Below, one piece after another: positions 1 to 37,191 of a stretch of DNA of 37,191 nucleotides (its first letter is position 1; each line of letters opens with the position of its first letter). Both the position numbers and the translations under genes were made by a program. Source of the stretch: Anaerolineales bacterium (GTDB lineage Bacteria; Chloroflexota; Anaerolineae; Anaerolineales; UBA11858); the NCBI GenBank assembly GCA_016783125.1, contig JADHXE010000007.1, forward strand, positions 1 to 37,191. Reading direction: 5' to 3'. The notes under the pieces are model-generated. The model saw only the letters and a program-made list of their open reading frames with translations, was not told where the DNA came from and did no database searches.

Positions 1-12
1 TCCGCAACCCGG

Positions 13-60
13 CACACCCCTTATTTTCGGGCTTTTTCCATCGCCAGTGCGCAAGTCATA
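13..60. repeat. 48-bp repeat, left copy, inverted relative to the right window end
   Basis: These 48 bases match the reverse complement of 37144-37191 at 45 of 48 positions by eye. The core contains CACACCCCTTATTTTCGG followed by a T-run and CCATCGCCAGT. The copy lies just upstream of the first gene. The same CACACCC...TTTTCGGGC word recurs in the right arm of the hairpin at 2342-2403, so this is probably a dispersed repeat family. Confidence 0.8.
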
Positions 61-72
61 AATCGAGATAAT

Positions 73-2313
73 ATGCTCTTCAAGAACCTGCTTCGACGCA
101 AGGGACGCACAATACTAACCGTTTTGAGTATAGCCATTGGTGTGGCAGCAATTGTTGCATTGGGGGCGCTGGCTGACGGCGTTCAGGCAGGCTATGACTC
201 ATTTCTGACTGGCAGCAAGGCAGACCTAGTACTCAGCCAGCCAGATTCAATGGATGTCAGTTTGAGTATTTTGGACGAATCGATTGGCAGGGAATTGGCT
301 GTCATGCCAGAGGTTGCCGAAGTCAGTCCAATGATTCAAAGCTTTGTGCAAACCGAAGATGTCCCCTACTTCTTTGTTTTTGGTTACCCTGAAGACAGCT
401 TCATCCTCGGCCGATTCAAGATCATCGATGGTGTAGGTTTAGATAGTCGCGAAGCTCAACGGGCTCAGGGTAAGCCCCTGATTTTAGGCGCATCGGCAGC
501 TGAAATCCTGGATAGACAGCCCGGAGATACGCTTCGACTTACAGAGAGTGTTTATCGAATCGTAGGTATTTATGAAACGGGTAAAGAATTGGAAGATAGC
601 GGTGCTGTGCTGCCCCTGAAAGAAGCTCAGGAACTTTTGGGAAAGCAACATAAAGTGAGTTTATTTTATGTCCAACTCAAAGACCCATCCTTGAGCAATC
701 GTCTTGAAGAACGTGTTGAACGATTATGGTCGGATGTGGCCATTAGCAGCACAGAGTCTTACGCTGACAAACAGATCATGGGAGATTACATGCAGGGGTT
801 CGCCTGGGCCATCGCTGGACTGTCGATTGTGATCGGTGGTGTGGTTATGATGAATTCCCAATTAATGGCCGTGATGGAACGTACCCGAGAAATTGGTGTA
901 CTTCGCTCAGTTGGCTGGAACAAGCGACGTATACTTCTTATGATCTTAGGCGAGTCATTACTTGTAGGTATCATGGGTGGTCTGATCGGCATTGGTTTGG
1001 GATGGCTGATGCTGGTGGCCGCATCGGATGTAATCAGTTTCTTTGGCGCCTCAACCGAAAATATCCGCCCGGCCATCTTGATACAAGCATCTATCACCGT
1101 TTTAGTTCTGGGATTTGTAGGAGGTGCGTATCCCGCCTGGCAAGCTTCCCGCTTGCAGCCAGTGGAGGCCCTTCGGTACGAGGGAGGCAGTGCTGGTAAA
1201 GTGCGTCGTCTACCAGCAGGTGGTATGACTATTCAAAGCCTGTGGCAGCGTACTTCCCGAACGTTTTTGACATTAGGGGTGATCGGTATCACCGTAGGTG
1301 GCATTATGGCCTTAGAAGCCATGGTTCGAGGCACAACGGACATGATCTCAGGGATGGGCGGGGATGCTGAAATAATGCTTCGGCAAGCTGGTATTGCTGA
1401 TACCGGATACAGCACTATCAATCAACGTGTTGGTGCCAAGATTGCCGCTATGTCGGAAATCGAGAGTGTTAGCGGGTTGATTTTCTCTGCCACCGCTTTG
1501 CCGGAAGCTGGTATGTTTTTCATTTATCGGGGTCTTGCACCCAATGAATACAGTATCCAACGCGTTAACGTTGTCGAAGGAGAACGCCTTACTACTAATC
1601 ACCAAATCATGTTGGGGCGCATGATGGCTGATTCTCTGAATACAGGTGTTGGTGATACCTTTGAATTGATGGGCAGCCGTTTCCGCGTGGTCGGCATCTA
1701 TGAAAGCGGTACCGGTTTTATGGAATTGGGTGGTGTGATTTCTCTACGGGACGGGCAAACTCTTGCTGGTAAACCACGCAATGTGAGTCTTTATATGGTC
1801 AAGGTGAAAGATCCATCTCAAGCAGAAGAAATCGTTGATAATATCAATGCCCGGTTTCCTGAAGTCCACGCAGCCCTGACCGGTGAATTTGCTGAACAAA
1901 TGCCTGATATGCAGAGCATGGATGCCATGATGGCAGGGATTTCCTTCCTCGCAATTATGGTTGGTGGGGTGGGAGTGATGAATACCATGTTGATGTCGGT
2001 ATTAGAACGAACTCGAGAGATCGGTGTTTTACGGGCACTGGGTTGGCGCAGGGGCCGAATTCTAAGAATGATAATGAGCGAGGCTTTATTATTAGGAATC
2101 TTTGGTGCCGTTGCTGGCATCTTCATCGCCCTTGGATTGGGTGAACTGATACTCAGATCACCCGTCATAGGTGATATGTTACAGCTTAGATGGGAAATGG
2201 ATATTTTCACACGCGCAATTAGTTTAGCCATATTCTTGGGTGTACTAGGTGGCTTTTACCCCGCTTTCCGGGCTACCCGATTGCAGCCTGTAGAGGCGCT
2301 TAGATACGAATGA
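73..2313 (+). CDS. Tandemly duplicated FtsX/MacB-type ABC transporter permease
   Basis: This 746-residue integral membrane protein is the permease of a MacB/LolC-like ABC exporter. It consists of two homologous modules, about residues 1-375 and 385-746. Each has an N-terminal membrane helix, a MacB-type extracytoplasmic core, and three C-terminal helices of the FtsX fold. The repeat is visible in paired motifs: TREIGVLRSVGW and TREIGVLRALGW, and module ends RLQPVEALRYEG and RLQPVEALRYE. One chain could therefore supply both halves of what is usually a permease dimer. The membrane fusion protein and ATPase genes follow on the same strand. The substrate is unknown; MacB relatives export peptides, antibiotics or lipoproteins. 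The start is the ATG at 73, with only a weak purine-rich stretch before it. Confidence 0.9.
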   Translation: MLFKNLLRRKGRTILTVLSIAIGVAAIVALGALADGVQAGYDSFLTGSKADLVLSQPDSMDVSLSILDESIGRELAVMPEVAEVSPMIQSFVQTEDVPYFFVFGYPEDSFILGRFKIIDGVGLDSREAQRAQGKPLILGASAAEILDRQPGDTLRLTESVYRIVGIYETGKELEDSGAVLPLKEAQELLGKQHKVSLFYVQLKDPSLSNRLEERVERLWSDVAISSTESYADKQIMGDYMQGFAWAIAGLSIVIGGVVMMNSQLMAVMERTREIGVLRSVGWNKRRILLMILGESLLVGIMGGLIGIGLGWLMLVAASDVISFFGASTENIRPAILIQASITVLVLGFVGGAYPAWQASRLQPVEALRYEGGSAGKVRRLPAGGMTIQSLWQRTSRTFLTLGVIGITVGGIMALEAMVRGTTDMISGMGGDAEIMLRQAGIADTGYSTINQRVGAKIAAMSEIESVSGLIFSATALPEAGMFFIYRGLAPNEYSIQRVNVVEGERLTTNHQIMLGRMMADSLNTGVGDTFELMGSRFRVVGIYESGTGFMELGGVISLRDGQTLAGKPRNVSLYMVKVKDPSQAEEIVDNINARFPEVHAALTGEFAEQMPDMQSMDAMMAGISFLAIMVGGVGVMNTMLMSVLERTREIGVLRALGWRRGRILRMIMSEALLLGIFGAVAGIFIALGLGELILRSPVIGDMLQLRWEMDIFTRAISLAIFLGVLGGFYPAFRATRLQPVEALRYE

Positions 2314-2341
2314 ATAGAATTACTCAGCCATACGGGGAATC

Positions 2342-2403
2342 CCCGGAAAAAGGGTGTGCGCAGGGAGCGCCCGCTTTGCGCCTGCGCACACCCTTTTTTC
2401 GGG
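2342..2403. repeat. Long near-perfect hairpin, possible terminator
   Basis: Left arm 2342-2364 and right arm 2381-2403 pair over 23 bases with one mismatch around a 16-base loop. The arms contain AAAAAGGGTGTGCGCAGG and its complement. The hairpin begins 28 bases after the permease stop codon. It could terminate or process the mRNA between the permease and the fusion protein gene. Part of the right arm resembles the repeat at both window ends. Confidence 0.8.
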
Positions 2404-2469
2404 CAAATCCGTTCTGTGGTTGAGCAGTTTGAATGAAAATTTTGAGAGAAAATAAATAAGGAGAATTAC

Positions 2470-3660
2470 ATGAAGAACAAAAACCTAATCATTACCTTAT
2501 TTGCAGCAGCATTAGCAATAATGTTGCTTGCGAGATGCGACAGCATTCCTGGATTAACAGAACCCACACCTACTCCAGTGCCCGTTGTTGAAGATTTCAC
2601 TCCTGTGGTCAGTGCTACAGGGAAAGTTCTCCCAGCGGAATGGGCTACTTTGAGTGTCAAAACGACGGGTATTGTCGCTGAAGTTTTGTTTGGTGAAGAT
2701 GATGTTGTAGCCGCCAGTCAATTATTGGTGCGCTTGGAGGGCACTGAAAACCTGGAAGCGGCCATCGCAGCGACACGCTTTGAGGTTGTTTCTGCTCAAC
2801 AAGCTTTGGATACCCTTTATGATGATCCCGAATTGGCTTTGGAGCGAGTACAACAGACCATCGTCGATGCTCATAAAACCATCGAGGATGCTGAACGCCG
2901 CCTCAGGAATCTTTCTCAAACGGCCTCACAGGCGGATATCGACCAGGCCTTTGCTAACATGGTTTTGGCAAAAGATGAGCTTGATAAAGCCAAAGAAGAT
3001 TTTGAACCCTATGAGGACAAACCTGAAGATGACCTCGGCAGGGCCAATTTCCTCAGCAGGATGGCTCAAGAACAAAAGGATTACGACGCCACTGTGCGTC
3101 TCTACAACGCCTTGACTGGTTTTGGAGATGATCTCGATATTGCTGAAGCGCAATCAGACCTGGCTTTGGCGCAGGCTCAACTGGCTTCATCACAGCGCGA
3201 TTATGAAATCATGCAGGAAGGGCCTGACCCCGATGATGTCGCTGTTGCCGAAGCACGCCTGGCGAATGCAGAAGCCCAACTGGCTGCTGCAGAAGCTGCT
3301 TTGAACGACCTGGAGGTGCTCTCTCCATTCGATGGCACTATCGGTGATTTGTATATTCATGCTGGAGAATGGGTTTCGCCAGGCCAACCGGTGCTGCTTT
3401 TAGCGGATCTAGGTCACTTGCGGGTTGAGACCACAGACCTCAATGAGATTGATGTCGCTCAATTAGAAATTGGCGACAAAGCCATCGTGACCTTCGACGC
3501 CTTGCCCAATGTTGTCATCGAAGGTACGGTCACCCGCATCGCACCCAAAGATTCCGAAGGATCGGGAGTGAATTACCCCGTTGTCATCGAGCTAGCCGAG
3601 ATCCCCGACGGATTGCGCTGGGGTATGACCGCTTTTGTGGATGTGGAGATAGAAGAGTAG
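2470..3660 (+). CDS. HlyD/MacA-type membrane fusion protein
   Basis: This 396-residue protein is the periplasmic-adaptor-like subunit expected to work with the permease and ATPase on either side. Residues 1-24 form a hydrophobic signal segment ending LLARC, a poor lipobox because Arg precedes the Cys. A biotinyl-lipoyl-like half follows at about 40-80, then a long Ala/Gln/Glu-rich coiled-coil hairpin at about 90-285. The second lipoyl half contains SPFDGTIGDLYIHAGEWV, and a beta-barrel domain ends the protein. This order is typical of RND/MacA fusion proteins. The start has a good ribosome binding site (AAGGAG, 7 bases upstream). If the host is monoderm, as proposed for many Chloroflexota, the protein would act outside the membrane without an outer-membrane channel. 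Confidence 0.9.
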   Translation: MKNKNLIITLFAAALAIMLLARCDSIPGLTEPTPTPVPVVEDFTPVVSATGKVLPAEWATLSVKTTGIVAEVLFGEDDVVAASQLLVRLEGTENLEAAIAATRFEVVSAQQALDTLYDDPELALERVQQTIVDAHKTIEDAERRLRNLSQTASQADIDQAFANMVLAKDELDKAKEDFEPYEDKPEDDLGRANFLSRMAQEQKDYDATVRLYNALTGFGDDLDIAEAQSDLALAQAQLASSQRDYEIMQEGPDPDDVAVAEARLANAEAQLAAAEAALNDLEVLSPFDGTIGDLYIHAGEWVSPGQPVLLLADLGHLRVETTDLNEIDVAQLEIGDKAIVTFDALPNVVIEGTVTRIAPKDSEGSGVNYPVVIELAEIPDGLRWGMTAFVDVEIEE

Positions 3661-3734
3661 AAAAGTATGCAGGTTGCAAGTGTGCAAGTAGCAGAATATT
3701 TGTTTACCTTGTGTACCTCTTATGGAGATAAATT

Positions 3735-4583
3735 ATGACCAAATCGAAAGAATCTTCCTCTCCCTACCTGATCGAGATCCAGGATTTGGCGCGCATATAC
3801 GGTGATGGAGAAGAAATCCGCGCCCTGGATGGGGTCAACCTGCAGATCAAGCACGGAGAGCTGGTCACTGTGATGGGCCCCAGCGGCAGTGGGAAAAGCA
3901 CCCTGTTGAACATGATAGGCGCTTTAGATAAACCCACCAGTGGGCAGGTGCTCATCGAAGGAAAAAATCTGGCCAAGATTCGCAACAAGGATAAATTTCG
4001 CGCCCAAACGGTGGGATTCATGTTTCAACTTCATAATCTGATCCCAACCTTAACGGCCAGAGAGAATGTCGAAGTGCCCATGATGGGGCAGATGAACGTG
4101 TTTGCCCGCCGCAAACGTTCCAGGGAATTGCTGGAATTAGTTGACCTCGGGGATCGTATGCGACACCTGCCTAATCAATTGTCGGGCGGTCAGAGGCAGC
4201 GTGTAGCAGTCGCGCGCGCCCTGGCTAACAATCCATCCTTGATCTTAGCGGATGAACCCACCGGCAGTTTGGATACAGAAGCTGGCCGCGCCCTGATGGG
4301 GCTTTTGCATGAACTCAATGAGAGCCAGGGCACTACCTTCATCGTCGTGACCCACGACCCTGCCGTAGCTCGCCAGACCAACCGTGTGGTGGTGTTAGAG
4401 GATGGCAAAATCGTGCGTGAAGATATCATCGGATCCCCAATTGAGGAGGATTTGAAGATGTGGCGTCACTCCGGTTTGGGGCGGCGGATTGTCGAAGGCG
4501 ACGACGATGGCGCCTTGGAAGAATTAGCATTTTCCAAAAAGAAGATCGATGCCGTGCGCTCATTACTGGAGCAGGCGCATTAA
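3735..4583 (+). CDS. ABC transporter ATP-binding protein (MacB/LolD type)
   Basis: This cytoplasmic ATPase of 282 residues powers the exporter encoded just upstream. Visible motifs are Walker A GPSGSGKST at about 51-59, signature LSGGQRQRVAVARAL, Walker B LILADEPTGSLD and the H-loop VVTHD. It is about 50 residues longer than LolD or MacB ATPase domains. The extra C-terminal tail is charged and ends in SLLEQAH; its role is unclear. A 74-base gap separates it from the fusion protein gene, so co-transcription is likely. A weak purine-rich GGAGA sits before the ATG at 3735. Confidence 0.93.
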   Translation: MTKSKESSSPYLIEIQDLARIYGDGEEIRALDGVNLQIKHGELVTVMGPSGSGKSTLLNMIGALDKPTSGQVLIEGKNLAKIRNKDKFRAQTVGFMFQLHNLIPTLTARENVEVPMMGQMNVFARRKRSRELLELVDLGDRMRHLPNQLSGGQRQRVAVARALANNPSLILADEPTGSLDTEAGRALMGLLHELNESQGTTFIVVTHDPAVARQTNRVVVLEDGKIVREDIIGSPIEEDLKMWRHSGLGRRIVEGDDDGALEELAFSKKKIDAVRSLLEQAH

Positions 4584-4614
4584 AGAGAAAAAAACACAAA
4601 GGCACATGATATCT

Positions 4615-4727
4615 ATTTATCACGAATATTATCGAATGACACGAATTGCACGAATATTCTTTTAAGATTGGCTAAACCATGATTTTATTCGTGCCATTCG
4701 GCAAATTCGTATCCATTCGTGATAAAT
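4615..4727. repeat. Long imperfect inverted repeat built of cacgaat/attcgtg words
   Basis: The arms 4615-4655 and 4687-4727 are each 41 bases and pair at roughly four of five positions. Both start or end with ATTTATCACGAAT. The arms are made of loosely repeated cacgaat units. The repeat fills the gap between the ATPase gene and the sulfotransferase-like gene. The same family appears at 24782-24868 and 18637-18756. Confidence 0.8.
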
Positions 4728-4754
4728 TTTATGTAGAAAATAATTGGACAAAGT

Positions 4755-5357
4755 ATGAAATCGATTCTTAAAAATATTTTCAAAGCAAAAACTGAACCCA
4801 TCATCATCGTGTCTGGACTGCCCCGCTCGGGCACTTCGATGGTGATGAAAATGCTCGAAGCGGGTGGTATTCCCCCGCTGACGGATCATATTCGCACGGC
4901 GGATGACGATAACCCTAAGGGCTATTACGAATTCGAACGCGCCAAGAAACTCAAAGAAGGTGATATGGCCTGGCTGCCCGAGGCGCAAGGCAAAGTCGTC
5001 AAAGTTATCGGCGCTTTATTGGTGGACTTGCCTCCCGGTTATGAGTATCGCGTGCTCTTCATGCGCCGCAAAATGGACGAGGTGCTGGCCTCCCAGGGCA
5101 AGATGTTGGAGCGCCGCGGCGAGGAAAAGAAAGTCGATGACGACACGATGACCGTGTTATTCCAAAAGCACATCAAGCAGGTTGAGGATTGGATGAAGCA
5201 GCAATCCAACCTGCGTTATATCGACGTTGATTATAATAATCTGCTCGATGCTCCACAGCCCCAGATCGAGCAGATCAACCGCTTCCTGGGTATTGAGTTA
5301 GACGAGGCCGCCATGGCAGCCGTCGTCGATCCAGAACTTTATCGGCAGAGGAAGTGA
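4755..5357 (+). CDS. Small sulfotransferase-like P-loop protein
   Basis: This 200-residue protein begins with IIVSGLPRSGTSMVMKML at about residues 16-33. That matches the 5'-phosphosulfate-binding loop (P-R-S-G-T-[ST]) of PAPS-dependent sulfotransferases. Later segments LRYIDVDYNNLL and a helical INRFLGIELDE tail also fit the sulfotransferase fold. At 200 residues it is shorter than classical sulfotransferases (250-300), so the substrate-binding part may be reduced. A P-loop protein of another function is possible. No sulfate activation genes are nearby and the acceptor is unknown. The start ATG at 4755 lacks a clear ribosome binding site. Confidence 0.65.
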   Translation: MKSILKNIFKAKTEPIIIVSGLPRSGTSMVMKMLEAGGIPPLTDHIRTADDDNPKGYYEFERAKKLKEGDMAWLPEAQGKVVKVIGALLVDLPPGYEYRVLFMRRKMDEVLASQGKMLERRGEEKKVDDDTMTVLFQKHIKQVEDWMKQQSNLRYIDVDYNNLLDAPQPQIEQINRFLGIELDEAAMAAVVDPELYRQRK

Positions 5358-5412
5358 ATTAGCTAATTAGGTATTTGGGATTAGGTGTTTAGCATTCAGA
5401 ACGAATACCCAA

Positions 5413-5447
5413 TACCTGATACCTGATACCTGATACCTGATACCCAG
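5413..5447. repeat. Tandem 7-bp repeat (tacctga), about 4.6 copies
   Basis: Four exact TACCTGA units occupy 5413-5440 and a degenerate fifth (TACCCAG) follows. The array ends 6 bases before the start codon of the DtxR/FeoA gene and displaces any Shine-Dalgarno sequence. Upstream, TAGGTATTTGGGATTAGGT at about 5366-5384 is partly complementary, so the leader could fold. A slippage-prone array here could vary expression of the regulator gene. Confidence 0.85.
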
Positions 5448-5453
5448 ATTACC

Positions 5454-6479
5454 ATGCCAAACCCCCTTATTTCCTTAATAATAGCCGCGCTTCTGACCGT
5501 TCTCGGCGTTTGGATTTTTCGTCCTGAGCGCGGTATGTTTTGGCGTTGGCAGCGCGCCCGCAAGATGACAGCGCGTGTGCTGCGTGAAGATGCTCTCAAA
5601 CATATCCATCAATGTGAAATCCACGACCGGCGGCCGACAATAAAGAGTCTTGCCGGCGCTTTGAATGTGCGCAGTGATGAAATCGCTGATCTACTTGAAA
5701 AGCTCGAGGCTAGCGACTTGCTTCAGGTGGAGGGAGAGAATTTCCATCTGACCCCTGCGGGGCGCGACTATGCTTTGCATATAATTCGCGCTCACCGTCT
5801 GTGGGAACGTTATCTGGCTGATGCTACCGGGTTTGAAGAGGCTGAATGGCATGGTCAGGCTGATCTTTACGAACACATGCTTTCGCCCGATGAAACCAGT
5901 CGACTTTCGGCGAGGCTTGGTAATCCTACTCATGATCCCCACGGCGACCCTATTCCCACGGCTGATGGCGCGATGGTTTACCGGGAGCGTGTGGCGTTAC
6001 CTGCGATGGAGGTTGACAGACCTGCTCGCATCGTTCATATCGAGGATGAGCCGGAGGCTGTCTTCGCCCAATTGGTGGCGGAGGGCTTGCATGTGGGCAT
6101 GATCGTTCACATGGTCGAATCTTCGTCACGAAGGATACGCTTCTGGGCTGGCGGGGATGAGCATACTTTGGCCCCATTGATTGCAGCCAATATCTCGGTT
6201 GAACCGCTGCCTGATGAAGTTCGGGAAGAGGAAACCCTTGGGGAAACACTGACCAGCCTCACCCCTGGAGAGTCGGGCCAGGTCATCGGGATCACACCCC
6301 GCATTCGGGGCACTGAACGTCGTCGTTTAATGGATTTAGGCATCCTGCCTGGCACAGTCATCGAAGCCGAAATAAGCAGCCCCAGCGGTGATCCTGTGGG
6401 TTATCGCGTGCGCGGTGCTGTGATCGCTTTACGGTCAACCCAGGCTGATCATATTCATGTGAGGCGCGTGGCCGAATGA
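5454..6479 (+). CDS. Membrane-anchored DtxR-like regulator fused to FeoA domains
   Basis: This 341-residue protein probably senses iron or manganese and belongs to the Feo system. Residues 5-21 (LISLIIAALLTVLGVWIF) form one membrane helix. About 40-95 is a winged-helix DNA-binding region, and 100-155 resembles the DtxR/MntR dimerisation helix region. About 170-250 is a degenerate FeoA-like SH3 domain. Residues 265-341 are a canonical FeoA domain (LTPGESGQVIGI, RRRLMDLGILPGTVIEAE, ALRSTQA). FeoA is a small cytoplasmic SH3 protein that assists FeoB. The FeoB genes follow directly. No Shine-Dalgarno is seen before ATG 5454. A later start near 5536 or 5566 would remove the anchor and give a soluble regulator; I prefer the longer form because the hydrophobic run is clear. 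Confidence 0.8.
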   Translation: MPNPLISLIIAALLTVLGVWIFRPERGMFWRWQRARKMTARVLREDALKHIHQCEIHDRRPTIKSLAGALNVRSDEIADLLEKLEASDLLQVEGENFHLTPAGRDYALHIIRAHRLWERYLADATGFEEAEWHGQADLYEHMLSPDETSRLSARLGNPTHDPHGDPIPTADGAMVYRERVALPAMEVDRPARIVHIEDEPEAVFAQLVAEGLHVGMIVHMVESSSRRIRFWAGGDEHTLAPLIAANISVEPLPDEVREEETLGETLTSLTPGESGQVIGITPRIRGTERRRLMDLGILPGTVIEAEISSPSGDPVGYRVRGAVIALRSTQADHIHVRRVAE

Positions 6480-6494
6480 TGATGGGTGAATAAT

Positions 6495-6559
6495 GACGGA
6501 GGACGGACGACCGATGACCGGAGTTTTCCGTCGTCGGTCTCCGGTCTTCCGTCTTTTTT
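6495..6559. repeat. Palindromic repeat (gacgg-ggac family) followed by a T-run
   Basis: The left arm starting GACGGAGGACGGACGACCG (6495-6522) pairs imperfectly with the right arm 6527-6553. Six T residues follow at 6554-6559, so it resembles an intrinsic terminator. It lies between the DtxR/FeoA gene and the FeoB G-domain gene. Its sequence aligns with the palindrome inside the formate dehydrogenase gene at 32735-32788. Confidence 0.75.
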
Positions 6560-6573
6560 ACGAAACATGAATT

Positions 6574-7419
6574 ATGACTAAAAAAACACTTATCCCTCAA
6601 ACCCCCACTGCGTCCCCATGCGAAACTTGCCCGGTTCACAACGCGGCGAACTTGCTCAAGTTGGGTGTGGATATGGAAGATTGGGATTTCGCGGTGGCCC
6701 TGGCGGGTAACCCCAACACAGGGAAAAGTACGGTTTTCAATGCCCTGACCGGCTTGCGCCAACACACTGGCAACTGGCCCGGAAAAACCGTCACGCGTGC
6801 CGAAGGCGGTTTCGAGTACGCCGGCAACCGATACAAAATGGTAGACCTGCCTGGTACGTATTCGTTGTTAGCCACCAGCCTGGATGAGGAAGTGGCCCGA
6901 GATTTCATCCTGTTCGGTCAGCCAGATGTTTCGGTCGTGGTGGTAGATGCAACGCGTCTAGAACGTAATCTAAACCTGGCTTTGCAGGTCATGGAAATCA
7001 CCCATCGCGTGGTGATCTGCCTGAACTTGATCGATGAAGCTGAACGGCACGGCTTCCAGGTTGATGACCGCCGTCTGGCGCGTGATTTGGGTGTGCCGGT
7101 TGTGCCCACTGTCGCCCGCCATGGCCAGGGCATGGATATGCTCTTGCAGGCCATTCACGAGGTTGCTACGGGCGAAACAGTTGCTAAGCCCTATCGTGTG
7201 CGTTATGAGTCTCCAGCACTCAAGCACGCCGTTTCCCAGTTGGTTGAGCAAATTGAGGTGGCCTTACCCGATCTGCCGAATCCCCGCTGGGTGGCTTTGC
7301 GTTTATTGGATGGCGATGAACGTATCGCCGAAGCCTTTCGTAAGGGCGAGTTAGGTGACCTGACTTATGGCAGCCTGGAACAAAGAGCTGCCCAACTGCA
7401 AGTTGTTGGTAATCAGTAG
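6574..7419 (+). CDS. feoB: FeoB N-terminal GTPase domain, separate gene
   Basis: This 281-residue soluble protein is the GTP-binding half of the ferrous iron transporter FeoB. G1 is GNPNTGKST (about 45-53), the G2 region is HTGNWPGKTV, G3 is DLPGTYSL (about 91-98), and G4 is NLID, where NxxD is expected. A Cys pair CETCPVH precedes the G domain at about 14-20. A short helical GDI-like region ends the protein. Normal FeoB is about 700-770 residues and continues into the membrane domain; here a stop codon ends the chain and the membrane part is the next gene. The two halves presumably assemble at the membrane. No clear ribosome binding site precedes the ATG at 6574. Confidence 0.88.
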   Translation: MTKKTLIPQTPTASPCETCPVHNAANLLKLGVDMEDWDFAVALAGNPNTGKSTVFNALTGLRQHTGNWPGKTVTRAEGGFEYAGNRYKMVDLPGTYSLLATSLDEEVARDFILFGQPDVSVVVVDATRLERNLNLALQVMEITHRVVICLNLIDEAERHGFQVDDRRLARDLGVPVVPTVARHGQGMDMLLQAIHEVATGETVAKPYRVRYESPALKHAVSQLVEQIEVALPDLPNPRWVALRLLDGDERIAEAFRKGELGDLTYGSLEQRAAQLQVVGNQ

Positions 7420-7420
7420 T

Positions 7421-7538
7421 TTGGTAAATTGGAAACCAGTGAATTGGTTTTGGTAAATTGGGAAATGGCAACTTTGGCTAAAATCCAAGCGCCAATTACC
7501 TAACCAATTTACCAATCGCCAATTACTAATCACCAAAC
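7421..7538. repeat. Inverted repeat of ttggtaaattgg words between the two FeoB halves
   Basis: TTGGTAAATTGG occurs at 7421-7432 and nearly again at 7450-7461. Its complement CCAATTTACCAA is at 7504-7515, with further GCCAATTAC words at 7491 and 7518. The repeat starts directly after the stop codon of the G-domain gene and ends just before the ribosome binding site of the membrane-domain gene. Confidence 0.75.
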
Positions 7539-7550
7539 AATGGAGATTTT

Positions 7551-8990
7551 ATGAGTACGCAACAAACAATAACATCTGAGGAAATCCTCAGCACTGCATA
7601 CGCCTTGCGCTGGGAAGTCAGCAGTGATTTTCACGAACAGGTGATGGAATCGATCTACACCGACGCGGCGCGCATTGCTGACCGCGCCATCACCCATCCT
7701 GAAGAAAAGCCTCGCTTTGATTTGGATCGCGCCATTGATCGCCTGGTCACCAGTCGCACATGGGGATTCCCCTTGATGCTGCTGCTGTTGACTCTCGTTT
7801 TCTGGTTGACCATCGCCGGGGCTAATGTCCCTTCGGCTATGTTAGCTACGCTGTTTATCGATACCATCCACCCGGCCTTGATGGGCTTTGCTGCTACTAT
7901 CGGGATGCCCTGGTGGCTGAGTGGTTTTCTATTCGATGGCATGTATCTGGCGACAGCCTGGGTGGTCAGCGTGATGCTGCCGCCGATGGCGATCTTCTTC
8001 CCGTTGTTCACGCTGTTGGAAGATTTTGGCTATCTCCCACGCGTGGCCTTCAACCTGGATAATATGTTCAGAAAAGTCGGCGCCCATGGCAAGCAGGCTC
8101 TCAGCATGTCGATGGGATTTGGCTGCAACGCTGCTGGCGTGGTGGCCGCGCGGGTGATCGACAGCCCGCGCGAGCGTTTGATTGCCATCATCACCAATAA
8201 CTTCGCCCTGTGTAATGGACGCTGGCCCACTCAAATCCTGATCGCATCGCTGTTTATTGGCGGTTTGGTCTCATCTCAGTTAGCAGGATTGATATCTGCT
8301 TTGGCTGTGGTGGGGATTGCAGTATTAGGCATTTTTCTGAGCTTTGCGGTTTCCTGGGGACTCTCTCGCACCGTTTTGCGTGGTGAGGTGTCTACTTTTA
8401 GCCTGGAACTACCCCCCTACAGGCCTCCCCGCATCTGGCAGACGATCTACACGTCGATGATCGACCGCACTTTGATCGTACTCTGGCGGGCGATAATCTT
8501 CGCCATGCCCGCCGGCGCGGTGATCTGGTTATCAGCCAATGTCAATATTGCTGGCGTGAGCATCGCCGAATACCTGATAAACTTCCTCAATCCCTTTGGT
8601 ATTTTCCTGGGTTTGAATGGTGTGATTTTGGTGGCGTATATCGTCGCTATCCCCGCCAATGAGATTGTCATCCCTACCATCCTGATGCTGACAGTATTGG
8701 TCACCAACGCAACCGATGTTGGCGGCGGAGCAGGTGTGATGTTCGAGCTGGATTCCAATGCTGAAATGATGACTCTCTTCCAGGCTGGCGGCTGGACATT
8801 ATTGACCGCCGTCAACCTGATGTTGTTCAGCCTGCTCCATAACCCCTGCAGCACCACGATTTACACCATCTACAAAGAGACGGGCAGCGCTAAATGGACT
8901 ACGATTGCCTCTCTATTGCCAGTAGCGATGGGCTTTGCAATCACCTTCCTGGTAGCTCAGGTCTGGAGACTTGTAGTAGGAATTTTGTGA
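7551..8990 (+). CDS. feoB: FeoB C-terminal membrane permease domain, separate gene
   Basis: This 479-residue polytopic membrane protein is the permease half of FeoB and carries Fe(II) across the cytoplasmic membrane. The first 75 residues are a soluble linker helix region; hydrophobic helices begin at [15 protein letters not shown]. The first Gate motif is [22 protein letters not shown] (about 188-209, Cys at about 191), and the second Gate region includes [34 protein letters not shown] also matches the FeoB C-terminal region. The start ATG 7551 has a TGGAG ribosome binding site at good spacing, so this is a genuine separate cistron rather than a frameshift remnant. It needs the upstream G-domain protein for nucleotide-linked function. 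Confidence 0.92.
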
Positions 8991-8996
8991 TTATTC

Positions 8997-9062
8997 ACCG
9001 CGAAGACGCGAAGAGCGCAAAGCAATATAAGCAATTCTTAGCGCACTTCGCGTCTTCGCGGT
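8997..9062. repeat. 22-bp inverted repeat (accgcgaagacgcgaag family)
   Basis: Arms 8997-9018 and 9041-9062 match at 21 of 22 positions and enclose a 22-base loop. The sequence is made of gcgaag words. It begins 6 bases after the FeoB stop codon and could act as a terminator or mRNA-stabilising hairpin. Confidence 0.88.
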
Positions 9063-9105
9063 TCGCTTGTAGGTATTTTAATACTGAGATTTAATGGAAT
9101 AAGCA

Positions 9106-11499
9106 ATGCCTGATACCCTTGAACTTAACATTACCGGCATGGACTGCGCCGATTGTGCTCTGACTCTTGAGAAAGGCGCGGGTAACCTGGAAGGTGTGGC
9201 TGAGTGCAGCGTCAACTTCACTACAGCCAAGATGAACATCTCTGGTGCAGAAGATGCGCTGGATGAGACTCAAATCCGCAAATATATTCAAGATATGGGC
9301 TATGGCGTAGCACAAGTTGGCGAGCGTCCAGTGGTATTGTCGAACTGGGCGTTGGCCTGGGAAGTAATCCGCCGCCCGTGTAATTTATTTGCTTTGATCG
9401 GCATGGTGCTGGTTTTGTTGGCCTTTACCGCGGGCTGGATGGGCCTTCCTGAAGCAGTAAAAATTGGCCTGTTTGCGTTTGGTGGACTGGTAGGTATCTA
9501 CTACCCGGCCCGTTCTGGTTGGATGGCATTACGCAGCGGCCAGGGTTTGGATATCAACGTACTGATGACCATCGCCGCAGTAGGGGCTTTCGCCATCGGC
9601 GAGTATGGCGAAGCCGCCACGGTAATTGTGCTGTTCAGCCTGGGAGAGGCTTTGGAAGGCTTCACCATGGAGCGCGCCCGAGACAGCATCCGCAGTTTGA
9701 TGCTGCTGGCTCCGCTTGAGGCAACAGTGATCCAAAGCTGTATGGATTGTGAAGGTCACTTAGGGCAACCGCTAGACGATGAGACAAAGAAGTCGGACTT
9801 TTCCGACATCCAGGAAAAACTATCGCCGGAAGATCAAAAAAGTCCGACTTCTTCCCGTGTTTACGAAGGCGGCCCTTGCCCCTGGTGCGGCACGCACGAT
9901 CAGGTTCTCCCGGTGGAAGACTTGAACCTGGGCGATTTGATCCTGGTCAAACCTGGGGAGCGCATCCCCATGGATGGCGTTGTGCGCGCCGGTCGCTCAG
10001 CCGTGGATCAAGCCCCGATCACAGGCGAGAGTTTCCCTGTTGAAAAGGATATTGGTTCAGAAGTTTATGCGGGCACAGTCAACAGCGAGGGTGTCTTGGA
10101 AATCGAGATCACCCGCCTGGCAGATGACAACACCGTGGCGCGCTTGATCCATATGGTGGAAGAAGCCCAATCTCAAAAAACTCCCGTTCAACGCTTTGTG
10201 GATCGTTTTGCACGCATTTACACCCCTGCTGTAGTCATCGGGGCGGTGTTGATCGCCGCGCTCCCGCCGCTTCTTTTCGGACAGCCCTTTTTGGACACAC
10301 CTGCTGGGCATGGCTGGCTGTATCGAGCTTTGACGATGTTGGTGATTGCCTGCCCGTGTGCGCTGGTCATAGCCACACCTGTGACAGTAGTCAGCGCCAT
10401 TTCAGCGCTGGCCCGTCGCGGGGTTTTGGTCAAAGGGGGGGCATTTCTCGAATCATTAGGCAAGGTGCAGGTGATCGCCTTCGATAAAACCGGCACACTG
10501 ACTCATGGCCGCCCTGAACTCACAGCTATCGCCTGTGTGGATGATTGCTGCCACGAAGAACGCCAACGCCATCCCGATGTGGTGTGTGAGCATTGTGATG
10601 AGATGCTCGCTTTAGCGGCCGCAGTGGAACGCCGCAGCAACCACCCGCTGGCTCGTGCCATCAGCCGGGCAGCCAAAAAGGGTAATTTGCCCGACCTTGA
10701 GGCGCGCGATGTCGAAATGCTGCTCGGGCGGGGAATTCGCGGCCTCGTCGATGGAAGACAAATCACCGTTGGCAATCACGACTTGTTCCACACCGACAAT
10801 GGCGGCATTACTGTCGCCGATTGTACGCTGTACTTGCATGATGATTCATCGATTACCAGCAAGGATTTTTGTGAGCGAGTAGAGGCTGAAGAGGCTGCTG
10901 GTCAAACGGTGATGATCGTCGGCCAAGATGATGATCTGTGCGGGTATATTGCCGTGAGTGATCCACCTCGGCATAGCAGCCAGGCGGCTCTGGCTACCCT
11001 AAAACAGGTTGGCACTCAGCGCACAGTGATGCTGACCGGTGATAACGCTAATGTAGCTCAGGCTGTGGGTAGTGCTTTAGGTGTCGATAATGTCCGCGCA
11101 GGCTTGCTCCCGGAAGATAAGCTCAGCGCTGTACAAGCCTTGATGAATGAATTCGACCATGTTGCCATGGTTGGTGATGGCATCAACGATGCTCCGGCCC
11201 TGGCTGCTGCCAGCCTTGGCATCGCAATGGGAGGCGCGGGTACCGCGCAGGCATTGGAGACAGCCGATATAGCCCTGATGGCTGATGATCTTTCTCAATT
11301 GCCCGTCGCTATTCGTTTGGGGCGCAAAGCCTTGCGCACCATTCGTTTCAATATCTGGTTTGCGCTGATCATCAAGGCCTTTTTCCTGGTAGCGGCTTTC
11401 TTTGGCGTGGCTACCCTATGGATGGCAGTCTTTGCCGATATGGGCGCTTCATTATTTGTCACCCTCAATGGGATGCGTCTGCTGCGGTCTAGAAGGTAA
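9106..11499 (+). CDS. P1B-type heavy-metal ATPase (Zn/Cd/Pb class)
   Basis: This 797-residue membrane ATPase exports soft divalent metals. Residues 4-65 are a heavy-metal-associated domain with GMDCADC (Cys 14 and 17). Membrane helices follow, then CPCALVIATPVT at about 415, the phosphorylation motif DKTGTLT (Asp about 460), SNHPLARAI, MLTGDN (about 643) and GDGINDAPAL (about 690). The CPC motif fits P1B-2 (Zn/Cd/Pb) enzymes. Two extra Cys-rich stretches are visible: CMDCEGH...CPWCGTH in the actuator domain (about 207-265) and CVDDCCHEE...CEHC in the nucleotide domain. The actuator insertion contains an in-frame palindrome (see 9787-9853). ATG 9106 has no strong ribosome binding site. Cu export is less likely but not excluded. 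Confidence 0.93.
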   Translation: MPDTLELNITGMDCADCALTLEKGAGNLEGVAECSVNFTTAKMNISGAEDALDETQIRKYIQDMGYGVAQVGERPVVLSNWALAWEVIRRPCNLFALIGMVLVLLAFTAGWMGLPEAVKIGLFAFGGLVGIYYPARSGWMALRSGQGLDINVLMTIAAVGAFAIGEYGEAATVIVLFSLGEALEGFTMERARDSIRSLMLLAPLEATVIQSCMDCEGHLGQPLDDETKKSDFSDIQEKLSPEDQKSPTSSRVYEGGPCPWCGTHDQVLPVEDLNLGDLILVKPGERIPMDGVVRAGRSAVDQAPITGESFPVEKDIGSEVYAGTVNSEGVLEIEITRLADDNTVARLIHMVEEAQSQKTPVQRFVDRFARIYTPAVVIGAVLIAALPPLLFGQPFLDTPAGHGWLYRALTMLVIACPCALVIATPVTVVSAISALARRGVLVKGGAFLESLGKVQVIAFDKTGTLTHGRPELTAIACVDDCCHEERQRHPDVVCEHCDEMLALAAAVERRSNHPLARAISRAAKKGNLPDLEARDVEMLLGRGIRGLVDGRQITVGNHDLFHTDNGGITVADCTLYLHDDSSITSKDFCERVEAEEAAGQTVMIVGQDDDLCGYIAVSDPPRHSSQAALATLKQVGTQRTVMLTGDNANVAQAVGSALGVDNVRAGLLPEDKLSAVQALMNEFDHVAMVGDGINDAPALAAASLGIAMGGAGTAQALETADIALMADDLSQLPVAIRLGRKALRTIRFNIWFALIIKAFFLVAAFFGVATLWMAVFADMGASLFVTLNGMRLLRSRR
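9787..9853. repeat. Perfect 16-bp inverted repeat inside the P-type ATPase coding region
   Basis: AAGAAGTCGGACTTTT at 9787-9802 is the exact reverse complement of 9838-9853, with a 35-base spacer. It is in frame and encodes the segment KKSDFSDIQEKLSPEDQKSP plus TSS, a polar stretch in the actuator domain between two Cys-rich motifs. This looks like a palindromic element that entered a coding region without breaking it. Confidence 0.9.
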
Positions 11500-11506
11500 A
11501 AAACTT

Positions 11507-11588
11507 ACCACAAAGGGCCACTAAGGATCACGAAGGACACCAATTTTCCGTAATATTTTCGTGCCTCTTCGTGTACTTCGCGGTTATT
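11507..11588. repeat. Imperfect inverted repeat of accacaaagg/cttcgtg words
   Basis: ACCACAAAGGGCCACTAAGGATCACGAAGGACAC and TTCGTGCCTCTTCGTGTACTTCGCGGTTA are written on either side of a short spacer and pair imperfectly. It starts 8 bases after the P-type ATPase stop codon. Related words recur at 14385-14437, 18510-18580 and 19589-19612. Confidence 0.65.
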
Positions 11589-11596
11589 TAGTAACT

Positions 11597-11695
11597 GTCC
11601 ATAAATAACTTGTTCGTAGTGCGGGCTTCAGCACGCTTGCCACGGGCACGCCTTCGGCGAAGCGAGCACTACAAACAGGGAAGTTATTTTTGGAC
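11597..11695. repeat. MITE-like 99-bp element with terminal inverted repeats
   Basis: The element starts GTCCATAAATAACTTGTTCG and ends with AAGTTATTTTTGGAC, which is the complement of the start with small gaps. An inner pair GTAGTGC...GCACTAC and a GC-rich centre complete a cruciform-like structure. It occupies the gap before the VIT1-like gene and has no coding capacity. Confidence 0.7.
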
Positions 11696-11714
11696 GCTCA
11701 CTTAGGATCGAAAT

Positions 11715-12470
11715 ATGACCATTGAAATCTCTGAACAACATCTGGAAGATCACGATCACGAACAACTGAAATACCACGTACATCTCGATCCCCATCGACA
11801 CAAACCTACCCTCGCCGATGTGATCCTGGGAGGGCAGGATGGTTTGGTCAATGTGTTGGGCATTGTTTTGGGCGTGGCTGCGGCGACTCGTGATGCCCAA
11901 ATCGTATTTGTGGCAGGAATGGCAGCAACCTTTGCCGAATCTGTTTCCATGGCGGCTGTGGCATACACATCTATGTTGGCCGAAACTGCCCATTACGAAA
12001 GCGAGCGCGAGCGGGAATATCGCCACGTTCATCTGGTTCCTGCGGTTGAGCGGGAGGAGATCCGCGAGATTTATCGCCAAAAGGGTTTCGAAGGCGAGCT
12101 GCTGGATCAAATCGTCGAAAAGATCACCGCCGACAAAGATGTCTGGGTAGGCGTGATGATGGCCGAGGAGCACCAACTGACACCCACGAACCGCCGCGAT
12201 GCCCTTCGTTCCGCGCTGATCGTTGGCATTGCCGCGGTGGTCGGATCTCTGATCCCCTTGCTGCCTTTCATGTTCTTGCCGATTGGGATGAGTTTGTGGA
12301 TATCTCTGCTCATCTCAGCGATTGTTCTGTTCGTGGTTGGTTTTTATAAGGCGCGTATCACCGTAGGCCATCCTACTAAGAGCGGCCTTGAGATGGCCGT
12401 GATTGGCATCATCAGCGCGCTGGTTGGATATGTGGTGGGCCTGGTGCTCAAAATCCCCTCTACACCCTGA
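11715..12470 (+). CDS. VIT1/CCC1 family iron/manganese transporter
   Basis: This 251-residue membrane protein belongs to the VIT1/CCC1 family, which moves Fe(II) or Mn(II) in exchange for protons. The first membrane region reads DVILGGQDGLVNVLGIVLGVAAAT, followed by MAATFAESVSMAAVAYTS, both typical of the family. A charged cytoplasmic helical segment (about 95-150, with ERE and KGFEGELLDQIVEKIT) corresponds to the VIT metal-binding domain. Three hydrophobic helices follow. The N-terminus is His-rich (EQHLEDHDHEQLKYHVHLDPHRH) and probably binds metal. It lies downstream of the Feo and P-type ATPase genes, so it may remove excess iron from the cytoplasm. An AGGA motif lies near ATG 11715. Confidence 0.88.
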   Translation: MTIEISEQHLEDHDHEQLKYHVHLDPHRHKPTLADVILGGQDGLVNVLGIVLGVAAATRDAQIVFVAGMAATFAESVSMAAVAYTSMLAETAHYESEREREYRHVHLVPAVEREEIREIYRQKGFEGELLDQIVEKITADKDVWVGVMMAEEHQLTPTNRRDALRSALIVGIAAVVGSLIPLLPFMFLPIGMSLWISLLISAIVLFVVGFYKARITVGHPTKSGLEMAVIGIISALVGYVVGLVLKIPSTP

Positions 12471-12498
12471 ATATGCTCTGATCGACCAGGAGGCCCCC

Positions 12499-13221
12499 AT
12501 GAATATGAAAGAAGCTACCCAACTTGCTGAACAGATTTCAGATCACGTTCAGGGGGGAGCAGTGGAGCTGGCTTACGCGCTGTTGCTGCCGATATTGAAC
12601 CAGCGTACGCGTTTCACATATCTGGATCGCATTGGGGGCATCATCGGAGCGGGGTCACTGGAGGGTGTAAACAACTTTGTGGCGCGTATTTCTGAAGATA
12701 AGACCGAAGGGGGGTGGGCAGTCATCGGGGGCGCGCTCAAAACGCAACTGGATCGAGATCTAAGGGGAGCCTTCTCACGAGCACAAGATTATATTATCGC
12801 TGCAGATGTATGGTATGGGGCTGATATCCTTGGGGAACGAGTCCCCGGCCCGAGCCTGGTGACCCACTTCGAGGAGGCCCTGACTCTCCTTCAATTTTGG
12901 CGTGATCATCCTAACCGATGGGTGCGCCGCGCCGTAGGTGTGGGAGCCCATTTTTGGGCCAAGCGATCCAAAGGGAATCCTGATCTCGAAGAGGATGCTG
13001 CCTCCCTAATAAATCTATTGGAGCCAATGTTCACTGAATGGGAGATGGATGCCGTCAAGGGTGTCGGGTGGGGGTTGAAAACCCTGGGGCGTTACTACCC
13101 CAAGTTGATGGCAGATTGGTTGCCGGGACAAGTTCACCGGAAGCATAGGGCGATCATGCGTAACAAAGCGATGAAGTTTCTCTCGGAAGAGCAGAAAATG
13201 CGAGTGAAACACGAAACGTGA
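12499..13221 (+). CDS. HEAT-repeat / AlkD-like DNA alkylation repair family protein
   Basis: This 240-residue all-helical protein resembles the AlkD/AlkC-like DNA alkylation repair family, built of HEAT-like repeats. Support comes from the helical pattern and WVRRAVGVGAHFWAKRS followed by LEPMFTEWEMDAVKGVGWGLKTLGRYYP. In AlkD relatives the matching region is xxWxRRxAxV and KAIGWALRxxGK. The catalytic Asp of AlkD is not clearly assignable, so glycosylase activity is uncertain. The start at 12499 is set by a strong AGGAGG 5 bases upstream; a longer reading frame to 12403 overlaps the VIT1 gene and is rejected. It precedes an SplB-like radical SAM gene by 46 bases. Confidence 0.65.
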   Translation: MNMKEATQLAEQISDHVQGGAVELAYALLLPILNQRTRFTYLDRIGGIIGAGSLEGVNNFVARISEDKTEGGWAVIGGALKTQLDRDLRGAFSRAQDYIIAADVWYGADILGERVPGPSLVTHFEEALTLLQFWRDHPNRWVRRAVGVGAHFWAKRSKGNPDLEEDAASLINLLEPMFTEWEMDAVKGVGWGLKTLGRYYPKLMADWLPGQVHRKHRAIMRNKAMKFLSEEQKMRVKHET

Positions 13222-13254
13222 AGCGTAAAACGTCTCGCATTACGTTTCACGTTT
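13214..13254. repeat. 15-bp inverted repeat overlapping a gene end
   Basis: AAACGTGAAGCGTAA (13214-13228) pairs with TTACGTTTCACGTTT (13240-13254) with one mismatch. The left arm contains the TGA stop codon of the AlkD-like gene. The right arm ends just before the ribosome binding site of the radical SAM gene. Confidence 0.85.
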
Positions 13255-13267
13255 TCCTAGGAGAGCC

Positions 13268-14401
13268 ATGAGCCTCGAGTTTCAAGAGTACCACACCCGA
13301 AAGATTCTCAACGTCCACAAACATGTGGATGGCCCTTGGTTCTGGGGAAAATACACTGCCTATCCCTACGTGGGTTGTCGCAGTGGATGTGAGTTTTGTT
13401 ATTGTCGCGGAAATCGCTACCTGGGTCGGCGTGATCCGGAGACGTTTGATAGCTTGATCGGGGTTAAGGTCAATGCGGTCGAACGACTGCAAGGGGAAAT
13501 CTTCGGCTTGGAGCCAGAGATCATCTCTGTGGGAGATTGGCAGCAGCCCGCCGAGGATAAATATAAACTTTCGCGAGGCATGCTTGAAGTTGTGCTTCAG
13601 ATTGGTTTTCCCTTATTTATCGTCGAACGCTCGCCTCTGCTGGCCCGTGACCTGGATTTGTTAGTCGAGATCAACAAAAAATCATGGGTAGGGGTGCTCT
13701 TTAGCATCAGCAACCTGGATCCAACTTTGAAGCGCGCCTTCGAGCCGCGCAGCCCTGGGGTCAAACGCCGCTTGGGGGCTATGGCGAAATTAGCTGAAGC
13801 TGGGATTTACGTGGGTACCTCAATGATGCCGATCCTGCCATTTGTGGGCGATGATGAGAGACATCTTGACGAGTTGATCCGCGCCACCAAAGATCACGGC
13901 GGATCATGTGTGTTGGCTGGCGGCCTGACCATGGACGGCGTTCAGGCTGAACGTACCCTGGAAGCAGCCAAAGGCTTTGATCCCGCGCTAGAAGATCATT
14001 TCCGAAAGCTGTACCGCTGGCCGATTGATGGCAAACCTCAGTATGGACCACCGCGTGTTTACAACGCCCGCATTGGTTTGGTGGTGCGGGAGTTATGTGA
14101 AAAACATGATTTATTAGATCGTATGCCGCGCTATGTGGCACCAGGCCTATTGGAAGTCAATAAGCGCCTCGCTGAAGGTTTATTCTTGAAGACTTATGAT
14201 CTGGAGTTGGAACAGGCCAAAGATTTCCGCATCTGGGCTTACCGCAAAGCAGCCTGGACAGTAGATGAACTTGGGGAGAGTATCCTTGATATATATAATG
14301 CCCGTGGCGAGGCTGGTTTGCAGGAGTTGTCCAATATTGGGGTGGGCATTGCCTCTGCAATTACTAAGTGGTTGGAGAGATATGTCCACGAAAAACACTA
14401 A
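13268..14401 (+). CDS. SplB-like radical SAM protein with HhH-like tail
   Basis: This 377-residue protein belongs to the radical SAM group related to spore photoproduct lyase SplB (COG1533). The cluster motif is YVGCRSGCEFCYC (CX3CX2C) at about residues 35-47. Family-like segments follow: IGVKVNAVERL, GDWQQPAE, LFSISNLDPTLKRAFEPRSP and MMPILPFVGDDE. The C-terminal 40 residues contain LQELSNIGVGIASAITKWLE, which resembles a helix-hairpin-helix DNA-binding or nuclease-associated motif. That tail and the preceding AlkD-like gene suggest a DNA-related substrate; this is inference. AGGAGA lies 6 bases before ATG 13268. The last codons (VHEKH) come from the inverted repeat at 14385-14437. Confidence 0.8.
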   Translation: MSLEFQEYHTRKILNVHKHVDGPWFWGKYTAYPYVGCRSGCEFCYCRGNRYLGRRDPETFDSLIGVKVNAVERLQGEIFGLEPEIISVGDWQQPAEDKYKLSRGMLEVVLQIGFPLFIVERSPLLARDLDLLVEINKKSWVGVLFSISNLDPTLKRAFEPRSPGVKRRLGAMAKLAEAGIYVGTSMMPILPFVGDDERHLDELIRATKDHGGSCVLAGGLTMDGVQAERTLEAAKGFDPALEDHFRKLYRWPIDGKPQYGPPRVYNARIGLVVRELCEKHDLLDRMPRYVAPGLLEVNKRLAEGLFLKTYDLELEQAKDFRIWAYRKAAWTVDELGESILDIYNARGEAGLQELSNIGVGIASAITKWLERYVHEKH

Positions 14402-14437
14402 GATCACTAAGTTTTTCTTTTAGTGCCTCTTCGTGGA
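14385..14437. repeat. Inverted repeat overlapping the end of the radical SAM gene
   Basis: TCCACGAAAAACACTAAGA (14385-14403) pairs with TTTTAGTGCCTCTTCGTGGA (14418-14437). The left arm encodes the last residues and the TAA stop of the radical SAM protein. It belongs to the cacgaa/ttcgtg repeat family. Confidence 0.78.
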
Positions 14438-14462
14438 TTCATAAATTGTTAGGAGAATCACC

Positions 14463-15173
14463 ATGACGGAAAAACCTGAAACAGATAAAAAACTTACCTT
14501 CCGAGCTTTCGTTGGATTCGCAATCTACTTGCTGCTCAATCCCCTGATTTATTTCATCTGCGCGGGGAGAATCAATATACCGATGGCATGGGCTTATTTC
14601 GGGCTTGCTATTGTTATGGCTGTTGTAAGTAGAGCTGTTGCTTACAAAAAGACCCCGGATATGCTCGAAGAACGCGCCCGCTACAATGAGGCCGAAGGGG
14701 TAAAAGCCTGGGATAAAACCCTCGTGCCTTTGATTGCTATGTACGGGCCATTGGTCATGGTAATCGTTGCCGGTCTGGACAAACGCTTCGCCTGGTCAAC
14801 AGGGACCACCTTTGGGGTTCAGGTTGGGGCGTTTGTTGTCGGGATTGTAGGATATCTCCTGGCAGTATGGGCAATGCTGGAAAACCGTTTCTTCTCAGCG
14901 TTGGTGCGCATCCAGACTGATCGTGGACATACAGTTTGCAACACTGGCCCTTACCGGATCATGCGTCATCCCGGTTACGTGGGTGGACTCATCTACTTTT
15001 TAGTGACTCCCTTGATCTTGAGTTCATGGTGGACCTTCATCCCTGTGGGGATAACTGTCATCCTCACCGTGATCCGGACCGCGCTGGAAGATAGAACCCT
15101 CCAGGAAGAACTGCCAGGATATAAGGAATATATCAAGCAGACTCGTTACCGTTTAGTACCAGGGATTTGGTGA
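14463..15173 (+). CDS. ICMT-like membrane methyltransferase, copy 1
   Basis: This 236-residue integral membrane protein belongs to the isoprenylcysteine carboxyl methyltransferase / phospholipid methyltransferase superfamily. It has about five membrane helices and the C-terminal SAM-binding signature CNTGPYRIMRHPGYVGGL followed by ALEDRTLQEELPGYKEY, with the RHP and EE motifs present. In bacteria the acceptor for such proteins is usually unknown; thiol, isoprenoid or lipid groups are possible. It is a paralog of the protein at 15976-16680, sharing an almost identical ALEDRTLQEELPGYKE segment. AGGAG precedes ATG 14463, and the next gene starts 11 bases after its stop, so these genes probably form an operon. 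Confidence 0.85.
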   Translation: MTEKPETDKKLTFRAFVGFAIYLLLNPLIYFICAGRINIPMAWAYFGLAIVMAVVSRAVAYKKTPDMLEERARYNEAEGVKAWDKTLVPLIAMYGPLVMVIVAGLDKRFAWSTGTTFGVQVGAFVVGIVGYLLAVWAMLENRFFSALVRIQTDRGHTVCNTGPYRIMRHPGYVGGLIYFLVTPLILSSWWTFIPVGITVILTVIRTALEDRTLQEELPGYKEYIKQTRYRLVPGIW

Positions 15174-15184
15174 AGGAGATACTG

Positions 15185-15979
15185 ATGTCAGATCAAACAG
15201 AAGTGCGCGCCGCAGATTACGGCCTGCCCATGTACTTCGATATGCAGGCCAAGATGGGGCACACGAAACACCTGGGGGGCACCAATGCCACTCAAAAGCT
15301 GGCAGAGTTGTGCAAATTAGAACCAGGGAAAACCCTCTTGAATGTCGGTTCTGGTTCCGGAATCTCTGCGGCCTATGTGGCTGAAAATTTTGGCTGCCGT
15401 GTTGTGGGAGTCGACCTCTTGCCGGGCATGATCGAGAGCGCACAAAGATGGGCTGAAGCTAAAGGTCTCACAGACCAGATGGCATTTCGCATTGGAGATG
15501 CCCAGGATTTACCATTCGAAGATGATCAATTTGATGCCCTGATTTGTGAGTCGGTAAACGCCTTTGTGCCAGACAAAGAAAAGGCCATGCATGAATATAT
15601 TCGGGTGGTGAAACCGGGAGGTTATATTGGCTTCACGGAAGCGATTTGGGGAAAGGTTCCATCGGAAGAGATTGTGGGGATTATTGGAGAAGCAACCGGG
15701 CAACAGCTCCATTTCCCTGAAGTCTGGGAAACCCTCTTCCAAAATTCTGGATTGGTTGATCTGCATAACGAAAATCACCCGGTCACCATGCGTGGTGAAG
15801 CCCGCAATCAAAGTGGACTGGTGGGCTTTGGGGATTATATGAAAATCTTAGGCCGGTTTTTCCGGCTGCTCTTCTCAGATCGCGAAACTCGTTCATTGAT
15901 GAAATATATGTCATCTAATCCGAAACAGTACACAGAGTATATGGGCTACGGCATTTATAGTGGAAGGAAACCAGAATGA
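15185..15979 (+). CDS. Class I SAM-dependent methyltransferase
   Basis: This 264-residue soluble enzyme has a Rossmann methyltransferase fold. Motif I is LLNVGSGSGISAAYVAE at about 58-74, the acidic SAM ribose-binding loop is VVGVDLLPGMIE, motif II is GDAQDLPFEDDQFD, and VVKPGGYIGFTEA follows. It resembles UbiE/Methyltransf_11 enzymes. The C-terminal part is less typical and should define the substrate. ATG 15185 has AAGGAG 8 bases upstream; a longer frame from TTG 15167 is unlikely. The stop codon overlaps the next ATG (ATGA at 15976-15979), indicating translational coupling. It sits between two ICMT-like membrane methyltransferases. Substrate unknown. Confidence 0.85.
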   Translation: MSDQTEVRAADYGLPMYFDMQAKMGHTKHLGGTNATQKLAELCKLEPGKTLLNVGSGSGISAAYVAENFGCRVVGVDLLPGMIESAQRWAEAKGLTDQMAFRIGDAQDLPFEDDQFDALICESVNAFVPDKEKAMHEYIRVVKPGGYIGFTEAIWGKVPSEEIVGIIGEATGQQLHFPEVWETLFQNSGLVDLHNENHPVTMRGEARNQSGLVGFGDYMKILGRFFRLLFSDRETRSLMKYMSSNPKQYTEYMGYGIYSGRKPE

Positions 15980-16680
15980 ACACAAAAGATCAAGAAACAT
16001 CTCGCTTAGTGACCCGCTGGCTGATCCGCGAAATCATGGGCACGATCATGGTAGCGGCAATCCTGTTCTGGAGCGCGGGAGATTGGAAATGGGGATGGGG
16101 CTGGGCCCTGGTGGGGATTTATGCCCTCTGGGTAGGAGCCAATGCGGTTTTGTTGATCCCTCGTCACCCGGAACTGCTGGCCGAGCGCGCCCAACGCAGT
16201 ATTGAAGGGATGAAATCCTGGGACAAATGGCTCATAAGCACTATTGGCATTGCGACCCTGGTCAAATACATCCTGGCCGGGTTGGATATCCGAAACGGCT
16301 GGTCGGCATCCATGCCGGTGTGGGTGCATATTGTGGCGCTGCTGCTGTCTGCTTTCGGCTATGCCCTGAATACCTGGGCGATGACTGAGAATGCTTATTT
16401 TTCGATGGTCGTTCGTTACCAGGAAGATCGCGGTCATCAGGTATGCAACACTGGACCTTATAAGTTCGTTCGGCATCCTGCTTATATTGGGGGCATCCTC
16501 TTCGAGGTGATGGTACCCTTCTTGCTGGGTTCGTGGTGGGCTCTGATCCCTGGGGGCTTAGTTGCCATCTTGACGGTGATCCGCACCGCGCTGGAAGATA
16601 GGACGCTTCAGGAAGAATTGCCTGGCTACAAGGAATTCACCCAAGAAACGCGCTATCGTCTGCTTCCAGGGTTTTGGTAG
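15976..16680 (+). CDS. ICMT-like membrane methyltransferase, copy 2
   Basis: This 234-residue membrane protein is a paralog of the product of 14463-15173. It has the same C-terminal signature (CNTGPYKFVRHPAYIGGI, then ALEDRTLQEELPGYKEF and a final RYRLLPGFW). The N-terminal membrane helices differ more, as expected if they shape different acceptor sites. The start overlaps the stop of the preceding methyltransferase by four bases, and AAGGA lies upstream, so start and operon membership are well supported. The two copies could methylate related substrates or form a heterodimer; neither is shown by the sequence. Confidence 0.85.
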   Translation: MNTKDQETSRLVTRWLIREIMGTIMVAAILFWSAGDWKWGWGWALVGIYALWVGANAVLLIPRHPELLAERAQRSIEGMKSWDKWLISTIGIATLVKYILAGLDIRNGWSASMPVWVHIVALLLSAFGYALNTWAMTENAYFSMVVRYQEDRGHQVCNTGPYKFVRHPAYIGGILFEVMVPFLLGSWWALIPGGLVAILTVIRTALEDRTLQEELPGYKEFTQETRYRLLPGFW

Positions 16681-16701
16681 AGCATCTTTTCAGGAGGAAT
16701 G

Positions 16702-17418
16702 ATGGCTATAAATAAATCAAGATTTTGGTTTGGATTGGCTTTGGGCGCTATCGGCGGCCTGATGGCACATAAAGCTTTGAATACCTCGCGGATGCCCAAT
16801 GCCAGGATTTGGCAGCGTATTTTGGCGGAAAGTCACGGCGAGATTGATGCCGCTGTTTTTATGGCTCGCGTCCGGCAGCGTTATGAAGAACTGAAAGCCC
16901 GCCGGCCCGTTTTCGAGCGCCCAGTCTTTAACGCCCACGTGGTGGGCAATATTCTCCCTGGGCTGGCGCTCTATCAGATTCTTTGTGAGCAGGGTATGGA
17001 TGAGAAAGCAGCCCTGGATGAGATCGATGATATTTTCGAAAAATGGTTTATCCAGGCGCCCCCACCAAATATGAGGATGAATCAGACCATGAAGTATTTC
17101 CCAGAGAACTTCACGATATTTCGGCGATTGGTGCGCTTCACCATGGATAAATTCTTCCCTGCGCCGGGTTGGCAATATACAATGGTCGCTGATGATGAAC
17201 ACAGCCTGGCTTTCGATATGCAGCATTGTTTCTATCTCGACATCCTCAACTACTACGAAACGCCCGAACTCACCCCGGTTTTCTGTAAGCTGGACGATAT
17301 TTTGATGGCTGTCATGCCTGAATCCATAAAATGGGGGCGTACTCAAACTATCGGCATGGGCGCAGAATGCTGCAACTTCCGCTGGGATTATGTATCGGCC
17401 TTCGGCCAAGGAGATTAG
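16702..17418 (+). CDS. L-2-amino-thiazoline-4-carboxylate hydrolase-like protein
   Basis: This protein of about 238 residues has an N-terminal hydrophobic stretch (FWFGLALGAIGGLMAH, about 7-22) that may be an anchor. The C-terminal half contains FDMQHCFYLDIL, then FCKLDDILM and MGAECCNFRWDY. These Cys/Asp-rich motifs match my recollection of the ATC hydrolase family (PF14196), which in Pseudomonas opens a thiazoline ring in L-cysteine formation. Most family members are uncharacterised, so the reaction here is unknown. AGGAGG precedes two in-frame ATGs at 16699 and 16702; the second has the better spacing. It starts 21 bases after the second ICMT-like gene, likely in the same operon. Confidence 0.6.
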   Translation: MAINKSRFWFGLALGAIGGLMAHKALNTSRMPNARIWQRILAESHGEIDAAVFMARVRQRYEELKARRPVFERPVFNAHVVGNILPGLALYQILCEQGMDEKAALDEIDDIFEKWFIQAPPPNMRMNQTMKYFPENFTIFRRLVRFTMDKFFPAPGWQYTMVADDEHSLAFDMQHCFYLDILNYYETPELTPVFCKLDDILMAVMPESIKWGRTQTIGMGAECCNFRWDYVSAFGQGD

Positions 17419-17429
17419 CTTATCATGAA

Positions 17430-17485
17430 ATTTCGACTAAAAAATTCGTGTGCTTTGTGTCATTCGAAACCATTCGTGATAAAAG
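17430..17485. repeat. Degenerate attcgtg repeat
   Basis: AAAATTCGTGTGCTTTGTGTCATTCG and ACCATTCGTGATAAAAGG are half-copies of the cacgaat/attcgtg family seen at 4615-4727, here mostly in one orientation. They occupy the leader of the PRPP synthetase gene. Confidence 0.5.
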
Positions 17486-17492
17486 GAAAGAA

Positions 17493-18470
17493 ATGACTGT
17501 AAAAACCCTTGACCCATCAGAAGTGCGTTTCTTCAGCGGCAGCTCCCACCCAACGTTGGCTGCGCAAATAGCCGAGCATTTGGGCGTGCCGCTGGAAAAG
17601 ACGGCTGTCAGCCGTTTCAGCAATGACAATCTTTTCCTGCAACTTGGCGCCAGCGTGCGCTCGCGCAACGTTTACATCGTGCAGTCGTTGAGCCCGCCAG
17701 TCAACGACCATCTGGTCGAATTGTTGATGATGTTGGATATCGCCAAGGCAGCCTCAGCGCGCGAGATCCATGCGATCATCCCTTACTATTCCTTTGCTCG
17801 CTCTGACAAAAAGGATGCCCCGCGCATCTCCATCACTGCGCGGATGGTAGCCGATTTGCTGCAAACGGCCGGGGCTACGCATGTGATGACTATGATGCTG
17901 CACTCCCCTCAGGTGCACGGCTTCTTCCCCATGCCCGCCGACCCGCTCAGCAGTCGGCCTGTCTTTATGCGCCACTTCAAAGAACGCGATCTGTCGCAAA
18001 CCATCGTGGTCGCTGGTGATATGGGGGGAGCAAAATCAGCTGCGCGTTTTGCCAGAGAATTGGGCAGACCCGTCGCCGCGGGCAACAAAGAACGCATCTC
18101 TGACACGGAGGTGCGCTTCAACGGGATGGTCGGCGCGCAAGTCAGCGGGCATAAGACTGCCCTGATCTATGATGATGAAATCGCCACTGGCGGCACGATC
18201 CTGGAACTCAGCAAACATCTTATCGAACAGGGTATCGAAGATATCTGGGTAGTCTGCACACACGGAGTCTTTGTGCATGGCGGCCTGGAGAAACTGGTGG
18301 AAATCCCTGAGATTACCGAAGTGGTCACCACCGACACCGTACCCATTCCGCCAGAGAAACGCCACCCCAAGCTGAAGGTTCTCTCAGTAGCCCATATTTT
18401 CGGCGAGGCCATCCGATACAATTACATGCGCCAGTCGATCGGCGATTTGTTTGTCTATGGGGACGTGTGA
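17493..18470 (+). CDS. prs: Ribose-phosphate pyrophosphokinase (divergent PRPP synthetase)
   Basis: This 325-residue enzyme should make PRPP from ribose-5-phosphate and ATP for nucleotide, His and Trp synthesis. Recognisable motifs are FSGSSHPTLAAQIAEHLG, SRFSNDNLFLQL, VQSLSPPVNDHLVELLMMLDIAK, IPYYSFARSDKK, HSPQVHGFF and the PRPP-binding loop ALIYDDEIATGGTIL. Several differ from the classical form: PYFGYARQDRK is expected for the second, DLHAxQIQGFF for the HSPQ motif, and DDMIDTGGT for the loop. The flexible-loop region (AAGNKERIS) keeps a Lys/Arg pair. It may be a regulatory variant or a second Prs. The start is ATG 17493 after AAAGGAAAG; the frame extends to 17331 but would overlap the preceding gene. 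Confidence 0.85.
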   Translation: MTVKTLDPSEVRFFSGSSHPTLAAQIAEHLGVPLEKTAVSRFSNDNLFLQLGASVRSRNVYIVQSLSPPVNDHLVELLMMLDIAKAASAREIHAIIPYYSFARSDKKDAPRISITARMVADLLQTAGATHVMTMMLHSPQVHGFFPMPADPLSSRPVFMRHFKERDLSQTIVVAGDMGGAKSAARFARELGRPVAAGNKERISDTEVRFNGMVGAQVSGHKTALIYDDEIATGGTILELSKHLIEQGIEDIWVVCTHGVFVHGGLEKLVEIPEITEVVTTDTVPIPPEKRHPKLKVLSVAHIFGEAIRYNYMRQSIGDLFVYGDV

Positions 18471-18877
18471 GATATGACCATCACCCAACACCACACACGC
18501 TATGTGCGCCGTTAGCGAGAGCACAAAGATTCGCAAAGGAAAAATCAAAAAAACTTCGTGCATCTTCGTGCCCTTAGTGGTTTAATATCTAGCTACCTGA
18601 CAGTTTTGGAAAAAAGCTCGAGCGCCTTAGGCGCTCACGAATGGGTACGAATTTACCGAATTTCACGAATAAAATTGTGTTTTTGTTGCTCACAAAAGTG
18701 CATTCGTGCCATCACCGAAGGTGTGCTTCTCATGTGCCATTCGAGCTTATTCGTGATCGCCGAAGGCGTGCAATGCCAGAGGCACGCAAAGCAAAGCAAA
18801 AACTGTCAGATAGCTAGGTTTAATATTTGTGTTTAGTTTGCTCAGATAATACCGGAACAGTTTCATGGAGATGAGAT
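18471..18877. other. 407-base gap filled by nested repeats
   Basis: No credible gene, tRNA or RNA structure is visible. The first 110 bases contain degenerate cacaaag and cttcgtg words (18515-18580). A MITE-like element follows at 18589-18817. The last 60 bases are the leader of the hemolysin III gene, which has GGAGATGAG before its ATG. A 92-residue open frame across this gap is composed of repeat sequence and is rejected as a gene. Confidence 0.75.
18589..18817. mobile_element. MITE-like element with 19-bp terminal inverted repeats and internal repeats
   Basis: CTAGCTACCTGACAGTTTT at 18589-18607 matches the reverse complement of 18799-18817 at 18 of 19 positions. Between them lie an AGCGCCTTAGGCGCT palindrome, a cacgaat/attcgtg inverted repeat, and two short GCCGAAGGCGTGC-like units that interrupt the inner repeat. 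No open frame encodes a transposase. It looks like a non-autonomous element that has collected other repeats. Confidence 0.6.
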
Positions 18878-19555
18878 ATGCAACCACAACTCAAAGATTT
18901 GAAAGATAGAGCCAAAACGAAAATATATTCTTTAGGCGAGGAGATCGCCCACAGTATCACCCACGGCATTGGCACAGGGTTGAGCATTGCCGGGCTGACC
19001 TTATTGGTAGCTATAGCCGCTTTATTCGGTGACGTTTACCATATCGTCAGCTTCAGCATCTATGGCGTCACCCTGGTGCTTTTGTACTTGGCTTCGACGC
19101 TCTATCACAGCTTCCAAAATCCACGCGTCAAACGGGTGTTCAAAGTCATCGACCACGCCTCGATTTTCCTGCTGATTGCCGGAACCTATACGCCTTTCCT
19201 GATCGTCGGCATCCGCGGCACCCTGGGCTGGACTCTGCTGGCTATCGTTTGGGGGTTGGCCGTGCTGGGAGTCAGCTTCAAGGCTTTGTTCATCCATCGC
19301 TTCCAGAAATTATCTGTGCTGGCCTATATTTTGATGGGCTGGTTGAGCGTGGTGGCTTTCAAAGAAATGCTGGCCAATATTCCCCTGGGTGGGTTGATCT
19401 GGCTAGGTGTGGGTGGGATGGTGTATACGCTGGGGGTGATCTTCTATGCCCTGAAGAAATACCGCTACACCCACGCTATCTGGCATCTCTTCGTGATGGG
19501 AGGCAGCCTGTGCCACTACTTTGCGGTGCTCTTTTATCTGACGCCCGCCCGCTAG
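18878..19555 (+). CDS. Hemolysin III / PAQR family membrane protein
   Basis: This 225-residue protein has seven hydrophobic segments and family motifs at both ends: EEIAHSITHGIGTGLSIAG near the N-terminus, SIFLLIAGTYTPFL in the middle, and HAIWHLFVMGGSLCHYFAVLFYL at the C-terminus. The conserved His residues and the Ser/Asp region match the CREST hydrolase-type metal site of PAQR proteins. The founding member was named for haemolysis in Bacillus cereus; for most bacteria the role is membrane lipid homeostasis or unknown. ATG 18878 is preceded by GGAGATGAG. It stands alone between two repeat-rich gaps. Confidence 0.9.
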   Translation: MQPQLKDLKDRAKTKIYSLGEEIAHSITHGIGTGLSIAGLTLLVAIAALFGDVYHIVSFSIYGVTLVLLYLASTLYHSFQNPRVKRVFKVIDHASIFLLIAGTYTPFLIVGIRGTLGWTLLAIVWGLAVLGVSFKALFIHRFQKLSVLAYILMGWLSVVAFKEMLANIPLGGLIWLGVGGMVYTLGVIFYALKKYRYTHAIWHLFVMGGSLCHYFAVLFYLTPAR

Positions 19556-19891
19556 GTTATCGCTAATTCCATAGGATCATTTTTTTCACCACAAAGACGC
19601 AAAGGCACGAAGACTCATCAAGAGAAAATCTTTGGCAAGAAATGAAAACATCCTATTTTCATCAATAGAAGTTTGAACACTTACACCGTGTAGTGATTCA
19701 TAAGGAATCCAGGAACGTAGGTATGCAGGAGAAATAATTCCTGGATTCCTGGGTTCCTTATAAAAATCAGTTGTTCAACCTTCTATTGACCAGTACAGAA
19801 ATGAAAATATTCACTTATTCCTGAGTAGTTTCAAGTGAAGAAAGAAAAGTCAACTACGCACTCTTGAAACTTGCGCCAAGAAATAAATAAC
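19556..19891. other. 336-base gap with nested inverted repeats
   Basis: No gene is seen. ACCACAAAGACGCAAAGGCACGAAG (19590-19614) is a half-copy of the cacaaag/cttcgtg family. A larger nested repeat sits at 19662-19789. Further inverted words, GAGTAGTTTCAAG and CTTGAAAC, flank the last 70 bases before the next gene. Confidence 0.7.
19662..19789. repeat. Nested inverted repeat (tcaatagaagtttgaac / ataaggaatccaggaa)
   Basis: The outer arms TCAATAGAAGTTTGAACAC (19662-19680) and TTGTTCAACCTTCTATTGA (19771-19789) pair at 17 of 19 positions. Inside, ATAAGGAATCCAGGAA (19700-19715) pairs with TTCCTGGATTCCTGGGTTCCTTAT (19738-19761) when an 8-base repeat unit is looped out. No coding potential. Confidence 0.8.
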
Positions 19892-22800
19892 ATGTCACTC
19901 CTTATTCAAACACCCTGCTTCAGCGAGCAAGAAGCGCGCCGCCTTATTCAGGAATTCTACGGTATCACGGGGGGGATGGCGCCACTGCCCAGTTATAGCG
20001 ATCAGAATTTCTTGCTCCACGCTGACACCGGAGAACGTTATGTCCTCAAGATCTCCAACGCCGGTGAAGAAAAAGCCTCGCTAGATGCTCAAAATCAGGC
20101 CTTGGCGCATCTCGCCGAACATGGCTTTTCGTGCCCACAGGTTGTACGCACACTATTGGGGGATTCGATCACCAGTGTTCAATCACCAACAGGAGAAACT
20201 CATTTTGTGCGCCTGGTTTCCTATCTACCAGGCACTCCTTACGGAAAAATCCGGCGTCAGACTACCAATTTTTACGAAAACCTGGGGGAATATCTTGGAC
20301 GGCTGGACCGCGCCTTTGCCAGCTTCGATCATCCGGCAACCCGGCGCGATTTTCAATGGGATCTGGCCAACGCCCTGGGTGTGGTGAAAGAGTATGGATC
20401 ATTTATCACAGATACTAAACTCCGTCAGTTGATCGATCAGTTCGCGCTCGATTTCGAGAATAATGTACTTCCCCTGCTGCCCAAATTACGCAGAGGTGTG
20501 ATTCACAACGACGCCAATGAGTACAACGTTATTGTCGGCGGCGGCGATGATCTCTACACGCGAAACCAGCAAGTTGTCGGCATCATCGACTTTGGCGATA
20601 TGGTGTACAGCTTCACTGTCGCCGACTTAGCCATCGCCATCGCCTACGCGGTGCTCGACAAGCCCGACCCGCTGGCGACAGCAGCGCTGGTGGTACAGAG
20701 CTACCACATCGAGAATCCGCTCACGGAGCAGGAGATCAGCGCCATCTTTGGGCTGGCTTGCATGAGGCTTTGTATCAGCGCCTGCATCACCGCTCAGCAA
20801 GCCAGCCAGCGCCCAGACGACGAATACCTGACCATCAGCCAGGGACCAATCCACAACACGCTGCCAAAACTGGCTAAAATCCACCCCCGTTTCGCCGAAG
20901 CCACCTTCCGCCAGGCCTGCGGGTTGACTCCGCTGCCTCGAACCGAGACAGTCATCCAATGGCTGAAAACCGATGCTCAAGTTGCGCCAATCTTAGATGT
21001 AGATTTAACTACTGCGCCGCTCGTCGTTTTCGACCTGGGTATCAGCAGCCCGCTCTTGGGGGCAGATCAAACCTCAATGACAGAATCCACCCTGACCCCC
21101 CGTCTGTTCAGCCAGATGGAAGCCGCGCGAGTCCTGGTCGGCATCGGGCAATATGACGAAGCCCGGCTGCTGTACACCACACCAGCCTTTGCCACCGGCG
21201 ACAGGCTGACTGACGAACACCGTACCATCCATCTCGGCATAGATCTCTTTGCAGCACCCGCCACTCCGGTTTACGCCCCGCTGGATGGCCAGGTGTACGC
21301 CTTCCAGGACAACCAGGCCCCCCACCCTCCGGGTTACGGCCCGGTGATCATCCTGGAGCACCACACCGACGACGGCACCGGCACGCCGTTTTACACGCTG
21401 TACGGCCATCTCAACGAGGCATCCCCTAAAGGGCTGAAGAACGGCCAGAAGATCACTGCCGGGGATAAGCTAGGGGAGATCGGCACCGCGGAGGTCAACG
21501 GCGGCTGGACACCGCACCTGCACTTCCAGATCATCATAGATTTACTCGATCTTGATTGCGATTTCCCCGGCGTTTGTCAGGCCAGCCAACGGGAGATTTG
21601 GAAAGCCTTTTCGCCTGACCCCAACCTGATCCTGCGCATCCCCGAGAAACAATTTCCTAAACCCCAGCCCAGCAAAGTCGAAACTTTAGCAGCGCGGCAA
21701 AAACTGATCGGCAGAAGCCTGAGCATCGGCTACAACGAACCGCTCAAGATCATGCGGGGCTGGAAGCAATATCTTTTCGATGAGACCGGCAGGCGCTACG
21801 TCGATGCCTACAACAATGTACCCCACGTAGGGCACTGCCACCCGCGCGTCGTAGCAGCCGGGCGAGAGCAGATGAGGGTGCTCAACACCAACACCCGCTA
21901 CCTGCATGATTACCTCAATCAATACGCCCAAAAGATCATCGCCACGCTGCCAGAGCCGTTGAGCGTTTGTTTCTTCGTCAACTCCGGCAGCGAGGCCAAC
22001 GAGCTGGCCTTGCGCCTGTCCCGCGCTTATACCAGACAAAAGGATATGCTTGTCTTAGAAAGCTCCTATCACGGCCATACCACCTCGCTGATCGACATCA
22101 GCCCCTATAAACACGACGGGCCAGGAGGCTCTGGCGCGCCGCCTTGGGTGCACACCATCCCCATCCCCGATACGTATCGCGGCCCTTACAAAGCCGACGA
22201 TCCCCAGGCAGGACACAAATACGCTCAGCACGCCAAGGAGGCCATCGAGCAAATGCAGAAAGAAGGCCGCGGCCCCGCAGGCTTTATCGCCGAAATCTGC
22301 CCCAGCGTAGCCGGCCAAATCTTCCTGCCCGAAGGTTATCTAAGCCAAGTGTATGAACACGTGCGCGCCGCAGGGGGGCTGTGTATCGCTGACGATGTGC
22401 AAACCGGCTATGGCCGCACCGGTACGAATTTCTACGCCTTCGAGGACCACGGCGTTGTTCCCGATATCGTCGTGCTGGGCAAACCCATTGGCAACGGTCA
22501 TCCCATCGGCGTGGTGATCACCCGCCCGGAGATCGCCGCGGCTTTCGATAACGGCATGGAGTTCTTCTGCACTTTTGGCGGCAACACGGTCTCGTGCGCG
22601 ATTGGTATGGCGGTGTTGGATGTCGTTCTGGAGAAAGGATTACAGGATCATGCTCTGCAAGTGGGGAATTACTTGCTCGAGGGATTACGCATCTTTGAAG
22701 ACTCCTACCCCCTTGTGGGAGACGTACGAGGGTCTGGGTTGTTCCTGGGCGTGGAGTTGGTACAACACCCAGAGAGCCTAGAACCAGCCGCCGCAGAAGC

Positions 22801-22966
22801 CACGTTTATCGCCAATCGCATGCGCGAGTTGGGGGTGCTGCTGGGCATCGACGGCCCCTATCACAACGTGATCAAGATCCGCCCACCGATGCCTTTTTCG
22901 ATAGCAGATGCTGACTTGTTATTAGGGGCTATGGGGCAAATCCTATGGGAAGATTTTGGGAAATAG
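19892..22966 (+). CDS. Three-domain fusion: APH-type kinase, M23 peptidase, class III aminotransferase/phospholyase
   Basis: This 1024-residue protein joins three modules. Residues about 15-330 are an aminoglycoside phosphotransferase-like kinase with [13 protein letters not shown] (about 203-215) and IIDFGDM (about 231). About 425-560 is an M23 LytM-like domain with all metal-ligand motifs (IHLGID, LYGHL, HLHF). About 600-1024 is a class III PLP enzyme with [36 protein letters not shown] and [10 protein letters not shown] (PLP Lys about 864). The GKPIGNGHP form resembles AGXT2L-type ammonio-phospholyases. Kinase plus phospholyase suggests phosphorylation of an amino alcohol such as hydroxylysine or ethanolamine, then elimination of phosphate and ammonia. 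No signal peptide is seen, so the M23 domain would be cytoplasmic, which is odd. ATG 19892 is chosen over TTG 19871. Confidence 0.85.
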
Positions 22967-22992
22967 CTCTCTTCAGCACATTTAGCAGGAAG

Positions 22993-23057
22993 CCACAGAT
23001 GAATACAGATAAATTGGATAAAAATCAAATATCTGTTTTCATCTTATTCATCTGTGG
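22993..23057. terminator. Inverted repeat between convergent genes, possible bidirectional terminator
   Basis: CCACAGATGAATACAGAT (22993-23010) pairs with the right arm 23031-23057 when an 8-base unit in the right arm is looped out. The hairpin lies between the stop codons of the fusion gene (+) and the MttB-family gene (-), where a bidirectional terminator would be useful. It also fits the general hairpin-repeat pattern of the window. Confidence 0.6.
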
Positions 23058-23064
23058 TTCATTA

Positions 23065-24513
23065 TTATTTCATCCGCCCCTCAGCTTTTTCAATCACCGC
23101 ATCCAATGTTTTTACAACCCCCTCATCTAGCGGCGCGGGCCGGTATGTCTCGAAGATATCGCGCACTTTGGCATTGACCCGGTCTCCCATCGTCAGCGAG
23201 CCAGCCAACTCCCAGCTTTCACGCGAAGAGCGGTCGAACAACTTGGGCACCCAGTTGCGGCGGAAATGCTTGAAGGTATGCTCTTCTCCAACGAAGTGAC
23301 CACCAGGGCCGACCTGGTCGATCACATCCAGGGCGATGGTTTCCTCGTTAATCTCGATGCCGCCCATAAAGCGTTTGACCAAACCAGCGACCTCGTCCAT
23401 CGCCGCGATCTGTTCGTAGGATGCCGTGATACCCCCTTCGAGGTAACCCACATCATGGATCAAGTTACCGCCGCCCAGGGCTGTGATCATCATCCAGACG
23501 GCCCCCTCGGCGGCGGCCTGCTGGTCGAATACTTTGGCATCGCTGCAACCTGAGAAAGCAAAGATGGGGATTTCGTAGAAATGACACATCTCAGCGAAGG
23601 CAGTATTCCCCAACATTACCTCCGGCGCGGCGTAGGAAATTAATCCTTGCCCCATATCCATAAACAGGATGCCGCCCGCCCCGATCATCGGCGCGCCCTC
23701 GCGGACTAACTGAGTGATCAGCAAGCCGCTGAGCTGCTCGGCGTTGGCCTGCACCAGCGCTCCGGCAACCGTCACTGGCGCAGTGGCCCCGACCATCATC
23801 CCTGGGGTATAGACCACCGGCAATCCCTTATCAGCCAGGAAGAGCAATTTTTCGCAGCTCTCCTCAGCATGAGTCAATGGGGAGATCGGTTCGCTGTACA
23901 GGGCGCAGAAAGGATTGCGCTGCAAAGCCTCAGCACCCCCGGCGACGGCTTCAGCCATCTCGATGATCGCTTCCAGATTGCGGCGGCTCCAGGCTGTATA
24001 AATAATTGGCTTGGTTGTATTCGAGACCATCTCCCGGAAATGATACAGATCAGAGAGATTCTCAGTCACATCCGAGGCGATACCCATACACATCAGAAAG
24101 TCGATATGCTCAAGGGCATCCACCAGTTTGGCTACGTTGGCAACATCCGCCAGAACGGCCTCACGGCGCTCGCCGGTATAGGCATCCAGCACGAAGGGGG
24201 TATCCGAGCCGGTGCCGTAGTAACCCTTGCGGCCTTCCAATTCCATGGCGGGGTTGCCGTCGCGGTCGCACAACACCACCCGCGTCGGAGCGCTGCGGAT
24301 GGCCCATTCAATCAAATGCGAGGGAATGCGTACCCTCTCACCATCCAGCCAGCAGCCGGCTTTCTTCAATAACTCGCGCACCTCCGGGACCAAAACATTC
24401 ACCCCCGTTCGGCGGAGCAACTCTAAGGTCGCGCCGTGAATCTCCTGCTTCTGGTCATCGCTAAGCAGCTTAATGCCTGGTGAAACTTGAGCTACGAAAT
24501 CGCCGTTGATCAT
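23065..24513 (-). CDS. MttB-family corrinoid methyltransferase, non-pyrrolysine type
   Basis: This 482-residue protein belongs to the trimethylamine methyltransferase (MttB) superfamily, TIM-barrel enzymes that move a methyl group from a quaternary or tertiary amine to a corrinoid protein. Family segments include GTGSDTPFVLDAYTGERREA, ILFMDMGQGLISYAAPE, FAFSGCSDAKVFDQQAAAEG and DQVGPGGHFVGEEHTFKHFR. The frame has no internal TAG at the pyrrolysine site, so it is of the MtgB-like type. MtgB uses glycine betaine; other relatives use proline betaine, carnitine or butyrobetaine. No corrinoid protein or MtgA-like partner gene is in the window. The start is supported by AAGGAG upstream of ATG (24513). 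A TATAAT box lies about 75 bases upstream. Confidence 0.88.
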   Translation of the reverse strand: MINGDFVAQVSPGIKLLSDDQKQEIHGATLELLRRTGVNVLVPEVRELLKKAGCWLDGERVRIPSHLIEWAIRSAPTRVVLCDRDGNPAMELEGRKGYYGTGSDTPFVLDAYTGERREAVLADVANVAKLVDALEHIDFLMCMGIASDVTENLSDLYHFREMVSNTTKPIIYTAWSRRNLEAIIEMAEAVAGGAEALQRNPFCALYSEPISPLTHAEESCEKLLFLADKGLPVVYTPGMMVGATAPVTVAGALVQANAEQLSGLLITQLVREGAPMIGAGGILFMDMGQGLISYAAPEVMLGNTAFAEMCHFYEIPIFAFSGCSDAKVFDQQAAAEGAVWMMITALGGGNLIHDVGYLEGGITASYEQIAAMDEVAGLVKRFMGGIEINEETIALDVIDQVGPGGHFVGEEHTFKHFRRNWVPKLFDRSSRESWELAGSLTMGDRVNAKVRDIFETYRPAPLDEGVVKTLDAVIEKAEGRMK

Positions 24514-24583
24514 CTACATTCTCCTTTGAAGTTTCTCAGAGCTACGCTCCCCCTAAATCATTTGGGTGTGTCTTGGTAGAATC

Positions 24584-24609
24584 ATTATAGCATAGGCGCC
24601 TACTGTCAA
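24584..24609 (-). promoter_or_regulatory. Candidate promoter for the MttB-family gene with an internal palindrome
   Basis: Read on the minus strand, TTGACA (24604-24609) and TATAAT (24584-24589) are both perfect consensus boxes, and TGC precedes TATAAT as an extended -10. The spacer is only 14 bases and contains the perfect palindrome TAGGCGCCTA (24593-24602). The short spacing would be inefficient for sigma70, so either the -35 is not used or a regulator binds the palindrome. Confidence 0.55.
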
Positions 24610-24736
24610 TTTCAAAAGGGCCTTTTTGTACCTTATCTGTAATGGTCAACAAGATGATAGGCACACAAAGAATATCACGCAAAGTCGCAAAGTCGCAAAG
24701 AAAAACGGCATGGCTCATTTTGAACCAAAAACACCC

Positions 24737-24759
24737 TTCGTCAAGCTCAGGACATGCCT
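24737..24759. repeat. Single copy of the cttcgtcaagctcaggaca repeat
   Basis: CTTCGTCAAGCTCAGGACA is a half-palindrome motif that I recall as a dispersed intergenic repeat in many bacterial genomes; read in reverse it encodes peptides like ACPELDEG. Only one arm is present here. It is not a gene. Confidence 0.5.
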
Positions 24760-24781
24760 TTACAATTAGCGTCACAGGTTT

Positions 24782-24868
24782 AACACGAATGATTACGAAT
24801 ATCACGAGTTGCACGAATAAAGTCATGAAAAATTCGTGTAATTCGGCCAATTCGTGCATATTCGTGTT
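24782..24868. repeat. 37-bp inverted repeat of cacgaat words
   Basis: Arms 24782-24818 and 24832-24868 pair over most positions; both outer ends read AACACGAAT or its complement. The word composition is the same as at 4615-4727. Confidence 0.8.
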
Positions 24869-24988
24869 TTCCCATGCTTCAAATTTGTCAAGCTAGATTC
24901 TCAGTATTTTGAACCATGCCAGAATTTGTGCACTACAGACTGGTGAGCTCTAAAATATTCCCTTCGTAACCTCTTACAGGAGACAAAC

Positions 24989-25894
24989 ATGGCAAAAAAT
25001 AATCGCTGGACATCCAAAAATATCCCCGATATGAGCGGCAAAATCGCCCTCATCACCGGGGCCAACAGCGGCATCGGCTACGAAGCAGCGCGTGCTCTGG
25101 CGGTGAAGGGCGCTATGGTGATCATGGCCTGCCGCAGCCAGCAAAAGGGAGATAGCGCAGCTCAGAATATCGAAAATGAAGGCCCGCTTAGGGAAGTCGC
25201 CGTAATGCAGCTTGACCTGGCCGACCTGTCTTCCGTGCGTCAATTCGCCCAGGACTTCCACTCGAATTACGATAAGCTGGATATCCTGGTCAACAACGCC
25301 GGGGTGATGGCGATCCCCTATCAGAAAACCGCCGATGGCTTCGAGATGCAGTTCGGCACCAACCACCTGGGGCACTTCGCCCTGACCGGCCTGCTGCTCG
25401 ATAGATTGCTGCAAACCGAAAACTCGCGCGTGGTCACCGTAAGCAGCACAGCCCACACCATGGGACAGGTTGATTTCGATAACTTGAACAGTGAAAGATC
25501 TTATACCCGCTGGGGAGCTTACGGATTGAGTAAATTAGCGAATCTACTATTTGCCTATGAGCTGCAACGAAAACTAAGCGCAGCGGGCAGCTCGGCCCTG
25601 AGCACAGCCGCCCATCCGGGTTACTCGGCTACCAATCTACAACGCTCCTCGTTGGTGTTTCGTCTATTGAATCCCATCATTGCCCAAAGTCAGGAAATGG
25701 GCGCACTACCCATGCTCTATGCGGCTACCGATCCCAATATCATCGGCGGCGATTATATTGGCCCCGACAGGTGGGGCGGTTGGCGCGGCTATCCCACCAA
25801 GGTGCAATCCAATCGCGCTTCGCACAATGAAGCGATTGCCAAACGCTTATGGGAAGTTTCTGAGAGTTTGACGGGGGTGAGTTATTCTTTCTAA
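24989..25894 (+). CDS. Short-chain dehydrogenase/reductase, retinol-dehydrogenase-like
   Basis: This 301-residue protein is a classical SDR that oxidises or reduces alcohols and ketones with NAD(P). The nucleotide-binding motif ITGANSGIGYEAARAL is at about 18-33, NNAGVMAIP at about 101-109, the Ser of TVSSTAH at about 152, and the catalytic YGLSK at about 177-181. TNHLGHFALTGLLL and HPGYSATNLQ also fit retinol-dehydrogenase/WWOX-type members. The ACRSQQKG segment after the second strand suggests NADP preference because of the Arg. The start has CAGGAGAC at good spacing. The true substrate is unknown. Confidence 0.9.
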   Translation: MAKNNRWTSKNIPDMSGKIALITGANSGIGYEAARALAVKGAMVIMACRSQQKGDSAAQNIENEGPLREVAVMQLDLADLSSVRQFAQDFHSNYDKLDILVNNAGVMAIPYQKTADGFEMQFGTNHLGHFALTGLLLDRLLQTENSRVVTVSSTAHTMGQVDFDNLNSERSYTRWGAYGLSKLANLLFAYELQRKLSAAGSSALSTAAHPGYSATNLQRSSLVFRLLNPIIAQSQEMGALPMLYAATDPNIIGGDYIGPDRWGGWRGYPTKVQSNRASHNEAIAKRLWEVSESLTGVSYSF

Positions 25895-25953
25895 GTTTTC
25901 ACCTTCTCTACCCGCACCGCCGCGACCTTCGTCTCTGGTTTCTGGCCGGAACG

Positions 25954-27090
25954 CTAACCGCCTTGGACGGGAATCGCAAACCTGAAGGTCGAACCGCAGC
26001 CAGGTTCTGATTCGACTGTGATTTCTCCACCCATCCCTTCAACAATGCGCTTGATAATAACCAGTCCCAGGCCGGTACCGGGTACGTCCATTTCTTTCGT
26101 ATTTTTAGCTCGGAAGAACTCGCTGAAGAGTCGTTCCTGCTCATCCGGCGGAATGCCGATCCCGGTATCGCTAACCTCGCCGATGAGACTACCCCCTTTG
26201 ACATAGAGCCGGGCAGCCACGCGCCCGTTTTCGGGTGTATATTTGATCGCGTTGCTGATCAGGTTACGCCACAGGCTCTTGATCTGTTCGGGGGCGGCAA
26301 TCACCACGGGAATATCCTCACCCGCCTCAATTTCAAACTGAATGTTTTTCTGCGCCATCTGTCCCTGAAAACCATCCATAACGGCATGGAGGATTTCGTC
26401 CAGCCGTACTTCGGTCACTTTGAACGTTTCGATAACTTCAAGGTGGCCCAATTCCAGCAGATCAGCAAGTAAATCAATCTCCTCCTGCGTGCGCGCCAGG
26501 CACTTGGCGATAATTTCAGGTTGGTCTTCCAGGGGGACATATCCCTGCTGGATGAGTTTGAGATAATTCTCGATAGCCGATACCGGTGCCTGCAGGTCGT
26601 GAGTCACCAGGCGGATAAACTGTCGTTTGGCGCGGTCGAGTTCCTCCAGGCGGTTTTTCTCTTCTTCCAAACGATGCGCTTCGGCCACTGCGGCCTGGGC
26701 GCGCTTCGCATCCAGGGAAAGCCTGCGCCGCTCGATGCCCTGGGCAACCGCCAGGAGCAGGTCATCCACGGAAAAGGGCTTGGACAAGAAATCATAGGCG
26801 CCTTCTTTGATGGCCCTCACCGCCAATTCTACGGTTGCATATCCGGTGATCATCACGCACACGGTTTCAGGGTCGTGTGCGTGAATGGATGCGATCAGGT
26901 CAATACCGTTCACGCCGGGCATCATAACATCAATAAGCACCAGATCGTAGCTGTTTTCTCGGATTTTTTGCAGGCCTGCCTCGCCGTCAAAGGTTATATC
27001 GACGCAATAGCCCTCCGGAACCAGTGCCCGCTGGATACCCTCGCAGATGCCGATTTCATCATCGATCACCAGTATTTTTGCATTGCTCAT
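25954..27090 (-). CDS. Receiver-histidine kinase hybrid (response regulator N-terminus, HisKA/HATPase)
   Basis: This soluble signalling protein of about 378 residues starts with a receiver domain (KILVIDDE, phosphoacceptor in LVLIDVMMPG, MITGYA and KPFS). A coiled linker follows, then HisKA with THDLQAPVSAIENYLKLIQ (His about 160) and a HATPase domain (NLISNAIKY, VSDTGIGIPPDE, GTGLGLVIIKRI). Such proteins take phosphate from one kinase and pass the signal on. It begins 25 bases after the membrane sensor kinase on the same strand, so the two likely form a phosphorelay. I chose ATG 27090; a TTG at 27126 overlaps the upstream gene and lies upstream of the conserved start of the domain. No DNA-binding domain is present. 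Confidence 0.88.
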   Translation of the reverse strand: MSNAKILVIDDEIGICEGIQRALVPEGYCVDITFDGEAGLQKIRENSYDLVLIDVMMPGVNGIDLIASIHAHDPETVCVMITGYATVELAVRAIKEGAYDFLSKPFSVDDLLLAVAQGIERRRLSLDAKRAQAAVAEAHRLEEEKNRLEELDRAKRQFIRLVTHDLQAPVSAIENYLKLIQQGYVPLEDQPEIIAKCLARTQEEIDLLADLLELGHLEVIETFKVTEVRLDEILHAVMDGFQGQMAQKNIQFEIEAGEDIPVVIAAPEQIKSLWRNLISNAIKYTPENGRVAARLYVKGGSLIGEVSDTGIGIPPDEQERLFSEFFRAKNTKEMDVPGTGLGLVIIKRIVEGMGGEITVESEPGCGSTFRFAIPVQGG

Positions 27091-27115
27091 CGCATGTTTC
27101 TCACTCGGAGGCAGT

Positions 27116-29128
27116 TTACCCTCCAATCAAATCTTGGTCAGGCGGCGTATGGTTAGGGAATTGTGCTACCTCGCCCCGGTTTGGTAGACGGAGGCGCAAG
27201 TGGATGGTGAAGGTTGTCCCCTCCCCGACCTGGCTTTGGACGTTGATCTGGCCGCGGTGCATCTTGATGATCCCATAGGTGATCGCCAGTCCCAGGCCGG
27301 TGCCTTTTCCGATAGGTTTGGTGGTGAAGAATGGCGTGTACACTTTGGGTAAGTTTTCGAGAGCGATGCCCTCCCCGGTATCTTCGATCTTGATGGTCAC
27401 CATCCCAGTTGGTCCTGGCTTCGTCCTGATGGTGATCGTCCCGCCTCCCGGCACGGCCTCCGCGGCGTTCGACAGCAAGTTGATGAATACAGCCTGTAGT
27501 TGGACCGGGTCGGCCTGAATTTCTGGCAGGTCAGGAGCCAGATCGGTTTGAATGCTGATGTCTTCGTAGAGGGCATGTTTACCCTCGATCTCGATGATGG
27601 TCTGGATCAGCGCATTGAGGTCAAGTACCTGGGCCTCGACCTGGTGCTGACGGGCGAAGTCGAGCAGGGCGGCAACGATGGTCTTGCAACGGTTGGTCTC
27701 GCGGACGATGGTTTCCATACCCTCGCTACGGGGGTCATCTTCGGGGCACTCCCGCTTCAGGATATCGGCGTATAACAGCACGGTAGCCAGGGGATTGTTA
27801 AGTTCGTGAGCCACACCAGCAGCCAGTTGGCCCAGAGATGCCAGGTTTTCTTTATGCACCAGTTGATCCTGGGTGATTTGCAGGGTATCGAGCATATTGT
27901 TGAATGCCGCGGCCAACTGACCAACTTCACCGCCCGCCATGACCGGGGCGCGAGCGCTCAGATCCCCATCAGCGACCTGGTGGCTGGCACTGGACAACTC
28001 ACGCAGCTCTTTGAGCGGGCGGGTAATCATGCGGGAGACCGGCGTCGCCAGGAAAAAAGTCATCAGGATAGTCAAGCCTGCTACCAGCAAAATGCGCTGG
28101 TTGACAGCCTGGATCAATGCATGGAAAACAGACTGGCGCACACCAACGTTCATGATGCCAACAATTTGCCCGGCATGATCCCGCAGTGGTTCGTAGCGGG
28201 TAATGTAGTTTTCGTTGACCACAAAGGCCGTACCGATATAATCCTTTCCTCCATGGAGAACAACATCGCTGACTTCTTGCGAAACCCGCGTTCCGACAGC
28301 GCGCTGCCCCTCCGCTGTCATGACATTGGTCGATACCCGCAGATCCCCAAAAAAGATGGTGACTGTGTCGATTTGGGCAGCATCCCGGATCTGGTCTACC
28401 AGGGCATAATCGTTATTAAACATATGGAAGGCCAGGACAGACCCCAAAAGCTGGCTGCCATCCATGATCGGGGCAATCCCCGCCAATGCCAATCCAGCGT
28501 TTCCCTCACGGGGATCAAAAAGCTGCGGGGCAGCTTTGGGTGTGTCGATTAACTCGATGTGGGCCTGTTCAGCCATCCCCACTGACTGGAGGAGTGTGCC
28601 GGGGATCACCTCGACGGCTGCAATCTGACTTTGGCTATGTATAAATTCCTGAAAAAATGGAAGGGATGACCAGTTCCCGCCCGGAACAATGGATGTCTGT
28701 TCTCCCGAAGTCGAGATAATCTGTCCAGTCAGCACATTCCCGTTGATGTCTAGAATGGCTACGTATAGGCTGCCGCTCAATAACGGACTTTCCGCGAAGT
28801 TGATGATTTTATCTTCAATAAGTATGGACGCATTTATGTTTCCCTGACGAACTGCTTCGATATTATTGATAAACGTGCAGGAAAGCGACAACTGCTCAGC
28901 AATGCCCGCAACCTCTTGCAGCCTGATCTCGTAGAAAGTCTCGGCCAGATGGATGTCGCGGGCGACACGCTCGTCCATCACCTCGACCAGGTAATTGTTG
29001 ATCACGCTGGAGACCACCCAGGCGTTTATCCCGATGGTAAGGGCCGCGACCAGCGCAAACGAAAACACCAGTGTGGCCTGAAACGGGCCAGAATAAAGGT
29101 CTCTAAAATATCCGATAATGGTTTTCAT
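27116..29128 (-). CDS. Membrane sensor histidine kinase with extracytoplasmic Cache-like domain
   Basis: This protein of about 670 residues has a first membrane helix (about 14-38), a large extracytoplasmic region (about 40-330) that resembles a double Cache sensor, and a second helix (ILLVAGLTILMTFFLATPV). A HAMP domain, HisKA (LASLGQLAAGVAHELNNPLA, His about 439) and HATPase (INLLSNAAEAVPGG, IEDTGEGI, GKGTGLGLAITYGI) follow. Cache domains bind small molecules such as organic acids or amino acids. The kinase core is of the NtrB/ZraS-like type. The start at 29128 has an AAGGTGA site before it; a longer GTG start at 29176 is less likely. It lies between a receiver protein and a receiver-kinase hybrid. 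Confidence 0.9.
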   Translation of the reverse strand: MKTIIGYFRDLYSGPFQATLVFSFALVAALTIGINAWVVSSVINNYLVEVMDERVARDIHLAETFYEIRLQEVAGIAEQLSLSCTFINNIEAVRQGNINASILIEDKIINFAESPLLSGSLYVAILDINGNVLTGQIISTSGEQTSIVPGGNWSSLPFFQEFIHSQSQIAAVEVIPGTLLQSVGMAEQAHIELIDTPKAAPQLFDPREGNAGLALAGIAPIMDGSQLLGSVLAFHMFNNDYALVDQIRDAAQIDTVTIFFGDLRVSTNVMTAEGQRAVGTRVSQEVSDVVLHGGKDYIGTAFVVNENYITRYEPLRDHAGQIVGIMNVGVRQSVFHALIQAVNQRILLVAGLTILMTFFLATPVSRMITRPLKELRELSSASHQVADGDLSARAPVMAGGEVGQLAAAFNNMLDTLQITQDQLVHKENLASLGQLAAGVAHELNNPLATVLLYADILKRECPEDDPRSEGMETIVRETNRCKTIVAALLDFARQHQVEAQVLDLNALIQTIIEIEGKHALYEDISIQTDLAPDLPEIQADPVQLQAVFINLLSNAAEAVPGGGTITIRTKPGPTGMVTIKIEDTGEGIALENLPKVYTPFFTTKPIGKGTGLGLAITYGIIKMHRGQINVQSQVGEGTTFTIHLRLRLPNRGEVAQFPNHTPPDQDLIGG

Positions 29129-29257
29129 CTTTGTCGATTCACCTTTCGTCAAAAGAATACCCAGGTCTGTAGTCACCTATAGAGCACGCATAGCGGAACA
29201 CGATAGGTCCCGTTTTGAACTTTGTACTGGCATGCATGACCACGAACACCACTCGAA

Positions 29258-29635
29258 TTATTTGACCAGCAGCTTATTCACCTGCTTGATCAGCTTGGCG
29301 GGATCGATCGGCTTGCTCATAAAAGCCCGAATGTGAATGTAATCGTCTGTGGGGAACAACTCGGCATAGTCGGTATTGGCAATCGATGTCACCATGATGA
29401 TGGGGATATCCCGCATCTCATCGTCCTCGTACATTTGCCGGCTCATGGAGAGACCGTCCAGCACGGAGTCCATCATGACGTCCAAGACAATCAAATCGGG
29501 TTGATCTTCTTTGGCGCGCCGGTAGCCTTCATTGCCACTCTTGGCGCTGAAAATGGTGTGACCTTCTTTTTCCAGCACAATGCGGGTGGCGTTTTGGAAG
29601 TCAGGATCATCGTCTACGATCAAAATTTTTGCCAT
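29258..29635 (-). CDS. Single-domain response regulator (receiver)
   Basis: This 125-residue protein is a stand-alone CheY-like receiver domain. Acidic residues IVDDD at about 5-9, phosphoacceptor Asp in LIVLDVMMDS, MVTS and the Lys of FMSKPID are all present. It has no output domain, so it probably acts by protein interaction, for example within a relay with the two kinases downstream. AAGGAG precedes ATG 29635. It follows the NuoF gene (31204-29930) after 294 bases of repeat-containing sequence. Confidence 0.9.
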   Translation of the reverse strand: MAKILIVDDDPDFQNATRIVLEKEGHTIFSAKSGNEGYRRAKEDQPDLIVLDVMMDSVLDGLSMSRQMYEDDEMRDIPIIMVTSIANTDYAELFPTDDYIHIRAFMSKPIDPAKLIKQVNKLLVK

Positions 29636-29725
29636 GTCAAGCTCCTTATCTGAGTAACCGTTCTACCGTAAGCAGGCATGGGAACCTGCCCAATTCCTTG
29701 ATTTCGAGACACGGTTCATTAATAT

Positions 29726-29904
29726 CTTAAGTTTAGAGTTCATCCAGGAGTAAAGCCTTCTGGACACGGATTACACTGATTCTCACGGATTTTTAAGAAA
29801 TTTCCGTGGAAATCCGTGCGATCCGTGTCCTGTTTTTTCATTTAAACACAATTTATTGCAAGATTTTGGACAGTCAACCTTCACAAACGAACTCTAAACT
29901 TAAG
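29726..29904. repeat. Nested inverted repeats between NuoF and the receiver gene
   Basis: The outer arms CTTAAGTTTAGAGTTC (29726-29741) and GAACTCTAAACTTAAG (29889-29904) are a perfect 16-bp inverted repeat. Within lies a GGACACGGATT...AATCCGTG...ATCCGTGTCC inverted repeat (29762-29830). The outer pair probably marks an element of about 180 bp into which, or around which, the inner repeat was placed. The 29636-29929 gap holds no gene that I can support. Confidence 0.85.
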
Positions 29905-29929
29905 TTACATTGTACCCGTAAAATTGGTT

Positions 29930-31204
29930 TTATCCATCCATAGCATCAACCAGGCAGCACTTATGGGTGATGTGGTATTCGAACTCTTCCCGGAAGCGCT
30001 GGATGGCTGAACGCGGCGGGTTGACCAGCATCGCACCCATGGGACAAAAGGTCTGCCCATCAATGCCCTGGACCAGTTCCAGGATCAGGTCGATATCTCC
30101 AGTTTTGCCCTTGCCATGTTCCATGCGGTCCAGGATTTCGAAGATGCGCTGCGAGCCGATCCGGCAGGGGGTACAACGCCCGCAGGATTCGTGGGCAAAA
30201 AATTTACTCAAGCGGCGGGCTGCCTCCACCATGCAGGTGGACTCATCCATGACGATGATGGCCCCGGTGCCCAACTCGCTTCCCACCTGCTTGAGTGTCT
30301 CGAAGGCCATGGGGACATCGATCTGGTCGGCGGTCAACATAGGAGTGGATGTCCCACCTGGTATAATGGCTTTTAGTTTTTGACCGCCGCGTATTCCACC
30401 GGCATGTTCGTAGATGATCTCTCTCAGGGGGATGCCCAATGGGAGCTCGTAGTTGCCAGGGTGCTTCACATGCCCGCTAACAGAAAAAATCTTCGGCCCT
30501 TTACTCTCCTCGGTGCCGATCCCTGCGAACCACGCTGATCCCCGCTCGATGATGTTCGGGATGCAGGTCAGGGTCTCGATATTGTGTACCAGCGTCGGCA
30601 GGCCAAACAGGCCAGTCTGTGCCGGATACGGAGGCTTGAGGCGCGGGTTGCCGCGCTTGCCTTCCAATGATTCGAGCATGGCCGTTTCCTCGCCGCAGAT
30701 ATAAGCTCCCGCACCGCGGTGGACAGACATATCCAGGTTCAGGCCGGATCCCAGGATGTTCTCGCCCAAGTAACCATGCTCGTAAGCATCGGCAATAGCC
30801 TTGATCCAGCGCTTGACTCCCAAGAAGAACTCTCCGCGAATATAAACGTAAGCCCGGCTGGCTCCCACAGCGTAGGCTGCAATGATTACTCCTTCGATGA
30901 CCTGATGCGGGTCGCTCTCGACGATCTCGCGGTCTTTGAAAGTGCCCGGCTCACCCTCGTCCGTGTTGACAGCCACGATTTTTTGAACATCTGCATCCCG
31001 GGGCATGAACCCCCACTTGACCCCCGCGGGGAAGCCCGCCCCGCCGCGCCCGCGCAACCCAGAGCGTTTGACCATTTCGATGATCTCTTCGGGTGCCAGC
31101 GTTAAAGCTTTGCGCGCTGCCTGGTATCCGCCGTGGGCCAAATAGACACTGATCTTTTCAGAATCGGGCCGGTGAATATTGCGAGTTAAGACTGGTTCGA
31201 ACAT
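29930..31204 (-). CDS. NuoF-like NADH-binding flavoprotein, Complex I type
   Basis: This 424-residue subunit carries FMN and a [4Fe-4S] cluster and should oxidise or reduce NAD(H) for the formate dehydrogenase complex. Motifs are RGRGGAGFPAGVKWGF (about 52-67), NTDEGEPGTFKDRE, GAGAYICGEETAMLESLEGKRG, an SLBB-like segment, and the cluster motif ESCGRCTPCRIG with a later Cys near FCPMGAM. It lacks both the N-terminal thioredoxin-like and the C-terminal ferredoxin domains of the other NuoF in this cluster. The start lies 4 bases after the NuoE stop, with AGGAG inside the NuoE 3' end, so the pair is translationally coupled. Confidence 0.92.
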   Translation of the reverse strand: MFEPVLTRNIHRPDSEKISVYLAHGGYQAARKALTLAPEEIIEMVKRSGLRGRGGAGFPAGVKWGFMPRDADVQKIVAVNTDEGEPGTFKDREIVESDPHQVIEGVIIAAYAVGASRAYVYIRGEFFLGVKRWIKAIADAYEHGYLGENILGSGLNLDMSVHRGAGAYICGEETAMLESLEGKRGNPRLKPPYPAQTGLFGLPTLVHNIETLTCIPNIIERGSAWFAGIGTEESKGPKIFSVSGHVKHPGNYELPLGIPLREIIYEHAGGIRGGQKLKAIIPGGTSTPMLTADQIDVPMAFETLKQVGSELGTGAIIVMDESTCMVEAARRLSKFFAHESCGRCTPCRIGSQRIFEILDRMEHGKGKTGDIDLILELVQGIDGQTFCPMGAMLVNPPRSAIQRFREEFEYHITHKCCLVDAMDG

Positions 31205-31208
31205 GGCG

Positions 31209-31673
31209 CTACTCCTGCCTCAATTGCTCAATCAATTCATCGATGTTTTCCGGCGTCATGTTTTCGCAAAGCTCGTCGTTGACGCGCAAGGCGGGAGCCG
31301 TACCGCAGGCAGCCAAGCATTGCACGATTTCGAGGGTAAATTTGCCATCGGGGGTGGTTTCACCCGGCTTGATGTTAAGACGTTTGGCAACATGATCGAT
31401 GATTGGTTCAGCACCCCCCACTAGATAACAAGAAAGCCCTTCACAGACCTGGATACGGTATTTCCCCAGCGGCTCTAGCTTGAACATGGTGTAGAAGCTG
31501 GCCGTCGATTTTACTTGCCCAGGAGTTAGTCCTAACCTGTCGGCCACGCGCTGGATCGCATCAGGGCCTAACCAGCCATACTGCTCCTGGGCAATGTACA
31601 GGGCAGCCAGCAGACGGGAGCGTCTCCGGGGATTGACAACTGCAGGGGGGTATTCTTTATTTTCGAGGATCAA
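31209..31673 (-). CDS. NuoE-like [2Fe-2S] subunit, second copy
   Basis: This 154-residue thioredoxin-fold protein carries one [2Fe-2S] cluster with Cys motifs VCEGLSCYLVG and QCLAACG. It pairs with the NuoF encoded immediately after it. The start is probably TTG 31673: GGAGG ends about 6 bases upstream and the residues from there align with the usual NuoE N-terminus. The 100-base gap from the formate dehydrogenase gene contains an inverted repeat (31700-31775). Confidence 0.9.
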   Translation of the reverse strand: MILENKEYPPAVVNPRRRSRLLAALYIAQEQYGWLGPDAIQRVADRLGLTPGQVKSTASFYTMFKLEPLGKYRIQVCEGLSCYLVGGAEPIIDHVAKRLNIKPGETTPDGKFTLEIVQCLAACGTAPALRVNDELCENMTPENIDELIEQLRQE

Positions 31674-31699
31674 CCGGTCCTCCTCTTTTTAGACCAGGT

Positions 31700-31775
31700 C
31701 AATCGATTCGTATTTCGTGTTGTGTATTTCGTAAACCTGTACGCAATACGAAATACGAAACACGGGATACGATTT
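31700..31775. repeat. Inverted repeat of cgtatttcg words after the formate dehydrogenase gene
   Basis: AATCGATTCGTATTTCGTG (from 31701) pairs imperfectly with CACGGGATACGATTT (to about 31775). It forms a hairpin directly between the formate dehydrogenase stop codon and the NuoE gene. It may act as a processing or partial termination signal in the operon. Confidence 0.7.
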
Positions 31776-34617
31776 AATTTGCTACTTCAACTTTAACCGC
31801 GCACACTTTGTATTCCGGGATTTTAGCAATAGGGTCTAATGCTGCGATGGTTAATTCGTTGGCAGAGGCCTCCGGAAAATGGAAGTTGGCATATACCATA
31901 CCAGGGGGTACCCGGTCAGTGATCAGGGCCTTGGCCTCGATGCTGCCGCGCCGGGATGAGACACGTACACGTTTGTTGCCGTTTAATCCCAGCTTGGCGG
32001 CATCGTCCTCATTAACTTCGATCAGCGCCTGTGGGTAAATTTCTAGCAGGCCCTTCGAGCGACGGGTCATTTGCCCGCCGTGCCAATGGAACAGTACTCG
32101 CCCGGTGCTGAGGATTATGGGATATTCGTCATCGGGCAGCTCGGCGGGCGGGACGTGCTCAATGGGGTGGAATTTACCCAGGCCGCGGGCGAATTGGCCC
32201 ACGTGCAAAATCGGCGTGCCGGGATGATTCTTATCTTTGACCGGCCACTGGAGGGTCTCGCCGTTCTCCATCCGTTCGTAGCGAACTCCAGCATAGCTGG
32301 GTGTGAGGGCCGCGATCTCAGCCATGATCTGGGCGGTGTTCTCGTATTCCCAGCCGCTGTAGGGAGCGGCTGGATCGATTTTACGAGAGTCGTCCGAGGT
32401 CTGAAGCACGCGTTTTGCCAGTTCAGCGGTAATCCACCAGTCTGGTTTGGCTTCGCCGGGCGATTCGATGGCTTTGCGCCCCATCTGGATGCGGCGCTCG
32501 GTGTTGGTGAAGGTGCCGTCTTTTTCGGCGAAACTGGCACCGGGCAGCAATACATCGGCATAGGGTGCGGTTTCGGATGGGAATATCTCCTGGAGCAGGA
32601 TAAAATCGCAAGACTCCAAACAGTGGCGAATGTGATTGGTATCCGGGTCGCTCATGATGGGATCTTCACCCAGGATGTAGAGCGCTTTGACCTTGCCTTC
32701 ACCGGCGGCAGGGATCATTTCGGTGATGCCTAATCCGACGGCGGACGAAAGACCGCCGACCGCCGTCTGTGATCCGCCGTCGGCGGTCGACAGGCCCCAG
32801 GCCTGTGCGAATTTCTCGCGCACTTCCGCACTGGTAACAGACTGATATCCGGGGTAGACGTTCGGCAGGCCGCCCAAATCGCAAGCGCCCTGAACGTTGT
32901 TCTGGCCGCGCAGGGGGTTGGTGCCGCCGCCGGGAACGCCCATATTGCCCAGCAGCATTTGCAGGTTGGCCAAGCTCATCACGTTATGCGTTCCGGTGGT
33001 GTGCTGGGTGATCCCCATCGCCCACAACACAGCAGTTGGTTTATTCTCGGCTAACAGTTCGGCGGCTTGCTGCAATTGCTCAACCGGAACCCCGGTGATC
33101 TCGGCGACCCGATCCGGGGTATATTCTTCCACCGCGGATTTGAAATCGTCGAAGCCCTCAGTGCGGGCAGCGATAAACTCTCCATCTTCCCAGCCGTTGG
33201 CCAGAATGATATTCATCAAGCCGTTCACCAGGGCGATATCAGTGCCGGGTTCATGTCGCAAGTGGATGGTAGCGAAATCGGTCAGGTCAATGCGGCGCGG
33301 GTCTGCCACGATCAGCACGGCCTCGCGCTGGCGTACCGCCTGCCGGATGCGCATCCCTATGATGGGGTGCTGCTCGGTGGTGTTAGAACCGATCACGAAG
33401 AAGGCTTTCGCATGCTCCGCAATATCATCAATCGAGTTAGTCATTGCGCCCGAACCAAAGGAAGTGGCCAGACCGGCCACGGTGCTGCTGTGTCAAAGAC
33501 GGGCACAGTGGTCTATGCTGTTCGTCCCGATCACCTGCCGGGTGAACTTGTTCATCAGGTAGTTTTCTTCGTTGGTGCATTTTGCCGAGGTCAGCACGCC
33601 GACGCTCCGAGGGTCGGATTCATCGCGGTGCTGGCGGAACTTTTGGGCGGTGATGTCGAGGGCGGTATCCCAATCGGTTTCGACCCACTCCCAGGGATCA
33701 CCGGCCACCTCTGGATGACGATCTGCGGGGCCCGGTTTGGGTTGGCTGCCCTCTAAAAGGTAGCGTCTCACTTGGGGTTGGGTCAACCGATCCGGATGAT
33801 GGACAAAATCCCAGCCAAAACGGCCTTTGACGCAGGTCCAGCCATGGTTGGAAGGTCCCTCCCAGGCTGAATCCACCTTGATGATCTCGTTATCCTTAAC
33901 TTCCAGAATGATCTGGCAACCAACTCCGCAATAAGGGCAGGTGGTCTGGATGCGCTCGACCTCCCAGGGGCGTCCTTTGCCGAGGGACATTTTCGGCCAC
34001 AAGGCCCCCGTGGGACAGACCGCCACGCAGGAGCCGCAAAACTCGCAGGGGCTGTCAGCCATGTGGCTGTCGGCGCCAAAGCCGATATAGGCACCGAAGC
34101 CGCGGTAGAACACGCTGATGGCCTCCACGCCGTTGATTTCGCGGCAGGCGCGCACACAGAGGCGGCACAAGATACATTTGTTGCGGTCGACCTGGATGAA
34201 GGGGTTAGGATCATTGATCGAGTAGTGATGTTTGGTGCCCTCGAAGCGGTCGCCTTCGACGCTGTATTCGTAAGCCAAATCTTGCAGCAGGCAATCGCCG
34301 GTGGCCTCGCAGGTCATGCAATCCAGGGGGTGGTCGGAGATGAGCAGTTCCAGGTTGAACTTACGGGAGGCTCTCACCCGCTCGGTATTGGTATGTATCA
34401 CTAATCCATCGGTGGCCGGGAAAGTGCAGGCTGGCTGCAGGGTACCCTGCTTTTCGATTTCCACCAAACAGATGCGGCAAGCACCCTCGGGGGGCAATGC
34501 CGGGTGGTCGCACAGCACCGGAATGTAGATACCGGCTTCACGGGCTACTTGCAGGACAGTCTGTCCGGTCTCACCCTGGATTTTCTTTCCGTCAACACTA
34601 ATGTTTACAGTTGCCAT
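31774..34617 (-). CDS. fdhA: Selenocysteine-containing NAD-linked formate dehydrogenase, catalytic subunit
   Basis: I read this as one 947-residue selenoprotein. The N-terminal part has a [2Fe-2S] set (Cys 36, 47, 50, 64), a His/Cys cluster (His 96, Cys 100, 103, 109) and two ferredoxin [4Fe-4S] sets (Cys 148-158 and 191-201). The molybdopterin part starts with a [4Fe-4S] motif (Cys 227, 230, 234, 262). After IDHCARL, the in-frame TGA at 33493-33495 falls at residue 375, followed by HSSTVAGLATSFGSGAMTN. Formate dehydrogenase H has Sec in the same context (CARV-U-HGPSVAGL). A hairpin with a GGTCT loop follows. The enzyme would bind a Mo- or W-bis-MGD cofactor and oxidise formate or reduce CO2, passing electrons to the NuoEF subunits. 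AAAGGAGT precedes ATG 34617. An in-frame palindrome at 32735-32788 adds about 15 residues. Confidence 0.92.
32735..32788. repeat. Palindromic element inside the formate dehydrogenase coding region
   Basis: CCGACGGCGGA (32735-32745) is the exact complement of 32773-32783, and GACCGCCGA (32751-32759) of 32780-32788. On the minus strand it encodes STADGGSQTAVGGLSSAVG between AWGL and LGITEMI, where related enzymes usually have a short loop. Its word order gacgg-ggac-gaccg matches the intergenic palindrome at 6495-6553. Confidence 0.8.
33464..33495 (-). promoter_or_regulatory. UGA selenocysteine codon with bacterial SECIS hairpin
   Basis: On the minus strand the TGA is at 33495-33493. Eighteen bases intervene before the GGTCT loop, and the stem GTGGCC/GGCCAC (33480-33475 and 33469-33464) is perfect over 6 bp. 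E. coli fdhF has the same spacing from TGA to its GGTCT loop and a similar apical stem. This is the expected SelB-binding structure. Confidence 0.9.
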
Positions 34618-34635
34618 TGCTGGGTTGACTCCTTT

Positions 34636-36549
34636 CTACGCTGTTTCCAACGGGACAATCTCATGTTTGCGCTTGATCAGGATCGCGCCGAGTTTGCAGA
34701 CCTGGTAGCAGGCTCCGCATTGGATGCACATGGACTGATCGATGACGTGGGGCTGTTTTTTCTCGCCGGTGATGGCGTCTGATGTGCAGGCTTTGACGCA
34801 CAGGCCGCAGCCGGGGCAAAGCTCGGCTTCGATCTCGTAAGTGAACATGCCCGCGCAAACACCCGCCGAACAGAAATTCTCTTTGATATGGGCTTCGTAC
34901 TCCTCGCGGAAGAAACGCAGGGAGGCTATCACCGGGCCGGGGGTGAGCTGACCGAGCGCACAGAGTGAGCCTTCGCTCATATATTCGGAGATGTATTCGA
35001 TCTCGTCCAGGTCTTCCAGCGTCCCCTCGCCGTTGGTGATGCGGGTCAGCACTTCCAATAGCCTTTGTCCGCCGATCCGGCAAGGGACGCATTTCCCGCA
35101 GGATTCTGCCGAGGCGAAGGTCAGGAAGTAACGGGCAAATTCGACCATGCAGGTATCCTGATCAACGACGATCATTCCGCCGGACCCCATGGTTGCTCCC
35201 GCTTCCGTGAGGGAATCGAAATCAACAGGGGTATCCAATGCATCGACAGGCAGGCACCCACCCAGGGGGCCACCAGTCTGCACCGCTTTGAATTGTTTTT
35301 TCTTGGGGATGCCGCCACCCACATCGTAAATGATCTCGCGCAGGGTAATACCCATCGGTACTTCGATCAAACCGGTGTTTTCGATGTTACCGGTTAAGGC
35401 GAATACCGCCGTCCCGGTAGAGCGGGGCGTACCAATACTGCTGAACCAGTCTGCACCCTTGAGCATGATCTGGGGTGTGATGGCATAGGATTTAACGTTG
35501 TTGACATTGGATGGTTTTCCCCACAGCCCTGAAACCGCCGGGTAGGGCGGGCGCGGGCGCGGCTCGCCGCGCTTGCCCTCGATGGAGGCAATCAAAGCGG
35601 TCTCTTCGCCGCAAACGAAAGCCCCTGCACCTTCTTTGACCTTCAATTCGAAGGAAAAATCCGAACCCAGGATATTCTCACCAAGCAGGCCGTATTCGTG
35701 GGCCTGGGCGATGGCTTTCTTCAGGCGTTCGATTGCCAGGGGGTATTCGGCCCGGCAATAGATGTAACCTTCCGGCGCGCCGATGGCGTATGCGGCGATA
35801 GCCATCCCCTCGATGACAGCATGGGGATCGCCTTCTAAAATGGAGCGGTCCATAAAGGCTCCGGGATCGCCCTCATCGGCATTACAGATGACGTATTTAG
35901 GGTAACCGCGTGCCCTCATGCAAAATTCCCACTTGACGCCGGTCAGGAACCCGGCCCCGCCGCGCCCGCGCAGCCCGGAGTCTTTCATCTCGTCGATAAC
36001 ATCCTCGTTATCCATTTCGTTGACGATTTTTGCCAGGGCGCGGTAGCCATCCACAGCGATATATTCGTCGATGCTTTCCGGGTCGATCATGCCGCAGTTG
36101 CGCAAAGCAATACGCACTTGTTTGCGGTAGAAAGGGTGTTCATCGTAGGTGGTCAGGCCATCTTCGGCGGAACCCGTTCCATTGGTCAATTGGGCAAAAG
36201 CCCATTTTTTGATAATCTGCTCTTTGACCAGATGCTCGTCAATGATGCACGGCACCATTTTGGGGGTGACTTTGGCATAAGTCACGCGCGGCTTGCCGGG
36301 AAGTTGAATATCCACCAATGGCTCATTGGCACAGGTTCCAATGCAGCCCACACTCACGATCTCGGTATCCAGGTTGCGGGCCGCTAATTCGGTACGCACG
36401 GCTTCGGCAACATCCGATGCTCCGGCGGCGATGCCGCAGGTTCCCATACCAATAAAGATCGTTGCACCAGAGATTGTCTTTTCTTTTAATTTCGCTTTTG
36501 CTGAGGTGCGTAGGTGGGCCAGGTCTTCTCTGTTCTTCAACACGGGCAT
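34636..36549 (-). CDS. HydB/HylB-type NuoF flavoprotein with terminal Fe-S domains
   Basis: This 637-residue subunit has three parts. Residues 1-120 are a thioredoxin-like ferredoxin domain (MGTCGIAAGA at about 35-44 and CIGTCANEPL at about 69-78); only three of the usual four Cys ligands are obvious. About 150-560 is the NuoF core (RGRGGAGFLTGVKWEFC, CNADEGDPGAFMDRS, GAGAFVCGEETALIASIEG, ESCGKCVPCRIGG) for FMN, NAD(P)H and a [4Fe-4S] cluster. About 575-637 holds two ferredoxin-type [4Fe-4S] motifs (CPGCGLCVKAC and CIQCGACYQVC). This architecture is typical of bifurcating [FeFe]-hydrogenase HydB and formate dehydrogenase HylB. AAGGAG precedes ATG 36549, 16 bases after the NuoE stop. Confidence 0.93.
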   Translation of the reverse strand: MPVLKNREDLAHLRTSAKAKLKEKTISGATIFIGMGTCGIAAGASDVAEAVRTELAARNLDTEIVSVGCIGTCANEPLVDIQLPGKPRVTYAKVTPKMVPCIIDEHLVKEQIIKKWAFAQLTNGTGSAEDGLTTYDEHPFYRKQVRIALRNCGMIDPESIDEYIAVDGYRALAKIVNEMDNEDVIDEMKDSGLRGRGGAGFLTGVKWEFCMRARGYPKYVICNADEGDPGAFMDRSILEGDPHAVIEGMAIAAYAIGAPEGYIYCRAEYPLAIERLKKAIAQAHEYGLLGENILGSDFSFELKVKEGAGAFVCGEETALIASIEGKRGEPRPRPPYPAVSGLWGKPSNVNNVKSYAITPQIMLKGADWFSSIGTPRSTGTAVFALTGNIENTGLIEVPMGITLREIIYDVGGGIPKKKQFKAVQTGGPLGGCLPVDALDTPVDFDSLTEAGATMGSGGMIVVDQDTCMVEFARYFLTFASAESCGKCVPCRIGGQRLLEVLTRITNGEGTLEDLDEIEYISEYMSEGSLCALGQLTPGPVIASLRFFREEYEAHIKENFCSAGVCAGMFTYEIEAELCPGCGLCVKACTSDAITGEKKQPHVIDQSMCIQCGACYQVCKLGAILIKRKHEIVPLETA

Positions 36550-36565
36550 AAAGTCTCTCCTTCAC

Positions 36566-37033
36566 CTACTCAAGTTCGTGCAGATACTCAACCAGGGTAT
36601 CCGTATCGGTCTGGCCGTAGACCTGATCGTCGACCACCGCAATGGGGGCCAATCCGCATGATCCTAGACAATAAACAATTTCTAATGTGTACTTATAATC
36701 TGGGTCACTGCCTCCGGGTTTTATGCCAAAAGCATCTCCGACACCATCGACGATTTTTGGCGCGCCGCGCACATGGCAGGCCGTTCCGTCGCAGATACGC
36801 ACAATGTGGCGGCCGCGGCGCTCCAAATTGAATTGGGCATAAAAGGTAACAACCCCATATAACTGACTCAGAGGAATCCGGGTCTTCTTGGAAATAGCCG
36901 TCACGACTTCCTTAGGGAGATAGCCGTAAGCATCCTGGGCGCGCTGTAAAATGGGGATGACAGCCCCCTTTTGAGTTTTGAATTCATCAAGGATTGGGTC
37001 GAGTAGTGCCAGATCTATGGGTGCATCGCTCAT
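36566..37033 (-). CDS. NuoE/HydC-like [2Fe-2S] subunit, first copy
   Basis: This 155-residue thioredoxin-fold protein carries a [2Fe-2S] cluster with CDGTACHVRG and YCLGSCG motifs. A helical N-terminal region (ILQRAQDAYGYLP) is typical of NuoE. It is the first gene of the formate dehydrogenase cluster and is followed by the HydB-type NuoF. The start is ATG 37033 with AAGGAG 7 bases upstream; a TTG six codons earlier overlaps that ribosome binding site. A consensus promoter lies 30-58 bases upstream. Confidence 0.93.
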   Translation of the reverse strand: MSDAPIDLALLDPILDEFKTQKGAVIPILQRAQDAYGYLPKEVVTAISKKTRIPLSQLYGVVTFYAQFNLERRGRHIVRICDGTACHVRGAPKIVDGVGDAFGIKPGGSDPDYKYTLEIVYCLGSCGLAPIAVVDDQVYGQTDTDTLVEYLHELE

Positions 37034-37062
37034 AAATTGCTCCTTTGTCAAACATAACGAAA

Positions 37063-37091
37063 AGTATAAGCATGCAAAGTTTGAATGTCAA
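37063..37091 (-). promoter_or_regulatory. Consensus sigma70 promoter of the formate dehydrogenase operon
   Basis: On the minus strand the -35 is TTGACA (37091-37086), the spacer is exactly 17 bases and the -10 is TATACT (37068-37063). Transcription should begin near 37056, leaving a leader of about 23 bases before the NuoE ATG. There is no obvious sigma54 or FNR-like site in the remaining 100 bases. Confidence 0.75.
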
Positions 37092-37143
37092 ATATCATAT
37101 GTCATGCATCCAGTTGAGTTTATACAGTCATTTGGAATTACAG

Positions 37144-37191
37144 TATGACTTACGTACTGGCGATGGAAAAAGTCCGAAAATAAGGGGTGTG
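37144..37191. repeat. 48-bp repeat, right copy, inverted relative to the left window end
   Basis: This is the reverse-complement partner of 13-60, with three transitions as differences. It reaches the very last base of the window, so its full length cannot be seen. It lies upstream of the formate dehydrogenase promoter. Confidence 0.8.

Follow-up and report, generated by a model that had tools for sequence, protein, structure and literature searches.

A 67-bp palindrome within the coding region of a Zn/Cd-type P1B ATPase from an Anaerolineales bacterium is very probably a copy of a dispersed repeat family, here called family A, which takes the form of a REP doublet or REPIN-like element, was inserted in frame into a flexible loop of the pump, has been tolerated there and was probably moved by a RAYT. 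Elements of this kind are already known, as the Rickettsia RPEs and as intragenic REP dimers; what is new is the families, the lineage and a single loop hit by different families beside a congener in which the loop is empty.

The first-pass annotation of the window, the 37,191-nt stretch of DNA analysed here, had described a perfect 16-bp inverted repeat with a 35-base spacer inside a coding region, and both its coordinates and its complementarity proved exact. The arms pair at 16 of 16 positions across 35 nt, 67 bp in all (Table 1), and the element stays in frame within the ORF, adding ~23 amino acids to the pump loop. When the whole window was simulated 200 times as a first-order Markov sequence, no 16-bp pair with a spacer of up to 60 nt arose, which rules out a chance origin. 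The RNA hairpin of the element is predicted at -28.3 kcal/mol (z -4.4), a value equalled by none of 200 shuffles, and an Rfam search of the window matched no known RNA family. A target-site duplication was not definable for this copy.

Table 1. Coordinates of the pump gene, its palindromic element and the RAYT-like genes of the genus (window positions unless a locus is named).
Feature	Position	Strand	Remarks
Host gene, Zn/Cd-type P1B ATPase, 797 aa	9106..11499	+	HMA, actuator, P and N domains; TGES, CPC and DKTGT intact
First Cys motif of actuator-domain loop, CMDCEGH, residues 212-218	9739..9759	+	C212 and C215 nearly invariant in subfamily
Coding part of insertion, residues 228-250, low-confidence model loop	9787..9855	+	+69 nt net versus G002 empty allele
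Left arm AAGAAGTCGGACTTTT, family A palindromic element	9787..9802	+	16 nt
Spacer, 35 nt, unlike from copy to copy	9803..9837	+	
Right arm AAAAGTCCGACTTCTT, exact reverse complement of left arm	9838..9853	+	
Second Cys motif of loop, CPWCGTH, residues 258-264	9877..9897	+	C258, P259, C261 and H264 invariant
TGES catalytic motif, actuator domain	10021..10032	+	Intact, downstream of insert
RAYT-like Y1 transposase gene, syntenic locus, family F	L292:5548-6189	-	
RAYT-like Y1 transposase gene, syntenic locus, family F	L307:855-1511	+	

The host gene shows all the hallmarks of a P1B-type Zn/Cd ATPase (HMA, a CPC metal site, DKTGT, TGES and the ZntA fold), and Pfam recognised HMA, E1-E2_ATPase and Hydrolase domains in its product. 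By predicted structure and sequence its closest solved relatives are ZntA (4umv/4umw) and CadA (7qbz), with which it shares domain order, fold and the TGES, CPC and DKTGT motifs. It differs from them in a Cys-rich loop of the actuator domain, the tip of which is encoded by the palindrome; residues 211-267 are without an aligned counterpart in ZntA, and residues 209-265 without one in CadA. The actuator domain with such a loop, CxxC...CPxC-xxH, characterizes the subfamily as read here from Chloroflexota. The segment lies, as had been claimed, in the actuator domain between the transmembrane helices and TGES, and between two Cys-rich motifs, with residues 228-250 falling between C212-x2-C215 and C258-P-x-C261. 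Its description as polar and probably disordered is supported by the AlphaFold model, in which pLDDT is <50 at residues 231-240 and 242-248. Computed outside the loop against the congeners G006 and G002, dN/dS is ~0.09, values that are rough since dS is >1, and this indicates that the ATPase is under purifying selection. From the open frame, the intact motifs and this ratio, all indirect, the product may still be made and active. The gene is followed by a VIT-family gene and preceded by one for a protein with Gate and FeoB_C domains (Pfam). The ATPase has another Cys-rich stretch at residues 482-497, after DKTGT (CCH...CxHC), and this and the loop (9739-9897) are possible extra metal sites.

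Relatives were drawn from two genome sets (relatives, order), of first 61 and later 400 members, and also from contigs in GTDB. The insert is absent in the congener G002, whose empty allele reads CEGHLGQELPDGSGVYESGPCPWC, and in every more distant relative read, as it is in solved ZntA and CadA. The loop of L055, G117 and G047 is equal in length to that of G002 and carries no insert, while those of more distant relatives are mostly shorter; G002 keeps LPDGSG exactly as in the outgroups L055 and G117. Conservation in distant homologs had been raised as a check on the first-pass reading, and the segment is missing from all of these, which rules it out as a conserved feature of the ATPase family. 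Four congeners have extra sequence at this point, with net gains counted from the alignment: G000, the genome of the window (family A, +69 nt), G006, G005 and G003. The G006 loop carries a palindrome of a second family, B (CAGACCTTTAGGGTCT - 35 nt - AGACCCTAAAGGTCTG, 67 bp, exactly 16+35+16), and has a net gain of just +39 nt because host codons were overlapped or replaced. A third family, C, occupies the loop in G005 (TGTCATTGCGAGCAAAGCGAAGC...GCTCGCGATGACA, +78 nt) and, as one arm plus spacer, in G003 (+45 nt), the two inserts sharing their right boundary. In G004 the loop is visible only from DGSG on, as the contig ends there.

The gene tree gives full support to {G000, G006, G002} and to {G003, G005, G004}, without resolving the order inside the first group, and favours a loop that was hit independently three times or more. 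The simplest history would comprise three insertions, of A in G000, of B in G006 and of C before G003 and G005 diverged. The loop thus appears to be a repeated landing site, since sister species have different hairpin repeats there, or none.

The arms of family A (AGAAGTCG[G/A]ACTTTT) recur in G000 and a congener, dispersed and mostly intergenic. At up to one mismatch the 15-mer AGAAGTCGGACTTTT has 16 matches in G000 and 7 in G002, where the reversed control gave 0 and 1, so that the window palindrome is not a unique sequence; uniqueness had been named beforehand as an outcome that would count against the first-pass reading. Paired arms at conserved spacing were found in G000, G001 and G002, with 0 control matches in 61 genomes. 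The family A copies at the loci read comprise 13 doublets, with arms 32-35 nt apart, and short hairpins; several intergenic copies continue outwards into half-arms (GTATCWTCTCAA...GGGG) that are missing from the window copy. None of the other sampled copies lies in a demonstrable conserved gene, and the window copy is therefore a single case of coding insertion for this family. Family B (RAGACCTTTAGGGTCT) is commonest in G001, is present in G006 and has long and short forms as in A. A strict paired-pattern search with the exact G006 palindrome pair matched only itself, and it was a single-arm search that revealed family B. These counts rest on pattern searches and on the loci sampled in mostly draft genomes, the genus members being 80-97% complete.

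Arms match each other better within a copy than between copies, with 0.80 versus 2.31 mismatches for A and 1.47 versus 3.62 for B, in sets selected for resemblance to the family rather than to a copy's own partner arm. As in REPINs, two inverted REP arms enclose a variable spacer and are better conserved than it. The three loop palindromes (G000, G006 and G005/G003) match three different dispersed families and have unrelated spacers, which bears out the earlier claim that more than one family is involved, as do in-frame copies of B and of a further family, F, in other genes. By inspection, the arms of A, B and F follow a common plan, AGA-(quasi-palindrome)-TYT.

Family F connects this architecture to a candidate mover. 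Y1_Tnp genes occur in every genome of the genus (seven genomes), and G000 (C62) and G001 (C203) both have one at a syntenic position with an ABC ATPase gene on one side and a HAD hydrolase gene on the other. Each is flanked on both sides by family F palindromes or arms (AGACTTCCGAAGTTTT), a 62-bp doublet among them in G000, and a short F palindrome lies in frame inside the Y1 coding sequence itself (ETSEVLETSEV / ASEILETSEV). A RAYT flanked by its REPs is the arrangement described for REPINs (PMC3116915). Family F thus has a cognate RAYT, and none was found for the family of the window palindrome: around the Y1_Tnp genes of the seven genus genomes (the G000 assembly being 88% complete) none was flanked by A or B arms, and mobilisation of family A by a RAYT is for this reason a probable step only. 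Other Y1 genes have GTGCACCCC-type palindromes on either side (L293:707-752 and 1360-1405 in G000 C293; L305:577-618 and 1224-1263 in G001 C151) and, on the basis of this arrangement, form a second putative REP-RAYT pair in the genus.

Several other genes contain in-frame copies. Those of family B lie in HyuB of G006 (ETFRVFGDPKGL; a solved homolog has 5 residues fewer here), in two G001 proteins, namely a MoeA-PBP protein (a 13-residue gap in a solved MoeA) and an ADP-forming acyl-CoA ligase, and in a melibiase-like protein of G005. In a PD-(D/E)XK nuclease the loop MAKYDLL-[..]-ATIYDWKTS is occupied by a B doublet in three genomes (G000, G001 and G006) and by a different repeat (PSPPAPLPEGEG) in G003, and is empty in G002; it behaves like the ATPase loop and, from these alleles, is a second apparent hotspot. 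The three B inserts were evidently inherited, as they share the same place and the same 16-34-16 plan. In these three sequences only, spacers are 41-65% identical and arms 81-94%, and the arms, although each side has changed, still pair at 15, 16 and 14 of 16 positions. The G000 nuclease gene has an additional family F doublet at another variable stretch. Segments of the types PHPNPSPKERG, LTPGPSPSGRGE and PSPPAPLPEGEG also stand in frame in conserved genes (L193, L197 and L253) and probably represent yet another palindromic repeat family.

The first-pass annotation had paired the pump palindrome with one in a formate dehydrogenase-like molybdopterin subunit and had suggested that palindromes repeatedly generate new protein segments in this genome. 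The companion palindrome (32735-32783, CCGACGGCGGA...TCCGCCGTCGG, encoding LSTADGGSQTAVGGLSSAV) is indeed in frame, in the minus-strand gene 31774-33480. One of its arms had 9 matches in the genome at up to three mismatches and the reversed control had 7, so that the search does not mark it out as a member of a repeat family. The first-pass interpretation is otherwise largely borne out, and its broader suggestion holds to the extent that palindromes have added residues to intact genes; a new function would go beyond this. Long imperfect inverted repeats also lie between window genes (8997-9062, 4615-4727, 24782-24868 and 29762-29830); they are of CCGCGAAGACGCGAAG and CACGAATT types and look like further dispersed repeats.

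We propose that a dispersed, genome-specific family A repeat entered the flexible Cys-rich actuator loop in frame, and that two other families, B and C, entered the same loop in sister species. Neither arm brings in a stop codon, whichever frame is read, and the net gain is divisible by three, so the gene stayed open; the pump is kept under purifying selection because the loop is disordered and away from TGES. Selection would filter insertions into hotspots, the simplest reason being that inserts are tolerated in such loops alone; we infer that the pump tolerates the added amino acids without benefiting from them. Transit probably occurred as a single-stranded hairpin via a RAYT-type Y1 transposase, as suggested by the sister family F, whose elements have the same architecture and, in two species, lie both around and within a RAYT gene at a syntenic position.

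In another history the genus would have inherited a single ancient palindromic insertion, which later diverged or whose arms other repeats overwrote, as proposed for eRPE-4 in Rickettsia, and which was lost in G002. In G000 and G006 alike the loop contains an insert of exactly 16+35+16, the G005 and G003 inserts belong to one family with one right boundary, and a shared origin was favoured for RPE-4/6/7 (PMC3767692). Such a history requires, however, a precise loss, as LPDGSG in G002 equals that of L055 and G117, and the three palindromes belong to three dispersed families with unrelated spacers; we regard it as unlikely. A local origin of the palindrome without a mobile element, in which template switching or inverted duplication copied part of the gene itself, might be suggested by the variability of the loop and by the left arm in G006, which starts in host-like codons (AGA CCT TTA, also in G005). 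The exact sequence of the window arm is, however, that of a dispersed family elsewhere in G000 and G002, which largely refutes this origin and leaves it extremely improbable.

The hairpin could also be kept for a role in RNA or DNA structure, such as translation pausing or mRNA stability or processing, with the protein segment as a by-product. Its predicted stability is in keeping with this, as are the PD-(D/E)XK arms, which, although each has changed, remain paired from species to species as the spacer diverges. Palindrome-correcting mutation accounts for the paired arms equally, though, and G002 and all outgroups do without the hairpin, whose sequence is not common to the congeners and has no Rfam match, making this role very unlikely. 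Beyond insertion of a tolerated family A copy, the palindromic doublets of the genus may be a standing source of loop sequence that re-enters the same few loops, where nucleic-acid constraint or palindrome correction would keep the coding arms complementary and so write amino acids, an extension that we consider rather doubtful.

Coding palindromes have been reported from Rickettsia and Wolbachia (PMC10969869, PMC2229807). As with RPE/WPE, several palindromic families here are in frame in conserved genes, in solvent-exposed or loop regions, with the genes open and different groups at or near the same sites of orthologs (PMC10969869, PMC2229807, PMC3767692); the family is dispersed in the genome, and the insert stands in frame in a conserved gene and is absent in orthologs. 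Unlike RPEs (~100-150 bp), the elements here are 62-67 bp, their host lineage is Anaerolineales, and a close relative keeps the empty site. Their arms are unrelated in sequence to those of RPEs, except that the family C end, ATGAC, is as in RPE-4/6/7. Intragenic REPs and REP dimers are known in several phyla, GTAG REPs have been reported in Chloroflexi, and the CGTC group includes RPE-4 and RPE-6 (PMC3733652). The window element resembles these in being a REP dimer inside a known gene, whereas the arms of A, B and F, checked with their flanks, have no GTAG or CGTC end tag. Likeness to REPINs extends to the two inverted quasi-palindromic arms, the variable spacer, the genome-specific families, the short remnants and the RAYT-type Y1 gene flanked by F in two species (PMC3116915). 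Canonical REPINs are extragenic, whereas family B has several in-frame copies, the sampled A copies other than that of the window lying outside demonstrable genes; family A also differs in having no RAYT found beside it and in its low copy number, with tens of copies per genome. We found no report of coding palindromes in Anaerolineales in the literature searched, which excluded most subscription journals.

In R. japonica different RPE groups occupy the same or near sites of orthologs, and when an insertion hotspot was weighed against one diverged insert a common origin was favoured (PMC3767692). Here the hotspot reading is favoured, because a close relative keeps the empty site, and for the question raised in Rickettsia these closely related species thus argue for repeated independent hits. 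The findings extend coding palindromes to Anaerolineales (Chloroflexota) and, through the sister family F, tie the repeat architecture to a RAYT. They also provide conserved enzymes suitable for assaying whether an extra loop is costly or beneficial.

Follow-up and report, generated by a model that had tools for sequence, protein, structure and literature searches.

A UGA-interrupted fdhA gene in an Anaerolineales genome that probably encodes a selenocysteine-containing, NAD-linked formate dehydrogenase

Results

A formate dehydrogenase gene with one in-frame TGA

The window, by which we mean the whole 37,191-nucleotide stretch of DNA analysed, is contig C16 of a 4.33-Mb assembly of 318 contigs that is 88.37% complete. 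Its minus strand carries a formate dehydrogenase gene, fdhA, with NuoE- and NuoF-like genes on either side (Table 1). The table-11 ORF list divides fdhA into two pieces (33493-34617 and 31774-33480), and the initial annotation, which took these to be one gene that a standard reading would split, was right on both counts. When TGA is read as U, a single frame of 947 residues is obtained, with U at residue 375 in the context DHCARL-U-HSSTVAGL. This TGA, confirmed as the reverse complement of 33493-33495, is the sole one ahead of the end of the frame, and no further stop occurs in the 947 codons. The positions first given for the gene, the TGA, and the hairpin were all correct.

Table 1. Features of the fdhA locus, with positions in the window
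Feature	Position	Strand	Basis
fdhA, predicted Sec-containing formate dehydrogenase alpha subunit with NuoG-like N-terminal FeS domain	31774..34617	-	One frame with TGA = U; TIGR01591; Pfam
In-frame TGA (predicted Sec), codon 375	33493..33495	-	Aligned site TGA in 90/124 distinct proteins, Cys codon in 34/124
Predicted SECIS hairpin, 6-bp stem, GGTCT loop	33464..33480	-	Sequence GTGGCC-GGTCT-GGCCAC; comparative support
NuoF-like diaphorase subunit with C-terminal ferredoxin domain, upstream of fdhA	34636..36549	-	nuoF_fam 487.9 bits, below cut-off 558.65; Complex1_51K, NADH_4Fe-4S, Fer4
NuoE-like thioredoxin-fold [2Fe-2S] subunit, upstream	36566..37051	-	2Fe-2S_thioredx 154.6 bits; NCBIfam matches all below cut-offs
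Second NuoE-like subunit, downstream of fdhA	31209..31673	-	nuoE_fam 163 bits, cut-off 142.4
Second NuoF-like subunit, downstream of fdhA	29930..31204	-	nuoF_fam 599.7 bits, cut-off 558.65

The read-through protein matches TIGR01591 (formate dehydrogenase alpha) over residues 225-943 with 795.9 bits against a cut-off of 666.25, and Fer2_4, NADH-G_4Fe-4S_3, Molybdop_Fe4S4, Molybdopterin, and Molydop_binding all exceed their Pfam cut-offs; it therefore joins an above-cut-off family match to the Mo-cofactor and 4Fe-4S domains of a formate dehydrogenase alpha subunit. Over the first 210 to 280 residues there are also matches to NuoG- and HoxU-type models, with scores below their cut-offs. Alignment with Escherichia coli FdhF, which had been suggested as a check, shows 38% identity over residues 220-944 and places the TGA at the FdhF Sec site, in agreement with the earlier claim that it occupies the Sec position of the family.

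The NuoG-like N terminus of FdhA and the NuoE/NuoF-like partner genes together make up the gene content of an NAD-linked formate dehydrogenase. Among the 80 named relatives, a NuoF-like gene lies upstream on the same strand in 53 of the 68 whose upstream flank spans 2 kb or more. NuoE2 and NuoF2 come immediately after FdhA in 8 of the 80, for which flanks reach at most 3.5 kb and are often shorter. In the window, this second NuoE-NuoF pair (29930-31673) comes directly after fdhA without a NuoG of its own, and beyond it are a response regulator and then a histidine kinase. A 33-nt inverted repeat (31701-31779; 79% complementary, 13 nt between arms) spans the interval from fdhA to the second nuoE and reaches the final codons of fdhA; searching the window with a 26-base segment of the repeat, allowing up to 3 mismatches, gave no other copy.

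Three further observations concern the rest of the window. FeoB is spread over two ORFs in different frames, with 6574-7419 matching model positions 1-178 and 7551-8990 matching positions 226-594, so that 6574-8990 represents either split genes or a frameshift. A 1031-residue ORF at 19871-22966 combines phosphotransferase (APH), peptidase M23, and class III aminotransferase domains. An MttB-family (trimethylamine methyltransferase) protein at 23065-24513 is open under table 11 for its 482 residues.

The hairpin in this gene and in its relatives

All 6 of the stem pairs downstream of the TGA are Watson-Crick, and the GGTCT loop starts 21 nt past the T of the TGA, a spacing identical to that in fdhF as read from NC_000913.3 (E. 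coli K-12); the perfect 6-bp stem and the fdhF spacing had both been described correctly. Taken alone, this hairpin is only modestly unlikely by chance: with the peptide VAGLAT fixed and the gene's own codon usage, the loop and six pairs arise with P = 0.030. The window has 2 sites that combine a TGA with a GGTCT hairpin behind it (stem of 4 bp or more, loop 14-29 nt further on); the one in fdhA is flanked by 380 and 572 open codons, the other by 14 and 17. Single-sequence folding proved uninformative as a test for a SECIS, as the native 48 nt do not outperform shuffled sequences (z 0.67; 145/200 shuffles fold equally well or better). An Rfam scan at gathering thresholds gave no match within the window; its two matches, to tRNA-Sec and, marginally, to glmS, both lie in locus L001.

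For comparison we used the best matches to this protein, namely the best 80 of at least 593, plus loci for 30. The Sec site was covered in 138 of 139 loci (L193 being the exception), and collapsing duplicates gave 125 distinct proteins, including the window's own. One of these (L184; 27% identity, TAT, and an off-target alignment at the site) was removed before expected counts and the tree were computed, leaving 124 rows. The Sec-site codon is TGA in 90 and TGC/TGT in 34; a separate count of 80 TGA and 30 Cys among 110 includes duplicates and the window itself. Because the relatives were picked as best matches, 90/124 is not an unbiased Sec frequency.

The GGTCT loop is present in all 90 distinct TGA proteins, the window's included, and all six pairs form in 89. 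Synonymous codon choice, with this gene's codon usage applied to every row, predicts 2.71 full elements (loop and six pairs) where 89 of 90 are observed; for the Cys proteins the corresponding figures are 0.5 expected and 1 of 34 observed. Thus, unlike the evidence from the single gene, the comparative evidence places the hairpin far beyond chance. GGTCT by itself is kept in 7 of the 34 Cys rows. Pair 17:29 joins two third codon positions. In TGA rows it is GC in 51, CG in 24, AT in 13, and TA in 2, so that it is complementary in 90/90 despite having changed 14 or more times across the tree, whereas it is paired in 16 of the 34 Cys rows. In the alignment these are compensatory substitutions, mostly at synonymous positions, that go together with a UGA, and the hairpin as a whole is under selection tied to UGA. 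Conservation and covariation across the 90 TGA proteins thus bear out the proposal of an internal SECIS, and two marks of a bacterial selenoprotein gene are found: an in-frame UGA where relatives have Sec or Cys, and directly downstream a hairpin under selection.

Two alternatives would dispense with a functional Sec codon. The first is that the TGA is a nonsense mutation in a pseudogene or truncated gene and that the hairpin is coincidental. The split in the table-11 ORF list and the P value of 0.030 for the hairpin alone are what such a mutation would give, but it would hardly be shared at the same site by 90 distinct proteins with a conserved and covarying hairpin, nor would it leave the remainder of 947 codons free of stops; we consider it extremely improbable. 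The second, that TGC or TGT has been misread as TGA, draws on the 318 contigs of the source assembly and on the Cys forms among the relatives. It too has almost no likelihood, because the nearest orthologues (L165 and L171, 84% identical), which come from independent assemblies, also have TGA, and the hairpin here is of the TGA type, not the Cys type.

Sec decoding machinery in the genome

The initial annotation expected selA, selB, selC, and selD elsewhere in the genome. Three of the four are in the assembly: a tRNA-Sec (73.1 bits, anticodon tca, with ARAGORN in agreement), SelA (536 bits), and SelB (330.7 bits), both proteins above cut-off. The genome that carries the UGA therefore also carries tRNA-Sec, SelA, and SelB. 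Genome-wide reassignment of UGA, for example to Trp or Cys, would explain an in-frame UGA where relatives have Cys with no need for SECIS-dependent decoding. However, of the 25 ORFs in the window that were taken as genes, 8 end in TGA, which makes the readthrough local, and neither the Sec machinery nor a hairpin selected only together with UGA would be expected under reassignment, which we accordingly regard as having a negligible chance of being correct.

The fourth gene, selD, was not found in the 88.37%-complete assembly, either with the family model or with a same-genus SelD query. The only match, a protein on contig C119, was rejected as a candidate; HypE and ThiL models outscore SelD on it, and all are below their cut-offs. 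Across the family, SelD scores above cut-off in 14 of 21 genomes, and our genome is among the 7 of 21 without a match. One explanation is that the lineage has lost selD, so that the Sec codon would be decoded poorly or through an unknown selenium donor route. The seven genomes without a match speak for such a loss, but the other six are 80-88% complete, SelD is present in 7/7 family genomes with completeness of 90% or more and contamination of no more than 5%, and this gene still has an intact hairpin; we therefore judge loss to be very unlikely. Because all seven of the most complete and cleanest family genomes have SelD, its absence here is probably a gap in the assembly. All 14 family SelD matches over cut-off (L194-L207) hold one in-frame TGA each, which suggests that SelD is itself probably a selenoprotein in this family.

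We also considered whether the contig had been misbinned. A point in this direction is that the nearest full-length FdhA orthologue (85% identical) belongs to another genus, g188, while in the six other genomes of its own genus the top FdhA match is 50-57% identical. Nevertheless, the tetranucleotide profile of the window is closest to that of its own genome (correlation 0.953 for 12 loci on its other contigs, 0.944 for loci from the same genus, and 0.865 for those from g188), which makes misbinning less likely.

Distribution of Sec and Cys forms

On a FastTree phylogeny of the 124 rows, at least 14 changes between Sec and Cys are needed, and starred branches force 13 of these; changes were counted without inferring direction. 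None of 500 shuffles of the Sec/Cys states required as few (mean 30 changes). As judged from this tree, the states are clustered, yet far from the result of one single switch. A Cys form (L027) and a Sec form (L033) occur in the same genus. Our own genome has, besides the Sec form, a shorter Cys FdhA paralog (C263:13407-15554; L162, L186) that is 49% identical over 740 aligned positions. Another FdhA paralog, from a further genome of our genus (G312:C124:39165-41288; L185), has three TGA and one TAG within the match and is perhaps a decayed or frameshifted copy.

Among 298 genomes of the class, SelA is above cut-off in 246, in a search whose filters also lose weak matches, and SelD in 250. A tRNA-Sec match above cut-off is found in 239/298, a number that may include false positives: the tRNA-Sec model exceeds its cut-off in five controls (E. 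coli, Caulobacter vibrioides, Thermus composti, Thermotoga maritima, and Methanocaldococcus jannaschii), whereas the SelA search gives a match in E. coli alone (1e-40).

Discussion

Taken together, these data lead us to conclude, with a probability of roughly 0.95, that 31774-34617 encodes a Sec-containing, NAD-linked formate dehydrogenase alpha subunit whose UGA is decoded as Sec through a GGUCU hairpin. By analogy with known systems, SelB carrying Sec-tRNA(Sec) would bind the GGUCU hairpin just 3' of the UGA, and during translation Sec would be inserted at codon 375 in place of release. The selenol of Sec would then be a ligand of the active-site Mo or W. Electrons would pass through the NuoG-like FeS domain and on to the subunits of NuoE/NuoF type that the adjoining genes encode, with formate as the presumed substrate and NAD as the presumed acceptor.

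A plain table-11 reading splits this gene; here it is corrected and tied to the Sec machinery of the same assembly. The genome had been thought to be probably from Chloroflexota, a placement that the analysis supports. The reason initially given for interest in the locus, that Ser in the Dehalococcoides relatives would make a Sec form informative, does not hold up. The Dehalococcoides Ser protein is described as an FdnI-like subunit and belongs to a different type of formate dehydrogenase (PMC5736913), and Sec forms are already published: Sec formate dehydrogenases are annotated in three Anaerolineales single-cell genomes (PMC4959059), the account of An-B22 places Sec in its NAD-linked formate dehydrogenase (PMC5736913), and for Dehalogenimonas the text reports a Sec formate dehydrogenase and a Sec SelD with putative SECIS elements (PMC4918011). 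In a paper on Lost City Chloroflexi, by contrast, the single mention of selenocysteine is about Sulfurovum (PMC7117926). A Sec formate dehydrogenase is thus usual for this bacterial group, and the present case is real, correctly read, and ordinary.

What may be of wider use is the distribution of the two states. Frequent Sec, many Sec/Cys switches, and the coexistence of Sec and Cys FdhA in one genome provide a usable data set for Sec/Cys evolution. A 2006 bacterial survey tabulates seven Sec-to-Cys and no Cys-to-Sec events for FdhA (PMC1794560). A bolder and, in our estimate, unlikely account is that, among the at least 13-14 Sec/Cys switches of Anaerolineae FdhA, one of them within a genus, at least one was a Cys-to-Sec regain. 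If this were true, the clade would lend itself naturally to tests of the drivers of Sec loss and gain. The Cys forms that retain the GGTCT loop could be intermediates.

Several known systems resemble the one proposed here to different degrees. E. coli FdhF also has a UGA-coded Sec at the aligned site and a GGTCT loop at the same distance, but its SECIS stem differs in sequence from the stem here and it lacks the NuoG-like N-terminal domain, its residue 1 aligning at residue 220. Closer in architecture are the solved NAD-linked FdhA chains 7vw6, 7e5z, and 6tg9, which have a NuoG-like N terminus, match residues 2-944 or 2-947 with 706-738 bits, and, as here, belong to a type with NuoE and NuoF partners encoded alongside; the structure listing, an annotation only, assigns them no Sec. 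The proposed electron-bifurcating HylCBA-FdhA is described as having NuoE-/NuoF-like partners and Sec in FdhA, as in our system (PMC5736913). There, however, HylA is a separate FeS subunit, whereas in our system FdhA itself carries the FeS-rich part as a fusion, and no separate HylA beside FdhA was found within the window (ending at 37191), where the neighbours are NuoE-/NuoF-like only. By their published descriptions, Dehalogenimonas (PMC4918011) and the Anaerolineales single cells An-B16, An-B22, and An-K11 (PMC4959059), all of other species, combine a Sec formate dehydrogenase with Sec machinery, as the genome studied here probably does.
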